Shown here: positions 1 through 64,000 of the stretch, piece by piece
Position numbering within the stretch: the stretch's first letter is position 1
Layout of the letters: every line of letters starts with the position of its first letter
From: Rhodanobacter panaciterrae
GTDB taxonomy: Bacteria; Pseudomonadota; Gammaproteobacteria; Xanthomonadales; Rhodanobacteraceae
DNA length: 64,000 nucleotides
Direction: 5' to 3'
NCBI RefSeq assembly: GCF_014651895.1
Contig: NZ_BMXT01000002.1
Location: 558,001 to 622,000 of the forward strand
Notes under the pieces: generated by a model
The model's input: the letters and a program-made list of their open reading frames with translations, nothing else
What the model was told of the DNA's origin: nothing
Database searches by the model: none
Translations under genes and position numbers: made by a program

Positions 1-1011
1 CTCCGCAACGCGCACATCCTCGACCCCGGCTTCGAGCTCACCCTGCGCCCGATGCGTTATCCCGGTTTCTACGAGATGTACCGCAACGCGATCAAGAACA
101 CCTGGACCGTCGAGGAAGTGGATTTCTCGATGGACACGGCCGATCTCTCGTCGAAAATGTCCGCCGCCGATCGCCACCTGATTCATCGCCTGGTGGCGTT
201 CTTCGCCACCGGCGACGCCATCGTGTCGAACAACCTGGTGTTGAACCTGTATCAGCACATCAATTCGCCCGAAGCGCGCATGTATCTGTCGCGCCAGCTG
301 TACGAGGAAGCGCTGCATGTGCAGTTCTATCTCACCCTGCTCGACACCTATATTCCTGATCCGGCCGAGCGCAACAAGGCGTTCGCGGCGATCGAGAACA
401 TTCCCTCGATCCGCGCCAAGGGCGAGTTCTGTTTCAAGTGGATCGACTCGATCCAGAACCTGCAACGGCTGGAAACCCGCGAACAGCGGCGTCAGTTCCT
501 GCTCAACCTGATCTGCTTCGCCGCCTGCATCGAAGGCCTGTTCTTCTATGCCGCGTTCGCCTACGTCTACTACCTGCGCTCGCGCGGACTGCTGCATGGT
601 CTCGCCGCCGGCACCAACTGGGTGTTCCGCGACGAGAGCGGCCACATGGCATTCGCATTCGATGTCGTGCGCACCGTGCGCGAACAGGAGCCCGAGCTGT
701 TCGACGATGCCATGCGCGCGCAGGTCGAGCAGATGATGGAAGACGCGATCGCCTGCGAAGCCCTGTTCGCCGAGGATGTGCTTTCTGGCGGCGTGGTCGG
801 CCTGTCGGTGAAGGACATGCGCCAGTACCTCGAATACTGCGCCGACCAGCGCCTCGCCCAGCTCGACATGCCGAAGAAATACGGCGCGAAGAACCCGTTC
901 GACTTCATGGATCTGCAGGACGTACAGGAAGTGACCAATTTCTTCGAACGCCGGGTGTCGGCGTATCAGGTCGGCGTGCAGGGCGAAGTGGCGTTCGATA
1001 TGGCGTTCTGA
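1..1011 (+). CDS. nrdB: Ribonucleotide reductase class I beta subunit (5'-truncated by window)
   Basis: The small subunit of class I ribonucleotide reductase holds the di-iron centre and tyrosyl radical used to make deoxyribonucleotides. The reading frame is open from base 1, so the true start lies upstream. Seventeen codons precede the first visible Met at 52. Numbering from that Met, the expected iron ligands are present: D55, E86 and H89 (ExxH), E161, E195 and H198 (second ExxH, in DESGH). Y93, four residues after H89, matches the radical tyrosine of E. coli NrdB (H118/Y122), so this is a tyrosyl-radical enzyme. The C-terminus ends in an acidic/aromatic tail (FDMAF) like the peptide that docks on the alpha subunit. 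NrdA is presumably encoded just upstream. Confidence 0.95.
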   Translation, partial: LRNAHILDPGFELTLRPMRYPGFYEMYRNAIKNTWTVEEVDFSMDTADLSSKMSAADRHLIHRLVAFFATGDAIVSNNLVLNLYQHINSPEARMYLSRQLYEEALHVQFYLTLLDTYIPDPAERNKAFAAIENIPSIRAKGEFCFKWIDSIQNLQRLETREQRRQFLLNLICFAACIEGLFFYAAFAYVYYLRSRGLLHGLAAGTNWVFRDESGHMAFAFDVVRTVREQEPELFDDAMRAQVEQMMEDAIACEALFAEDVLSGGVVGLSVKDMRQYLEYCADQRLAQLDMPKKYGAKNPFDFMDLQDVQEVTNFFERRVSAYQVGVQGEVAFDMAF

Positions 1012-1077
1012 CGCGCCGGGTTCACCGGTCGGCCCTGTTGTGCCACGCAGCGAGCGTCGGGAGTACCGTCCGACCTA

Positions 1078-1125
1078 TTGACTACACGTGTAGGCATGGC
1101 GTAGCGTGACTACATCTGTAGTCAC
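1078..1125 (+). promoter_or_regulatory. Promoter with two BlaI/MecI-type operators
   Basis: A TTGACT box (1078-1083) is separated by 18 bases from TAGCGT (1102-1107), a plausible sigma-70 promoter. Two dyads carry the TACA/TGTA half-sites typical of BlaI/MecI repressors. CTACACGTGTAG (1082-1093) is a perfect palindrome lying on the -35. GTGACTACA-TC-TGTAGTCAC (1106-1125) covers the end of the -10 and the likely start site. Dyad centres are 28 bp apart. The layout implies autorepression of the following repressor-protease operon. Read from sequence; binding not tested. Confidence 0.75.
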
Positions 1126-1139
1126 ACGGACCTCCGGCC

Positions 1140-1526
1140 ATGCGCAAGTCCACCATCGGCGACCAGGAACTGGCGCTACTGCATCACATCGACGAATGCG
1201 GCCACGCCTCGGTGGGCGAGGTGGCCGCCGGCTACGGCGAGCCGCGCGGATTGGCGCGCTCCACCGTGCTGACCATGATGGAACGCCTGCGCAGCAAGGG
1301 TTATCTCAAGCGCCGGCAGGTCAAGGGCATGTTCCGCTACAGCACCGCCACCGGACCCGGCGAGGCGATGCGCAGCGCGGTCGGCAGCTTTGTCGAGAAG
1401 ACGCTGAGTGGCTCGGTCTCGCCGTTCGTGGCGTGGATGTCCGAGCGCGCCGAGGTCTCCGACACGGAACTGGCCGAACTCGAAGCGCTGGTGACTCAAC
1501 TGCAGTCCAAGCGCAAGGAGTCGTGA
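1140..1526 (+). CDS. BlaI/MecI/CopY-family transcriptional repressor
   Basis: This 128-residue protein has the size and winged-helix pattern of BlaI/MecI repressors: an N-terminal wHTH (residues about 5-75, with ARSTVLTMMERLRSKG as the recognition region) and a short C-terminal helical dimerisation part. Such repressors are inactivated by cleavage after the partner M56 membrane protease senses a signal. The start at 1140 follows the two operators. The stop is one base from the ATG of the M56 gene, with AAGGAG just before it, so the pair is translationally coupled. No beta-lactamase gene is nearby, so the regulon may be cell-envelope stress rather than drug resistance. Family confident, signal unknown. 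Confidence 0.9.
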   Translation: MRKSTIGDQELALLHHIDECGHASVGEVAAGYGEPRGLARSTVLTMMERLRSKGYLKRRQVKGMFRYSTATGPGEAMRSAVGSFVEKTLSGSVSPFVAWMSERAEVSDTELAELEALVTQLQSKRKES

Positions 1527-1527
1527 G

Positions 1528-3393
1528 ATGGCCTCGCTGACTGTCCTGCTCGATACCCTGCTGATCCGGCTGGCCTGGACTTCGGCCCAGGCCGTGCTGC
1601 TGATCGGTGCCGTCTGGTTGATCGGCCGCTTGCTGCCGCAACTACCGTCCGCGTTGCGCTGCACGCTGTGGTGGCTGGTGGGCCTGCAGCTGATCCTCGG
1701 GCTGTGCTGGAGCTCGCCACTGCAACTGCGCGTGCTGGCGCCGGCACCGCAGATCGCGACTGTTGCGCAAGACCACGCTGCATTGCCGAGTGCTCTCATT
1801 GCAAATGCCGTATCCACGATCCACGTGCTGCCCGCTTCGGTCCAACCGACACCGGCTGCGTGGTATTCGCACTGGCGGCTGATCCTGATTTCGCTGTGGC
1901 TGGCCGCGGTGCTCGTGCAGTTGCTCATCACAGGCAAACAGTGGCGCGAGTCGCGCCACGTGCTGCGCGACTCGCAGCCGTTGACCGATGATTCGTTGCG
2001 CGCCGTATGCGCGGATCAGGCGCACAAACTGGGACTGCGCCGTCAGCCGGAGCTGCGTGTTTCCGCCGCGATCAGTTCGCCGCAAGTCACCGGCCTGTGG
2101 CGCACGACCGTGCTGCTGCCGGCGGATCAGCGATTGACCCTGACCGAGTCGTCGATGGCGCTGGCTCACGAGCTGGCGCATCTGCGCCGTGGCGATCTAT
2201 GGCTGGGCTGGATCCCGGCCGTCGCGCAGCGGCTGTTCTTCTTTCATCCCCTGGTGACGTGGGCGGTGCGTGAGTACGCGCTGAGCCGCGAAGCCGCCTG
2301 CGATGCGCAGGTGCTGCAGCAGACCGGCACGATGCCGCAGGCCTACGGCCATCTGCTGCTGCGTCTGGGTGTTGCCCACCCGATGCACTCCGGCCTGGCC
2401 GGAGCTTCGCCATCGTTCCATAACCTGAAGAGGCGACTGACCATGTTGCAGCAGTCCGATAACCTGTCCCGGCAGCGCATGCGCGGATGGCCGTTGATCA
2501 TCCTGATCGTGCTGGCCGGCGTGTTGCCTTATCGCGTCACGGCGAGCGCTCCATCGGCGAGCTCGCCGCAAACAGCGTCATCGACACAGGCGACGCCCAG
2601 CGCCCTTGCACCGCTGGCGCCGTTGCCACCCTTGCCGCCCTTGCCGCCTTCACCACCGCCACCGCTTCCGCCAGCTCCGCCACCACTGCCGCCGCTTCCT
2701 CCACCCCCACCGCCACCGCCGCCGAATCCCGGAAGCAGCTTTTCGGCACGGCATGTCGATATCGACACCTATGCGAATGCCCGCAACGGCTTCGCCCTGA
2801 TCGACAGCGATGCAGTCACCATCAGCGGCTCGGAGAACGACCTCAAGACCGTGGAGCAACTGCGCAAGACCAACACGCCGATGCTGTGGTTCCGCCGTGG
2901 CGACAAGGCCTATCTGATCCGGGATACAAGCTACATCCAGCGCGCCAAGGCGCTCTATGCCCCGGTGACCGCGCTGAGCAAGCAACAGGGCAGCCTGGGT
3001 GGCGAACAGGGTCGGCTCGGCGGCTTGCAGGGCGGGCTTGGTGCACGCCAGGGCGCGCTGGGATCGCAGCAGGGACAGCTCGCCAACCAGCAGGCAAAGC
3101 TGGCCAGTGAACAGGCCGCGCTGAGCGGACAAGCCAACAACGACAAACGTCAGGCTGAGCTCGATGCCAGGCAGGTAACGCTGCGGTCACGTGAAGACGA
3201 ACTCGGCCGCCAACAGGATGATCTTGGGCGGCAGCAGGAAGCACTGGGCAAGCAGCAGGAAGCGCTTGGTGCCAAACAGGAAGCCCTCGGCAAACGCCAG
3301 GAAGAGGCCACCGCGCAGGCCAATCAGCAGGTCGGCAAACTGCTCGACGAAGCGCTGGCCAAGGGCGCCGCGCAAATCATCAGTCCCCGCTGA
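1528..3393 (+). CDS. M56 family membrane metallopeptidase (BlaR1/MecR1-like) with polyproline stalk and heptad-repeat C-terminus
   Basis: Integral-membrane zinc peptidase predicted to cut the BlaI-type repressor encoded upstream. It has three hydrophobic segments near residues 5-30, 47-68 and 112-133. The zinc motif HELAH is at residues 214-218, and EAACD (E255, D259) supplies the third ligand. A fourth hydrophobic segment lies near residues 318-338. This matches the gluzincin domain of BlaR1. The expected penicillin-binding sensor domain is absent. After the last membrane segment come an Ala/Ser/Thr-rich linker, a proline-rich stretch (about 357-399), a roughly 80-residue globular segment, and from about 483 to 610 an array of seven-residue units of the form xQxxLGx, likely a coiled coil. 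The periplasmic part should therefore sense something other than a beta-lactam. Confidence 0.88.
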   Translation: MASLTVLLDTLLIRLAWTSAQAVLLIGAVWLIGRLLPQLPSALRCTLWWLVGLQLILGLCWSSPLQLRVLAPAPQIATVAQDHAALPSALIANAVSTIHVLPASVQPTPAAWYSHWRLILISLWLAAVLVQLLITGKQWRESRHVLRDSQPLTDDSLRAVCADQAHKLGLRRQPELRVSAAISSPQVTGLWRTTVLLPADQRLTLTESSMALAHELAHLRRGDLWLGWIPAVAQRLFFFHPLVTWAVREYALSREAACDAQVLQQTGTMPQAYGHLLLRLGVAHPMHSGLAGASPSFHNLKRRLTMLQQSDNLSRQRMRGWPLIILIVLAGVLPYRVTASAPSASSPQTASSTQATPSALAPLAPLPPLPPLPPSPPPPLPPAPPPLPPLPPPPPPPPPNPGSSFSARHVDIDTYANARNGFALIDSDAVTISGSENDLKTVEQLRKTNTPMLWFRRGDKAYLIRDTSYIQRAKALYAPVTALSKQQGSLGGEQGRLGGLQGGLGARQGALGSQQGQLANQQAKLASEQAALSGQANNDKRQAELDARQVTLRSREDELGRQQDDLGRQQEALGKQQEALGAKQEALGKRQEEATAQANQQVGKLLDEALAKGAAQIISPR

Positions 3394-3400
3394 CAAATGA

Positions 3401-3438
3401 AATGGCCCGGTCAACGAGTAACGCCTGACCGGGCCATT
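3401..3438. terminator. Bidirectional intrinsic terminator between convergent genes
   Basis: Perfect 13-bp inverted repeat (AATGGCCCGGTCA, 3401-3413, and its complement 3426-3438) with a 12-base loop and T-rich sequence on both sides. It lies between the convergent M56 and DPP IV genes and probably serves both. Confidence 0.75.
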
Positions 3439-3543
3439 CCTTTATCGCGTACTCAGCATGATCGCAGTACCGGACGAACCCGATTCCTGCATGGTGCTTT
3501 GGATTTGCAGCACTCCGCTCTTCCGTGAAAGAGCGGATGAAGC

Positions 3544-5889
3544 TCAGTCCTTCGGCACCTTCATCTCGTACTCGCGCGGCGGCGTGTCGCCGGCGAGGTT
3601 GTGCACGAAGTAATCCCAGCGCCGACGGGTCACGTACGGCGTGGCCTTGCCGTAGCCGTGGTGGGCGTTGGGAATCAGCAGCAGGTCGAAATCCTTGTTC
3701 GCCTTGATCAACGCATCGACCACCAGCAGCGTGCTCGATGTGGGCACGTTGTCGTCCATGGTGCCGTGGGTCAGCATCAGGTGGCCCTTGAGGTTCTTCG
3801 CGTAGCTCTGATTGGCCTGGGCGTCGTAGTTGGTGCTGCCGTCCTTGTTGGTCACCAGCAGGCCCTGCCACTTCTCGGCCCAGTCGTCCTCGTAATTGCG
3901 GTTCTCGTGATTGCCGCTTTCGGCCCAGCCGACCTTGAAGAAATCCGGGTAGTGGAACATCGCGCCCGCGGTGGCATTGCCGCCGCCGGAATGACCCCAG
4001 ATGCCGACGCGATCCAGATCGACCCACGAATACTTCGCACCGAGCTGGCGGATCGCGGTGACCTGGTCCGGCAGGGTGTTGTCCTCGACGTGCTCGAAGT
4101 AGGCATCATGGAACGCCTTCGAGCGCCACGGCGTACCCATGCCGTCGATCGCCACGACGATGAAGCCGAGTTCCGCCAGCTCCTGATGATCGCCACGCGA
4201 CGGCATGAAGCTGCGGCTGCCGACCGAGCCGGTCTGCGGACCGGGATAGACGTAGTCGACGATCGGATACTTCTTCGACGCATCGAAGTTCGTCGGCTTG
4301 AACATCAGCCCGTACAGGTCGGTCTTGCCATCGCGCCCCTTCACCGTGAACGGAACCGGCGGCACCCAGCCGGCGGCTTTCAGGCGCGAGATGTCGGCCG
4401 TGGCCACGGTCGACATGGCGCGGCCATCATCGGTGTTGCGCAGCACGGTCACCGGCGGCTCCGTCGGGGTGGAATACGCATCGACGAACAGACGTCCATC
4501 CGGCGACAACGCCACCGTGTGGTCGGCCGGCTCCGGCGTCAGCAGGGTCGGCTTGCCGCCGTCGAGACTGACCTTGTAGAACTGCTGGTAGTACGGGTTC
4601 ACGCCCTGCTCGCGACCGACGCCGCGGAACCACAGCGTGCGCGTCTTCGGATCGAGCTTCAGCACCTGGGTGACGTTGCCGTCGCCGGTGGTAATCGCGC
4701 GCTTGAGCTTGCCGGTGTCGAGGTCGTACAGGTACAGCTGGCCCCAGTTGGTGCGCTCGGAGAACCAGACCGCCTCGTGGCTTTCGGGCAGGTAGAACCA
4801 GTTGACCTGCTCGTTGCCGGATTCGTAATAGGTCTTGACGCTTTCCTCGAACACCGTGCGCACCGCGCCGCTCTTCGCATCGGCGATGCGGAACCATTCG
4901 TGCTTGTGGTCACGCGAGGTGGACACGAAGGCCAGCGTCTTGCCGTCCGGCGCCCACTTCACGTCGTCCCAGCCACCGTCGGGGCCGCAGCTGACGTCAT
5001 CGCACAGAGTCGAGCGATGCTGGTCCGCCGGCATGTTCAGACGCACTACCTTGTGGCTCGGCACGTCGATGATGACGCGCTCGATCATGGTCACGTCCTT
5101 GTCGCCGACCAGCGGATACTTCCACGCCTCCAGCTTCGGGTGACCGACGTTGGTGCTGATCATGTACATGTCGCCGGTCTTGCGCTGGTCCTGCTGGAAC
5201 GTGGCGATCTGGGTCGAATCCGGCGACCACACCAGGATCGCGTTGTCAGTGTGCTTCCAGCCGGCGTTGTCGGTGGCGTAGCCGAAGTTCTCCACGCCAT
5301 CGGTGGTGAGCTGCGTTTCCTTGCCGCTGGCGACGTCGCGCAGCCACAGGTTCCAGTTGCGGATGAAGGCTTCGGTCTTCTTGTCCGGCGACAGCACGCC
5401 GGGCTCGTTGCCCTGAGCCGCCTTGCCATCGGTCTTCGCGCCGCTGCCGGCGGTGCAGGTTCCGGCGGCTTGCAGGTCGCACAGGTAATGCGCATCCCTG
5501 ACCGCGATATCGACACGGCCATCTGGCATCACGCTGTAGCCGGTAATCGGCAGTTTCTTCGCGTCGACCGGCTTGCCGGTCACCTTGCCCAGTGCGTCTG
5601 CGAGCTTGGCCTGATCGAACAGCGGCGTGACCTTGCCGCTGGCCGCGTCCATCTGCACGAAATGGTCGCCGTTGCTGTCGTGATCGCGATACCAGAAATG
5701 GCCGTCGTCCAGCCAGTTCACCTTCTGCACCGCGTGGTCGACCAGCGGCATGGTGTTGTAGATGGCGAAGCGCTCCGCGCGTGCGTAGTCCTCCGTCCCC
5801 AGGGTGCGCCCCTGCGCGGCCACAGCCGTCGACAGCAGACCCAAGATCACTGCGCCGAACAGACGCGACTTGCCGATCACCACATACAT
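3544..5889 (-). CDS. Secreted dipeptidyl-peptidase IV family serine peptidase (S9)
   Basis: A 781-residue S9 peptidase that removes N-terminal dipeptides, often X-Pro, in the periplasm or outside the cell. The chosen start (5889) gives a good signal peptide (MYVVIGKSRLFGAVILG..., cleavage near VAAQG) and has GGAGGT upstream. The frame stays open further upstream, but that extension is not protein-like. Residues about 90-540 form the DPP IV N-terminal beta-propeller. The C-terminal alpha/beta hydrolase domain has nucleophile S634 in GHSGGG, acid D712/D713 in MDDNVP and H743/H744 in HHGYG. The GHSGGG elbow differs from the GWSYGG of animal DPP4. Monocistronic, convergent with the M56 gene. Confidence 0.92.
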   Translation of the reverse strand: MYVVIGKSRLFGAVILGLLSTAVAAQGRTLGTEDYARAERFAIYNTMPLVDHAVQKVNWLDDGHFWYRDHDSNGDHFVQMDAASGKVTPLFDQAKLADALGKVTGKPVDAKKLPITGYSVMPDGRVDIAVRDAHYLCDLQAAGTCTAGSGAKTDGKAAQGNEPGVLSPDKKTEAFIRNWNLWLRDVASGKETQLTTDGVENFGYATDNAGWKHTDNAILVWSPDSTQIATFQQDQRKTGDMYMISTNVGHPKLEAWKYPLVGDKDVTMIERVIIDVPSHKVVRLNMPADQHRSTLCDDVSCGPDGGWDDVKWAPDGKTLAFVSTSRDHKHEWFRIADAKSGAVRTVFEESVKTYYESGNEQVNWFYLPESHEAVWFSERTNWGQLYLYDLDTGKLKRAITTGDGNVTQVLKLDPKTRTLWFRGVGREQGVNPYYQQFYKVSLDGGKPTLLTPEPADHTVALSPDGRLFVDAYSTPTEPPVTVLRNTDDGRAMSTVATADISRLKAAGWVPPVPFTVKGRDGKTDLYGLMFKPTNFDASKKYPIVDYVYPGPQTGSVGSRSFMPSRGDHQELAELGFIVVAIDGMGTPWRSKAFHDAYFEHVEDNTLPDQVTAIRQLGAKYSWVDLDRVGIWGHSGGGNATAGAMFHYPDFFKVGWAESGNHENRNYEDDWAEKWQGLLVTNKDGSTNYDAQANQSYAKNLKGHLMLTHGTMDDNVPTSSTLLVVDALIKANKDFDLLLIPNAHHGYGKATPYVTRRRWDYFVHNLAGDTPPREYEMKVPKD

Positions 5890-6235
5890 ACTTTGACCTC
5901 CACGAAACCCCTGGATGGCGCAACCGCTGGCGGCCGCGTCGACGCATAACCGCCCGATGCTAACGCGATATCGCGTCGCGCTCCCTGTGCCAAAGGTCCA
6001 TGTCACCCTGCCGCCGGCCGGTGGGCGGAAAAACGGTGCACGGGCGCCGGATTTCGCCAGCGGATGGCGCAGTGACGCCACTCTGCCCTCTTTGCCCGGT
6101 ACCCATCACCACGGCGCACTGCTCGGCGGCCAAAACCGGCCTGATGCGACCGACTCAGCAACCGCGCCGGCCATTGCTTGACGCGCATATGGCAGCCATC
6201 GCACGCTGCGGCCTCCGTCTGCCGGAGTCGCCGTC
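5890..6235. other. Divergent intergenic region with 14-bp palindrome
   Basis: This 346-base gap lies between the DPP IV and GST genes. The only structure seen is ACGCGATATCGCGT (5963-5976), a perfect 14-bp palindrome about 75 bp upstream of the DPP IV start. It could be an operator for a dimeric repressor. No convincing promoter or small gene was found. Confidence 0.45.
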
Positions 6236-6985
6236 ATGCCGCAGCGCCTCAGAGTCATCGGCAATTACATATCGCCGTACGTACGCAAGGTGCTGGTCTG
6301 TCTGGAGCTGAAAGGGCTCGACTACGAGATCGACCCGATCGCACCGTTCGTCGGCGATGATGAATTCTCCAGGATCAGTCCGCTGCGGCGGGTCCCAGTA
6401 CTGATCGACGACGGCTTCGTGCTGAATGACTCCTCGGTGATCTGCCAGTACCTGGAAGATCGGCATCCGACGCCGGCGGTCTATCCGCGCGACATCGCCG
6501 ACCGGGCACAGGCGCGCTGGCTGGAGGAGTACGCCGACACGCGCCTGGCCGACGGCCTGATCTGGCGGCTGTTCTACCAACTGGCGATCAAACGGCACAT
6601 CTTCGGCGAAGCCACCGACGAGGCCGTGGTGCAGCATGCGCGCGAAGTGGCGATTCCCGCCGCGCTCGACTATCTGGAAAGCCAGCTGCCGGACGACGGC
6701 TTCGTGTTTGGTGCGCTGTCGATCGCCGACATCAGCATCGCCAGCTTTTTCCGCACCGCCGCGTTCGTGCGCTACGCGATCGACGCCGCACGCTGGCCGT
6801 GCAGCGCCGCACTCGTCGCGCAAGTGCAGGCACTGCCGGTATTCCAGAATCTCGCCCGCTTCGAGGACTGCATGCTGCGCCTGCCGCTGGCCGAGCAGCG
6901 CGCGGCACTGGTCAGCACCGGCGCTCCGTTGACCACTGACACGCTGGGCACCAGTACGCCACGGCACGGTGCACCTCGCGAATGA
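6236..6985 (+). CDS. Glutathione S-transferase family protein
   Basis: A 249-residue cytosolic GST-fold protein. The thioredoxin-like N-terminal domain starts NYISPYVRKVLVCLELKG, has the cis-proline segment RRVPVLIDDG, and the glutathione gamma-glutamyl binding signature NDSSVICQYLED (residues about 64-75). The all-helical C-terminal domain holds the N-capping box LSIADISIASFF. Such proteins conjugate or reduce electrophiles with glutathione. The substrate cannot be read from sequence. A GGAG lies 10 bases upstream of the ATG. The C-terminal 20 residues are Thr/Gly/Pro-rich and probably disordered. It is separated from queF by only 45 bases, so read-through is possible. Confidence 0.88.
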   Translation: MPQRLRVIGNYISPYVRKVLVCLELKGLDYEIDPIAPFVGDDEFSRISPLRRVPVLIDDGFVLNDSSVICQYLEDRHPTPAVYPRDIADRAQARWLEEYADTRLADGLIWRLFYQLAIKRHIFGEATDEAVVQHAREVAIPAALDYLESQLPDDGFVFGALSIADISIASFFRTAAFVRYAIDAARWPCSAALVAQVQALPVFQNLARFEDCMLRLPLAEQRAALVSTGAPLTTDTLGTSTPRHGAPRE

Positions 6986-7030
6986 GCCGCACCCGGAGGG
7001 CACGCGAGGCGAGGCGCAGGACGGGCTAAA

Positions 7031-7864
7031 ATGCCCGGCATGAGCACTCCCGAACACTCCCCGCTCGGCAAGAACACCATCTACGCCGACCGCTACGACC
7101 CAACCCTGCTGTTTGCCATTCCGCGCGCCGACAAGCGCGCGGAAATCGGCGTGGCCGAACCGCTGCCATTCCACGGCGTCGACATCTGGAACGCCTACGA
7201 GCTGTCGTGGCTCGATCTGCGCGGCAAGCCGGTGGTGGCGCTGGCCGAGTTCCGCGTGCCGGCGGCTTCACCGAATATCATCGAATCGAAGTCGTTCAAG
7301 CTGTACTTGAATGGCTTCGCGCAGGAGCGCATCGCCGACGCGGCCACGCTGACCGGCACATTGATGCATGACCTGTCCGCGGCGGCCGGTGCGGTCGTCA
7401 GCGTGCAGCTCAGCGAAGCGAATGCTGCGGCTCTGCCGGTCACCGATCTGGACGGCCATCTGCTCGACGCGCAGGACATCGCCATCGATCACTACGGCCC
7501 ACCGCAAGCCGATTTCCTGCAAGCGGATGTCGGCGCCACACCGGTGGCGGAAACCGTGGTCTCGCACCTGCTGCGCTCGAACTGCCCGGTCACCGGCCAG
7601 CCGGACTGGGGCAGCGTGCAGATCGTTTATCGTGGCGCACCGATCGACCATGCCGGGCTGCTGCGCTATCTGGTGTCGTTCCGCGATCACAACGAATTCC
7701 ACGAGCAGTGCGTGGAGCGCATCTTCGTCGATCTGATGCAACACTGCGCGCCGCAGCAGTTGAGCGTGTACGCGCGCTATACCCGTCGCGGCGGACTGGA
7801 CATCAACCCGTTCCGCAGCAGCACACCGGCCACGCCGGGCAATCCGCGCACGGTTCGCCAGTAG
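7031..7864 (+). CDS. queF: NADPH-dependent 7-cyano-7-deazaguanine reductase
   Basis: QueF reduces the nitrile preQ0 to the amine preQ1 on the route to queuosine in tRNA. The protein is 277 residues, the long two-domain QueF type found in E. coli. The family motif ESKSFKLYL is present. The catalytic cysteine is C185 in [12 protein letters not shown], with the acid D192 seven residues later, matching the E. coli C190/D197 pair. AGGA at 7018-7021 favours the ATG at 7031, although an in-frame ATG at 7040 would fit the family start equally well. No preQ1 riboswitch was recognised in the short upstream gap. Confidence 0.96.
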
Positions 7865-8068
7865 GCGTCTGCTTGCTGGCAGTCGCCCGGCAGGCGATTC
7901 TGCCTCCAATGTCATGGCCGCGTGAAAGTTCAGTCGATGCCGTGCTCCTCGGTAATCCACGCTTCAGATCGACGGCGCTAGCCTTTGCGTCCTGACCAAG
8001 GCGCCCGGATGGCGCTGCGGCAACGGCCACGGAGTGGTATTCGCCACGTCATCGACCCTGGAGCTCAC

Positions 8069-8665
8069 ATGACACGTTCCATCCGCATCACCGCCCTATA
8101 CAGCGCCAGTCTCGCCGGCCTGCTCCTGCTCAGCGCCTGCGGCAAGAACGAACCGGCCACGCCGGCCAGCACACCGGCGGCGACCAGCACCGCGGCTCCC
8201 ACGCCCACGCCTGCACCCGCCGCCAGCGGCACGGCAGCGGCGGCACCTGTCAGCAGCACCGCGGCCAGCGCGGCGCCCGCCGCCAGCGTAGCCGCGCCGG
8301 TGGCTGCAGCGCCTGCGGAAGCGCCGCTGACGGTGGCCAAACTGACTCTCGGCAACGACGTGAATGCACAGCATCAGGTGACTCGCGCCAGCAGCAGTTT
8401 CGCCCCCGACAACAAGATGATTTACGCCAGTGTTGCCACCGAAGGCCGCAGCGGCGGTGCCACGCTCAACGCAAAATGGAGCTACCTGGAAGGCCAGGGC
8501 CAGCTGGTCAGCAACATCAGCCAGTCGATCGCCACCGACGGTCCCGCCGTCACCACGTTCAAGGTACAGAACCCGGATCTGTGGCCCGAAGGCAAGTATC
8601 GCGTCGAGATTTCGCTCGATGGAAAATCAGTGGCCAAGCAGGATTTCGAAATAAAGAAGGGTTGA
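8069..8665 (+). CDS. Putative lipoprotein with Ala/Pro/Thr-rich linker
   Basis: A 198-residue predicted lipoprotein of unknown function. The signal peptide ends in a lipobox (LLLSAC, Cys near residue 22), followed by a low-complexity Ala/Pro/Thr/Ser linker of about 70 residues. A C-terminal domain of about 100 residues then has a beta-sandwich look, ending in KYRVEISLDGKSVAKQDFEIKKG-like strands. The start at 8069 is chosen because GGAG precedes it and the signal peptide begins there (MTRSIRI). The linker suggests a domain tethered away from the membrane. A strong terminator follows directly. Confidence 0.75.
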   Translation: MTRSIRITALYSASLAGLLLLSACGKNEPATPASTPAATSTAAPTPTPAPAASGTAAAAPVSSTAASAAPAASVAAPVAAAPAEAPLTVAKLTLGNDVNAQHQVTRASSSFAPDNKMIYASVATEGRSGGATLNAKWSYLEGQGQLVSNISQSIATDGPAVTTFKVQNPDLWPEGKYRVEISLDGKSVAKQDFEIKKG

Positions 8666-8681
8666 TCAACCCGGTTCACTG

Positions 8682-8716
8682 CAAACAAAAGGCGCCTGCG
8701 GGGCGCCTTTTGTTTG
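8682..8716. terminator. Bidirectional intrinsic terminator
   Basis: A 15-bp inverted repeat with a GGCGCC core, an A-rich left arm and a T-rich right arm (TTTTGTTTG), and a 5-base loop. It lies between the convergent lipoprotein and GDPD genes and works as a terminator for either strand. Confidence 0.88.
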
Positions 8717-8723
8717 TCCCGAT

Positions 8724-9767
8724 TCAGCACTCGTCCAGCGCCTTGCGGCCTAGTGCCGGAGCGTCGGTGAAGAACCCGTCGATGCCGGCATCGAGATAGG
8801 CGCGGATCTCGGCGATCGAACCGGCCTCGTTGAACGTGTGCGGATCGCTGCCCTGCCACAAATGCTTCGGCAGGAAATGATTTTCCGGTCGGAACGTGTA
8901 CGGATGCAGCTCCAGCCCCGCCGCATGCGCATCGCGCACGAGTGCCGTAGGCTCAGCAAACGTGCCGTCGGGCCGGAGCGGAATGATCGCGCGAACGTTT
9001 GGACCGATCGCATCCGCATACACGGCGACCTCGCGCAGACCAGCCGGCGTCATCATCTGCGCATAGCTGAGTTTGCCGCCCACCGCGGCCACATCGTGCG
9101 GCGGCTGCTCATCGTCGCCGAGCAACTGCAGCAGGCGGATGTTGGAACGATCGCCGGCAGCGAGCTTGCCGCGCAGATATTTCAGGTTGCCGATCTCGAA
9201 CGACTGGATCTCCAGCGGCGCACTGAGCGTGTACTCATTCGCGGCCAGCGTGGCGAGCAACGCGTCTTCCATCGGCAGGCCGAGCTTGCGGAAATAGGTG
9301 CCGTGCTTGATCTCCGGAATGATGCCGATGACGCGTCCATGCACGGCGGATTCGGCCGCGACGAAGTCGATGATCTCGTCCAGCGTGGCTATCGGGAACT
9401 GTCCGTCGTACTGCGTGCTGCGCAGTTGCGGCAGCCGCTCGCGTGCGCGCAGCGTCTTCAGTTCGGCCAGGGTGAAGTCCTCGCTGAACCAGCCGCTGAC
9501 TTCCTCGCCGTCGATGCTCTTGCGGGTCCTGCGCGCGGCAAATTCCGGGTGCGCGGCGACATCGGTGGTGCTGCCGATCTCGTTTTCGTGGCGTGCCACC
9601 ATCACGCCATCCTTCGTCATCACCAGATCCGGCTCGATGAAGTCGGCGCCGTCGGCGATCGCCCGGGTGTACGAAGCGAGCGTGTGCTCCGGCCGCAACG
9701 CGCTGGCCCCGCGATGACCGATCACCAGCACCTTCGCGGCGATCGGTTTTTCAGTGATAACGGGCAT
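8724..9767 (-). CDS. Glycerophosphodiester phosphodiesterase
   Basis: This 347-residue GDPD hydrolyses glycerophosphodiesters to glycerol-3-phosphate and an alcohol. The TIM-barrel signature begins at residue 16 (IGHRG, H18/R19) and continues with [15 protein letters not shown] carries the calcium/magnesium ligands and is followed by RHE with the second catalytic histidine. The C-terminal [10 protein letters not shown] is typical of the family. The start at 9767 gives [20 protein letters not shown] with no signal peptide, so a cytosolic enzyme is likely. The upstream 20 codons look non-coding. It ends 7 bases from the shared terminator. Confidence 0.92.
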
Positions 9768-9871
9768 GACGATTCCCGGATGCCTGGCGATGCGCAAGCA
9801 TAGGCGCTCGGGCCATACGCACAGCAACGCCGGACGGCGTCTCGATGATTACGCGGGAGTGTCACAGGAAA

Positions 9872-9948
9872 TGGTGCGCCCGGCGGGATTCGAACCCACG
9901 ACCCCTGCCTTCGGAGGGCAGTACTCTATCCAGCTGAGCTACGGGCGC
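9872..9948 (-). tRNA. tRNA-Arg (anticodon CCG)
   Basis: A 77-base cloverleaf on the minus strand. The acceptor stem GCGCCCG pairs with CGGGCGC, the D-arm has AGCTCAGCTGGATAGAGT, and the anticodon loop CTCCGAA gives anticodon CCG for CGG codons. The T-arm contains GGTTCGAATCC. The CCA end is encoded (TGG at 9872-9874 on the plus strand). Confidence 0.97.
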
Positions 9949-9999
9949 ATGTATGGCAGCGCGCGATGCTGTGGCCGCAAGGCCGGCACCGCGGGGCGC

Positions 10000-10005
10000 A
10001 GTATA
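10000..10005 (-). promoter_or_regulatory. Probable -10 of the tRNA-Arg promoter
   Basis: TATACT on the minus strand, followed by a GC-rich discriminator (GCGCCCCGC) typical of stringently controlled stable-RNA promoters. It lies about 50 bases upstream of the mature tRNA 5' end. The -35 is not clear. Confidence 0.5.
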
Positions 10006-10041
10006 GCCGAGTTGCCGCAGGGCGTGGCTGAGCAGCGTAAA

Positions 10042-10082
10042 CGCATCGGCCCTCCCGAACGGGGTTCGGGAGGGCCGATGCG
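10042..10082 (-). terminator. Intrinsic terminator of the M61 peptidase gene
   Basis: A perfect 19-bp stem (10042-10060 with 10064-10082) closing a 3-base loop. It starts nine bases after the M61 stop codon and is followed on the minus strand by a short T run. Confidence 0.8.
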
Positions 10083-10090
10083 GGCTTGCC

Positions 10091-11989
10091 TCAGAGCGCC
10101 TTGAGCAGCGCGGTCAGCGTGTCAGGCTTGCTGGTGTCGCGCACCAGGTGCGGGTATTTCAGACCGTCGTGATAGTCGATGCGGATGGTCTGGTACTGGT
10201 CGAAGTTCTTCACCAGCAGCTCGATCGGCTGGCTCTTGTCCTTCGCCGAGGCGGTGACCGCCTCCTTGAGCGCATCGGGGTCATAGTCGCGACCATTGAC
10301 GGCGATCACCGTCATGCTCGGCGCCAGGCCGGCCTTGAACGCCGGGCCGTCCCACAACACGTCGCTGATGCTGCCGCCCTTGCCGATGGAAACGCCCAGC
10401 GAATAGGTGAGATCGGCACTATGCCGGCGCGCCTCGATCGCCTTCACCGCATCGGACGGCTTGTCGGTGTAGACCAATTTCCAGCCGTGCGACTCGATGC
10501 CGCCGATCAACGGGCCATGACCATCGAGGCGCGTGCGCAGGTACTTCGCCCAGTCGTACGGCGCGATATCGTTGAGCGTCTTGACCACGTCCTCGAAGGT
10601 GTAGGGATTGACGTCCCACTTGCCGCTGTCCATGCCGAAGAACGCCTTGCCGAAGTCGTCGATGGTCTTCTTGCCACCGCTCAGCTCGCGCAGCTGGCCG
10701 TCGACGTCGAGCCAGATCATCTGACCGGCCGAGTAATAGTCCTCGCTGGCCTGGTAGTTGCGGTACGGCAACGGGCGACGCTGGGCGATGATCGGGTCGT
10801 TGGTGGTGTCCTGCACGTTGCGGAAGCTGGCCAGGCCGGGGCGGCCCTTGTCGTAGGTGGCGGCGGTGAAGGCCCACATGTCATGCGCCTGATCGGCGTC
10901 CCACAGACCCGAACGCGCGGCCATCACCTGACCCCAGAACTGGGTCTGGCCTTCGTAGACCCACAGCAGGGTGTCGCTCATCGGCACGTTGAAGTTCGGC
11001 GTGGCCAGATCCGCACCACGGCGATACTTGCCATCCCAGGAATGGTTGAACTCGTGCGAGAACAGATCGCGGCCCAGCGCGTTCTTCTTCCATTCGGTGA
11101 AGAAGTCAGCCGAGGTGCCGTCCTCGCTGGAACGGTGATGCTCGAGGCCGTTGCCGCTCATCTTGTCGCTGAGCGAGACGAGGAAATCGTAATGGTCGTA
11201 GTGATGCGCGCCGTACATCTTGTACATCTGCTGGACCAGGTTCTGGAACGGCTTGATCTGCTCCGGCTTGATCTCCAGGTACTTCGCGTCATCGGCCACG
11301 ATGCTCATGTGCACCGGCGCCTTCGCGCCCGGATCCAGATCGATGCGCTTGAAGTACTTGCCGGCGTAGATCGGCGAATCGACCAGGTCGTCGTAATTGA
11401 TCGGCTTGAAGTTCAACGTGTCGCCGTCCTTCGAGGCCACTTCCAGCGCGGTGCCAGCCTGCCAGCCGGTGGGCAGCTTGACGCTGGCTTCGGTGTTGAT
11501 CTGGCGCGCGAAATAGCCGGCCGGATACATCGTCACCGAATTCCACTGCAGGTTGAGCATCTCCGGCGTCATCACCACGCGGCCCTGGCGCTGGTCCTGC
11601 GAGGAGAGGAACTGGAACTCGACCTCCACGCCGCTGGCACCCTGCGGGACGTCGACGTGGAACGCGTAGACGTTGAGCGGATCGCGCGTCCACGGCAGCA
11701 CCTGGCCGTTCGCCTTCACCACCAGCCCGGCCATCTTGTCGATCGCACCGGACGGCGAATGGTTGCCCGGCAGCCACTGCGGATACAGCAGGGTCAGCGG
11801 ACCGGCCTGCGCCGGGATCGTCTCGCGCACGCGGAAGATGCGGTGGGCCAGATCGGTCGCGTCCACATTGATCTTCAATGTGCCCTGATACGGCACATCC
11901 TGCGGCGCCGGGACATCGGCAAGTGCGCTGAAACTGGCCAGCCCGAAGGCGGCGGCGGCAAGGGCGGAAGCAAGGCGGGTGACTTTCAA
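10091..11989 (-). CDS. Secreted M61 family peptidase with PDZ domain
   Basis: A 632-residue M61 (glycyl aminopeptidase) metallopeptidase, exported by a Sec signal peptide. The zinc motif HEFNHSW starts at residue 312 (HExxH). The N-terminal beta-rich domain and the C-terminal PDZ domain ([16 protein letters not shown]... to about residue 600) give the usual family order. The best start is a TTG at 11989, six bases after GGAG, which begins [20 protein letters not shown]. The frame is open further upstream, but those 43 codons are Arg/Pro-rich and unlike a signal peptide. Expressed alone, with its own terminator. Confidence 0.88.
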
Positions 11990-12239
11990 TGTGTTCTCCG
12001 GGTGGGTGGTGGGAGCCTGCGGACATGGCCGGACGAGCCGAAAAACCCACGGCACGGATCGGGTAAAGCCAGACGGACTCCGGGAATCCATGCCGCTGAA
12101 GATTGTCGCGACATGCATCCAGGGGGTCGATGCTAGAACGGGACCACCGCGCTTAACCCATGCCGAAGGTCACGAGCGCACTTCCCTGCCGTTCCGATCT
12201 GCCTGGGAAGCGCGTCATGGCACCCATCTTGCTGGCTTC

Positions 12240-13352
12240 ATGCCGATGACCGAACATCTGCCACCTGCCGAAACCCACGCGCCCGACTCGTTCGAGAGCT
12301 GGCTGCGCGCCAGCCATGCGGATCAGCCGCAGGACTACGCCCACTATCTGGCGCGACAGATGGCGCCGATGATCCGTGCGCTGATGCTGATGGCCACGGC
12401 AGCTTTCGGGATTGCCGTCCTCGCCAGTCATTTCATCCGCCCGTCGTCCGTGCCCTTGCTGCTGCAACTGCTGCCGGTGCCGTTGTTGTTGCTGGCGGCC
12501 ACGGTCGCCCGACGTGTGCAGCGACCACGTTCGCTCAGCCTGCTGACGCTCACCTGCGTGCTGCTGCTGGAAATCGGCATCAATCTCAGCAGCATCGGTC
12601 GCCTGCAGGGTCAACCGCTGGTGCTCCCGGGCCTGCTGCTGCCGGTTGCTTCGGCGGTGATCTGGTTCACTCGCCGGGATTTCATCGTGGCGATGACACT
12701 GTGTGTCGTGGGGCCGCTGCCGATGCTGCTGCTCGGCAACACTCATGGCATACAGATTTTCCAGTACTTCGTGTACATGGCGATCGCCATTTCGCTGTCG
12801 GCCGTGTTGCGCGCGTTCATGGCGCGCACCTTGTTCGAGCAGTTCCGGCTGGAGCGCCGGCTGCGCGAGCAGGCCAATACCGACGGCCTGACCGGCCTGC
12901 TGCTGCGCAACCGCTTTCTCGAACTGGCCCAGCTCGCGCTGGATATTCACAGTCAGCAGAAGCCGGTATGCATGCTGTTTCTGGACGCCGATCACTTCAA
13001 GCAGCTCAATGACGACTACGGCCACGCGGCTGGCGACAATGCACTCATCGCATTGGCCGCAGCCCTGCGCACCCAGTTGCGCCAGACCGACCTGATCGGC
13101 CGGATTGGTGGCGAGGAATTCGCGATGCTGCTGCCTGGCCTCGCCCTGCCGCAGGCCCGCGAGCGGGCCGAACAGCTGCGGCTGGCCATCCGCGCGATCA
13201 AGCGCCCGGATGGCCGGTTGACCGTCAGCATCGGCGCCGCCGAATACCGTCACGGTGAGACGGTCGACGCCTTGCTGGCGCGCGCCGATCAGGCCATGCG
13301 ACAGGCCAAGCGCGGCGGACGTGACCGGATCGTCAGCGCCGTCGGCAACTGA
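12240..13352 (+). CDS. Membrane-bound diguanylate cyclase (GGDEF domain)
   Basis: A 370-residue protein that makes cyclic di-GMP from two GTP. About six hydrophobic segments occupy residues 40-200. The GGDEF domain follows, beginning ANTDGLTGLLLRNRF. The active-site motif is GGEEF, so it should be catalytically competent. RQTD lies five residues before it and fits the RxxD inhibitory site, predicting product feedback. The N-terminus has no recognised sensor domain beyond the membrane helices. The start is uncertain: ATGs at 12240 and 12246 are both possible, neither with a clear ribosome-binding site. Confidence 0.88.
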   Translation: MPMTEHLPPAETHAPDSFESWLRASHADQPQDYAHYLARQMAPMIRALMLMATAAFGIAVLASHFIRPSSVPLLLQLLPVPLLLLAATVARRVQRPRSLSLLTLTCVLLLEIGINLSSIGRLQGQPLVLPGLLLPVASAVIWFTRRDFIVAMTLCVVGPLPMLLLGNTHGIQIFQYFVYMAIAISLSAVLRAFMARTLFEQFRLERRLREQANTDGLTGLLLRNRFLELAQLALDIHSQQKPVCMLFLDADHFKQLNDDYGHAAGDNALIALAAALRTQLRQTDLIGRIGGEEFAMLLPGLALPQARERAEQLRLAIRAIKRPDGRLTVSIGAAEYRHGETVDALLARADQAMRQAKRGGRDRIVSAVGN

Positions 13353-13364
13353 TCCCGGCGAATT

Positions 13365-14876
13365 TCATCCGCCGCTCGACTGTGCCAGCTTGCTGTGCCG
13401 GATGCCGTAGACGAAATAGATCACGCAGCCGATCGCCATCCAGATGATGAAGCGCTCGTAGGTGATCCACGGCAGGCCGTAGATCAGCACGGCGGAGAAC
13501 AGGATGCCCAACGGCGCGGTGAACCACACCGCCGGCGTGCGGAAGTTGCGTTGAAGTTCCGGCCGGCGCACGCGCAGCAACATGATCGAGCCACAGATGA
13601 TGATGAAGGCGCTGAGCGTGCCGATGTTGACCAGCTCGGCCACTTCGCCGATCGGCAGCAGGCCGGCGATCAGTGCGGTGAACAGACCAAGGATGATAGT
13701 CGGCCGCGCCGGTGTGCCGAAGCGCGGGCTGACTTTCGCAAACCAGCCCGGCAACAGGCCATCGCGCGCCAGCGCAAACCAGATCCGCGCTGCACCCAGC
13801 ATGAAGGCGAACAGCACGCTGGTGACGCCGATCACCGCGGCCGCCGCGATGATGATGCTGAGCCAGTGCAGCCCGATCGATTCGAACGCATCGGATACCG
13901 AGGCATCGCCACCGAGGTGGCTGTACGGCGTGATGCCGGTGAGCACCAGCGACACCGCGATGTACAGCACCATCGCGATCGCCAGCGACAGCAACACCGC
14001 GCGCGGCAGATCGCGCTGCGGGTGCTTCGCCTCTTCCGCCGCCGTGGTCAGCGTGTCGTAGCCGAACACCGCGAAGAACACCACGCTGGCGCCGGTCAGC
14101 ACGCCCTGCCAGCCGAAGTGGCCGAGCCCGGTGGCGGCATCGACGATGCGCGCGGGAATGAACGGATGCCAGTTCGCGGTATTGATGTAGAACACACCGA
14201 CCAGCACCACCAGCAGCACGCCAATCACCTTGATCGTCACCACCGCGGTGTTGAAGCGCGCGCCCCATTCGGTGCGCACGGTCAGCAATACCGCCACCGC
14301 AACGGAGACGCCGGCGGCAATCACGTTGAAACGGTGGCCGTCGCTGGGCGCGGCGATCGCCGTGGCACCGTGCGTGCCGAAGACCTGTTGCAGGTAGTAC
14401 TGCATGGTCTGCGCGCTCATGCTCTGCTGCGCCCACTCCGGCAGATGCACGTCGGCGGAGTTCAGCAGTACCTGCACATAGCCGGACCAGCCGATCGCCA
14501 CCACCGCGACCACCAGCGCGTACTCCAGCAGCAGATCCCAGCCGATGATCCAGGCGACAAACTCGCCGAGCACCGCGTAACCGTAGGTATAGGCGCTGCC
14601 GGTGACCGGGATCAACCCGGCGAACTCGGCGTAGCACAGCGCTGCGCAGGCACTGCCGAGACCCGCAATGATGAAGCTGAGTGCGACCGCCGGACCGGCA
14701 TTGGTGGCCGCTTGCTGGCCGGCCAGCACGAAGATGCCGACGCCGATGATGCCGCCGATGCCGATCGCGGTGAGCTGCCACAAACCCAGCACGCGGCGAA
14801 AGTCGCCCCGCGAGCCCACCTCTGCCTGCAACTGCTCGACCGACTTGTGCCGCACCAGCTTGCTGAAGAAACTCAT
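13365..14876 (-). CDS. APC-family amino acid permease (cationic amino acid transporter type)
   Basis: A 503-residue inner-membrane transporter of the APC superfamily with about 12 to 14 hydrophobic segments. The first helix carries the substrate-binding glycine motif GIGGIIGVGIFVLAG, followed by the conserved SFIIAGLGSACAALCYAEFA segment pattern and PVTGSAYTYGY. These are hallmarks of the CAT/YfnA group of proton-coupled amino acid carriers. The specific amino acid cannot be told. Its stop lies 12 bases from the convergent GGDEF gene. Confidence 0.9.
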   Translation of the reverse strand: MSFFSKLVRHKSVEQLQAEVGSRGDFRRVLGLWQLTAIGIGGIIGVGIFVLAGQQAATNAGPAVALSFIIAGLGSACAALCYAEFAGLIPVTGSAYTYGYAVLGEFVAWIIGWDLLLEYALVVAVVAIGWSGYVQVLLNSADVHLPEWAQQSMSAQTMQYYLQQVFGTHGATAIAAPSDGHRFNVIAAGVSVAVAVLLTVRTEWGARFNTAVVTIKVIGVLLVVLVGVFYINTANWHPFIPARIVDAATGLGHFGWQGVLTGASVVFFAVFGYDTLTTAAEEAKHPQRDLPRAVLLSLAIAMVLYIAVSLVLTGITPYSHLGGDASVSDAFESIGLHWLSIIIAAAAVIGVTSVLFAFMLGAARIWFALARDGLLPGWFAKVSPRFGTPARPTIILGLFTALIAGLLPIGEVAELVNIGTLSAFIIICGSIMLLRVRRPELQRNFRTPAVWFTAPLGILFSAVLIYGLPWITYERFIIWMAIGCVIYFVYGIRHSKLAQSSGG

Positions 14877-14959
14877 CGCCTGACCCCTGGAAGCAAGCGG
14901 CGATCATAGCGAATGCGCCACGACACACACAGCGCAGTGCAACACGGGCAGCCAGAACT

Positions 14960-14983
14960 GTGGGAGCGGCTTCAGCCGCGATG
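14960..14983 (+). repeat. REP-like palindromic element (GTGGGAG type)
   Basis: TGTGGGAGCGGCTTCAGCCG followed by CGATGCC. The GCGGCT-TC-AGCCGC hairpin preceded by GTGGGAG is the form of REP elements that are abundant in xanthomonads and pseudomonads. It lies directly downstream of the sterol desaturase gene and upstream of the permease gene. Confidence 0.65.
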
Positions 14984-14987
14984 CCCT

Positions 14988-16250
14988 TCAATTCGCAGCT
15001 GAAGCCATACCTTCCATAGAAGACGGTCGACCCAGCCACGGCAACGCCAGCGCGCTGAACCCGAACACCGCCGCGATGGCGAGTGCGATATGGCCGTCCA
15101 GATGCTCAATGCCGAACCAGCGGCCGAGCAACAGCGGCAGCAGCGCGGTCAGCAGCACGCGCAGGCCTTCCACCCACAGCGCCCAGCGCCGCCGTTCCAT
15201 CAGCGCACCGAGCACGCTCAGGCTGGCCACCAGATAGAGCGCGTAAGCCAGCAATGCCGCCAGGCTGGCGCTGCCGGCCATGCCGAGGAACTGCGTGGTC
15301 ATCCCCAGCAGCAGGGCGAACTGCAGCAGGACATAGATCATCAGCGCCTTCGGCACCGGCGGATCGAAACGCTCACTGGGCATCACGAAGTCCGGTTTCG
15401 GATAACGCGCCGCCACGTCGGCCGGTCGCCAGCCCGGTGGCTTCAGCCACAGCAGCAGCTTGTCGCGCCAGCGTTGCGCATGCCACGCATCCACTGCCGT
15501 ATGCCAGTACACCTCGGCATTCGCCCACAGCGGGTTCCAGCTGCGCAGCGGCGAGCGCGTGCCGTACACCGGCGGTTCGTTGTCGTCTTCCTCGACGAAA
15601 CTGCCGAACAGCCGGTCCCACACGATCAGGATGCCGCCGTAGTTGCGGTCGAGGTAGCGGTCGTTCACCGCGTGATGGGCGCGATGGTTGGACGGCGAGC
15701 AGAACACCCGGTCGAACCAGCCGAGCCGGCCGATCTGCTCGGTGTGCACCCAGAACTGGTACAGCAGGTCGATCAGCGCCACGATCACGAAAACCTTGAG
15801 CGGCACCCCGAGCACGGCCAGCGGCAGGTAGAACAGCCAGCTCAGCAAGACGCCGCTGCCGGTCTGGCGCAACGCGGTGGACAGGTTGTAGTGCTCGCTC
15901 TGGTGATGCACCACATGTGCGGCCCACAGGAGGTTCACCTCGTGCCCGCAGCGATGCAGCCAGTAGTAGCAGAAGTCGTACAGCAGCAAGGCGCCGGCCC
16001 ATACCCACAGGCTGTCCGCCGGCAGCGTGAACAGCGCCATATGCTGCGCGCACCATGCATAGATGCCGAACGTCAGCAGCTTGCTGAACACGCCGACGAC
16101 CTGCGAGATCACCCCCAGCCCGATGCTGTTCATCGCGTCATTGCTGGCGTAGGCGCGCCGACCACGCAGCTTCGCCACCAGCAGCTCGATTCCGATCAGC
16201 AGGAAGAACACCGGGGTGGCCCAGGTGATGATGAGTTCCGGCGTATTCAC
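14988..16250 (-). CDS. Sterol desaturase / fatty acid hydroxylase family protein
   Basis: A 420-residue membrane di-iron oxygenase. The histidine boxes are present: YWLHRCGHE (HxxxH), HHQSEHYN (HxxxHH type) and NHRAHHAVNDRYLDRNYGG. Several hydrophobic segments flank them, and the C-terminal third adds about four more. Such proteins hydroxylate or desaturate sterols, fatty acids or carotenoids. The substrate here is unknown. The GTG start (16250) overlaps the stop of the upstream YhhN gene by four bases (GTGA), implying translational coupling. A longer upstream frame is Arg/Pro-rich and was not used. Partner YhhN suggests a role in ether-lipid or plasmalogen-like lipid chemistry (inference). 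Confidence 0.85.
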   Translation of the reverse strand: MNTPELIITWATPVFFLLIGIELLVAKLRGRRAYASNDAMNSIGLGVISQVVGVFSKLLTFGIYAWCAQHMALFTLPADSLWVWAGALLLYDFCYYWLHRCGHEVNLLWAAHVVHHQSEHYNLSTALRQTGSGVLLSWLFYLPLAVLGVPLKVFVIVALIDLLYQFWVHTEQIGRLGWFDRVFCSPSNHRAHHAVNDRYLDRNYGGILIVWDRLFGSFVEEDDNEPPVYGTRSPLRSWNPLWANAEVYWHTAVDAWHAQRWRDKLLLWLKPPGWRPADVAARYPKPDFVMPSERFDPPVPKALMIYVLLQFALLLGMTTQFLGMAGSASLAALLAYALYLVASLSVLGALMERRRWALWVEGLRVLLTALLPLLLGRWFGIEHLDGHIALAIAAVFGFSALALPWLGRPSSMEGMASAAN

Positions 16251-16993
16251 TGCGCTGCACCTGCCTCGATCAAGGCGTCGTCGCGCTGCACCGAGCGCGC
16301 GATCCACCACAAGGCCAGATAATACGTCGACAGCACCCACAGGCTCGATAACGGGATCGCAGCATGGAAGCGGTTCCATGCCAGCAAGGTATCGCTGAGC
16401 ATGAACAGCATGGCACCGACGGCAGCCCGCCACGCGCTGCTGGCCGCTGCATCATCACGACGCGCAAACGCCCACGCCCGCCCCAGTGCCTGCCCGCCCA
16501 TGCTGGCCAGCACCGCCACATAGACGATCACCGGCACCCGCAACGCGGCACCGATCGAACCCCACAGCAAGTACAGGTTGACCGCGCCATAAGCGAGGCT
16601 GGCAAGCAACAGCCACGGTCGCACGCCAAAACGACTGTCGCCAAGGAAGGCGGCAATGAAACATGCGTGGCCGAACAGGAAGGCCACCAGTCCCGGCACG
16701 AACAAATCCTGCGGCAGCATCAGCAACACGTCACCCAGCAGCGAGCAGGCGATGCCGATCAGGATCCAGCGCCGGTAACGCACCGACAGCGCGGGTTGTG
16801 CGTGCCATGCGAGCAGGAAGATCAGCGCCGTGGCCAATGGCTTGCACACCCAGTGCAACAATCGCCAACCATCGGCAACGGCAGGACCGGCCAGGATCGC
16901 ACCGACGATTGCCGCCGCGGCCGCCACGGTCACGCCCATGACGAAATACGGGCGGTGCAACGTCGAGCTGACCGATGGATGAAGGCTGGGCAT
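16247..16993 (-). CDS. YhhN family membrane protein (lysoplasmalogenase-like)
   Basis: A 248-residue integral-membrane protein with about eight hydrophobic segments. It has the pattern of the YhhN/TMEM86 family, including CKPLATALIFLLAW near the start and SLLGDVLLMLP with a conserved acidic residue, then FMLSDTLLAWNRF. Animal TMEM86B hydrolyses the vinyl-ether bond of lysoplasmalogen; bacterial members are poorly characterised. The start at 16993 (MPSLHPSV) precedes the first membrane helix. The 61 codons upstream do not look coding. It overlaps the downstream hydroxylase gene by four bases. Confidence 0.8.
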   Translation of the reverse strand: MPSLHPSVSSTLHRPYFVMGVTVAAAAAIVGAILAGPAVADGWRLLHWVCKPLATALIFLLAWHAQPALSVRYRRWILIGIACSLLGDVLLMLPQDLFVPGLVAFLFGHACFIAAFLGDSRFGVRPWLLLASLAYGAVNLYLLWGSIGAALRVPVIVYVAVLASMGGQALGRAWAFARRDDAAASSAWRAAVGAMLFMLSDTLLAWNRFHAAIPLSSLWVLSTYYLALWWIARSVQRDDALIEAGAAQ

Positions 16994-17079
16994 GCATGAT
17001 CTCTGCGGGGAAACGAACCCGCCGATCATAGTCACGACATGGCCGCAATTCACAGCTGCCACGTCGACCAGCCCCGGAA

Positions 17080-17119
17080 ACAGATACGGCGCGACCGTTC
17101 CGGGCCACGCCGTATCTGT
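17080..17119 (-). terminator. Terminator hairpin of the TonB receptor gene
   Basis: A 12-bp inverted repeat (ACAGATACGGCG and its complement) with a 16-base loop, just downstream of the receptor stop codon on the minus strand. Confidence 0.6.
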
Positions 17120-17132
17120 ACTAATGGTTCGC

Positions 17133-19451
17133 TCAGAGCTTCGCGTTGATATTGAAGAACCACTGCCGCGGCGCACCCGCCATCAGGGTCTGGTTCTGGC
17201 CGGTCGGATCTGAGGCCACATAGCCATTCGTGCCGGTAGTGGCGAAGTAGTGCTTGTTGGTCAGGTTGGTGATGTTGAGACCCAGGCTGACGTCCTTCAG
17301 CACCGAGAGTGCACCGAGGTCGTAGTTCACGCCGGCATTGAGCAACCAGTACGACGACACCGCCGAGTCGTTGATATAGGTGATGTAACGGCGCCCGGTG
17401 TACTTGCCGTCGAGATTGGCGCTCCACGCGCCGGCGGTATAGCTCACCTCACTGGTGAGCATCCAGGTCGGAATGCCCACCACATACTTGCCGGCGGTGG
17501 CCACCACGCCATTGTTGAGGTAGTCGTCCTGGTACTTCGAGTTGTCGTACGACAGCGAATTGAGCCAGCGCACATGCTCGATCGGTTTCCAGATCAAGGC
17601 CAGATCAAGACCGGTGCTCTTCACCGAACCGACGTTGTTGAGGATCGCCGAGCAGGTGACTACGGCGGGGCACGGCGAAACCGACAACAGGCGGTTGCTG
17701 AAACGGGTGAAGTAGGCGTCCGCGGAAGCTTCGAAGGTGTCGCCATGCACGCGGTAACCGAGCTCGAAGGTCTGCGACTCCTCCGGCTTCAACGTGCTCT
17801 TGCCCGCATTGAACGAAGCCTGCGACTGGCTGAATGGAAGGATGCCGTAGGCCGCCAGATTCTTGCTGTAGGACGCGTAGATGTCCTGGTTGCTGTCGAG
17901 TTTGTAGTCGACGCCGGCCTGTGGCAGGAATCCATCACTGGCCTTCACCCGACCGGCAGCGAGTGCACTGGGAACCAGCGACTCGGCCGTGGTGGTCGTG
18001 TTCAACGACTTGGCGCCGAAATTCACGGTGAGACGATCATCCAGCAGATGGATGGTGTCTTCCGCGTAGGCCATGCGCGTGGTGGTGTCGTAGTTCTGGA
18101 AGAAGCCGCGCGCGAACGGCGCCTCGCTCGCGTAGAAATTGCTGAGGTAGTTGTACTGGCCGGTCAGCTTGAAATAGTTGCGTTCCTGGTTGTCGTTGGC
18201 GTTTTCGCCCCATACGCCCAGTTCGATGTCGTTGCCGCCGAGCGTGAACTGCAGCGAGCCGGTGGCGCCGGTACGGTCGAGGCCGTAGTCGGTCGTGCGC
18301 ATCGCGATCGGCACGGTGGCCGACGATGCCACATACGGCGTCGCCCACTGCCCTTCGCCGCGATCGCCGTGATAGTAGCCGCCAAGATTCAGCGTGGCGC
18401 CGCCACCCAGATTGAACGAACCGCTCAGACCGGTCAGGTTGTCGCGGCGGATACCGCCGCCGGCGTAATAGGTCGCGTCGACCAGGTCGTAACCCGCCGG
18501 CAACTTGGACAGCTCGGCCGGATACGCACCATGGCCGTTGTAGGCATTGGCGATCTGCACCGCCTCGGCCCAGTTCGGCTGCAGGTAATCCCAGTTCCAG
18601 CCCAGCGCCTTCTGGCTGACTAGGGACAGATCCATGTAGTCGTATTCCTTGCGCCGGGAGCTGTCGACGAACAGGCTGATGCGGTTGCCGTCGCCCCACT
18701 GGTACACGCCCTTCACATTGATCTGGTCGGACTTCTGGTCGCCGTAGCCTTTCCACTTGTTGGTGTCGGCATGGTCGTAGGACGCATACATCGAGAAGCC
18801 GTGGTAATCGCCCGTGTCCGCCCGCACGAAGGTGCGATGCGTGCCATCGGAGCCGATCGACTGATTGATCCGCGCACCGGCCACATTGTCCGGATCGGCC
18901 GAGAAGAACTGGATGGTGCCGCCGAGGTTGGTGCTGGCTGCGGTACCCAGTGCACCGGCGCCCTGCGCCAGCTCCACGATACTGATGTTGTCACTGGTGA
19001 TCGCACGGGTGATCTGCAGCCCGTTCGTGACGCCGTAGCTCATGTTGCCGAGTGGAATGCCGTCGAGGGTGAAGCCGAGCCGGCTCTGGTCGAAACCGTG
19101 CAACGTGATCTGGGTGGACCATTCGTACGCACCCCACGCATCGGCCGCCTGGAAGTTCACGCCCGGCAGCTTGTCGATCGCCTTCAGCGGGCTGCTTCCG
19201 GGCGGCAGCGCCTTGATGTCTTCGCTGGTGACTTTCTGGATCTGACGCGTTTCACCGGTAGCCACTACCGACACGGCCTCCATGGTCTTGGCGTTGCTCG
19301 CGCTGGCATCCGACGTTGCATTCGCCGTTGCGGTAACCACGGGTACAGCCGCGCCGTCGGTCGTGGCGGCAAGCAGCACCGTGCCATGCAGCACACCGAA
19401 CGTGGCCAGTGCGAGTGCGGTCCGGCGAATCGAAACCTTGTGCAGAGACAT
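17133..19451 (-). CDS. TonB-dependent outer-membrane receptor
   Basis: A 772-residue outer-membrane active transporter. It has a Sec signal peptide (residues 1-29), a TonB-box-like segment (MEAVSVVATG, about 57-66), a plug domain (SSPLKAIDKLPGVNF... GTIQFFS) and a 22-strand beta-barrel ending in an aromatic/basic terminal strand (QWFFNINAKL). The N-terminal STN signalling domain is absent, so it is a simple importer. GAAGGA precedes the ATG. The substrate is not evident, but the downstream secreted phosphodiesterases suggest a nucleotide or organophosphate product (inference). Confidence 0.92.
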   Translation of the reverse strand: MSLHKVSIRRTALALATFGVLHGTVLLAATTDGAAVPVVTATANATSDASASNAKTMEAVSVVATGETRQIQKVTSEDIKALPPGSSPLKAIDKLPGVNFQAADAWGAYEWSTQITLHGFDQSRLGFTLDGIPLGNMSYGVTNGLQITRAITSDNISIVELAQGAGALGTAASTNLGGTIQFFSADPDNVAGARINQSIGSDGTHRTFVRADTGDYHGFSMYASYDHADTNKWKGYGDQKSDQINVKGVYQWGDGNRISLFVDSSRRKEYDYMDLSLVSQKALGWNWDYLQPNWAEAVQIANAYNGHGAYPAELSKLPAGYDLVDATYYAGGGIRRDNLTGLSGSFNLGGGATLNLGGYYHGDRGEGQWATPYVASSATVPIAMRTTDYGLDRTGATGSLQFTLGGNDIELGVWGENANDNQERNYFKLTGQYNYLSNFYASEAPFARGFFQNYDTTTRMAYAEDTIHLLDDRLTVNFGAKSLNTTTTAESLVPSALAAGRVKASDGFLPQAGVDYKLDSNQDIYASYSKNLAAYGILPFSQSQASFNAGKSTLKPEESQTFELGYRVHGDTFEASADAYFTRFSNRLLSVSPCPAVVTCSAILNNVGSVKSTGLDLALIWKPIEHVRWLNSLSYDNSKYQDDYLNNGVVATAGKYVVGIPTWMLTSEVSYTAGAWSANLDGKYTGRRYITYINDSAVSSYWLLNAGVNYDLGALSVLKDVSLGLNITNLTNKHYFATTGTNGYVASDPTGQNQTLMAGAPRQWFFNINAKL

Positions 19452-19600
19452 GCAGAATCCTTCGCGCAGGCACTCATCAGGAATGCCTGCGTCACATGTG
19501 ATTAGGGAGTCACCGGAACCCCTCCGGTGGGTGTCCGGGTAGCATGATTTGCGAATGTGATGCGGCCGTTACATCCGCATGTACGAATGCGTATGGACGT

Positions 19601-21004
19601 CTATTTCGTACTGACGTTCATGCGTGCATGGACGGGCGGGTTCCGGCTTTGCGTGCTTGCAACGGCGGCCGATGGCACTTCCAGCAAGGCCTTGCCCTGC
19701 GCCTGCGGCAGCTGCACGCCGAGCAACGCCGCGAGGGTTGGTGCGATATCACGCATGTCGATCGAACCGAGATCCCTGGCCGCCGGCACACCCTTGCCGG
19801 CGATCAGGAAGGTCGAGCGCATCTCGGGCAGCGCCGCGTCGTAACCATGCATGCCGCGGTAATGCCCGGGCGACAGCACTGGCGCATCGGGCTTGATGCC
19901 CATTTCATCGCCGGGCTTGAATTGCACGAACCAGCTGGCCTGCGCCGTGCCGCCGTGGGCCACGGCCTCGTCGTGATCCAGCACGTGGGCGATGCCGTAC
20001 TGCGGGTCGTCCTGCAGTTGCTTGAGCAAGGCGGCGACTTTCGCCTTGACCGCAGTGTTCGATGGATCGTGCAATACGATCGCCGCGCTGCCGCCGTCGT
20101 TCCACGGCATCGCCTGCCAGTCAGTCACCTCGCCGTCCTTCAGCGTGACCAGACCCGCCTTGATGAATGGCAGATAGAGATTGACGTCATGCTGCACCGG
20201 CGCGAAACCGTGATCGGAGACGATCGCCACCACGCCATCCGGATGCACGCGCTGCGCGGTAGCCACCAGTTCGCCGATCAGCTGGTCGATGCCTTCCAGT
20301 GTCTTGCGCGATGCCGGCGTATCCGGACCGCTCGCATGCTGCTGTGTATCCAGTGCGGTGAGGTAGGCCGTCATGAAATACGGCTTGCGCGTTTCCAGCA
20401 GCTTGATCGCGAAACGCGTGCGGTTCTGATCGCCGGGCAGATCCTCGACGATGCCGTCGGCATACGGGCCGAGATCCTGTTCCAGCGACGGCAGCAGGCC
20501 GGGCGTGGCCAGTGCCGCGAGCAGCTTGCGATCATCGGCCGTGCCGGTGCGCCAGATCTGCGGCAGGTTCCAGTCCACCTGTGCGCCGACGCTCACCGGC
20601 CAGTGCACGTTGGCCGTGCTCAGGCCGGCCGCATGCGCCGCATCCCACAACGTCGGCACACGGATATCGCTGGCGTACCACTCCCAACCCTGCTGGTTCT
20701 TGTTGGTGGGATCGAAGCTGAGGTTGCCGCCGATGCCATGCAGATTCGGCGAGACGCCGGTGATCAGCGTGGTATGGCTGGGATAGGTCAGCGTAGGCAG
20801 TACGCCACGCACGTCGCTGGCATACGCACCACGCTGCAGGAACGCTTCGAGATTCGGCAGCTTCAAGCCGCGCTGCCGCGCCTGCAGCACGTCTGCCGGA
20901 CGCAGGCCGTCGATCGAAATCAACAGGACAGGCGTGGCAATCGCCGAGGTGGACGACAACACCGCAAGTACACCGAAGGACAACACAAGCAGCAGACGAC
21001 GCAT
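19601..21004 (-). CDS. Secreted nucleotide pyrophosphatase/phosphodiesterase (alkaline phosphatase superfamily)
   Basis: A 467-residue exported phosphodiesterase. The signal peptide (MRRLLLVLSFGVLAVLSSTS) starts at 21004. Metal and nucleophile motifs of NPP enzymes follow: SIDGLRP (Asp), LPTLTYPSHTTLITG with the threonine nucleophile, AIVSDHGF (Asp-His) and a C-terminal GMHGYD histidine. These enzymes hydrolyse nucleotide di/triphosphates, dinucleotides or phosphodiesters. It lies head-to-head with a second member of the same superfamily (start 21219). The TonB receptor lies 149 bases downstream on the same strand. Family certain, substrate not. Confidence 0.9.
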   Translation of the reverse strand: MRRLLLVLSFGVLAVLSSTSAIATPVLLISIDGLRPADVLQARQRGLKLPNLEAFLQRGAYASDVRGVLPTLTYPSHTTLITGVSPNLHGIGGNLSFDPTNKNQQGWEWYASDIRVPTLWDAAHAAGLSTANVHWPVSVGAQVDWNLPQIWRTGTADDRKLLAALATPGLLPSLEQDLGPYADGIVEDLPGDQNRTRFAIKLLETRKPYFMTAYLTALDTQQHASGPDTPASRKTLEGIDQLIGELVATAQRVHPDGVVAIVSDHGFAPVQHDVNLYLPFIKAGLVTLKDGEVTDWQAMPWNDGGSAAIVLHDPSNTAVKAKVAALLKQLQDDPQYGIAHVLDHDEAVAHGGTAQASWFVQFKPGDEMGIKPDAPVLSPGHYRGMHGYDAALPEMRSTFLIAGKGVPAARDLGSIDMRDIAPTLAALLGVQLPQAQGKALLEVPSAAVASTQSRNPPVHARMNVSTK

Positions 21005-21218
21005 GCGGATTCCACAGAGCTGGCGAAGATGCCGCGCATGCTCGGTCCACATCGCTGCAGTCGCGTGACAGGTATGCGTCGACTCTGTTCCGCGTATGTT
21101 GAGCGCCTGCGCACGCGGCTGGCACTGCGCACGTGATTCAGCACCACAGGTGCGACCGACCGCAAACTGCAACATGCGGCGGGCAGCATGGCGGGTTCAC
21201 CACCGTCCGGGTTGCCCC

Positions 21219-23201
21219 ATGACCATCGCGTTCCGCCGCCTGCCGCTGTCGCCCTTCCTGCTTGCCTTCGCTTTGCTGGCCACGCTGCCCAGCGTGCAGG
21301 CGGCCTCCAGCGCCGCAGGATCGAAACCGCATCGGGTGATCCTGTTCGTATGGGACGGCATGCGCCCGGATGCGATCAGCGCCGAGGACACGCCGAACCT
21401 GCTGGCGCTGGCGCAGCGTGGCAGCCGCTTCGAGGACAACCACTCGACCTACCCCACCTTCACCATGGCGAACGCATCCAGTTTCGCCACCGGCGCGTTC
21501 CCCGGCCCACTCGGCTTCTACGGCAACCGTTTCTGGGCGCCGGGCGCCAGCGGCCTCAATGCCAAAGGCGTGGCCGCGGATTTCCACAACCCGATCTATA
21601 CCGAAGACTATGCCGTGCTGCGCGACCTCGACACGCACTTCGACCACGAACTGCTGGAACTGCCCACGCTGTTCGCCGCGGCGCAGAAGGCCGGCCTGAC
21701 CACCGCCGCGGTCGGCAAGTCCGGTCCCGCGTTCCTGCAGGATTACAAGCAAGGCGGCGTGATCCTCGACGAGAACACCGCGCTGCCGCTGGCGTTCGCC
21801 AAGGAGCTGCAGCAAGCCGGCTACGCGCTGCCTGCCCATACTGTGAACGCTTATTCATCCTCTCAGCTCAGCCTGCGCGAGGACAACGACTCGCCGACCG
21901 AGCAGGGCAAGCTGGTCACGCTGAAAGATGGTGTCACCTCCGATGCGACCGCCGCCGCTGAGACCACACCGGCACCGGCCAACGCCTGGATGATGAAGGT
22001 GTACCTGGACGTGATCCTGCCGCAGCACCGGCCCGACCTCAGCGTGGTATGGCTGCGCAACCCGGACACCACCCAGCACCTCTATGGCGTCGGCTCGCCG
22101 GAATTCCATCTCGCGCTGAAGGCGCAGGATGAACTGCTAGGCCAGCTCGAAGCGCGACTGCAGCAGCTCGGCATGGCACAGGACACCGACATCATCGTGG
22201 TGTCCGACCACGGCCACAGCAATATCGCCGGCCCGCGCGACCTGTTCCCGCTGCGCCAGATCAACGACGGCCGCGTGACCGGCGTCGACAACGACTGGGG
22301 CTACTCGGTCTCCGGCGGCATCCGCCTGGCCGACCAGCTCACCCGGGCCGGCTTCACCGCGTTCGACGGCTTCGGTTGCATGCACGTGCCGGTGCTGAGC
22401 GGCCTGCGCGCCGACGGCAGCCCACTGCAACCGACCCGCTACGACGATGACGGCCACCTGTGCGGCAAGCCCGGCCCGTACACCACGCCCAGCTACGTCG
22501 TTCCCGAACAACTGCCGAAGGGTGCGCTGGTGCTCGCGCCGAATGGCGGCACCGAATACTTCTATCAGCCCGAACACGATGCGGCGCTGGTCAGGCGCAC
22601 GGTGCGCTTCCTGCAGTCGCGCGAGTACATCGGCGCGATCTTCGTGGCGAAGCGCTACGGCAATATCCCCGGCACCCTGCCGGCGGAAAGCGTGCATCTG
22701 GAAAACGCCTCACGCGGACCGGACATCATCATCAGCTATGCGTGGGACGCCGACGCGGTGATCCAGGGTTTCCGCGGCACCGAATACGCCAGCCAGGCGA
22801 ACGAGCGCGGCGAACACGGCAGCTTCAGCCCGATCGACGTGCACAACACCCTGCTCGCCGCCGGCCCCGGCTTCCAGCAAGGCTTCAGCGATCCGCTGCC
22901 GAGCGGCAACGTCGACGTCGCTCCCACCATCGCCGCGTTGTTGGGATTGCCGCTGCCGAAGGCGCAAGGCCGCGTGCTGCACGAAGCACTGGCCGGCACG
23001 CTGATGCGCCCGCTCACCGACTACCACGTGATGCCGACCACGCTGCAACCGAAGCAACCGGCGACCCAGCTCGACATGCAGCGCGTCGATGGCAGCCCGC
23101 TGTCCACTACCCGTTTCGACTTCACAGTGCAGCTCAAACAGCTCAGCGCCGACGGCAAGAGCTGGATCTACTTCGATCAGGCCGGAGCCAAGCGTCATTG
23201 A
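21219..23201 (+). CDS. Secreted type I phosphodiesterase / nucleotide pyrophosphatase family protein
   Basis: A 660-residue alkaline-phosphatase-superfamily enzyme, longer than its divergent neighbour. The start at 21219 opens a signal peptide (MTIAFRRLPLSPFLLAFALL, cleaved near VQAAS). Motifs: LFVWDGMRPD (Asp), HSTYPTFTMANASSFATG with the nucleophile threonine, IIVVSDHGHSNI, and GEHGSFSPIDV with a late metal-binding histidine. The C-terminal region from about 580 is extra relative to the 467-residue paralog and may be a small beta domain. Shared divergent promoter region (21005-21218). Confidence 0.88.
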   Translation: MTIAFRRLPLSPFLLAFALLATLPSVQAASSAAGSKPHRVILFVWDGMRPDAISAEDTPNLLALAQRGSRFEDNHSTYPTFTMANASSFATGAFPGPLGFYGNRFWAPGASGLNAKGVAADFHNPIYTEDYAVLRDLDTHFDHELLELPTLFAAAQKAGLTTAAVGKSGPAFLQDYKQGGVILDENTALPLAFAKELQQAGYALPAHTVNAYSSSQLSLREDNDSPTEQGKLVTLKDGVTSDATAAAETTPAPANAWMMKVYLDVILPQHRPDLSVVWLRNPDTTQHLYGVGSPEFHLALKAQDELLGQLEARLQQLGMAQDTDIIVVSDHGHSNIAGPRDLFPLRQINDGRVTGVDNDWGYSVSGGIRLADQLTRAGFTAFDGFGCMHVPVLSGLRADGSPLQPTRYDDDGHLCGKPGPYTTPSYVVPEQLPKGALVLAPNGGTEYFYQPEHDAALVRRTVRFLQSREYIGAIFVAKRYGNIPGTLPAESVHLENASRGPDIIISYAWDADAVIQGFRGTEYASQANERGEHGSFSPIDVHNTLLAAGPGFQQGFSDPLPSGNVDVAPTIAALLGLPLPKAQGRVLHEALAGTLMRPLTDYHVMPTTLQPKQPATQLDMQRVDGSPLSTTRFDFTVQLKQLSADGKSWIYFDQAGAKRH

Positions 23202-23426
23202 ATGCAAGCACCGCGCTCACGATCGCCACGTTACAGATCCGCTTTCAGCCTGCAAGCGGACCTGTTGCTGGGCCCACGGGCCGAGCCGGTTATTTTTTCT
23301 CGGTGGCCTTTGCCACGAACCATCGCAGCTATGGCATCACGCGAATTTTTGTACGTTCCCGGGCCGTACTGGCCTTGCCCGTCCGATGCGAGCTGAAGCG
23401 ATCGAGATTGAAGGATTCGCGCTTTT

Positions 23427-23705
23427 CTAGCGTGCGGCACGCTTTGCGCAACCCGCTCCATACAGGTCGCGATAGACCTGGCTCACCTGCTCTTCCAGTT
23501 CGCCGCCTTGACGACATTTGCTGAAGGCGTCGTTGAGCTGTTTCTCTGCGAGGTGGACGTGGCGCAGGAATCGCCTGGTGTCGCTCGAGAGACCGAGTTC
23601 GGTCATCTGCTGTTCCAGGGTTGTCTCGTCGTTCGCAGCCGGCGTCTGCTGATTTCCTGAGGCGGTTTCGATGAGCATGGGCATGTCGGGAGTGATGTCG
23701 TTCAT
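23427..23705 (-). CDS. Small hypothetical protein
   Basis: A possible 92-residue soluble protein, acidic in its N-terminal half and with an amphipathic helical middle (TLEQQMTELGLSSDTRRFLR) and basic C-terminus. It has no recognisable domain. The start at 23705 (MNDITPDMPM) is chosen because the upstream extension is Arg/Trp-rich. No clear ribosome-binding site is seen. Composition resembles a real protein more than the alternative frames, but the evidence is modest. Confidence 0.5.
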   Translation of the reverse strand: MNDITPDMPMLIETASGNQQTPAANDETTLEQQMTELGLSSDTRRFLRHVHLAEKQLNDAFSKCRQGGELEEQVSQVYRDLYGAGCAKRAAR

Positions 23706-23956
23706 GACAGACACCACGCAAGACGCTTGCCAGCGCTGCCTTGACTGCGGCGTGACTCCAGTTCGCCAGTGCACCGCTCCCGCACGCCGCTCAGGCGCTC
23801 ATCTCAGCCTGATGACAGCACCAGACGATGCCGTGTTCGTGGGATCTTGCGAGGCTGCATCTGCCAGATGACGACAAAAACTGCCCTTGATTGACGTGCA
23901 TGGTCAGGAAGAACAATCCATGCACACCCGTTTCTCCAAGCCCTCAGACGCACCTA

Positions 23957-25669
23957 TCACTGATACACATGCAGCCGCCCGATCGTCCACGCGTGATAGG
24001 ACTCCAGCAGGCCCGGCACGGCACAATCGTCGTACAGGCCGTTGCAGCGCGTGCGCAACTCGGTCGCCGCGGAGAAGTACGGATCCGTCGGCACCCCGGC
24101 AGCCTGCAGTACCATGCTGGGCAGGAACGCGATATCGAGCATCGGATAGTTCGGTACCGGCGCGCCGGTGAAGTTGCTCTTCAGCATGTAGTAGGTGAGG
24201 TAGTCGCGGTACGGCTGCAAGGCGGGTGACAGGTTGCGCGACAGGTTGCGGATCTGCCCACCGAAGGACGGCTGATGGTCGCCGAAATGCACCAGCACGG
24301 TCGGCTGCGGGCGATCGAGAAAGTCGTGTTCCAGCCCGCGCATCGCCACATCCGAATCGTGCAGGCGCGACAGATAGGTGTCGAAATTCAGCGCCGCGTT
24401 GGTCGACAGCCCGCGCAGCAGATTGCGGTAAGTCGGCGGCAGCTTGGTCATCGGATCATCGTCGTGCGGCCCGTGCTGATTCAGCGTCAGGATCATGATG
24501 AACACCGGCTGCCCCGGCTTCCTGACCTTGTCGTAGAGACGCTTGGCCGCGGCGAACATCTGCGCGTCGCTCTCCTCCCATTCCGTCAGGCCCAGCTCGC
24601 TGGCGCCGTACAGATGGTCGAAGCCATACGCCTGGTATGCGTTGCTGCCGTTGATGAAGCTCGCCTCGGTCGGATAGACGCCGATGGTGAGATAACCGAG
24701 CCGGCGCAACTGCAACGCCAGCGCATCATGGATTTTCGGCGCCAGCACGTACGGCGCATACATGCCGCCGGGGCCGAAGATGTCCTGCGGCATGCCGGTC
24801 AGCGCGGCGAACTCGCTGACCCAGGTGCCGCCACCGAAGGTGTGCACGCGCAACACGCCATGCGCACGCGTGCGCGCATCCGGCTTGAACATGCCCACGC
24901 GGCACTGCGGCACGTTGCAGACATCGTAGATCGACGGGTCGAAGGTGCTCTCCTCCAGCACCTGCACGATGTCCGGATACGGCGGTTGCGTGCTGCCCGG
25001 CTCACCCTGCGCGGTGTCGCCCCAGGTCTGCTCGGCAACGGCATCGCTGGCCATCGCCGGCAGCTTGACCGCCGAGTCGCGAAAGTTGACGAAGAAATTG
25101 GTCAGCTGCGCATCGTCGGACAGCTTCTCCCACACATTGCGCGAATGCACCTGCGCAAACGGCCCGGTCGGCAACATGCACAGCCAGAACGCCAGAACGC
25201 CCAGCACGATGCCGCCGAGGCGCACGCCGGCCGAGACACGCGACCGCAATCCTGCCAGCACGCGCCAGTCCCAGCGCCACACCAGATACAGCAGCGGCGG
25301 CACGAACAGGCACAGTCCGATGCCCAGTGCGTACAGGTGCGGATAATGGCGCAGCGTGTCGAGCAGGCTGGTACCGGCGTAATAGATGAAATCCGACGGC
25401 ATCAGCTGCGAATCGAGGTAGCGCAGCTTCATCGATGCAATGAACTTCAGCGCCAGAAACAAACCGCCGCTGACCAGCAGCGCCGTGGCAAGCCGCGCGA
25501 ACACGAACAGCAACACGCCGAACGTGCACAGCATCAGTCCGGCGATGAAAAACCGCTGCAACGGCTCCGGTTCCTGCCACGCGCTGAGCGCGACGCAGAC
25601 GCCGAAAAAGATCAGCGCGCCCAGCGATACCGCACCGGTGCGCGCACGATGTAACGAGATTCGAGGCAT
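23957..25669 (-). CDS. Sulfatase-like membrane transferase (LtaS/OpgB-type)
   Basis: A 570-residue membrane protein with five N-terminal hydrophobic helices (to about residue 175) and a periplasmic alkaline-phosphatase-fold domain. Key features are VLEESTFDPS (metal-binding Glu), FGGGTWVSEFAALTGM carrying the candidate nucleophile threonine, and HFGDHQPSF with Asp-His metal ligands. This order matches lipoteichoic-acid synthase, OpgB phosphoglycerol transferase and related enzymes that move phosphoglycerol or phosphoethanolamine to sugars or lipids. A Gram-negative role in osmoregulated glucan or LPS decoration is likely. The start at 25669 has GGGGAC upstream. Confidence 0.85.
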   Translation of the reverse strand: MPRISLHRARTGAVSLGALIFFGVCVALSAWQEPEPLQRFFIAGLMLCTFGVLLFVFARLATALLVSGGLFLALKFIASMKLRYLDSQLMPSDFIYYAGTSLLDTLRHYPHLYALGIGLCLFVPPLLYLVWRWDWRVLAGLRSRVSAGVRLGGIVLGVLAFWLCMLPTGPFAQVHSRNVWEKLSDDAQLTNFFVNFRDSAVKLPAMASDAVAEQTWGDTAQGEPGSTQPPYPDIVQVLEESTFDPSIYDVCNVPQCRVGMFKPDARTRAHGVLRVHTFGGGTWVSEFAALTGMPQDIFGPGGMYAPYVLAPKIHDALALQLRRLGYLTIGVYPTEASFINGSNAYQAYGFDHLYGASELGLTEWEESDAQMFAAAKRLYDKVRKPGQPVFIMILTLNQHGPHDDDPMTKLPPTYRNLLRGLSTNAALNFDTYLSRLHDSDVAMRGLEHDFLDRPQPTVLVHFGDHQPSFGGQIRNLSRNLSPALQPYRDYLTYYMLKSNFTGAPVPNYPMLDIAFLPSMVLQAAGVPTDPYFSAATELRTRCNGLYDDCAVPGLLESYHAWTIGRLHVYQ

Positions 25670-25694
25670 GAATGGACAGTCCCCCTGTAAGGAC

Positions 25695-25741
25695 CTTGTG
25701 TCACTGGAATGCCATCTTACGGTCTTGTGTCGGTAGCAGAC
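25695..25741. repeat. Pair of CTTGTGTC direct repeats in a divergent promoter region
   Basis: CTTGTGTC occurs at 25695-25702 and 25734-25741, each preceded by a TAAGGAC/TTACGGT-like segment, 39 bp apart. They lie between the divergent LtaS-like and cpdB genes and could be operator half-sites. Chance is not excluded. Confidence 0.4.
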
Positions 25742-25860
25742 AGGAGCAACCACCACGGCGTTCCACTGGCGTTGGGCATCGCCACCCGGCCAGAGCGGCA
25801 AACGGCCGCTCCGATCTGTTAATTTTCATGGTCTGAACCTGCACGTCTCACGGAACTGCC

Positions 25861-27858
25861 ATGTCGCTACGCCTGCCCTCCCGCGCCACCTCACTGCTCG
25901 CCCTGACCTTCGCACTGCTCGCCGGCTGTGCCAGCCAATCCTGGAAGTCCACCAAGACGCCCGACGGCGCGCGCGCCAACGTGGCGATCCTGGAAACCAC
26001 CGACGTGCACTCCAACGTGCTGAGCTACGACTACTACAAACTCAAACAGGATGACTCGCTCGGCTACGAACGCACCGCCACGCTGATCCGCCGCGCCCGC
26101 GCGGAATTTCCCAACACCTTCCTGTTCGACAGCGGCGACACCATCCAGGGCAGCGTGCTGGCCGATTACCAGGCGCTGGTGAAGCCGCTGGCCTGCGACC
26201 AGGAACTGGCGATCTATCGCGCGATGGATGCCATGGGCTACGACGGCGGCACCGCCGGCAACCACGAATTCAACTACGGCCTCGGCTTCCTGTCGCAGGT
26301 CACCGGCACGCCGATGAACGTGGATGGCGGCCATACGAACCGCTGCGCCGGCCCGCACTTCCCGCTGGTGCTGGCCAATGTCTACAGCGCGCGCGACGGC
26401 GCACCGATCTTCAAGCCGTGGACGATCGTCACGAAAACCATTGAGGCCTATACCGCGGACGGCAGCAAGATCCACGTGCCGCTGCGGATCGGCATCATCG
26501 GCTTCACGCCGCCGCCGATCATGGACTGGGACAAGCAGAACCTGGCCGGCAAGGTCAGCGTCAGCGGTGTGGTCGAGGCGGCACAGAAGTATCTTCCGCA
26601 ACTCAAGGCGCAGCATCCCGACCTGATCGTGGCGATCCTGCACGGCGGCCTCGACACCTCGCCGTATACCCCGCAGATGGAAAACGCCGGCTGGTACCTC
26701 ACCGGCGTGCCCGGCATCGACGTGCTGCTGCTCGGCCACTCGCACACCGAATTCCCCGGCCCGCACTACGCCGGCATGAAAGACGTCGATGCCCATCTCG
26801 GTTTCGTGCGCAACGTGCCCGCGGTGATGGGCGGTTTCTTCGGCAAGGATCTGGGCGTGATCCAGCTGGTGCTGAATCGCCAGCAGGATCGCTGGGTGGT
26901 CGACCTCGACAATACGCACAGTGAAGTGCGCCCGATCTGCAAGGAAAAGAACCAGTGCGTGCCGGCCGATCCCGCCATCGCGCCGCTGGTGCAGCAGGCG
27001 CATGAAGCCGCGATCGCCTACGTCAACACCCCGATCGGCAACAGCTCGATGCGCATGAGCAGCTACTTCGCCGATGAGGGCAACATGACCGCGCTGGCGC
27101 CGATCAACGCCGCGCAGGCCGACTACGTGCGCACCGAACTGCCGCGGCTGCATCCGGAACTGGCCAATGTGCCCGTACTCGCCGCCGCCGCCGCGTTCCG
27201 CACCGGCTTCGGCGGCCCCGACGACTACACCGATGTCGCCGCCGGCCCGCTGACCCTGCGCAGCGCCGCCGACCTGTACTTCTACCCGAACACGCTGGCC
27301 GCGGTGAAAACCGATGGTGCCGGGCTCAAGGCGTGGCTGGAAAAATCCGCCGAACGCTTCAACCGCATCGACCCGGCTAAGACCGGCGAACAGGCGCTGA
27401 TCAACACTCACTTCACCGGCTACAACTTCGACCAGATCCAGGGCGGCATCCACTACGTCATCGATGTGTCGAAGCCGATCGGCCAGCGCATCATCACGCT
27501 GACGTATCAAGGCAAGCCGGTCACGCCGACGCAGCCCTTCATCATCGTCACCAACAACTACCGCGCCAGCGGCGGCGGCCACTTCCCCGGCCTCGACGGC
27601 AGCAACATCGTGCTGGCCGCACCCGACGGCACCCGCGAAATCCTGGCGAAATGGCTGGAACGCCAGAAACAGATCAGTGCCAAGGATCTCGAACCGACCT
27701 CATGGAAGTTCGCGCCACTGAAGACGCACGGCCCGGTGGTGTTCACCGCCGCCAGCAACAAGCAGGACTTGGCGCACGCGGCCGGACTCGACAACATCCG
27801 CCAAGAGAAGGATCACGGTGACGGCACGGCCACTTACGCGATCGATTTGTCGCACTGA
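25861..27858 (+). CDS. cpdB: 2',3'-cyclic-nucleotide 2'-phosphodiesterase / 3'-nucleotidase lipoprotein
   Basis: A 665-residue bifunctional enzyme that opens 2',3'-cyclic nucleotides and releases phosphate from 3'-nucleotides. It starts with a lipoprotein signal (LTFALLAGC, Cys near residue 23), so it is membrane-anchored rather than soluble as in E. coli. Metallophosphatase motifs: ETTDVHSNV, FDSGDTIQG, GTAGNHEFNYGL and LLGHSHTEFPG. The 5'-nucleotidase C-terminal domain follows (NTPIGNSS... ASGGGHFPG near 580). Together with the NPP enzymes and TonB receptor it suggests scavenging of RNA breakdown products. The end of the gene (AIDLSH-stop) recurs as a relic at 34963. Confidence 0.93.
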   Translation: MSLRLPSRATSLLALTFALLAGCASQSWKSTKTPDGARANVAILETTDVHSNVLSYDYYKLKQDDSLGYERTATLIRRARAEFPNTFLFDSGDTIQGSVLADYQALVKPLACDQELAIYRAMDAMGYDGGTAGNHEFNYGLGFLSQVTGTPMNVDGGHTNRCAGPHFPLVLANVYSARDGAPIFKPWTIVTKTIEAYTADGSKIHVPLRIGIIGFTPPPIMDWDKQNLAGKVSVSGVVEAAQKYLPQLKAQHPDLIVAILHGGLDTSPYTPQMENAGWYLTGVPGIDVLLLGHSHTEFPGPHYAGMKDVDAHLGFVRNVPAVMGGFFGKDLGVIQLVLNRQQDRWVVDLDNTHSEVRPICKEKNQCVPADPAIAPLVQQAHEAAIAYVNTPIGNSSMRMSSYFADEGNMTALAPINAAQADYVRTELPRLHPELANVPVLAAAAAFRTGFGGPDDYTDVAAGPLTLRSAADLYFYPNTLAAVKTDGAGLKAWLEKSAERFNRIDPAKTGEQALINTHFTGYNFDQIQGGIHYVIDVSKPIGQRIITLTYQGKPVTPTQPFIIVTNNYRASGGGHFPGLDGSNIVLAAPDGTREILAKWLERQKQISAKDLEPTSWKFAPLKTHGPVVFTAASNKQDLAHAAGLDNIRQEKDHGDGTATYAIDLSH

Positions 27859-27897
27859 GGGTGGCATAAGCGGAAGTGGTAACGCCCGCTTTCGACG
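27838..27897 (+). repeat. Left copy of a diverged direct repeat (cpdB 3' end plus downstream)
   Basis: These 60 bases (last codons AIDLSH of cpdB and about 40 bases beyond) match 34963-35022 without gaps at 46 of 60 positions by eye. Thirteen of the 14 differences are transitions. A shorter echo, AACGCCCGCTTTTGACC, is found at 28588-28604. Confidence 0.7.
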
Positions 27898-27942
27898 GCG
27901 GGTTCAACTGATCGACGCAACAAGCGCCCGTATGGAGGATTC

Positions 27943-28581
27943 ATGATCAGCCAGCGTTTTCTTGTCGTTTACAGCGGAGTACTAACGGCTGTTTTCGCGT
28001 TCACAGTGCTTGCAGGCTTCACAAAAAACCCAGTTACCAAACTGGATGAAATCGATGTACAACGAATCAATGTACGCGAGCCCGACGGCACCCTGAGATT
28101 GGTGATATCCAGCAGCGCGCGATTGCCCGGCGTTATCGTCAAGGGAAAGGAGCAGCCCAAGGTTGATCGACCACAGGCAGGCATGATCTTTTTCAACGAT
28201 GAAGGATCAGAAAACGGCGGTCTGATTTTTGGCGGCAAGCGTGATGCACACGGCGATGTGGTCGACTCCGGCGGCAGCCTTTCCTTCGATCGCTACAACG
28301 CCAATCAAGTCGTGCAACTGCTGGGAGTCGACGATAAGGACAACAGCATGGCCGGCCTGGCCGTTTCCGATAGCCGAGAGAATCTAGGTGGTCACCGCCG
28401 TGCCTGGGTGGGCCGAACAGCTGATGGCTCTGCAACACTCGCTCTCATGGACGCCCTTGGCAACAAGCGGATCTTGCTGAAAGTACCTGCGAACGGAGAA
28501 GCGGAAATGGACTTTCTCGACAAGGACGGGAAAGTAGTAAAGGTTTTTCGAGGCGAAGACGGTGGGCACTCGAAAAATTGA
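27943..28581 (+). CDS. Conserved hypothetical membrane-anchored protein
   Basis: A 212-residue protein of unknown function. One N-terminal hydrophobic segment (residues about 8-26) likely anchors it. The rest is exported and rich in short beta-type repeats around NVREPDGTLRLVISS, GLIFGGKRD, SFDRYNANQVVQLLGV and ALMDALGNKRILL. This suggests a repeated beta-strand/hairpin fold. GGAGG sits 6 bases before the ATG. Base composition looks somewhat less GC-rich than neighbours. It lies between the phosphodiester locus and the redox block. Confidence 0.7.
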   Translation: MISQRFLVVYSGVLTAVFAFTVLAGFTKNPVTKLDEIDVQRINVREPDGTLRLVISSSARLPGVIVKGKEQPKVDRPQAGMIFFNDEGSENGGLIFGGKRDAHGDVVDSGGSLSFDRYNANQVVQLLGVDDKDNSMAGLAVSDSRENLGGHRRAWVGRTADGSATLALMDALGNKRILLKVPANGEAEMDFLDKDGKVVKVFRGEDGGHSKN

Positions 28582-28808
28582 AGAGGCAACGCCCGCTTTT
28601 GACCGACATCTTCCCTTGCAAGGTTATTGACGGGCCGGCATGTTGCCACCGGCAGAAGCCGGCCCGAAGTGGACGTTGCGGGTTCTCACATTTCGCGACG
28701 ATCGGGCCAAGCCGCTGATGCCTTTCGGCCTCAGCTAGCTCGGTTCGGCGAGCATGGACGGCGGCCCTTCTTCAAAGACTGCGCTCGGCGTCGAACCATG
28801 CCGACCAT

Positions 28809-28844
28809 CGAGGAGCTCAATCAAAATCTGCGATGAGCTCCTCG
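28809..28844 (-). terminator. Candidate terminator of the alcohol dehydrogenase operon
   Basis: An 11-bp inverted repeat (CGAGGAGCTCA and complement, 14-base loop) 32 bases after the ADH stop on the minus strand. No clear T tract follows. A second 9-bp hairpin (CGGGCCGGC...GCCGGCCCG, 28631-28666) lies further on. The rest of 28582-28875 holds no gene I can support. Confidence 0.45.
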
Positions 28845-28875
28845 GGCCGGAGTCATTCTGCGCGCGAAGCCATCC

Positions 28876-29928
28876 TCACTTGGCCAGCGACGCATTGTCG
28901 ATGACGAAGCGATACTTCACGTCACCCTTCACCATGCGATCGTAGGCCTCGTCGATCTTCTGCGCCGGGATCATCTCGATGTCGGAGACGATGCCCTTGT
29001 CGGCGCAGAAATCCAGCATCTCCTGCGTTTCGGCGATACCGCCGATCAGTGAGCCGGCGATGTTCCGTCGCTTGAAGATCAGGTTGGCGACGCTCGGTGA
29101 CGGATGCGGATGCTCCGGCACGCCGACCAGCACCATGGTGCCGTCGCGCTTGAGCAGGCTGGTGAAGGCATCCAGCGAATGGCTGGCGGCCACGGTGTTG
29201 AGGATGAAGTCGAAGCTGTTGGCGTGCGCTTTCATCTCGTCAGCGTTGCGCGAAACCACCACCTCGTCCGCGCCCAGATCCAGCGCCGCCCGGCGCTTGT
29301 TGTCCGAGGTGGTGAACGCGACCACGTGCGCGCCCATGGCATGCGCGAGCTTCACGCCCATATGGCCCAGTCCGCCGATGCCGACCACGCCGACCTTGCT
29401 GCCGGGGCCGACTTTCCAGTGCCGTAGCGGCGAGTAGGTGGTGATGCCGGCGCACAGCAGCGGTGCGACCGCGGCGAGCTGCGATTCGGAATGGCGGATC
29501 TTCAGCACGAACTTCTTATCGACCACGATGCACTGCGAATAACCGCCCAAGGTGTGCCCGGGCGCGTCCGCGGTCGGGCCGTTGTAAGTGCCGACGAAGC
29601 CATTCTCGCAGTACTGCTCCAGACCCTCGTCGCAGGCCGCGCAATGCTGGCAGCTGCCGACCAGGCAGCCCACGCCGACGGTGTCGCCGACCTTGAAGCC
29701 GCTCACCTCGCTGCCCACGGCACTGACATGGCCGACGATCTCGTGGCCGGGCACGCAGGGATAAAGCGTGCCGCCCCATTCGGAGCGCGCGGTATGCAGG
29801 TCGGAATGGCAGACGCCGCAATAGGCGATGTCGATCTGCACATCCTGCGGGCCGGGCGCGCGGCGCTCGATGTCGATGGATTGCAGCGGCTTGTCGGCGG
29901 CATGTGCGCCGTAGGCTTTGGTGGTCAT
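28876..29928 (-). CDS. yahK: Zinc-dependent NADP alcohol/aldehyde dehydrogenase (YahK type)
   Basis: A 350-residue medium-chain dehydrogenase of the cinnamyl-alcohol/YahK group, which reduces many aldehydes with NADPH. The catalytic zinc site is C37 with GHE H62. The structural zinc cysteines lie in SCQHCAACDEGLEQYC. The Rossmann motif GIGGLGHMG follows, and TSDNKRR is compatible with NADP preference. AAGGAA precedes the ATG. It is the last gene of a six-gene minus-strand operon (SDR, SDR-like, two AKRs, cupin, ADH) with gaps of at most 43 bases. Confidence 0.9.
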   Translation of the reverse strand: MTTKAYGAHAADKPLQSIDIERRAPGPQDVQIDIAYCGVCHSDLHTARSEWGGTLYPCVPGHEIVGHVSAVGSEVSGFKVGDTVGVGCLVGSCQHCAACDEGLEQYCENGFVGTYNGPTADAPGHTLGGYSQCIVVDKKFVLKIRHSESQLAAVAPLLCAGITTYSPLRHWKVGPGSKVGVVGIGGLGHMGVKLAHAMGAHVVAFTTSDNKRRAALDLGADEVVVSRNADEMKAHANSFDFILNTVAASHSLDAFTSLLKRDGTMVLVGVPEHPHPSPSVANLIFKRRNIAGSLIGGIAETQEMLDFCADKGIVSDIEMIPAQKIDEAYDRMVKGDVKYRFVIDNASLAK

Positions 29929-29963
29929 GGGGTTTTCCTTGCTGGGGGAAGGGTTGAACGGAA

Positions 29964-30371
29964 TCAGGGCGTCGGCCCCACAAGATATTCCTCATCGGTG
30001 ACCTTCTCCATCCACTCGACCACCTTGCCGTCTTTCGCTTCCTGGACGGCAATGTGGGTCATCGCGGTGGTCGGTGTGGCGCCGTGCCAGTGCCGGTGGT
30101 TCGACGGGCAGCAGATGATGTCGCCGGCGTTGATCTCCACGATCGGGCCGCCTTCGCACTGGGTCCAGCCCTTGCCGGCGGTGACGATCAGGATCTGTCC
30201 CAGCGGATGGGTGTGCCAGGCGCTGCGTGCGCCCGGCTCGAAGGTGACGATGCCGCCGGACACGTTCGCGCCACCGATGCCCTTGAACGGCGAATCGATG
30301 CGTACCTTGCCGGTGAAGTACTCGGTCGGCCCGGTGACGGAGGGCTGCGAGCCGTTGCGGATGATTTCCAT
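29964..30371 (-). CDS. Small cupin-domain protein
   Basis: A 135-residue single-domain cupin. Cupin motif 1 is GARSAWHTHPLGQILIV and motif 2 ends GDIICCPSNHRHWHGA, so His/Glu-type metal ligands are partly present. Its sequence closely resembles the C-terminal domain of the CMD-cupin fusion at 37627 (shared TFEPGAR.AWHTHPLGQ and HWHGAT.TT.MTHIA). Start 30371 (MEIIRNGSQ) is preceded by CAGGAA; the longer upstream frame is Arg-rich. Members of this group often accompany AKRs in stress loci. Function unproven. Confidence 0.85.
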   Translation of the reverse strand: MEIIRNGSQPSVTGPTEYFTGKVRIDSPFKGIGGANVSGGIVTFEPGARSAWHTHPLGQILIVTAGKGWTQCEGGPIVEINAGDIICCPSNHRHWHGATPTTAMTHIAVQEAKDGKVVEWMEKVTDEEYLVGPTP

Positions 30372-30414
30372 GGTCAACGTTCCTGTAATTGATCGAAAGG
30401 CCGGTCGATGCCTG

Positions 30415-33031
<2,617 letters not shown>

Positions 33032-33035
<4 letters not shown>

Positions 33036-33877
33036 GGTGAGTGCTCTGCGGCCTTCGGGGCCAGCTCGCCGTACCAGTAGGACGCCGTGACGCCTCCGTC
33101 CATGAGGAAGTCGCTGCCGGTGATGAAGCTGCCATCCGGACCCATCAGCAACGCGCCCACGGCGCCGACCTCATCGGGCGTGCCGGCACGTCCCACCGGG
33201 CATCGCTCGATCATGTTGCGGTAACCCTCGCCACGCGGCCCAGTCAATTCATCCCTGGCCAGTGGGGTGATGACGATGCCGGGGCTGATCGTGTTGACCC
33301 GTGCGCCGCGCTTGCCCCAGCGCACCGCCTCAGCCTTCACGCGCAGCGAGTTACCGCGCTTGGAGATCTGGTAGGCGTGGAGCGGATCGATCACCTGGTC
33401 TGGCTGGAGCATCGGCAACGCCAGCAATGCTTCGGTGGGCATGGTCGCCAGCGACTTGTCCTGCTCGGGCGTCAGCGCCGGCAGGCGATGCCCCGATTGC
33501 GAGGCGATGACGATGCCCGAGCCGCCGCGCGCAATGACGTTGCCGAATTCTTCGAGTACGAGCGCCGTGCCATACAGATCGACCTTCAGGATCGTGGCGG
33601 GCGATGCCTGCGAAGGCGAGACACCGGCGGCATGAATGAGGCCGCTGATGCTGCCGATGGCCGTGGCTGTCTCGACGAGCGCGTGAACTGACTCGCGCGA
33701 CGAGACATCGACGATGGCCGTGCTCACCTCGAACCCGGCGTCGCTGAGAACTTTTGCGGCCGCATCGACGTTGTCCTGGCGCAGATCAGCCAGCAGGACG
33801 TTCTTGCCAACGCTGACGCGCCGCGCAATCGCCTGGCCGATCGAGCCTGCACCGATGACGACGACAACCTGGGTCAT
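33032..33877 (-). CDS. Short-chain dehydrogenase/reductase
   Basis: A 281-residue classical SDR. The cofactor motif is VIGAGSIGQAIA, LIHAAGVS corresponds to the NNAG region, and the active site includes S of IASQSGHR and YQISKRG (YxxxK). The tail GSFITGSDFLMDGGVTASYW is typical. Start 33877 follows AAGGAGA by 6 bases; the longer upstream frame overlaps the LysR promoter and was rejected. First gene of the six-gene operon, divergent from the LysR gene at 34068. Confidence 0.9.
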
Positions 33878-34009
33878 GACGCTCTCCTTTCTCGAATGGA
33901 ACCGCAGCGCCTGACACCTGGCTCTACGCGAAGGAACCTGTGGCAGGCCTGACGCCTGACGGAGCCCGGAATTGGGGTGCACGTAGTTTGTGCCGCCGGC
34001 TCTTAATTG

Positions 34010-34024
34010 ATTAGACGGGATAAT
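34010..34024. promoter_or_regulatory. Putative LysR-type operator (ATTA-N7-TAAT)
   Basis: An ATTA-N7-TAAT dyad containing a T-N11-A spacing (T34011, A34023), the usual LysR-family recognition form. It sits between the SDR operon and its divergent LysR gene, about 45 bp from the LysR start. Position supports autoregulation and operon control. Confidence 0.55.
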
Positions 34025-34067
34025 TCGAATGCTCTTATGATCTAAATTCATCAAAAGGCGAATGGCC

Positions 34068-34958
34068 ATGCCTCGCGAGAACTACAACGACTTGCTGGCC
34101 TTCCTGATGGTGGCGCGCGAACGCAGCTTTACTCGCGCTGCTGCGCAACTGGGCGTGTCACAGTCGGCGCTCAGCCACACCATCCGCGGGTTGGAGGCCC
34201 GGCTCGGCCTACGCCTGCTCACGAGGACCACGCGTAATGTCGCCCCCACCGAGGCAGGCGAGCGACTGTTCCGGGAGCTGACACCCAACTTCGGCGATAT
34301 CGATGCGGCCGTGGCGAACCTGAGCGAGCTGCGCGACAAACCCAGCGGCACGCTGCGCATCACCGCCGGCGAGCACGCCGCCACCACGATCCTCTGGCCG
34401 GCGCTGCGCAAGCTGCTGCCGGAATACCCGGACATCCGCGTCGAGGTGATCACCGACTCCACCTTGACCGACATCGTCGCCGAGCGCTTCGATGCCGGCA
34501 TCCGTCTCGGCGAGCAGGTGGCCAAGGACATGATCGCCACGCCGATCGGGCCGCCGATGCGCATGGCCGTCGTCGGTGCGCCCGACTACCTCGCCTCACG
34601 TCCGCCCGTGCATACCCCGCGCGATCTCACCGGGCACGACTGCATCAATATCCGCTTTCTTACCCACGGCGGACTCTACGCGTGGGAGTTCGAGCAGGAC
34701 GGTCACGCGCTGAATGTCCGCGTGGAGGGTCGGCTGGCCTTCAACAATAGCCGGCAGATCCGCACGGCGGCGCTCGACGGCTTCGGCCTTGCCTGTCTGC
34801 CGGAAGACATCGTGCTCGCGGATATCACGGCAGGCCGCCTGACGCGTCTGCTGGGTGACTGGTGCCCGCCGTTTCCCGGCTATCACCTCTACTACCCAAG
34901 CAGGCGCCAGCACTCGCCGGCGTTTTCGCTGCTGGTGGAAGCATTGCGCTATCGGTGA
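34068..34958 (+). CDS. LysR-family transcriptional regulator A
   Basis: A 296-residue LysR regulator. The N-terminal winged helix (SFTRAAAQLGVSQSALSHTIR) and C-terminal effector domain (LRITAGEHAA... WCPPFPGYHLYYPSRR) are complete. It is a paralog of the regulator at 38511, sharing RERSFTRAAA, LGEQVAKDMIA and SPAF. The ATG at 34068 is preferred over the one at 34062: AAGG is 9 bases upstream, and the start aligns with that of the paralog. Likely controls the divergent SDR-AKR-cupin-ADH operon. Confidence 0.9.
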   Translation: MPRENYNDLLAFLMVARERSFTRAAAQLGVSQSALSHTIRGLEARLGLRLLTRTTRNVAPTEAGERLFRELTPNFGDIDAAVANLSELRDKPSGTLRITAGEHAATTILWPALRKLLPEYPDIRVEVITDSTLTDIVAERFDAGIRLGEQVAKDMIATPIGPPMRMAVVGAPDYLASRPPVHTPRDLTGHDCINIRFLTHGGLYAWEFEQDGHALNVRVEGRLAFNNSRQIRTAALDGFGLACLPEDIVLADITAGRLTRLLGDWCPPFPGYHLYYPSRRQHSPAFSLLVEALRYR

Positions 34959-35317
34959 GGCCGCGATTGATCTGTCACATTGAGAGTGGCGTAAGCAGGA
35001 GCGGTGATGTCTGCTTTCGACCCATTTGAGCCGGTTGCGAACGGCCGCTTTGGGGGAGTCCATTTTTCAGGAAGCAGCGGAAAAATAACTGCCGTGCGAG
35101 CAGATCCGGTGCGATCACTGCGTTCCTCGGGCCTGCAAATGATCGCTGGGTACACGCAGCGAATGTACCGCGGACTGCTGGTCAGTCTGTCGGCCGTGCG
35201 ACTTGCTCAAGCTGACATCTATGCGAATTTGATATTAGTGCTATCGCACTACTGATCTTTATCTATCAATAGACGGCCGGTACTTTGCACTCAGCTATTT
35301 CAGGCCGAGGGCAAACC
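34959..35317. other. Intergenic region with repeat relic and hairpin
   Basis: This 359-base gap between the LysR gene and the exported hydrolase holds the cpdB relic, GGCCGCTTT-like repeat scraps near 35040, and TAGTGC-TATC-GCACTA (35236-35251), a 6-bp dyad 67 bases upstream of the hydrolase ATG. A short open frame at 35004-35255 has no ribosome site or protein-like composition and is not called. Confidence 0.5.
34963..35022 (+). pseudogene. Relic of a cpdB 3' end (right copy of diverged direct repeat)
   Basis: GCGATTGATCTGTCACATTGA encodes AIDLSH-stop, exactly the last codons of cpdB at 27838 but with synonymous changes, and similarity continues for 40 bases past the stop. It begins four bases after the LysR stop codon. 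No longer upstream part of cpdB is present here. Confidence 0.6.
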
Positions 35318-36409
35318 ATGAACCAGCGCGTCGTCAGATGCTTTTCCTCCGTGATGAAGGCAAGCGTCCTCTGTTTTGCTCTGTGTGCCGGCACAGCCGT
35401 GAATGCAGCCGACCACAGCCCACTGGTCATCAAGGACCAAGGGAGCTTCGCGGCCGGCGGCACGGTGACAACCGCACCGGGAACCTTCGATCCGCGCAAG
35501 CCGCTGGACCCGGCCGGCCAGAGCTACCACGGCGACCACGCCTACGCCTTCTACGAGATCCCCGTGAACGCCCGGAAGTATCCGATCGTCATGTTGCACG
35601 GTGCCGGTCAGTTCTCCAAGAGTTGGGAAACCACGGCCGATGGCCGCGAAGGGTTCCAGACCCTTTTCCTGCGCCGCAGGTTTGGCGTGTATCTGGTCGA
35701 TCAGCCGCGTCGCGGCGATGCCGGTCGTAGCATGGTTGAGACGACCATCAAGCCTACGCCCGACGAGCAGCTCTGGTTCAATCAATTCCGCATTGGTCTA
35801 TGGCCGAAATGCTTCCCGCATGTGCAGTTTTCGTGCGATCCGCAGACGTTGAATCAGTTCTTTCGGGCGATGACCCCGAACACCGGACCGTTCGACGAGA
35901 ACGTCATCTCGGACGGTGTTGCGGCCCTCTTCAAGAAGATCGGTCCCGGCATTCTGTTCACGCATTCCCAGGGCGGCGGCCCCGGTTGGCTCATCGCCAT
36001 CAAGAACGCGAACGTCAAAGCCATCGTAGCTTTTGAGCCAGGCAGCAGCTTCGTCTTCCCTGAGGGCGAAGTGCCGACGGCGATACCGAGTGCGTTCGAT
36101 ACCGTCAAGGGCGAGGCCGTTCCCATGAGCCAGTTCGTGGCGCTGACCAGGATTCCGATCCTCGTCATCTACGGCGACAACATTCCCGATCATCCGATCG
36201 ACTTGCCTGCCCAGGACAGTTGGCGTGCACGGCTACAGATGGCGCGGTCGTGGCGTGACACCGTGAACAAGCATGGCGGCGACGTGACCTTGATACATCT
36301 GCCGGACATCGGCATCCGGGGCAACACACATTTCGCCTTCTCCGATTTGAACAACGTCCAGATCGCGGACCTGGTGTCGAAGTTCCTTGCGGGGAAGCAT
36401 CTGGATTGA
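35318..36409 (+). CDS. Secreted alpha/beta hydrolase
   Basis: A 363-residue exported hydrolase. Signal peptide residues 1-29 (VMKASVLCFALCAGTAVNA). The core has IVMLHGAGQF as oxyanion region, nucleophile serine in FTHSQGGGPGW, a late acidic residue in IYGDNIP, and histidine in GNTHFAFSD. Family esterases of this type have varied substrates. ATG at 35318 with GAGGG upstream. First of three exported proteins in a row (next at 36485 and 37627, gaps 75 and 35 bases), probably one operon. Confidence 0.85.
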   Translation: MNQRVVRCFSSVMKASVLCFALCAGTAVNAADHSPLVIKDQGSFAAGGTVTTAPGTFDPRKPLDPAGQSYHGDHAYAFYEIPVNARKYPIVMLHGAGQFSKSWETTADGREGFQTLFLRRRFGVYLVDQPRRGDAGRSMVETTIKPTPDEQLWFNQFRIGLWPKCFPHVQFSCDPQTLNQFFRAMTPNTGPFDENVISDGVAALFKKIGPGILFTHSQGGGPGWLIAIKNANVKAIVAFEPGSSFVFPEGEVPTAIPSAFDTVKGEAVPMSQFVALTRIPILVIYGDNIPDHPIDLPAQDSWRARLQMARSWRDTVNKHGGDVTLIHLPDIGIRGNTHFAFSDLNNVQIADLVSKFLAGKHLD

Positions 36410-36484
36410 CGCGCTTCGCACGACCCCTCGCGAAGTCCTGCGAACCCGTCATTCGCAAAGAACAAGGTAGGAGTTCAAGTTCAA

Positions 36485-37591
36485 ATGAGCGATGAAGTCA
36501 TCAACAGAAATCGGCGCGAGTTCCTTGGAACCGCCGCCTTCGTTCTCTCATCAGTTGCACTAGTAGGAGTTCCAGCAATGACCACTACCGCTGCCGCAGG
36601 CACCACCTTCGACTACAAGAAGAATCCGTTCACGCTGGTGTATGCCGACGCCATCACGAAGAACGAGCCGGGCAAGGTCAACATCCACCCGGTCAACTAC
36701 GATCTCAACGGCCTGAACGTCGTCGCCAACGTCTATACCCCGGCCAACTACGATCCGAAGAAGAAGTACGCCGCGATCGTAGTCGCCCACCCCAATGGAG
36801 GGGTGAAGGAACAGACCGCCGGCCTGCATGCCCAGCGTCTGGCCGAACAGGGCTACATCACGATCGCCATGGATGCTGCGTATCAGGGCGGCAGCGGAGG
36901 CGAGCCGCGCAGCGTGGACAAGCCCCAGTTCCGCACCGAGGACATCCACAGCGCGGCGGACTTCATTACCCGCTATCCGGGCGTCGATCCCGAACGCCTG
37001 GGGTTACTTGGCATCTGCGGCGGCGGCGGGTATTCCTTGAATGCCGCCAAATCCGACAAGCGCTTCAAGGCGGTGGCGACGCTGAGCATGTTCAACTCCG
37101 GTCGCGTTCGCCGCAACGGTTTCGCGGATTCGCAGTTGAACACGATCCAGCAACGCCTCAAGCAGGCCACGGACGCGCGCGCGCAGGAAAAGGCCGGCGG
37201 AAAGATCCTCTATGCCGGCGACGCGGACATGACCGACGCGCAGATCGCCGCACTGCCGTTCGAGATGTACCGGCAGGGCTACCAGTACTACTGGCGCACT
37301 AACGCGCATCCCGGCTCGACCTTCAGGTACACCATGAGCAGCCTGGTCGATCTGATGCGCTGGGATGCCACCGACCAGACCGAACTGATCGAGCAACCCC
37401 TGCTGATGATTGCCGGCAGCAAGGCCGACAGCCTGTATATGACCGAGGAAGCCTTCGCCAAGGCCACGGGCGCCAAGGACAAGGAACTGTTCAAGATCGA
37501 CGGCGCCACGCACATCGAAACCTACTGGGTTCCCAAGTACGTAGACGCCACCATCGGCAAGCTGACTCCGTTCTACGCGAGGACCTTGTGA
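36485..37591 (+). CDS. Tat-exported alpha/beta hydrolase with Cys nucleophile elbow (YcjY-like)
   Basis: A 368-residue hydrolase with a twin-arginine signal (NRNRREFLGTAAFVLSSVAL). The alpha/beta core has IVVAHPNGG and a nucleophile elbow GICGGGG, in which Cys replaces Ser, as in dienelactone hydrolases and YcjY-like proteins. A late histidine lies in GATHIETYW. Tat export implies folding before transport. Adjacent to a CMD-cupin fusion, which fits aromatic-ring or lactone chemistry, but the substrate is not shown. Confidence 0.82.
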   Translation: MSDEVINRNRREFLGTAAFVLSSVALVGVPAMTTTAAAGTTFDYKKNPFTLVYADAITKNEPGKVNIHPVNYDLNGLNVVANVYTPANYDPKKKYAAIVVAHPNGGVKEQTAGLHAQRLAEQGYITIAMDAAYQGGSGGEPRSVDKPQFRTEDIHSAADFITRYPGVDPERLGLLGICGGGGYSLNAAKSDKRFKAVATLSMFNSGRVRRNGFADSQLNTIQQRLKQATDARAQEKAGGKILYAGDADMTDAQIAALPFEMYRQGYQYYWRTNAHPGSTFRYTMSSLVDLMRWDATDQTELIEQPLLMIAGSKADSLYMTEEAFAKATGAKDKELFKIDGATHIETYWVPKYVDATIGKLTPFYARTL

Positions 37592-37626
37592 TCCCGCGTA
37601 CTGCGCACGAAATGCGAAGGAACATC

Positions 37627-38523
37627 ATGAAATTGCTTGCATGGGCTCTGGTGTTATCGGGTGCGGTTCTGACTCAAGGCGTGAGCACTTCACTTCATGC
37701 TCAAGAGAGTGTGTCTGCAATGTCCGAAAAATCCGCACCCACCACCAGTCAGCCCCGCACCCGAGCTCAGCAGTTGATGGGCGACATCGACCCCAAGCTT
37801 GCGGAACTCACCGACAAGGTGCTCTTCGGCGACGTCTGGGAACGTAAGCAACTCTCCAAGCGCGACCGCAGCCTTGTCACCGTCGCCGCGCTCATGGCGC
37901 TCAATCGCCCCGATCAGCTTCGTTCGCATATGGCGCTGGCCCTGCAGAACGGCGTGACCCAAGACGAACTGGTCGAGACGATCACGCAGCTCGCCTTTTA
38001 TACGGGCTGGCCCAATGCTGTTTCGGCCGTGCCGATCGCGCGAGAGGTGTTCAAGACAGCGGACGCTTCGGCAAGCCGACCCGATCAGGGAGCGCAGACC
38101 CAGGAAGATCGAACGATCACCGTCATACACACGGGTTCTCAGCCTTCCACTCGCGGTTCTGCCGACCATTTCACCGGCTCGGTACAGGTGGCCTCGCGAT
38201 TCCAGGCGGAGGCGCCGGCGCGCAGCGGTGGTGCGATCGTGACGTTCGAGCCGGGCGCCCGAACAGCCTGGCACACGCATCCATTGGGACAGACATTGAT
38301 TGTCACGTCCGGCATGGGACTGGTTCAGCAGTGGGGCGGCCCGGTCCAGGTCATCAAGCCTGGCGATGTCGTCTGGATTCCGCCGGGGGTCAAGCACTGG
38401 CATGGTGCCACGCGTACGACAAGCATGACGCACATTGCGATCGCGGAAGCACTCAACGGGAAGTCGGTCGATTGGATGGATCTGGTGACCGAGGCGCAGT
38501 ATCTGGCGAGTCAGCCTGAGTAA
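37627..38523 (+). CDS. Exported carboxymuconolactone decarboxylase-cupin fusion
   Basis: A 298-residue protein with a Sec signal (MKLLAWALVLSGAVL). Residues about 60-150 form a CMD domain (RDRSLVTVAALMALNRPDQL...LAFYTGWPNA), and residues about 190-290 a cupin (AWHTHPLGQTLIVTSG, HWHGAT). The CMD part has no CxxC and so is not AhpD-like. Start 37627 is preceded by AAGGA; an earlier in-frame Met at 37588 gives no signal peptide. The cupin half is a close relative of the free cupin at 29964. The last 13 bases overlap the 3' end of the convergent LysR gene. Confidence 0.86.
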   Translation: MKLLAWALVLSGAVLTQGVSTSLHAQESVSAMSEKSAPTTSQPRTRAQQLMGDIDPKLAELTDKVLFGDVWERKQLSKRDRSLVTVAALMALNRPDQLRSHMALALQNGVTQDELVETITQLAFYTGWPNAVSAVPIAREVFKTADASASRPDQGAQTQEDRTITVIHTGSQPSTRGSADHFTGSVQVASRFQAEAPARSGGAIVTFEPGARTAWHTHPLGQTLIVTSGMGLVQQWGGPVQVIKPGDVVWIPPGVKHWHGATRTTSMTHIAIAEALNGKSVDWMDLVTEAQYLASQPE

Positions 38524-39404
38524 CGCAAGGCGTCACGGAACAGCGTGAAGGCGGGTGAGCTTTGGCGTCGGCTCGGATAGTAGAGGTGGTATCCCGGGAA
38601 CGAGGGGCACCAGTCCGAGAGCGCGCGAATCAATCGACCCTCTTTGACGTGTATCTTCACCAGGTCCTCGGGCATGTAGGCCAATCCGAGCCCCTTGAGC
38701 GCAGCGTCCAGACGCATGGCGATATTGTTGAACACCAGCTGGCCCTCGATGCGCACCTTCAGCTCTTCTCCTTTCTTTTCGAACTCCCAGGGGAAGAGGC
38801 CACCGTAGGTCGGCAGGCGGATGGCGATGCAGTTATGCCGGACGAGGTCGCGTGGGGTCTTGGGTCGCGGATGCCGGGCGAAGTAATCCGGGGAACCGAC
38901 TACAGCCATGCGCACGTCGGGACCGATGCGTACCGCGATCATGTCCTTGGCGACCTGTTCGCCCAGTCGGACACCGGCGTCGTAGCCTTCGGCCACGATG
39001 TCGGTCAGGCCATAGTCCACGATGATTTCGATATGAAGGTCGGGATGGTCCGGAAGCAGTTTTGCGAGTACCGGCTGCAGGACCGCGATTGCCGCATGTT
39101 CGCCCGCCGTGATGCGCAATCGGCCTGCCGGCTTGTCCCGGAATTCGCTGAGCAAGGCCAGCTCGGTGTCGATTTCTTCGAGCCGGGGAGTGATCACTTT
39201 CAGCAGGTGTTCGCCCGCCTCCGTAGGGGAAACGCTGCGGGTCGTGCGCGCCAGGAGCCGGACGCCCAGCCGTTCTTCCAACTGCCGCATGGTTCGGCTT
39301 AACGCGGGCTGCGATATGCCGAGCTTGGCCGCCGCACGGGTAAAGCTGCGCTCCCGTGCCACGACCGAAAAAATCGCGAGTTGATCGTAGCTCTCGGTCG
39401 ACAT
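38511..39404 (-). CDS. LysR-family transcriptional regulator B
   Basis: A 297-residue LysR regulator with complete winged helix (SFTRAAAKLGISQPALSRTMR) and effector domain (LRITAGEHAA, WCPSFPGYHLYYPSRR). It is the paralog of regulator A at 34068 but in opposite orientation. It is divergent from the AKR gene at 39495, with an intergenic region of 90 bases. Its 3' end overlaps the CMD-cupin gene by 13 bases. Probably controls the AKR-flavodoxin-AKR operon. Confidence 0.9.
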   Translation of the reverse strand: MSTESYDQLAIFSVVARERSFTRAAAKLGISQPALSRTMRQLEERLGVRLLARTTRSVSPTEAGEHLLKVITPRLEEIDTELALLSEFRDKPAGRLRITAGEHAAIAVLQPVLAKLLPDHPDLHIEIIVDYGLTDIVAEGYDAGVRLGEQVAKDMIAVRIGPDVRMAVVGSPDYFARHPRPKTPRDLVRHNCIAIRLPTYGGLFPWEFEKKGEELKVRIEGQLVFNNIAMRLDAALKGLGLAYMPEDLVKIHVKEGRLIRALSDWCPSFPGYHLYYPSRRQSSPAFTLFRDALRYSG

Positions 39405-39470
39405 TTATCCGCTCCGGTTATCAACCCTTTCCGATTATGCCATCTAGTGCTGCCAATCGTTCGGGCCTAA

Positions 39471-40484
<1,014 letters not shown>

Positions 40485-40499
40485 TTCGTGGGAGACAAC

Positions 40500-42122
<1,623 letters not shown>

Positions 42123-42187
42123 TCACTTGAACAAGTCGGAGTTGCACGGTGCAGGCGTGCGCAGATTGCGCACGTCTCTAAGCCACC

Positions 42188-42243
42188 GCCCTAACCAGTT
42201 CAAGGCGGCCGCCTCCGGCGCCGGTTAAATCCAACGCTAAATC
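42188..42243. other. attC-like (integron cassette site) sequence
   Basis: CCCTAAC, then GTTCAAGGCGG, a GGCGGCCGCC palindrome, and GGTTAAATCCAACGCTAAAT. The order and spacing resemble the left and right arms of attC sites (RYYYAAC, TTCAAG, TTAACTCAAGCGTTAG). Both outer boxes differ by one base from the consensus, so it would be a degenerate site. No integrase or cassette array is present. The rest of 42119-42349 contains GGCCG-rich hairpin scraps but no gene. Confidence 0.4.
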
Positions 42244-42349
42244 TCTCGGGAGTGGCCGCTTTTCAGCATGCATTTGTAGCTGGCGACCGGCCGTTGTTGG
42301 CCGATTGCAGTCAGTGGCACGACGGGAAAACGGCGTACACGACGCTTAC

Positions 42350-43963
42350 TTAGTAAGCTGCGCGACCCGCCTCAAGAATCATGTCCGCCGCCTTCTCTCC
42401 GATCATCGCGCACGGCGCTTGCGTATTGCCGCTGATCACGCGCGGCATGATCGAGGCATCGACCACGCGCAAACCTTCAACGCCGCGCACGCGCAATTCA
42501 GGATCGACCACGGATTCCGCATCGTCGCCCATGCGGCAGGTGCCGACCGGGTGGTAGATCGTGTCGGCGTGGGCGCGGATCAGCTGGCGCAGGGTTTCGT
42601 CGTCATCGCGGCCGGTGCCGTAGAGCGTGCGGCCGTTCCAGCTGGCCAATGCGGGCGCGGCCATGATGCGCTGGCTGATCTTGGTGCCGGCGACCAGGGT
42701 GTCGAGATCGCGCGGATCGCTGAAGAAATTCGGATCGATCAGCGGTGCGTTGCCCATATCGGCACTGGCCAGGCGAACCTGGCCGCGGCTGTGCGGGCGC
42801 AATACGCAGACGTGGATCGAATAGCCCGAGCCCAGGTGCAGCTTGCGGTTGTGGTCATCGACGATGCCGATGCAGAAGTGCAGTTGCAGGTCGGGCCGGT
42901 CGAGCGAAGGATCGCTCTTGAGGAAGCCGCCGGCCTCGGCCACGTTCGTGGTCAGCATGCCGCGGCCGTCGCGACTCCATGCGCGCATGCTCATCATTCC
43001 CTGATACAGCACCGGCAAGGTGATGCCGAACAGGCCCGGCGCCTTGGCGCGCACGTTCAAGGTGTAGTCGACATGGTCCTGCAGGTTCTGCCCGACCTGT
43101 GCGCGATCCGCCACGACATCGATGCCGTGCTCGCGCAGGTGTTCGGCCGGGCCCACGCCCGAGGCCATCAATAGCTGCGGCGAGCCGAACGCGCCGGCCG
43201 AGAGAATGACCTCGCAGCGCGCGCTCAGCGAATGCTCGGCCCCGCCCTTGCGATAGACCACACCGGTGGCGCGCTTGCCGTCGAAGCGGATGCGCCGGAC
43301 CTGGGCATTGGCGATCACCTGCAGATTGGCAGGCCGCGCGCCGGCCACTCCAAGATAAGCTTCAGCGGCATTGAAACGGCGGCCGGCTTTCTGGAAGACC
43401 TGATACGCACCGACGCCTTCCTGCACGGCACCGTTGAAATCGTCATTGCGCGGAAAGCCGGCCTGCACGGCCGCCTCGATCAAGGCCTGGGTCGCCGGAT
43501 TGCGCTCGCGCAGATCCTCGACCCGCAATGGACCGCCAGCACCATGCAGTGCCGAGGCGCCGCGCACGTTGTCCTCGCTGCGCTTGAAATACGGCAGTAC
43601 ATCGTTCCAGCCCCAGCCGCGGCAACCCAATGCTTCCCAGCCGTCGTAGTCCTGCGGCTGGCCGCGCATGTAGATCATCGCGTTGATCAGGCTGGAACCG
43701 CCGACGCCGCGTCCACGCGGCTGGAAACCCTGCCGCCCTTGCAACCCCGCCTGCGGTGTCGTGGTGTAGGCGTAGTTGGCCGAATTTTTCAGGCCCACCA
43801 GGCCCGCAATGCCCAGCGGCACTTTCGAGAGCAGCGGTGTGCGCTCTGGCCCGGTCTCGAGGATGGCGACGGTCAGGTCGGGCCGGGCTGCGGCCAGTCG
43901 CGCGGCCACTGCACAACCGGCAGGGCCGGCACCCACAACCACATAATCCACCGAGTTGGCCAT
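42350..43963 (-). CDS. GMC-family FAD oxidoreductase (choline dehydrogenase type)
   Basis: A 537-residue flavoprotein that oxidises alcohols. The N-terminal FAD motif is VVVGAGPAGCAVAARLA. GRGVGGSSLINAMIYMRG is GMC signature 1, and GSPQLLMASGVGP is signature 2. The active-site pair is His in YHPVGTCRMG and Asn in SGNTQAPCAMIGE. The start at 43963 follows AGGAC. Residue layout matches BetA/alkanol dehydrogenases, but lack of a BetB or BetI neighbour argues against choline. It lies 88 bases after the LysR C gene on the same strand. Confidence 0.9.
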   Translation of the reverse strand: MANSVDYVVVGAGPAGCAVAARLAAARPDLTVAILETGPERTPLLSKVPLGIAGLVGLKNSANYAYTTTPQAGLQGRQGFQPRGRGVGGSSLINAMIYMRGQPQDYDGWEALGCRGWGWNDVLPYFKRSEDNVRGASALHGAGGPLRVEDLRERNPATQALIEAAVQAGFPRNDDFNGAVQEGVGAYQVFQKAGRRFNAAEAYLGVAGARPANLQVIANAQVRRIRFDGKRATGVVYRKGGAEHSLSARCEVILSAGAFGSPQLLMASGVGPAEHLREHGIDVVADRAQVGQNLQDHVDYTLNVRAKAPGLFGITLPVLYQGMMSMRAWSRDGRGMLTTNVAEAGGFLKSDPSLDRPDLQLHFCIGIVDDHNRKLHLGSGYSIHVCVLRPHSRGQVRLASADMGNAPLIDPNFFSDPRDLDTLVAGTKISQRIMAAPALASWNGRTLYGTGRDDDETLRQLIRAHADTIYHPVGTCRMGDDAESVVDPELRVRGVEGLRVVDASIMPRVISGNTQAPCAMIGEKAADMILEAGRAAY

Positions 43964-44051
43964 CGTGCGTGTCCTGAAGGAGTCTTTGGGGTATCGCCGC
44001 ACCATACGTGATCACAATGCGGCGAAGTAAGTAGGCGATGCGTTCGGGAAT

Positions 44052-44972
44052 CTAGCCTTCGTCAGCCAGCTGTTCGAACTCCACCGCCAGGTAGTCGATC
44101 AGCTGACGCACCGCCGGCAGCAAGCCGCGGCGCGACGGGAAGATGGCGTGCACGATGCCGCTCTGCGGTGCCCAGTCCGGCAAGACGCGCTGCAGGGTTC
44201 CCGCGCGGAATTCGTTGCGGATGGTCATGGTGGGCAATTGCACGATGCCCACGCCGGCGAGCGCCGCCAATCGCAGCGCCATCATGTCGTCGGTGACCAG
44301 GCGCGGCGTGTGCGTCGCCACCACGCTGCGGCCGTCCGGGCCGTTGAGCTGCCACACATGTTCGCTGCGCGTGCGCGCCAGATCGAGGCCGAGACCGATG
44401 CTGGGTACGCCATGCAGGTCGGCCGGCACCCGCAACGGCGGGTGCTGTTCCAGCAGCGCGGGGCTGGCGACAAGACATTGCGGACTGTCGCCCAGCACCT
44501 TCATCACTAGGTCGCTGTCCTCCAGTGGCGGAAAGCGCACGCGCAGGGCGAGGTCGTAGCCTTCCTGGATCACGTCCACGCGCCGGTTGGTCGCCTCCAG
44601 CTGCACTTGCACGCGTGGATGACTGGCCATGAAACGGGCCAGCATCGCGCCGATCTGGAAGTGCAGCAGCGCCACCGGGCAGGCCACGCGCACGATGCCT
44701 TGCGGTTCGGCGCGGGTGAGGTCGATCAGCTCCTGCGCCGCCTCGGCCTCGACCAGCATCGCCTTGCAGTGGCGGTAATAGTTCTGGCCCAGCTCGGTGA
44801 CCGAAAAACGCCGGGTGGAACGTTGCACCAGGCGCACGCCCAGGCGCTCCTCCAGCATGGCCACGCGCCGGCTGAGCTTGGATTTGGGAATCCCCAGCGC
44901 GCGCCCGGCCGCGGCAAAGCCGTGGTGTTCCACCACCTGGACGAAATAGAACAGGTCGTTGAGATCCTGCAT
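44052..44972 (-). CDS. LysR-family transcriptional regulator C
   Basis: A 306-residue LysR regulator (HTH: GFAAAGRALGIPKSKLSRRV; effector domain to VHAIFPSRRGLLPAVRQLIDYL). It is of a different LysR branch (AaeR/DsdC-like spacing with short DNA-binding start MQDLNDLF) from regulators A and B. It is divergent from the pirin gene (45099), a common arrangement in which LysR controls pirin and adjacent hydrolases. The start at 44972 is the natural LysR N-terminus; the frame stays open upstream but is not coding. Confidence 0.9.
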   Translation of the reverse strand: MQDLNDLFYFVQVVEHHGFAAAGRALGIPKSKLSRRVAMLEERLGVRLVQRSTRRFSVTELGQNYYRHCKAMLVEAEAAQELIDLTRAEPQGIVRVACPVALLHFQIGAMLARFMASHPRVQVQLEATNRRVDVIQEGYDLALRVRFPPLEDSDLVMKVLGDSPQCLVASPALLEQHPPLRVPADLHGVPSIGLGLDLARTRSEHVWQLNGPDGRSVVATHTPRLVTDDMMALRLAALAGVGIVQLPTMTIRNEFRAGTLQRVLPDWAPQSGIVHAIFPSRRGLLPAVRQLIDYLAVEFEQLADEG

Positions 44973-45098
44973 CGCGGCGTCCAGCGTTCCATGGATAGGA
45001 CACTGAGGATAAGCCACGCCGGCTACCGGCGGCAGTGGCCCAGGTCCACCATGGCGCCCATGCCTGCAGCCACTCCGGTTCGCAGCGAAGGAGATCCC

Positions 45099-45965
45099 AT
45101 GAAAAAGATTCTTGGCGTGTACAGCGCCCCGCAACAGCATTGGGTGGGCGACGGCTTTCCGGTGCGCTCGATGTTCTCGTACAACAGCCACGGCCAGCAT
45201 CTGAGCCCGTTCCTGCTGCTGGACTATGCCGGCCCGATGGCGTTCAAACCCGCGACGCAACCGCGCGGCGTTGGCCAGCATCCGCACCGCGGTTTCGAAA
45301 CCGTCACCATCGTCTACGAAGGCGAGGTCGAGCATCGCGACTCCACCGGTGCCGGCGGCAAGATCGGCCCCGGCGACGTGCAGTGGATGACGGCGGCGTC
45401 CGGCATCCTGCACGAGGAGTTCCACTCGCACGAATTCACCCGTAGCGGCGGCACGCTGGAGATGGTGCAGCTGTGGGTGAACCTGCCGGCCAGCGACAAG
45501 ATGGCCGCGCCGGGTTACCAGACTCTGCTCGATGCCGACATCCCGGCGGTCGATCTGCCCGACGGCGCCGGCAAGCTGCGGGTGATCGCCGGCGAGTACA
45601 ACGGCCATCGCGGTCCGGCGCGCACGTTCACCCCGATCGATGTGTGGGACGTGCGGCTGAAGCAGGATCACGCGGTGGATTTCGTGGTGCCGGCAGGTCG
45701 CACGGTCGCCTTGATCGTGCTGCGCGGCACGGTGCAGGTGAACGGCAGCCAGGTCGCCCGCGACGCGCAGATGGTGACGTTTGATCGCGCCGGTGACGAG
45801 ATCTCGCTGGAGGCGAACAGCGACGCCACCGTGCTGCTGCTCAGCGGCGAACCGATCGACGAGCCGGTGGTCGGCTATGGCCCGTTCGTGATGAACAGCC
45901 AGGAAGAAATCCAGCAGGCGTTCACCGACTTCAGCAGCGGCAAGTTCGGTCGGATGGCGCAGTGA
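45099..45965 (+). CDS. Pirin family protein
   Basis: A 288-residue bicupin of the pirin family. The N-terminal cupin has the metal motif HPHRGFETVTIVYEGEVEHRDS, then GDVQWMTAASGILHEE with a second histidine. The C-terminal cupin (residues about 180-280) has a less conserved site. Pirins can act as quercetinases or redox-sensitive regulators. AAGGAG lies six bases before the ATG. Divergent from LysR C and followed, after a hairpin, by the isochorismatase-like gene. Confidence 0.92.
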   Translation: MKKILGVYSAPQQHWVGDGFPVRSMFSYNSHGQHLSPFLLLDYAGPMAFKPATQPRGVGQHPHRGFETVTIVYEGEVEHRDSTGAGGKIGPGDVQWMTAASGILHEEFHSHEFTRSGGTLEMVQLWVNLPASDKMAAPGYQTLLDADIPAVDLPDGAGKLRVIAGEYNGHRGPARTFTPIDVWDVRLKQDHAVDFVVPAGRTVALIVLRGTVQVNGSQVARDAQMVTFDRAGDEISLEANSDATVLLLSGEPIDEPVVGYGPFVMNSQEEIQQAFTDFSSGKFGRMAQ

Positions 45966-45972
45966 ATCGAAG

Positions 45973-45998
45973 CGGCTCCTACCTTCGGGTGGGAGCCG
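45973..45998 (+). terminator. Stable hairpin after the pirin gene
   Basis: An 11-bp stem (one G-T pair) capped by a TTCG tetraloop: CGGCTCCTACC-TTCG-GGTGGGAGCCG. It lacks a T tract. The GGGAGCCG arm resembles the REP element at 14960, so it may be a REP relative used as a terminator. Confidence 0.5.
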
Positions 45999-46065
45999 TC
46001 GGACGCACCGCCAGCATCACGCGTGCTGCGTATCAGCACATTCCCTTCCTCCCTGGAGAAACACC

Positions 46066-46704
46066 ATGGCAAGCGAACCCATCCGTGATCCGCTCAAGGA
46101 TCATCTGCTGACCCCGCAAAACTCGGCCCTGATCGTCATCGACTACCAGCCGGTGCAGGTCAACTCGATCGACTCGATGAACCGGCAACTGCTGATCAAC
46201 AACATCGTCGGCACCGCCAAGGCGGCCGTGGCCTATGGCCTGCCGATCGTGCACTCGACGGTGAACGTGAAGAGCGGTGCGAACAAGCCGCCGATCGCAC
46301 CCTTGCGCAAGGCGCTCGCCGGCATTCCCACCTACGACCGCAGCACGATCAACTCATGGGAGGACGTCGAGTTCCGCAAGGCAGTGGAAGCGACCGGCCG
46401 CAAGAAGCTGATCATGACCGCGCTGTGGACCGAGGCCTGCCTGACCTTCCCCGCACTCGATGCATTGAAGGAAGGCTACGAAGTCTATGTGGTGGCCGAT
46501 GCGGTCGGCGGCACCTCGCTGGCCGCGCACGAAATGGCGCTGCGCCGCATCGAGCAGGCCGGCGGCAAGATGATCAGCGTGGGCCAACTGTTCTGCGAAC
46601 TGCAGCGCGACTGGGCGCGCACGGACACGGTGCCGGCCTTCCTGAACCTGTTCATCGAAACCGGCGGCACCATGGGCATCCAGCTTTCCTACGATCGGGA
46701 TTGA
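46066..46704 (+). CDS. Isochorismatase-family cysteine hydrolase
   Basis: A 212-residue hydrolase of the YcaC/isochorismatase superfamily. The catalytic triad is visible: Asp in ALIVIDYQPVQ (D26), Lys in GRKKLIMTA, and Cys in WTEACLTFPAL. Members hydrolyse amides, esters or vinyl ethers. It lies downstream of the pirin gene, and pirin-isochorismatase pairs under LysR control are common in proteobacteria. A long C-terminal helix segment (AFLNLFIETGG) is typical of the YcaC type. Confidence 0.88.
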   Translation: MASEPIRDPLKDHLLTPQNSALIVIDYQPVQVNSIDSMNRQLLINNIVGTAKAAVAYGLPIVHSTVNVKSGANKPPIAPLRKALAGIPTYDRSTINSWEDVEFRKAVEATGRKKLIMTALWTEACLTFPALDALKEGYEVYVVADAVGGTSLAAHEMALRRIEQAGGKMISVGQLFCELQRDWARTDTVPAFLNLFIETGGTMGIQLSYDRD

Positions 46705-46705
46705 G

Positions 46706-46734
46706 CCGTACCGATGTCCCGAGGATCGGTATGG
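46706..46734 (+). terminator. Candidate terminator hairpin
   Basis: CCGTACCGAT and ATCGGTATGG form a 10-bp stem (one G-T pair) with a 9-base loop, directly after the isochorismatase-family stop. No T tract. Confidence 0.45.
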
Positions 46735-46836
46735 CCGGCCCTCGGGCATGGGCGGGATGCCTGGTCGTGACTCGCTGCGCTTTCCGGCACGCTGCATCGA
46801 AACCCATGTTGCATACACTTCTGAAGGAGTACCGAC

Positions 46837-47670
46837 TTGGATCGCAACGTCACACAGATTATTCCTGCACAAGACCTCATCGACGACGGCGACATGCACC
46901 TGCGCCGCGCACTGCCGCAGGAACAGCGCATCGCGCTCGGACCATTCGTCTTCATCGATCATTACCGCCACCACAGTCCGCGCGGCATCGGTGATCGGCC
47001 GCATCCGCATGCCGGCATCGAAGTAGTCAGCTACCTGCTCGAAGGCGGCGTCGAACATCGCGACAGCATGGGTTTTCGCGATCGGCTGGGGCCGGGCGAT
47101 GCGCAGTTCATCCGCACCGGACGCGGCATGCTGCACGCCGAACAACCGACGGGTGGCCGCCACGGCCTGCAGTTGTGGATCAGCCTGCCTCCGGAACTCA
47201 AACAGGTGGAGCCCAGCTATACCTCGCTGCGCGCCGCCGAAATGCCTGACCTTGTCGGCCCCGGCTCGCGTCTGCATGTCGTCGCCGGTCGCGTGAACGG
47301 CGTGCAGGGCCCGATGGCGCTCAGTGGTGGCGCCGTGTTCGCGCGTCTGCGGCTCGATCCGCAGGCCAGCATCACGCTGGACGTCGAGCTCACGCCCGAA
47401 CTGGGGATTTACGTACTGCAGGGCCAGGTTGATATCGGCGGCACCCGTCTGGCTACCGGTGCGCTGGGCATATTGGGCAGTGGTAGTCAGGTGCACCTTG
47501 CGGCACACGGTGACGAGACGGTCGAACTCGCCTTGCTCGGCGGCCAGCCGGTGCAGGGCGACGTGCTGTTCTCCGGGCCGTTCGTGATGGACACACCCGA
47601 GCGGCTGGAGCAGGCAAAGCGTGACTTTCTCAGCGGCAAAATGGGACGGCTCGAAGGCGTACCGTTTTGA
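46837..47670 (+). CDS. Second pirin family protein (TTG start)
   Basis: A 277-residue bicupin of the pirin family, distinct from the pirin at 45099. The metal motif is RPHPHAGIEVVSYLLEGGVEHRDS, followed by GDAQFIRTGRGMLHAE. The C-terminal cupin spans about residues 160-270. A TTG start at 46837 is chosen because AAGGAG lies seven bases upstream and the protein begins MDRNVTQIIP. It runs in the same direction as the isochorismatase gene. Confidence 0.9.
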   Translation: MDRNVTQIIPAQDLIDDGDMHLRRALPQEQRIALGPFVFIDHYRHHSPRGIGDRPHPHAGIEVVSYLLEGGVEHRDSMGFRDRLGPGDAQFIRTGRGMLHAEQPTGGRHGLQLWISLPPELKQVEPSYTSLRAAEMPDLVGPGSRLHVVAGRVNGVQGPMALSGGAVFARLRLDPQASITLDVELTPELGIYVLQGQVDIGGTRLATGALGILGSGSQVHLAAHGDETVELALLGGQPVQGDVLFSGPFVMDTPERLEQAKRDFLSGKMGRLEGVPF

Positions 47671-47784
47671 AGTTCAATATGATCTGACTTGATGCAGTCG
47701 TAACTCAAAGAGAAAGCGCAGCAGTTCACCCAGGCGCCCACACCGCGACGCCTGTCCTTCACTACCTTGCACCTGGAGAGTTCC

Positions 47785-48309
47785 ATGAAAAGGCACGATC
47801 TGTTCCGCACGAAAGTCGCTGCAATGCTCCTGGTTGGCGCGCTGGGGATGCTCCCTGCGCTCCATGCGAAAGAAGCCACCACTCCGTTCCCCGTGTCCAG
47901 CGATCCTGCCGTCAGCGCCGAGCAGCACGCGGTGTATGACGTGGTCCATCAATACGAGTCTGCGCTGAATGCGGGTGACACCAACGCCATCGTCGATCTG
48001 TTCGCCAAGGACAGCGTGGCTGAGTGGAACGAGAAACACACCTACGCCACGCGGCAGCAGAAGATCGATGGCTATGGCGCGCTGTTCAAGATCGCGAAAT
48101 TTTCCACCGTGTTCGAGTACGACGCCGTCAACGTCTATGGTGACGCTGCCGTGGTTCGTACACACCACCACGTCGGTGCCGCGGTCATCGAGAACGGCAA
48201 GAAGGTGATCGATTACAACCGCGAGGTCTTCGTGCTGAACAAGGTCGACGGTGTGTGGAAGATCGTGCTGTACACGTTCAATACCGACCCGGTGCAAGGC
48301 GAGGGTTGA
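47785..48309 (+). CDS. Secreted SnoaL/NTF2-like protein
   Basis: A 174-residue exported protein with a signal peptide (VAAMLLVGALGMLPALHA). The mature part has an NTF2-like fold: an N-terminal helix (YDVVHQYESALNAGDTNAIVDLFA), the strand pattern FEYDAVNVYGDAAVVRTHHHVGA, and the end KIVLYTFNTDP. Proteins of this group (DUF4440/SnoaL-like) bind small hydrophobic molecules or act as isomerases or hydrolases. Specific function unknown. GGAGAG precedes the ATG. Confidence 0.8.
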   Translation: MKRHDLFRTKVAAMLLVGALGMLPALHAKEATTPFPVSSDPAVSAEQHAVYDVVHQYESALNAGDTNAIVDLFAKDSVAEWNEKHTYATRQQKIDGYGALFKIAKFSTVFEYDAVNVYGDAAVVRTHHHVGAAVIENGKKVIDYNREVFVLNKVDGVWKIVLYTFNTDPVQGEG

Positions 48310-48483
48310 CCTCGGGCTTTTTTCAGCATGATCGACATGACCACTGCAGGCATGGCCGGTTCCAACCTGCAGCGGTCATGCAGCGCCCTGTGATTTCCAG
48401 AACCAGGGCGCGCTCACCCCTGACCTATGGCGACCTTGCGACAAATACGGGTAGCCATTACGGCAGCTGACCGGCAGGTGCGC

Positions 48484-48535
48484 TGCAGGTAGTTAATCGA
48501 CGCGCAAACAGCAATGATGTGCTGAACTACCTGCA
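48484..48535. promoter_or_regulatory. Inverted repeat upstream of the creatininase-like gene
   Basis: TGCAGGTAGTT (48484-48494) and its exact complement AACTACCTGCA (48525-48535), with 30 bases between. Centre-to-centre spacing is about four helical turns, so the arms could bind a looping repressor, or the element could form a long hairpin. The rest of the 271-base gap has no gene. Confidence 0.5.
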
Positions 48536-48580
48536 CCTTTCCGCCAGCACGCCCGCGGCGTCTACCTGCAAGGACTTTTC

Positions 48581-49399
48581 ATGATGCGTCATGCACTGCG
48601 GCCCGTTCTCGCGGCCGTCATTCTTTTCATCGCCGCGCAGACGGTGTTCGCGCAGACGCCAAGAACCGTGCTGCTGCAGGGCCTGACCTGGACGGAGCTG
48701 CGTGATCAGATCCAGGCGGGCAAGACCACCATCATCATCCCGATCGGCGGAACCGAGCAGAGTGGTCCAGGTATTGCGGTAGGCAAACACAACGTGCGCG
48801 CGCAATGGCTGTCACAGAAGATTGCGGAAGAACTCGGCAATGCTCTCGTCGCGCCGGTGATTGCGTATGTACCCGAAGGCAGCTACGCGCCGCCGACATC
48901 GCATATGCGCTTTCCCGGCACCATCACCATCCCGGACGACGTGTTCGAGAAAACGCTGGAATCCGCGGCGAACAGTTTTGCGGTGCATGGTTTCCGGAAC
49001 ATCGTGTTCCTGGGCGACCACGGCGGCTATCAGAAGAACATCCAACGGGTAGTCGCCCACCTCAACAAGAGCTGGGCCGGCACGGCGGCCCGTGCCTTCG
49101 TGCCGCCGGAATACTACGCGACCAGCTCGGACGGTTACGCGCAGATCCTGCGCCAGCATGGCTTTCGCGATGACGAGATCGGCACCCATGCGGGACTCGC
49201 CGATACTTCCCTGCAGCTTGCCGTCGCACCGCAGATGGTCCGGCTGGATCGGTTGCATAGCGGCGCGAAACTTGGCCCGGCGGACGGCGTCTACGGCGGC
49301 GACCCGCGTCGTTCCAGCGCAGAACTCGGTCGGCTAGGTATCGACGCGATCGTGTCGCGAACCGTCGATGCGCTCAGGAAGGACACGGCTGGGCGATAA
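48581..49399 (+). CDS. Secreted creatininase-family amidohydrolase
   Basis: A 272-residue exported member of the creatininase/MftE family. Residues 1-25 are a signal peptide (VLAAVILFIAAQTVFAQ). The family metal sites appear as IPIGGTEQSGPGIAVGKHN (Glu and His region) and FLGDHGGYQ. The usual EQHG becomes EQSG, so one metal ligand differs. Hydrolase activity on a small amide is plausible. The gene stands 45 bases before a secreted beta-propeller and probably shares its transcript. Confidence 0.78.
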   Translation: MMRHALRPVLAAVILFIAAQTVFAQTPRTVLLQGLTWTELRDQIQAGKTTIIIPIGGTEQSGPGIAVGKHNVRAQWLSQKIAEELGNALVAPVIAYVPEGSYAPPTSHMRFPGTITIPDDVFEKTLESAANSFAVHGFRNIVFLGDHGGYQKNIQRVVAHLNKSWAGTAARAFVPPEYYATSSDGYAQILRQHGFRDDEIGTHAGLADTSLQLAVAPQMVRLDRLHSGAKLGPADGVYGGDPRRSSAELGRLGIDAIVSRTVDALRKDTAGR

Positions 49400-49444
49400 T
49401 GTTCCGGCTGGCATCTTCTCCCATCCCCTGATGATGAAATCACC

Positions 49445-50617
49445 ATGACTCCACGCTCCCCTCGTTTTTTCCGGATCGCCGCGTGTATTGGCGTCGCCCT
49501 GGCAGCTGCCTGCGCCGCCTCCATCGCCGCAGCCGCGCAACCGGTCACTACCGTCGCCGGCATGCCGCGGGTCGTGGACGCCAGCAACATGTACAGCGAG
49601 GCTGGCGTCAATCACTTCAGTCCGGCGGTGGATGGCGCGTTGCCGCGGATCTATGTGCCGAACCTGCGCTCGAAGACGGTGTCCGTGATCGATCCGGCCA
49701 CGTTCAAGGTGGTCGACACATTCGCTGTTGGCCAGAGTCCGCAGCACGTGGTTCCTTCATGGGATCTGCAGACGCTGTGGGTGACCAACAATGCCGAAGG
49801 TAAAAACGACGGCAGCCTCACCCCGATCAATACGAAGACGGGCAAGCCGGGCACGGCGATCCCGGTCGACGATCCCTACAACATGTACTTCACCCCGGAC
49901 GGCAAGGAAGCGATCGTGGTGGCGGAAGCACACGCGCGGCTGGATTTCCGCGATGCGCACACGATGGCGCTGCACAACAGCCTGCAGGTGCCGGAGTGCA
50001 AGGGCATCAACCACGCCGATTTCTCGATCGACGGCCGCTACGCGATCTTCACCTGCGAATTTGGCGGCAAGCTGGCCAAGATCGACATGGTCAAGCGCAA
50101 GGTGGTCGGCTATCTGCTGCTCGACAAGAAGGGCATGCCGCAGGACATCCGCGTTTCGCCGGATGGCAAGGTGTTCTTCGTCGCCGACATGATGGCGAAT
50201 GGTGTGTACCTGATCGATGGCGACAGCTTCACCCGGATCGGTTTCATTCCGACAGGTGTCGGCACGCACGGGATGTATCCAAGCCGGGACGGCACGAAAC
50301 TGTATGTCGCCAATCGCGGCACCAACCGTATCCACGGCAAGCGTCATGGCAAGGGCAGCGTGTCGGTGATCGATTTCGCCACGCGCAAGGTCGTCGCGAA
50401 CTGGCCGATTCCACACGGTGGCAGCCCGGACATGGGCAATGTCAGCGCCGATGGCAAGCTGCTGTGGCTATCGGGTCGCTTCGACGACGTCGTCTATGCC
50501 TTCGACACCACCACCGGCGCGGTCAGGTCCATCAAGGTTGGCGCGGAGCCGCACGGGCTGGCGGTCTGGCCGCAGCCCGGGCGTTATTCGCTGGGCCATA
50601 CCGGAATCATGCGTTGA
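49445..50617 (+). CDS. Secreted YVTN/40-residue beta-propeller protein
   Basis: A 390-residue exported protein with a signal peptide (IAACIGVALAAACAASIAAA). Seven or so short repeats of the form IYVPNLRSKTVSVIDPATFKV and KLYVANRGTNRI make a YVTN beta-propeller. Similar proteins occur next to periplasmic alcohol oxidation and creatininase-like genes. No binding partner can be identified here. Confidence 0.82.
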   Translation: MTPRSPRFFRIAACIGVALAAACAASIAAAAQPVTTVAGMPRVVDASNMYSEAGVNHFSPAVDGALPRIYVPNLRSKTVSVIDPATFKVVDTFAVGQSPQHVVPSWDLQTLWVTNNAEGKNDGSLTPINTKTGKPGTAIPVDDPYNMYFTPDGKEAIVVAEAHARLDFRDAHTMALHNSLQVPECKGINHADFSIDGRYAIFTCEFGGKLAKIDMVKRKVVGYLLLDKKGMPQDIRVSPDGKVFFVADMMANGVYLIDGDSFTRIGFIPTGVGTHGMYPSRDGTKLYVANRGTNRIHGKRHGKGSVSVIDFATRKVVANWPIPHGGSPDMGNVSADGKLLWLSGRFDDVVYAFDTTTGAVRSIKVGAEPHGLAVWPQPGRYSLGHTGIMR

Positions 50618-50664
50618 CGACCGGCCCGCACGCCGCATAACACGCATTCGCTGCACGAGGTCGC

Positions 50665-51345
50665 ATGGGCATCGATCCACTCAGCGATGCGAAGATCCTC
50701 GATGCGTGGCAGCGAAATGCCGCGCCGTGGACCGCCGCCGTGCGCGGACAGCAGATCGAGAGTCGGCGGCTGGTCACCGATCGGGCGATCATCGAGGCCA
50801 CGCTGAGTCGTTCGCCACGTTCGGTACTCGACCTCGGCTGCGGCGAAGGCTGGTTCGCCCGCGCGCTGACCGTCCGCGGCATCGAGGTGATCGGGATCGA
50901 TGCGATTCCCGCGCTGATCGAACAGGCGCGGCAGTCTGGCGGCGACTTTCGTGTGATGTCGTACGAAGACATCGCTTCCGGCAAGCTCAACGCGTCCGTC
51001 GATGCCGTCGTGTGCAATTTCGCGCTACTCGGCAATGAGTCTGTTGCAGGCCTGTTCGGTGCTGTTCGCTCCCTGCTCAACCCGCACGGAAGCTTGCTGG
51101 TGCAGACGCTGCATCCACTCGTCGCGTGTGGCGATAAGCCTTACCTGGACGGCTGGCGCGAAGGCTCGTGGGCGGGATTCAACGCCGACTTCCGTGATCC
51201 AGCCCCATGGTATTTCCGGACGCTGGAAAGCTGGACCAGGCTCTTTGCAGAACACGGATTTCAGCTGCTGGAGTTGCGCGAGCCGTTGCATCCGCAGACT
51301 CGCCAGCCCGCGTCGGTGATCTTCATCGCACAGGCGATGGATTGA
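50665..51345 (+). CDS. Class I SAM-dependent methyltransferase
   Basis: A 226-residue methyltransferase of the UbiG/Trm-like group. SAM motif I is VLDLGCGEGWFARAL (residues about 53-67), and motif II VIGIDAIPALIEQAR. The acceptor is not known. GAGG precedes the ATG. It lies 80 bases upstream of the threonine leader and is probably unrelated to it. Confidence 0.85.
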   Translation: MGIDPLSDAKILDAWQRNAAPWTAAVRGQQIESRRLVTDRAIIEATLSRSPRSVLDLGCGEGWFARALTVRGIEVIGIDAIPALIEQARQSGGDFRVMSYEDIASGKLNASVDAVVCNFALLGNESVAGLFGAVRSLLNPHGSLLVQTLHPLVACGDKPYLDGWREGSWAGFNADFRDPAPWYFRTLESWTRLFAEHGFQLLELREPLHPQTRQPASVIFIAQAMD

Positions 51346-51388
51346 CCGGCGCCGCCACAGATATAACCAAAAGTTGCAAATGAATCTG

Positions 51389-51418
51389 TTGACCGCAGTG
51401 CAACATTGCGCCTAAGGT
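51389..51418 (+). promoter_or_regulatory. Promoter of the threonine operon (leaderless type)
   Basis: TTGACC (51389-51394), an 18-base spacer and TAAGGT (51413-51418). Only seven bases separate the -10 from the leader ATG at 51426, placing the likely transcription start at the ATG itself. AAGG inside the -10 could act as a Shine-Dalgarno only if transcription began further upstream. Confidence 0.6.
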
Positions 51419-51425
51419 CAACCCC

Positions 51426-51578
51426 ATGTCGCCACTTTCCACACCAGCACGCAAGCACTTCGCCTCGGCTTTCGCCGAGCGTGCGCCAGTGCCGGCAGGC
51501 GTCAACGTCCGTTCCATCGCCACCACGATTACGACTACCACCACGACTCGGTCGGGGTGGGTGTCCGTGCGCGGCTAG
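51426..51578 (+). CDS. thrL: Threonine operon leader peptide
   Basis: A 50-codon ORF just upstream of the homoserine dehydrogenase gene. Its C-terminal part encodes ATTITTTTTTRSG: eight Thr and one Ile in nine codons, as in E. coli thrL (ISTTITTTITITT). The run uses ACG, ACT and ATT along with ACC, which slows a ribosome when charged tRNA-Thr or tRNA-Ile is scarce. Shorter versions from the GTG at codon 22 are possible. The N-terminal 30 residues are not repetitive. It signals attenuation control of threonine synthesis. Confidence 0.88.
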   Translation: MSPLSTPARKHFASAFAERAPVPAGVNVRSIATTITTTTTTRSGWVSVRG

Positions 51579-51594
51579 GTTCTTCACTACGCAA

Positions 51595-51621
51595 CGGCCC
51601 CGCCCTCGATGAGGCGGGCCG
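51595..51621 (+). terminator. Candidate attenuator hairpin of the threonine operon
   Basis: A GC-rich hairpin (CGGCCCCGCC with GGCGGGCCG, one bulged C) 17 bases after the leader stop. There is no T tract after it, so it may act by Rho or translational attenuation. The G-rich end of thrL could compete for the CCCCGCCC arm. Confidence 0.5.
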
Positions 51622-51680
51622 GCGTACTCCCAGACACAAGCCGATCCGCCAGCGAGCACGGGCCTCACCAGGAGGTCATC

Positions 51681-52835
51681 GTGAACGTCTGTGCATCCGA
51701 ACTTGCCGAACACCCGCAGCAATTCCTGCATCCATTGCCGGTGTCGGTAAAGACGACTCGCCGGCGCGTACTGGCAGTCGGCGTGATCGGCCCCGGCCGG
51801 GTCGGCAGCGCCCTGCTGGAACAGTTGCGGGCCGCACAACCGCGGTTGGTTCGCGACAACGGACTGGAACTGCGGCTGTGCGGCGTCGTGGCCAGCAAGC
51901 GCATGTGGCTGGACTGCGACGACGCCGAACTCAACGATCGCCACGACGGCGCGCAGATCTGGCGGCCGAATGATCTGGACGCATTTGCCGAACACGTGCG
52001 CGGCAATGACGGTCGGCACGCCTTGCTGATCGACTGCAGCGCGAACGACGATGTGGCCGCGCACTATCCGCGCTGGCTGGCAGCCGGCATCCATGTGGTG
52101 ACGCCGAACAAACTGGCCGGCAGCGGACCGTTGCCGCGCTGGCAGGCGATCCGCGCGGCCTGCGCCAGCGGCGCGCGCTTCCGTTACGAGGCCACCGTGT
52201 GCGCCGGCCTGCCAGTGGTGCAGACACTGCGCGACCTGCTCGATACCGGCGACGAGCTGCTCGCGGTGGAAGGCATGTTCTCCGGCACGTTGGCCTGGCT
52301 GTGCAATCGCCATGACGGCCAGCAGCCGTTCTCGGCGCTGGTGCTCGAGGCACACGCGCTGGGCTATACCGAGCCCGATCCGCGCGACGATCTGTCCGGC
52401 CTCGACGTGGCGCGCAAGCTGGTGATCCTGGCGCGCGAGGCGGGCTGGCCACTGTCGCTGGAAGACGTCGTGGTGGAGAGTCTGGTGCCATCCTCGCTGG
52501 CAGCCTTGCCACTCGAAGCCTGCATGCAGCGATTGCACGAGTTAGATGCGCTGATGTCCGCTCGACTGGCCGAGGCGCAGGCGCTCGGTGGCGTGCTGCG
52601 TTACGTCGCCAGTCTGGACCGCCACGGTCGCGCCCGCGTCAAACTGGTCGTGCTGCCGGCGAAGCATCCATTCGCGCACACCCAACTAACCGACAACATC
52701 GTGCAGTTCACAACCCGCCGCTACTGCGATAATCCGTTGTCGGTGCAAGGCCCCGGCGCCGGTCCCGAAGTGACCGCCGCCGGTGTGTTCACCGATCTGC
52801 TGCGTATCGCCGAGTCGCTGGAGGCACGCGCATGA
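51681..52835 (+). CDS. hom: Homoserine dehydrogenase (ThrA C-terminal type, no aspartokinase)
   Basis: A 384-residue NAD(P)-dependent enzyme converting aspartate semialdehyde to homoserine. It aligns to the C-terminal half of ThrA/Met[16 protein letters not shown] cofactor motif, [30 protein letters not shown] (catalytic Asp/Lys) and [13 protein letters not shown] at the end. The N-terminal aspartokinase and ACT domains are missing. The GTG start follows AGGAGG by five bases. Four-base overlap (ATGA) with thrB. Aspartokinase must be encoded elsewhere. Confidence 0.93.
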
Positions 52836-53827
52836 ACTCTTCCTTGCTGCTGGAACCTGCCATGGCTTCGCCGCGTCGCCCCCAACTTCCGCAGGTCGCC
52901 TGCGCCTTCGCACCCGCCAGTGTCGGCAATGTGGGCGTGGGTTTCGACCTGCTCGGCCACAGCGTGGCCGGTGCCGGCGATCGCGCCGAAGTGCGCCGCA
53001 TCGACGAGCCGGTGGTGCGCATTGCTGCAATCCGCGGCTGCGTCACCGAACTGCCCATTGATCCACGTCAGAACACTGCCGGCATGGCGCTGCTGTCGCT
53101 GCGCAAGGCGCTCGGCCTGCAGCACGGATTCGAACTGGCGCTGCACAAAGGCATTGCGCTGGGTTCGGGCATGGGTGGCTCGGCGGCATCGTGCGTGGCG
53201 GCGCTGGTCGCCGCGAATGCGTTGCTGGCGCAGCCGTTGCCGCGTGAATCGCTGTACGGCTTTGCACTGGATGGCGAGGCGGTGGCCAGCGGCAGCCGGC
53301 ATGGCGACAATCTCGGCTCGATGCTACTCGGCGGCTTGGTGCTGGCCACCCACGAGCATCTGTTGCGCATCGAGGTGCCGGCCACGTGGCACTGCGCGCT
53401 GGTGCATCCGCATGTGGTGCTGGAGACGCGCAAGGCACGTGCCGCGCTGGCCGGCCATTACGAACTCGGCGAGTTCGTCGCGCAAAGCACCAACCTTGCG
53501 CTGGTGCTGGCCGGCTGCTACCGCGGTGATGCAGCGCTGGTTCGCGAAGGACTGAAGGACGTGCTGGTGGAACCGCGCCGCGCGCCGTTGATCCCGAACT
53601 TCGCGCGGGTGAAGCAGGCTGCGCTGGATCATCACGCACTGGGTTCCAGCATCTCCGGCGCAGGCCCCAGCGTGTTCGGCTGGTACGACAATCGCGCCGA
53701 TGCCGAAGCCGCGTCCGTCGCGATGCAGGCCGCCTTTGCCGAGGCCGGACTGGACAGCGATGCGTGGGTGTCACCGATCGATGGGCCAGCCGCCGTATTG
53801 ATTCCCTCGCTTGAGGCCGAGGCATGA
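52832..53827 (+). CDS. thrB: Homoserine kinase
   Basis: A 331-residue GHMP kinase that phosphorylates homoserine. The ATP loop is [18 protein letters not shown] (about residues 108-125), preceded by [16 protein letters not shown]. The late GHMP motif is [13 protein letters not shown]. It overlaps hom and thrC by four bases each (ATGA), so the three genes are translationally coupled. An in-frame Met at codon 11 is an alternative start, but the ATGA overlap favours this one. Confidence 0.95.
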
Positions 53828-55146
53828 GTGTCGTCGAGCCATTGCGCTACCACAGTACGCGCAGCGCCGAACCGACTGTGCCGATCAGCCAGGCCATTGC
53901 CGCCGGACTCGCGCCGGACGGCGGGCTGTATGTGCCCGAGGCATTGCCATCGATCGATCCGGCCGCATTCGGTCCGCATGGCTCGCTCGCCGACACCGCC
54001 ACCACCTTGCTGGCACCGTTCTTCGCGGGCGATCCGCTGGCCGACGAACTGCCCGCGATCTGCGCCGAGGCGTTCACGTTCGACGCGCCGCTGCGCGCAC
54101 TTCCGGCACATCCAGGCACACTGATGCTGGAGCTCTTCCACGGCCCCACCTCGGCGTTCAAGGATTTCGGCGCACGTTTCCTCGCCGCCTGCCTGCGCCG
54201 CCTGCCGCGCGCCGATGCACGGTCGTTGACGATCCTGGTTGCCACCTCGGGCGACACGGGCGCAGCAGTCGCCGCGGCGTTCCATCGCCAGCCGAACGTG
54301 CGCGTAGTGATCCTGTATCCCGATGGACTGGTGTCGCCGCGTCAGGCGCATCAACTCGGCTGCTTCGGCGACAACGTCAGCGCGCTTCGCGTAGCCGGCC
54401 GCTTCGACGATTGCCAGCGCATGGTCAAGGCAGCACTCAACGATGCGTCGCTGCAGGCGCAGTTGCCGCTCTCTTCGGCCAACAGCATCAGCCTCGGCCG
54501 CTTGCTGCCGCAGATGAGCTACTACGCGCATGCCGCATTGGGCTGGTGGCGCGAGCACGGCACGCCGCTGAACTTCATCGTGCCCACCGGCAATCTGGGC
54601 AACGCACTGGCCTGCCTGTGGGTGCGCGAGCTGGGCCTGCCGATCGGCAGTGTGCGACTGGCGTGCAACGCCAACACCACCCTTCCCGACTATTTCGCCG
54701 GCGCCGATTACGCGCCGCGTGAAGCAGTCGCCACGCTGGCGAATGCGATGGACGTGGGCGCACCGAGCAACTTCGAACGTCTGCGCTGGACCTACCCCGA
54801 CGAGAGTCGATTGCGCGGCTTGCTAATGGCGGCCAGCGTCGACGATGCCGCGATCTGCCAGACCATTGCTCATCATGCGCGTGAACATGGTGAGGTGTTC
54901 TGCCCGCACACCGCCACCGCGATGCACTTGCTCGACCGGCTACGCGCGGATGGCGACGACGCGCCATGGGCGGTGGTCGCCACCGCGCATCCGGCCAAGT
55001 TCGAGAGCGTCGTCGAGCCGCTGATCGGCCAACCGCTTGCGGTGCCCGCGGCTCTCGCTGCGATGCTGACGCGTCCGGCCTCGACCGAGCAGCTGGCCGC
55101 CGATGACGGCGCGCTACGGCAATGGCTGCTGCAAACACGGTTCTGA
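53824..55146 (+). CDS. thrC: Threonine synthase
   Basis: A 440-residue PLP enzyme that converts O-phosphohomoserine to threonine. The PLP lysine is K113 in [13 protein letters not shown]. The phosphate-binding loop is [29 protein letters not shown] and the C-terminal [14 protein letters not shown] match E. coli-type ThrC (short form without the SAM-binding domain). Last gene of the threonine operon. Confidence 0.96.
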
Positions 55147-55160
55147 TCGATCCGAAACAC

Positions 55161-55190
55161 GCTGCAACCGGCTCTGCAGCTGTATTTTTT
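55161..55190 (+). terminator. Candidate terminator of the threonine operon
   Basis: GCTGC and GCAGC (5 bp) with a 10-base loop, followed by TGTATTTTTT. The sequence can also pair GCAACCGG with CCGGTTGC downstream (55164-55198), a mutually exclusive structure. Confidence 0.5.
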
Positions 55191-55257
55191 CCGGTTGCCC
55201 GACTATCGCAGACCGCAGCATATGCGCGCGCGTATGGAAGGCAAAGCATGACCTCCG

Positions 55258-55291
55258 TTTGCATATGGACGGATAGCCGTCCATATGCGAA
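55258..55291. repeat. Perfect palindromic hairpin upstream of the leu promoter
   Basis: GCATATGGACGG-ATAG-CCGTCCATATGC, a 12-bp stem extendable to 15 with one G-T pair. An 18-bp near-palindrome CATATGCGCGCGCGTATG lies at 55219-55236. Both carry CATATG-like half-sites and lie 40-100 bp upstream of the leu -35, so a regulator site is plausible. Confidence 0.6.
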
Positions 55292-55306
55292 TCGTGGCCA
55301 TAGAAC

Positions 55307-55357
55307 TTCTTTTCATAAAGAAAACGGTTGACAGCCTGCAAAGGCATGGTTTACGTT
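55307..55357 (+). promoter_or_regulatory. Promoter of the branched-chain operon with AT-rich UP-like region
   Basis: TTCTTT-TCAT-AAAGAA dyad and A/T tract (55307-55325), TTGACA (55328-55333), an 18-base spacer and TACGTT (55352-55357). Seven bases then lead to the leader ATG at 55365, the same geometry as the threonine promoter. Confidence 0.65.
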
Positions 55358-55364
55358 CGATCAC

Positions 55365-55502
55365 ATGTCGCAGCGCAACAGCCACCGCCGCATCGCCGAA
55401 AACAATCGTCTCGTGACGATTGCCGGCCTGCTGCAGGTTCGCGGCACGCTCCTTCTTGCCCTCGTACTCGTACTCCTTATTACCAACGGAGGTGCGGGCT
55501 GA
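55365..55502 (+). CDS. leuL: Branched-chain operon leader peptide
   Basis: A 45-codon ORF ending TLLLALVLVLLITNGGAG. The control stretch has seven Leu, two Val and one Ile in eleven codons and uses CTC, CTT, GTA and ATT, while coding genes here favour CTG, GTG and ATC. It is a classic attenuator peptide sensing all three branched-chain amino acids. No Shine-Dalgarno precedes the ATG. A terminator hairpin follows 46 bases after the stop. Confidence 0.88.
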   Translation: MSQRNSHRRIAENNRLVTIAGLLQVRGTLLLALVLVLLITNGGAG

Positions 55503-55548
55503 GGGCATGTGTCCAGGTAACTAAGCAATAACCTGAAGACTCCCAAAG

Positions 55549-55580
55549 AACCCCGCACCGGCAACGGCGCGGGGTTTTTT
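55549..55580 (+). terminator. Attenuator terminator of the branched-chain operon
   Basis: AACCCCGC-A-CCG-GCAA-CGG-C-GCGGGGTT followed by TTTT (six T in all, 55575-55580). A textbook Rho-independent terminator. CAGGT (55514-55518) and ACCTG (55531-55535) form a smaller hairpin between the leader stop and the terminator. Confidence 0.88.
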
Positions 55581-55612
55581 GTTGCCCTCGGCTCGCATCA
55601 GCGGAGCCAGCG

Positions 55613-57208
<1,596 letters not shown>

Positions 57209-57223
57209 TCGCGAGGAGCCTTC

Positions 57224-58168
57224 ATGAGCAACACGCCCTTCCTCTGGCACAACGGTCGCATCAAGCCCTGGGCCGATGCCTCCGTCCATGTCAGCACGCA
57301 CGCCCTGCACTACGGCTCCTCGGTGTTCGAAGGCGAGCGCGTCTACGCCACGCCGCAAGGCCCCGCCTATTTTCGGCTGGCCGAGCACACGCGCCGGCTG
57401 TTCGAATCGGCGGCGATCTACGAGATCGAGATCGGCTACAGCGAGGACGAGATCAACGCCGCCTGCATCGAGCTGATCCGCGCCAACGCGATGCGCTCGG
57501 CCTATGTGCGGCCGATCGTGTTCCGTGGTGCCGGTGGCCTTGGCGTGCTGCCGAAGGATGGCGCGCCAGTCGAAGTGGCGATCATGGCGCTGGACTGGGG
57601 CGCGTATCTGGGCGATGCAGTGGAAAAAGGCGCGGACGTCTGCGTGTCCTCGTGGCATCGCCCCGCACCGAACACCTTGCCGAGCTGGGCCAAGGCCGGC
57701 GGCAACTACCTCAACAGCCAGCTGATCGGACTGGAAGCACGCCGCGGCGGTTACGACGAAGGCATCGCGCTGGGCCACAACGGCCTGCTCAGCGAAGGCG
57801 CCGGTGAAAATCTTTTCCTGGTCAAGCGCGGCAAGCTGCTCACCCCGCCGTCGAGCGCCGGCATCCTCGCCGGCATCACCCGCGACAGCGTGCTCACCCT
57901 GGCTGCCGATCTCGGCATCACGGTGGAAGAGCGCGACCTGCCGCGCGAGGCGCTGTACACCGCCGACGAGGTGTTCATGACCGGCACCGCCGCCGAGATC
58001 ACGCCGGTGCGTTCGGTCGATCACAAGGTTGTCGGTGCCGGTGTGCCCGGCCCGATCACCAGGCAACTGCAGCAGGCGTTCTTCGGCCTGTTCGATGGCC
58101 GTACCGAAGATCGCTGGAACTGGTTAACGCCAGTCCACGCCAACGTCACTGCACAGGAGGCTGCATGA
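57224..58168 (+). CDS. ilvE: Branched-chain amino acid aminotransferase
   Basis: A 314-residue class IV PLP aminotransferase that makes leucine, isoleucine and valine from the keto acids. PLP lysine is K157 in [29 protein letters not shown] and [16 protein letters not shown] are standard motifs. It is placed between leuA and leuC, with a 15-base gap and a four-base overlap with leuC. In E. coli it is separate from leu genes. Confidence 0.95.
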
Positions 58169-59577
58169 GCGGCAAGACTTTATTTGAGAAAGTTTGGGAC
58201 ACGCATGTCGTCGTACCCGAGACCACCGACACGCCGGCGGTGCTCTACGTCGACCTGCATCTGGTGCATGAGGTGACTTCACCGCAGGCATTCAGCGAAC
58301 TGCGCGAACGCGGCCTGCCGCTGCGTCGCCCCGATCGCATGCTGGCCACGCTGGATCACTCCACCCCAACCTTGCCAACCAACGCGGACGGCGGCCGCCC
58401 GTATGCGAATGCCGAGGCGCAGGCGCAGGTAACCCAGCTGGAAACCAACTGTCGCGAGTTCGGCGTCGAACTGCACGGCTGGGACAGTGCCGACCGCGGC
58501 ATCGTGCACGTGATCGGCCCGGAGCTGGGTGCCACCCAGCCGGGCATGACGATCGTCTGCGGCGACAGCCACACCTCCACGCATGGCGCGTTCGGTGCGC
58601 TAGCGTTCGGCATCGGCACCACCGAGGTCGGCCACGTGATGGCGACGCAGTGCCTGCTGCAGCGCAAGCCGAAGACGATGGCGATTCATGTGGATGGCCA
58701 GTTGCCCGCCGGTATCAGTGCGAAGGACCTGATCCTGCACATCATTGGCACCATCGGCGTCGATGGTGGCACCGGCTACGTGCTCGAGTACCGCGGCGCG
58801 GCGATCGAGGCGCTGTCGATGGACGAGCGCATGACCGTCTGCAACATGTCGATCGAGGCGGGCGCACGCGCGGGCCTGATCGCGCCGGACGAGACCACGT
58901 TCGCCTGGCTGAAAGGTCGTCCGCGCACACCGCAGGGTGCCGCGTGGGATGTCGCCGTGGCGACGTGGCGCGCGCTGCGCAGCGACGACGGTGCCACCTA
59001 CGACCGCGAAGTGCGCATCGACGCCAGCGCGGTGAAGCCCACCGTCACCTACGGCACCCATCCGGGCATGGCGATCGCGATGGACGCACCGGTGCCGGCC
59101 GCGACCAATGCACAGGAACATCGCGCGCTCAACTACATGCAGAGCAAGCCCGGCCAGCCGATGCAGGGCACACCGGTCGACGTGGTCTTCGTCGGCAGCT
59201 GCACCAACTCGCGCCTGTCCGATCTGCGTGAGGCTGCCAACGTGATGCGCGGTCGTCGCGTCGCTAACGGCGTGCGCATGCTGGTGGTGCCGGGTTCCGA
59301 AGCGGTGCGCCGTGATGCCGAACGCGAAGGCCTGCATCAGGTGTTCACCGCCGCCGGCGCCGAGTGGCGCGTGCCGGGCTGCTCGATGTGCATCGCGATG
59401 AACGGCGACCTGGCCCAGCCGGGCCAGCTGGTAGTGAGCACCTCCAACCGCAACTTCGAAGGCCGCCAGGGCAAGGGGGCACGCACCGTGCTGGCAAGCC
59501 CAGCCACCGCCGCGGCCTCTGCGCTGGCCGGCTGTATTGCAGATCCGCGCGAGTACCTGGTGGAGGTAGCGGCATGA
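58165..59577 (+). CDS. leuC: 3-isopropylmalate dehydratase large subunit
   Basis: A 470-residue aconitase-family [4Fe-4S] protein. Cluster cysteines lie in [13 protein letters not shown] and [33 protein letters not shown] is the substrate signature. Works with LeuD to isomerise isopropylmalate. ATGA overlap with ilvE. A palindromic repeat separates it from leuD. Confidence 0.97.
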
Positions 59578-59599
59578 GCGCGATGCCTTCCGCTGTACT

Positions 59600-59698
59600 C
59601 CCTCCCCTGCTTGCAGGGGAGGGTTGGGGTGGGGTGCTCTTCGCCTCGGACTCCAGAGCTTTACCCCCTCCCAACCTCCCCCTGCAAGCAGGGGGAGG
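59600..59698. repeat. Inverted pair of GC-rich hairpins between leuC and leuD
   Basis: Left hairpin CCCTCCCCTGC-TT-GCAGGGGAGGG (59600-59623) and right hairpin CCTCCCCCTGC-AA-GCAGGGGGAGG (59675-59698), in opposite orientation and joined by GTTGGGGTGGGG...CCCCCTCCCAAC arms. Two REP units in inverted order are typical of a BIME-like element. It is transcribed in the operon. Confidence 0.75.
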
Positions 59699-59728
59699 AG
59701 CCAAGGCTGCCAGTTCGAGGAGACCCGC

Positions 59729-60310
59729 ATGAAGCCGATCACCCGCATCCACTCGCGCACCGCCGTGCTGTCCGACGAGAACATCGACACCGACCGCATC
59801 ATCCCCGCGCGCTTCCTCACCACCACCACCCGCGAAGGGCTGGGGAAGCTGTGCTTCCACGACTGGCGCTATCAGACCGATGGCAGCGACAACCCGGCCT
59901 TTCCGTTGAACCAGCCGCAGGCGCAGGGCTGTTCGATTGTCATCGCCGGACGCAACTTCGGCTGCGGCTCCTCACGTGAGCACGCGCCGTGGGCACTCCT
60001 CGACTACGGCGTGCAGGCGGTGCTGTGCAGCGAGATCGCAGACATCTTCCGCGGCAACGCGTTGAAGAACGGCCTGCTGGCAATCGTCATCGACGAACTG
60101 GAACACCGCTGGCTGCTCAAGCACCCCGGCATCGAGCTGGTGATCGACGTGCGCGAGCAGTTCATCGCGCTGCCCGACGGCGGCCGTATTCCGTTCCGGC
60201 TGGAACCGTTCGCGCGGCATTGCCTGCTCAACGGCGTCGACCAGCTCGGCTACCTGCTGCAGCACAGCGATGCGATCACCCATTACGAACAACAGGAGAA
60301 AGCGGCATGA
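59729..60310 (+). CDS. leuD: 3-isopropylmalate dehydratase small subunit
   Basis: A 193-residue swivelling-domain partner of Leu[14 protein letters not shown] opens it, and [17 protein letters not shown] is the signature. Start 59729 follows GAGGAGA by six bases; the open frame continues upstream into the repeat but is not coding. ATGA overlap with leuB. Confidence 0.96.
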
Positions 60311-61404
60311 AGGCGCACATCGTCACCCTGCCCGGCGACGGCGTCGGCCCCGAAGTCACCGCCGCCGCGGTCGCCGTTTTGAAAACTGTGGCCGCCCGTT
60401 ATGAGCACGAGTTCACCTTCGACGAGCAGCTGATCGGCGGCGCCGCGATCGACGCCACCGGCGCGCCGCTGCCGGCCGAGTCGCTGGCGGCATGCCAATC
60501 CGCCGATGCCGTGCTGCTCGGCGCCGTCGGCGGACCGAAGTGGTCCGATCCGAACTCGCCGGTGCGTCCCGAGCAGGGCCTGTTGGCATTGCGCGCTGCT
60601 TTGGGTGTGTACGCCAACCTGCGTCCGCTGCAGGTGCATCCGGCGCTGGCCGACCTGTCGCCGCTGAAGAACGAGAAACTGGAGAACGTCGACGTGCTGT
60701 TCGTGCGCGAACTCACCGGCGGTGCGTACTTCGGTGCAAAAACCCGCACGGCCGATACCGCGACCGACGAGTGCAAGTACACCGTGGCCGAAGTCGAGCG
60801 CGTGGTGCGCCGCGCGTTCGAGCTGGCGCGCGGCCGCCGTCATCACGTGACTTCGGTGGACAAGGCCAACGTGCTGGAAACCTCGCGCCTGTGGCGCAGT
60901 ACCGTGCAGCGCGTCGCCACCGACTATCCCGACGTGAAGGTCGAGCACCAGCTGGTCGACTCGATGGCAATGCTGCTGCTGACCCAGCCGAACCGCTACG
61001 ACGTGGTGGTCACCGAGAACCTGTTCGGTGACATCCTCACCGACGAGGCCGCCGCGCTGGCCGGTTCGCTCGGCTTGCTGCCGTCGGCGTCGCTGGGCGA
61101 GGGCAAAGCCGGCCTGTACGAACCGATCCACGGCTCGGCACCGGATATCGCCGGCCACGGCGTGGCCAATCCAGTCGGCGCGATCCTTTCTGCCGCCATG
61201 CTGCTGCGTCATTCGCTGGGACTGGAAGCCGAAGCAGTGGCCGTCGAGACGGCGGTCGATCAAGTGCTGCGCCATGGCCCGCATACCCGCGACATCGGCG
61301 GCAGCGCCGGCACCGCTGCGGTGTGCGACGCCGTGCTGGCTGCGATCGATGAGCATGCCGACAGCGCCGCCGTGTTTTTGTGCGGAGCACGCGCATGCGG
61401 CTGA
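60307..61404 (+). CDS. leuB: 3-isopropylmalate dehydrogenase
   Basis: A 365-residue NAD-dependent decarboxylating dehydrogenase. [10 protein letters not shown] at the start, [11 protein letters not shown] (substrate Arg region), [28 protein letters not shown] (metal Asp) and [14 protein letters not shown] (NAD loop). The upstream open frame overlaps leuD and was not used. Confidence 0.97.
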
Positions 61405-61427
61405 CCCCACATCGCCACGACTTGCTT

Positions 61428-61576
61428 CTCCCCTTGCATGCAGGGGGAGGTTGGGTGGGGGTTGCCCGAGCTGGCGAAAGATCAAAAGCACCCCTCCCTC
61501 CCAAGAGGGATTCCCTTCGGTCACAACCCTCCCCTGCGACCGAAGGAAGTCCCTTTTCGGGACAAGCAGGGGAGGG
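61428..61576. repeat. Second palindromic repeat cluster between leuB and ilvD
   Basis: CTCCCCTTGCATGCAGGGGGAG (61428-61449), then GGTTGGGTGGGGG, an inverted CACCCCTCCCTCCC stretch, and CCCTCCCCTGC...GCAGGGGAGGG (61527-61576) with a 28-base loop that holds its own GTCCC-TTTTC-GGGAC hairpin. A 9-bp pair CCTTCGGTC/GACCGAAGG (61514-61546) competes with it. Same family as 59600-59698. Confidence 0.7.
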
Positions 61577-61614
61577 AGTCGAAACATTCAGCCATCCAAA
61601 TCAACGGAACACCC

Positions 61615-63314
<1,700 letters not shown>

Positions 63315-63318
<4 letters not shown>

Positions 63319-64000
63319 GTACCGCCCCCACCAACCCACTCGCCAAATCCCGCATTGCCGTACTCGGCTACGGCAGCCAGGGCCGCGCGCACGCGCTCAA
63401 CCTGCGCGACTCCGGCCTCGACGTCGTCGTCGGCCTGCGCCCCGGTGGCCCGACCTGGCAGCGCGCCGAGGCCGATGGCTTCGCCGTGGTCGAACCGGCC
63501 AACGCCGTGCGTGGCGCCGACCTGGTCGCCGTGTTGACCCCGGACATGGTGCAGCCGACGCTGTACAGGGAAGTGATCGAGCCGAACATCAAGCCGGGCG
63601 CCGCGCTGTTGTTCGCGCACGGCTTCAACGTGCACTTCAAGCAGATCACCCCGCGCACCGACATCGACGTGATCCTGGTCGCCCCGAAGGGTCCCGGCGC
63701 GCTGGTGCGCAGCGAGTACGAGCGTGGCCGTGGTGTGCCGTGCATCTGGGCAGTGCACCAGGACGTCAGCGGCCACGCCGAGGCAAAGACCAAGGGCTAC
63801 GCCGACGGCATCGGTGGCGGCCGCGCGATGATCATCAAGACCGACTTCAAGGAAGAGACCGAGACCGACCTGTTCGGCGAGCAGGCCGTGTTGTGCGGCG
63901 GCGCCAGCGAGCTGGTGATCAAGGGTTTCGAGACCCTGGTCGAAGCCGGCTATCAACCAGAGATTGCCTATTACGAAGTGATGCACGAGCTGAAGCTGAT
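63315..64000 (+). CDS. ilvC: Ketol-acid reductoisomerase (3'-truncated by window)
   Basis: NADPH-dependent enzyme that makes the dihydroxy acids of valine and isoleucine. Only the first 228 codons are inside. The NADPH motif is [18 protein letters not shown], followed by [15 protein letters not shown] and [19 protein letters not shown]. Catalytic acidic residues in the [12 protein letters not shown] segment are visible. AAGGAG eight bases upstream. Confidence 0.95.

Follow-up and report, generated by a model that had tools for sequence, protein, structure and literature searches.

Organization of the thr and leu leader regions

The stretch of the Rhodanobacter panaciterrae genome analysed here (the window, 64,000 nt) contains genes for threonine and leucine biosynthesis, and all of the features described below lie on its forward strand. 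Family-model matches identify thrA (homoserine dehydrogenase, 51681..52835), thrB (homoserine kinase, 52832..53827), thrC (threonine synthase, 53824..55146) and leuA (2-isopropylmalate synthase, 55613..57208); thrA matches the bifunctional model in its dehydrogenase half only. Each group is preceded by a short open reading frame in which codons for the amino acid that the downstream genes produce are clustered in a run, as expected of an attenuator, and both frames are predicted to be leaderless. Upstream of thrABC is thrL (51426..51578; 50 codons plus stop), whose peptide contains ATTITTTTTTR with the Thr-rich sensor ATTITTTTTT, and upstream of leuA is leuL (55365..55502; 45 codons plus stop), whose peptide contains LLLALVLVLLI with the sensor LLLALVLVLL. 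Putative ilvD and ilvC genes come after the leu cluster, and there is no ILV-rich short ORF in the window from 61300 on.

The thrL promoter reads TTGACC-N18-TAAGGT-N7-ATG, with the −35 hexamer at 51389..51394 and the −10 hexamer at 51413..51418, and that of leuL reads TTGACA-N18-TACGTT-N7-ATG (−35, 55328..55333; −10, 55352..55357); re-reading the window confirms the sequences and spacings given in a preliminary description of this DNA. The pattern TTGACN{17,19}TANNNTN{6,8}ATG has two matches in the window compared to 0.04 expected, with two being reached in none of 100 shuffles, and the 3.46-Mb genome contains five matches, thrL and leuL among them, compared to one for the reversed pattern. 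Chance was rejected as the source of the geometry on the basis of the shuffles and the genome scan, and its presence in the two operons is more than coincidence. The remaining three matches lie upstream of putative TetR/MarR-type regulator genes. A simple generic scan using strict hexamer and loop rules reported neither of the two promoters, nor the leu terminator.

Conservation among relatives

Several patterns emerge from the corresponding regions of related genomes. The TTGAC motif lies 35–39 nt before the start of the thr leader in 56/56 genomes of the window's family (the genomes examined at a close thrA homologue) and in all 17 genomes examined from a second family, and 36–37 nt before the start of the leu leader in 30/30 loci, where the start taken was in each case the in-frame one nearest a TTGAC at 33–40 nt. 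When every ATG is entered in a histogram, 69 of 115 ATG–TTGAC pairs 12–89 nt apart fall at 35–39 nt among the Thr-rich ORFs; among the Leu-rich ORFs the figure is 30 of 33. One genome is entered twice. The near-constant distance from the −35 hexamer to the ATG in 103 leaders supports the prediction of a lineage-wide design. The equal 18+7 spacing that had been proposed is exact at thrL and leuL and is looser elsewhere, with values of 17–18 and 6–8 in those family loci (59 of 60) that satisfy a TANNNT filter; poor conservation between the −10 hexamer and the ATG, which had been named as evidence against the design, is absent from the TANNNT-bearing leaders of the window family, where this interval is 6–8 nt.

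The −10 hexamers differ among groups. In window-family leaders with an unfused thrA, a TANNNT hexamer is located 17–18 nt from the −35 in 41/42, with variable middle bases. No TANNNT is present in the 14 fused-thrA leaders or in the 17 of the second family, which carry hexamers such as TTCTCT and TCCACT at this place, and the promoter reading is therefore weaker for these 31 thr promoters. Leu leaders of the same geometry occur at 15 of 57 further leuA loci, some of them from Planctomycetes (a count that leaves out L207, L212 and L241, whose upstream DNA is too short), and no Thr leader was seen in four genomes from three other families (L182–L185).

These counts are drawn from a defined set of genomes. 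The second family is represented by 17 of 24 genomes, and seven genomes from a set of 59 were left out of the thr count, having only a distant thrA paralogue or a fragment. We also dropped L133 and L136–L145 because of short flanks (these 11 genomes were re-entered as regions), L148 (masked, and from the same genome as L135) and L164 (which duplicates the genome of L127). An earlier spacing filter caught L009 and L022, which the later leader filter did not pick up.

The preliminary description also proposed a comparison with trp, his and ilv leaders, and in the family loci examined the thr/leu-type geometry is found upstream of none of these operons. Upstream of hisG (30 loci of 39 matches) the one His-rich short ORF (L076) is GTG-started. 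At 30 ilvB loci the 1.5 kb upstream contains no short ORF preceded by such a promoter, with TANNNT required, so that this filter would pass over promoters like those of fused thrA, and no short ORF with two near Trp codons and a TTGAC at 33–40 nt is present upstream of trpE at 28 loci.

Start codons and ribosome binding

Anti-Shine-Dalgarno pairing is weak at thrL and leuL (−3.8 and −2.7, compared to −5.6 to −11.5 for seven ordinary window genes), and leuL has no TAAGG-like core, consistent with its earlier description as lacking a Shine-Dalgarno sequence. Energies of −4 or stronger are reached in 14/73 thr and 7/30 leu leaders compared to 16/30 crudely chosen leuA starts, and because some leaders do reach such values the absence of a Shine-Dalgarno is a matter of degree; the mean for the leu leaders (−3.39) is only slightly weaker than that at the crudely chosen leuA starts (−3.87). 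A pyrimidine occupies position −1 in 102 of the 103 leaders, a feature that we have rejected as evidence because it does not discriminate, C being present there in six of the seven ordinary window genes too.

The sequence TAAGGT at thrL could be viewed not as a −10 hexamer but as a Shine-Dalgarno sequence within an ordinary 5′ leader transcribed from an undetected upstream promoter. TAAGG is Shine-Dalgarno-like and is 7 nt from the thrL ATG, the same TAAGGT recurs in eight of 41 unfused-family thr hexamers, and all of 17 leu leaders carry G as the fourth hexamer base. However, the other 33 of these 41 hexamers are different (TAACGT, TATGGT, TAGTGT, TATCTT, etc.; the filter required TA...T) with the TTGAC still 17–18 nt upstream, and neither a TAAGG-type core at leuL nor strong anti-Shine-Dalgarno pairing at either leader is available to such a model. 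On the basis of this hexamer variation at a constant TTGAC distance we reject TAAGGT as a Shine-Dalgarno, and regard an ordinary leader as very improbable. At least as improbable is that translation is not leaderless but truly begins further downstream, at another in-frame codon served by a ribosome-binding site of its own, even though the long leaders contain further in-frame ATG and GTG codons and codons 13–27 of leuL lack amino-acid-level conservation (the three codon positions are similarly diverse). ATG is the start codon in 102/103 leaders, and in short thr leaders of 22–25 residues, such as L153, L154, L156, L157 and L167, the Thr run begins at codon 5–6 with the distance to TTGAC unchanged, leaving little room for a later start; we reject it on this ground.

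A very short leader in place of a strictly leaderless RNA, produced by transcription starting 1–4 nt before the ATG, is less easily dismissed although still unlikely, and this reading overlaps with that of a start at the ATG itself. The choice of start site downstream of a −10 hexamer is flexible by a few bases, and the interval from −10 to ATG ranges from 6 to 8 in the relatives. Such a leader would nonetheless be too short for any Shine-Dalgarno, and is not separable by sequence from a strictly leaderless one. From the promoter geometry we infer that transcription of thrL and leuL starts at the ATG.

RNA pairing and modelled switching

Both leaders contain segments of alternative complementarity. 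In the thr leader, region 2 (GGGGTGGG, 51554..51561) sits immediately downstream of the Thr codons and has region 3 (CGGCCCCGCCCTC, 51595..51607) as its pairing partner, and region 4 (51611..51622) closes a 3:4 hairpin with no T tract after it. Region 5 (GGGCCTC, 51660..51666) is a partner either of the thrA Shine-Dalgarno (AGGAGG, region 6, 51670..51675) or, alternatively, of region 3. In the leu leader, region 2 (GGTGCGGG, 55491..55498) is the antiterminator arm and is located inside the GGAG-stop codons, region 3 (CCCCGCACC, 55551..55559) is complementary to it and forms the 5′ arm of the terminator, and region 4 with the T6 tract of this intrinsic terminator occupies 55568..55580. A run of G with at least five T after it is found in 35 of the 36 leu loci examined; in all 52 aligned thr leaders, T runs from region 4 to thrA reach a length of 1–3 at most.

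The thr alignment contains 52 of 61 leaders and excludes near-duplicates as well as the four divergent leaders L154, L161, L177 and L178. Across all 52 sequences the pairs 2:3, 3:4, 3:5 and 5:6 beat swapped partners; for 2:3 the test is not significant in the unfused family group alone or in the second family alone, and for the leu 2:3 pair it is negative. In a co-transcriptional model, thrL and leuL behave as ribosome-position switches, with the antiterminator pairing following the position of the ribosome in 33/34 leu and 37/40 thr leaders (from 35 and 43 entered, one and three of which failed the region-3 pattern). Equilibrium folding with the leader occupied by a ribosome showed no switch in access to the thr Shine-Dalgarno, and for the leu terminator the change exceeded 0.1 in only four of 35 leaders. 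Withholding region 4 in the model left the thr Shine-Dalgarno closed, and the 3:5 pairing, which would free it, is if anything likelier with the ribosome at the stop codon.

We consider it highly probable that thrL and leuL are attenuators of the ribosome-mediated type, with an RNA 5′ end that coincides with the A of the ATG or lies no more than one or two bases from it. The promoter would set +1 at the leader-peptide ATG, so that a ribosome would have to load on the bare 5′ end while the RNA exits RNA polymerase and would then translate up to the Thr or Leu codons. Stalling there would leave region 2 free to pair with region 3 (the ON direction), and a ribosome at the stop codon would cover region 2 and allow the 3:4 hairpin to form (OFF). 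The leu 3:4 hairpin is a strong intrinsic terminator. The thr 3:4 hairpin has no T tract and precedes a hairpin enclosing the thrA Shine-Dalgarno, and the output of the thr switch is therefore probably translational, or else a different type of termination. What the sequences themselves show is the promoter geometry, its conservation, the complementarities and, in the model, the switching; the start of transcription, leaderless initiation and regulation are predicted features of the two leaders, and attenuation may, as the preliminary description proposed, depend on 70S initiation on the leaderless RNA.

Attenuation requires a ribosome on the leader before polymerase passes the hairpins, and a promoter fixed for AUG-first RNA would bring it in at the earliest moment. 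Because the geometry is conserved in numerous genera, in leaders that vary widely in length, this question of coupling is directly testable. We speculate, tentatively, that leucine attenuation in Planctomycetes and in much of the Gammaproteobacteria (and threonine attenuation in the Xanthomonadales) has the leaderless start as its standard, and perhaps ancestral, form, with selection keeping +1 at the AUG and the first ribosome loading once the RNA emerges, and with the Shine-Dalgarno-led form of E. coli as the exception. Conservation of the geometry also means that the thr and leu attenuators would start differently in E. coli, the textbook case, and in a large related order.

Relationship to known attenuators

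The thr and leu attenuators of E. coli control the same operons by the same four-region logic, and there too a short ORF containing Thr or Leu codons lies upstream. They differ in promoter position, the measured distance from TTGAC to the ATG being 79 nt for thrL and 63 nt for leuL, which indicates ordinary leaders. The Rfam Thr_leader covariance model (RF00506) has no match in the R. panaciterrae genome, and matches at or above the gathering score of any Rfam family are absent from both leaders in the window. Xanthomonas has reportedly been studied by differential RNA-seq; the literature searched yielded no paper on leaderless attenuators in Xanthomonadales.

The preliminary description cited trpL of Sinorhizobium as a leaderless precedent, and this is correct: in S. 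meliloti the RNA begins at the leader-peptide ATG, and translation has been demonstrated by Ribo-seq (PMC7298713, PMC10117765). It is, however, a trp attenuator of an alphaproteobacterium, and its peptide has a trans role (PMC7298713, PMC10117765), of which there is no sign for thrL or leuL. As a statement of prior art it was too narrow, since Streptomyces lividans has several mapped leaderless attenuator peptides in one genome (leuL1, leuL2, trpL1, trpL2, ilvL, metL and thrL; PMC8079986), and the ilvB leader of Corynebacterium diphtheriae is also leaderless (PMC5784534). These are likewise amino-acid leader peptides, with the mapped transcription start at the start codon, and some of their hairpins, like that of the thr leader here, are not followed by a T tract (PMC8079986, PMC5784534). 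They differ in being from Actinobacteria and not Gammaproteobacteria, and in peptide length, which is 12–29 residues (PMC8079986, PMC5784534) compared to 22 to about 53 for the thr and leu peptides here, and the S. lividans Thr peptide precedes thrS (PMC8079986), whereas thrL precedes thrABC. In the actinobacterial LEU element, too, leuA is preceded by a leader peptide containing a Leu run, and the structural-gene Shine-Dalgarno takes part in RNA pairing, like that of the thr leader here. Its partner in the LEU element is the Leu codons, whereas in thr it is a separate region 5, and the words 'leaderless' and 'promoter' are absent from the text of that paper (PMC1262725). With leaderless attenuators already known in Streptomyces, Corynebacterium and Sinorhizobium, the thrL and leuL design is not a new kind of attenuator but a variant of these.

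Promoter geometry of the leader genes

The leader-peptide genes thrL (51426–51578), upstream of thrA, thrB and thrC, and leuL (55365–55502), upstream of leuA, share a promoter geometry consisting of TTGAC, 18 bp between the hexamers, TANNNT, and 7 bp to the ATG. The window contains two matches to this promoter-ATG pattern versus 0.04 expected, and the whole genome contains five versus one for a reversed control; the remaining three sit upstream of regulator-like genes. Between thrC and the leuL promoter is a perfect inverted repeat with 12-bp arms, GCATATGGACGG-ATAG-CCGTCCATATGC (55261–55288), with no T run to its 3′ side, which may be an operator or mark where the thr operon ends.

Conservation among the Xanthomonadales

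Rhodanobacter and Dyella, presumably of the same family, are among the nearest named relatives of the window genome in a leuA search. Among the 60 family loci examined first, a TTGACA-like −35 and TA...T near the start are seen for 29/30 thr and 30/30 leu leaders, with 17–18 bp between hexamers and 6–8 bp from the −10 to the start in the leaders found; the 30th thr leader (locus L030 of another genome) has TTGAC 36 nt from the start and no TANNNT. A thr leader with TTGAC is present in all 56 examined genomes of the family with a close thrA homologue and in all 17 examined genomes of a second family, and was found in none of four genomes from three further families. The TTGAC-to-start distances are 35 (3 leaders), 36 (31), 37 (30), 38 (8) and 39 nt (1) for thr and 36 (8) and 37 nt (22) for leu, a range that is partly built in because the start was taken as the in-frame codon nearest a TTGAC. 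A histogram of all ATGs in the same kind of ORF is free of this bias, and in it 69 of the 115 pairs for thr and 30 of the 33 for leu are spaced 35–39 nt apart. Both leaders occur in ten loci (L186, L187, L190, L192, L193, L195, L197, L199, L204 and L213), from Rhodanobacter, Dyella, Luteibacter and one MAG. A leader rich in Ile, Leu and Val, with this geometry and a similar N-terminus (MTQR.NH), occurs about 7 kb before leuA in all four Lysobacter loci.

The downstream hexamer could be read as a −10 element or as a Shine-Dalgarno sequence. TANNNT lies 17–18 nt from the −35 in 41 of the 42 thr leaders from family genomes in which thrA is unfused, in 16 different forms, with TAAGGT accounting for eight. 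In 17 leu leaders T1, A2, G4 and T6 are invariant, and the middle of the leu hexamer is thus only partly free. TANNNT is absent from the −10 place in all 14 fused-thrA leaders and all 17 second-family thr leaders, where the −35-to-ATG distance is kept nonetheless and hexamers such as TTCTCT and TCCACT were read by eye. The promoter argument is weakest on this point, which concerns the relatives and not the window. An open frame of >800 aa covers thrA in 14 of the 52 family genomes (e.g. L147, L149, L153–L157), probably through fusion to aspartokinase; TANNNT is missing from the thrL promoter in 14/14 fused-thrA genomes versus 1/42 unfused, and the leaders of the former are 22–27 aa long in 8/14.

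Predicted switches

The last codons of leuL are GGA GGT GCG GGC TGA, and GGTGCGGG within this end shows complementarity to CCCCGCACC, which forms the 5′ arm of a T-tract terminator. For almost all ribosome positions, equilibrium folding of the leu leaders prefers the terminator. In a co-transcriptional model, in which the RNA is truncated after region 3 to mimic ongoing transcription, mean pairing of region 3 with the pre-stop stretch is 0.63 with the ribosome eight codons before the last Leu codon, 0.75–0.80 from four codons before it to the codon itself, 0.00 at the stop, and 0.36 without a ribosome. The corresponding thr value for region 3 is 0.71–0.81 when the ribosome stalls between eight and two codons ahead of the last Thr; it is 0.39 with the ribosome on the last Thr itself and 0.05 with it at the stop, against 0.44 without a ribosome.

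Covariation was assessed in 52 thr sequences by swapping pairing partners between species (300 swaps). No swap was as good for 2:3, 3:4 or 3:5, and four were for 5:6; 4:5, 2:4 and 2:5 showed no covariation in the same test of all 52. Support is uneven within groups: among unfused family members it extends to 3:5 and 5:6, among the fused and other family members to 2:3 and 3:4, and in the second family to 3:4 only. The 5:6 hairpin contains the thrA Shine-Dalgarno, with at least three of its four bases paired in 49/52. No long T tract follows region 4 (longest T run 1–3 in 52/52), and the thr models show no opening of the Shine-Dalgarno with ribosome position; the thr leader may act through translation, Rho or other means.

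In 24 leuL sequences, codons 13–27 have diversities of 0.30, 0.36 and 0.34 at the three codon positions, and their similarity argues that this part is not kept as peptide. Codons 28–45, containing the sensor and antiterminator, are conserved (0.09, 0.06, 0.14), and codons 1–12 are intermediate (0.24, 0.18, 0.18), with no third-position excess. The bases of the start, ATG-NCG-CAG-CGC, are mostly kept; the first base of codon 2 is T, C or A, and its CG is kept in 30/30 shown. Across 55365–55385 (ATG-NCG-CAG-CGC-AAC-AGC-CAC) and its relatives the nucleotides are largely conserved though the codon 2 amino acid changes. As a lead only, the sequence suggests a constraint on the RNA 5′ end rather than on the peptide.

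Leu leaders beyond the order

A Leu-rich short ORF with TTGAC 35–39 nt before its ATG is present in 15 of 57 further leuA loci, Lysobacter included (L208, L225, L226, L229, L230, L232–L236, L239, L243, L246, L250, L251). Their record titles include Nevskiales, Chromatiales, Woeseiaceae, Proteobacteria, Gammaproteobacteria, Planctomycetales, Rubripirellula, Stieleria, Roseiconus, Planctomycetaceae and Phycisphaerales. Among 41 Leu-rich ATG-TTGAC pairs in the further loci, 18 fall at 32–39 nt (two 4-nt bins) and seven at 56–59 nt; leucine-poor ORFs of the same stretches give no peak among 17 pairs, with two at 32–39 nt. A hairpin and T tract lie 3′ of the leader in all six of these loci whose sequence was inspected, and also in L250. 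In L226 and L232–L236 the leader is 1.2–1.3 kb upstream of leuA, with space for one gene between, and in L233 and L235 the sequence 3′ of it reads like ilvC. A second Leu-rich group (L215, L219, L223, L228, L237) has TTGAC about 52–60 nt before the ATG, which would correspond to an ordinary leader of roughly 17–22 nt or to another promoter.

Comparison with known systems

Leaderless attenuator peptides are documented for S. lividans, C. diphtheriae and S. meliloti, and the kind is therefore already known; for C. glutamicum, leader peptides have been detected at trpE, leuA, ilvB and aroF, in passages that do not call them leaderless. Searches of openly licensed papers turned up none that deals with leaderless attenuators in Xanthomonadales. 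As far as these searches reach, three things are new: the conservation at two operons in two families of Gammaproteobacteria, the presence in Planctomycetes, and the combination of a predicted leaderless thr leader with a Shine-Dalgarno hairpin. In E. coli, TTGAC lies 79 nt (thrL) and 63 nt (leuL) before the start, compared to the 35–39 nt seen here.
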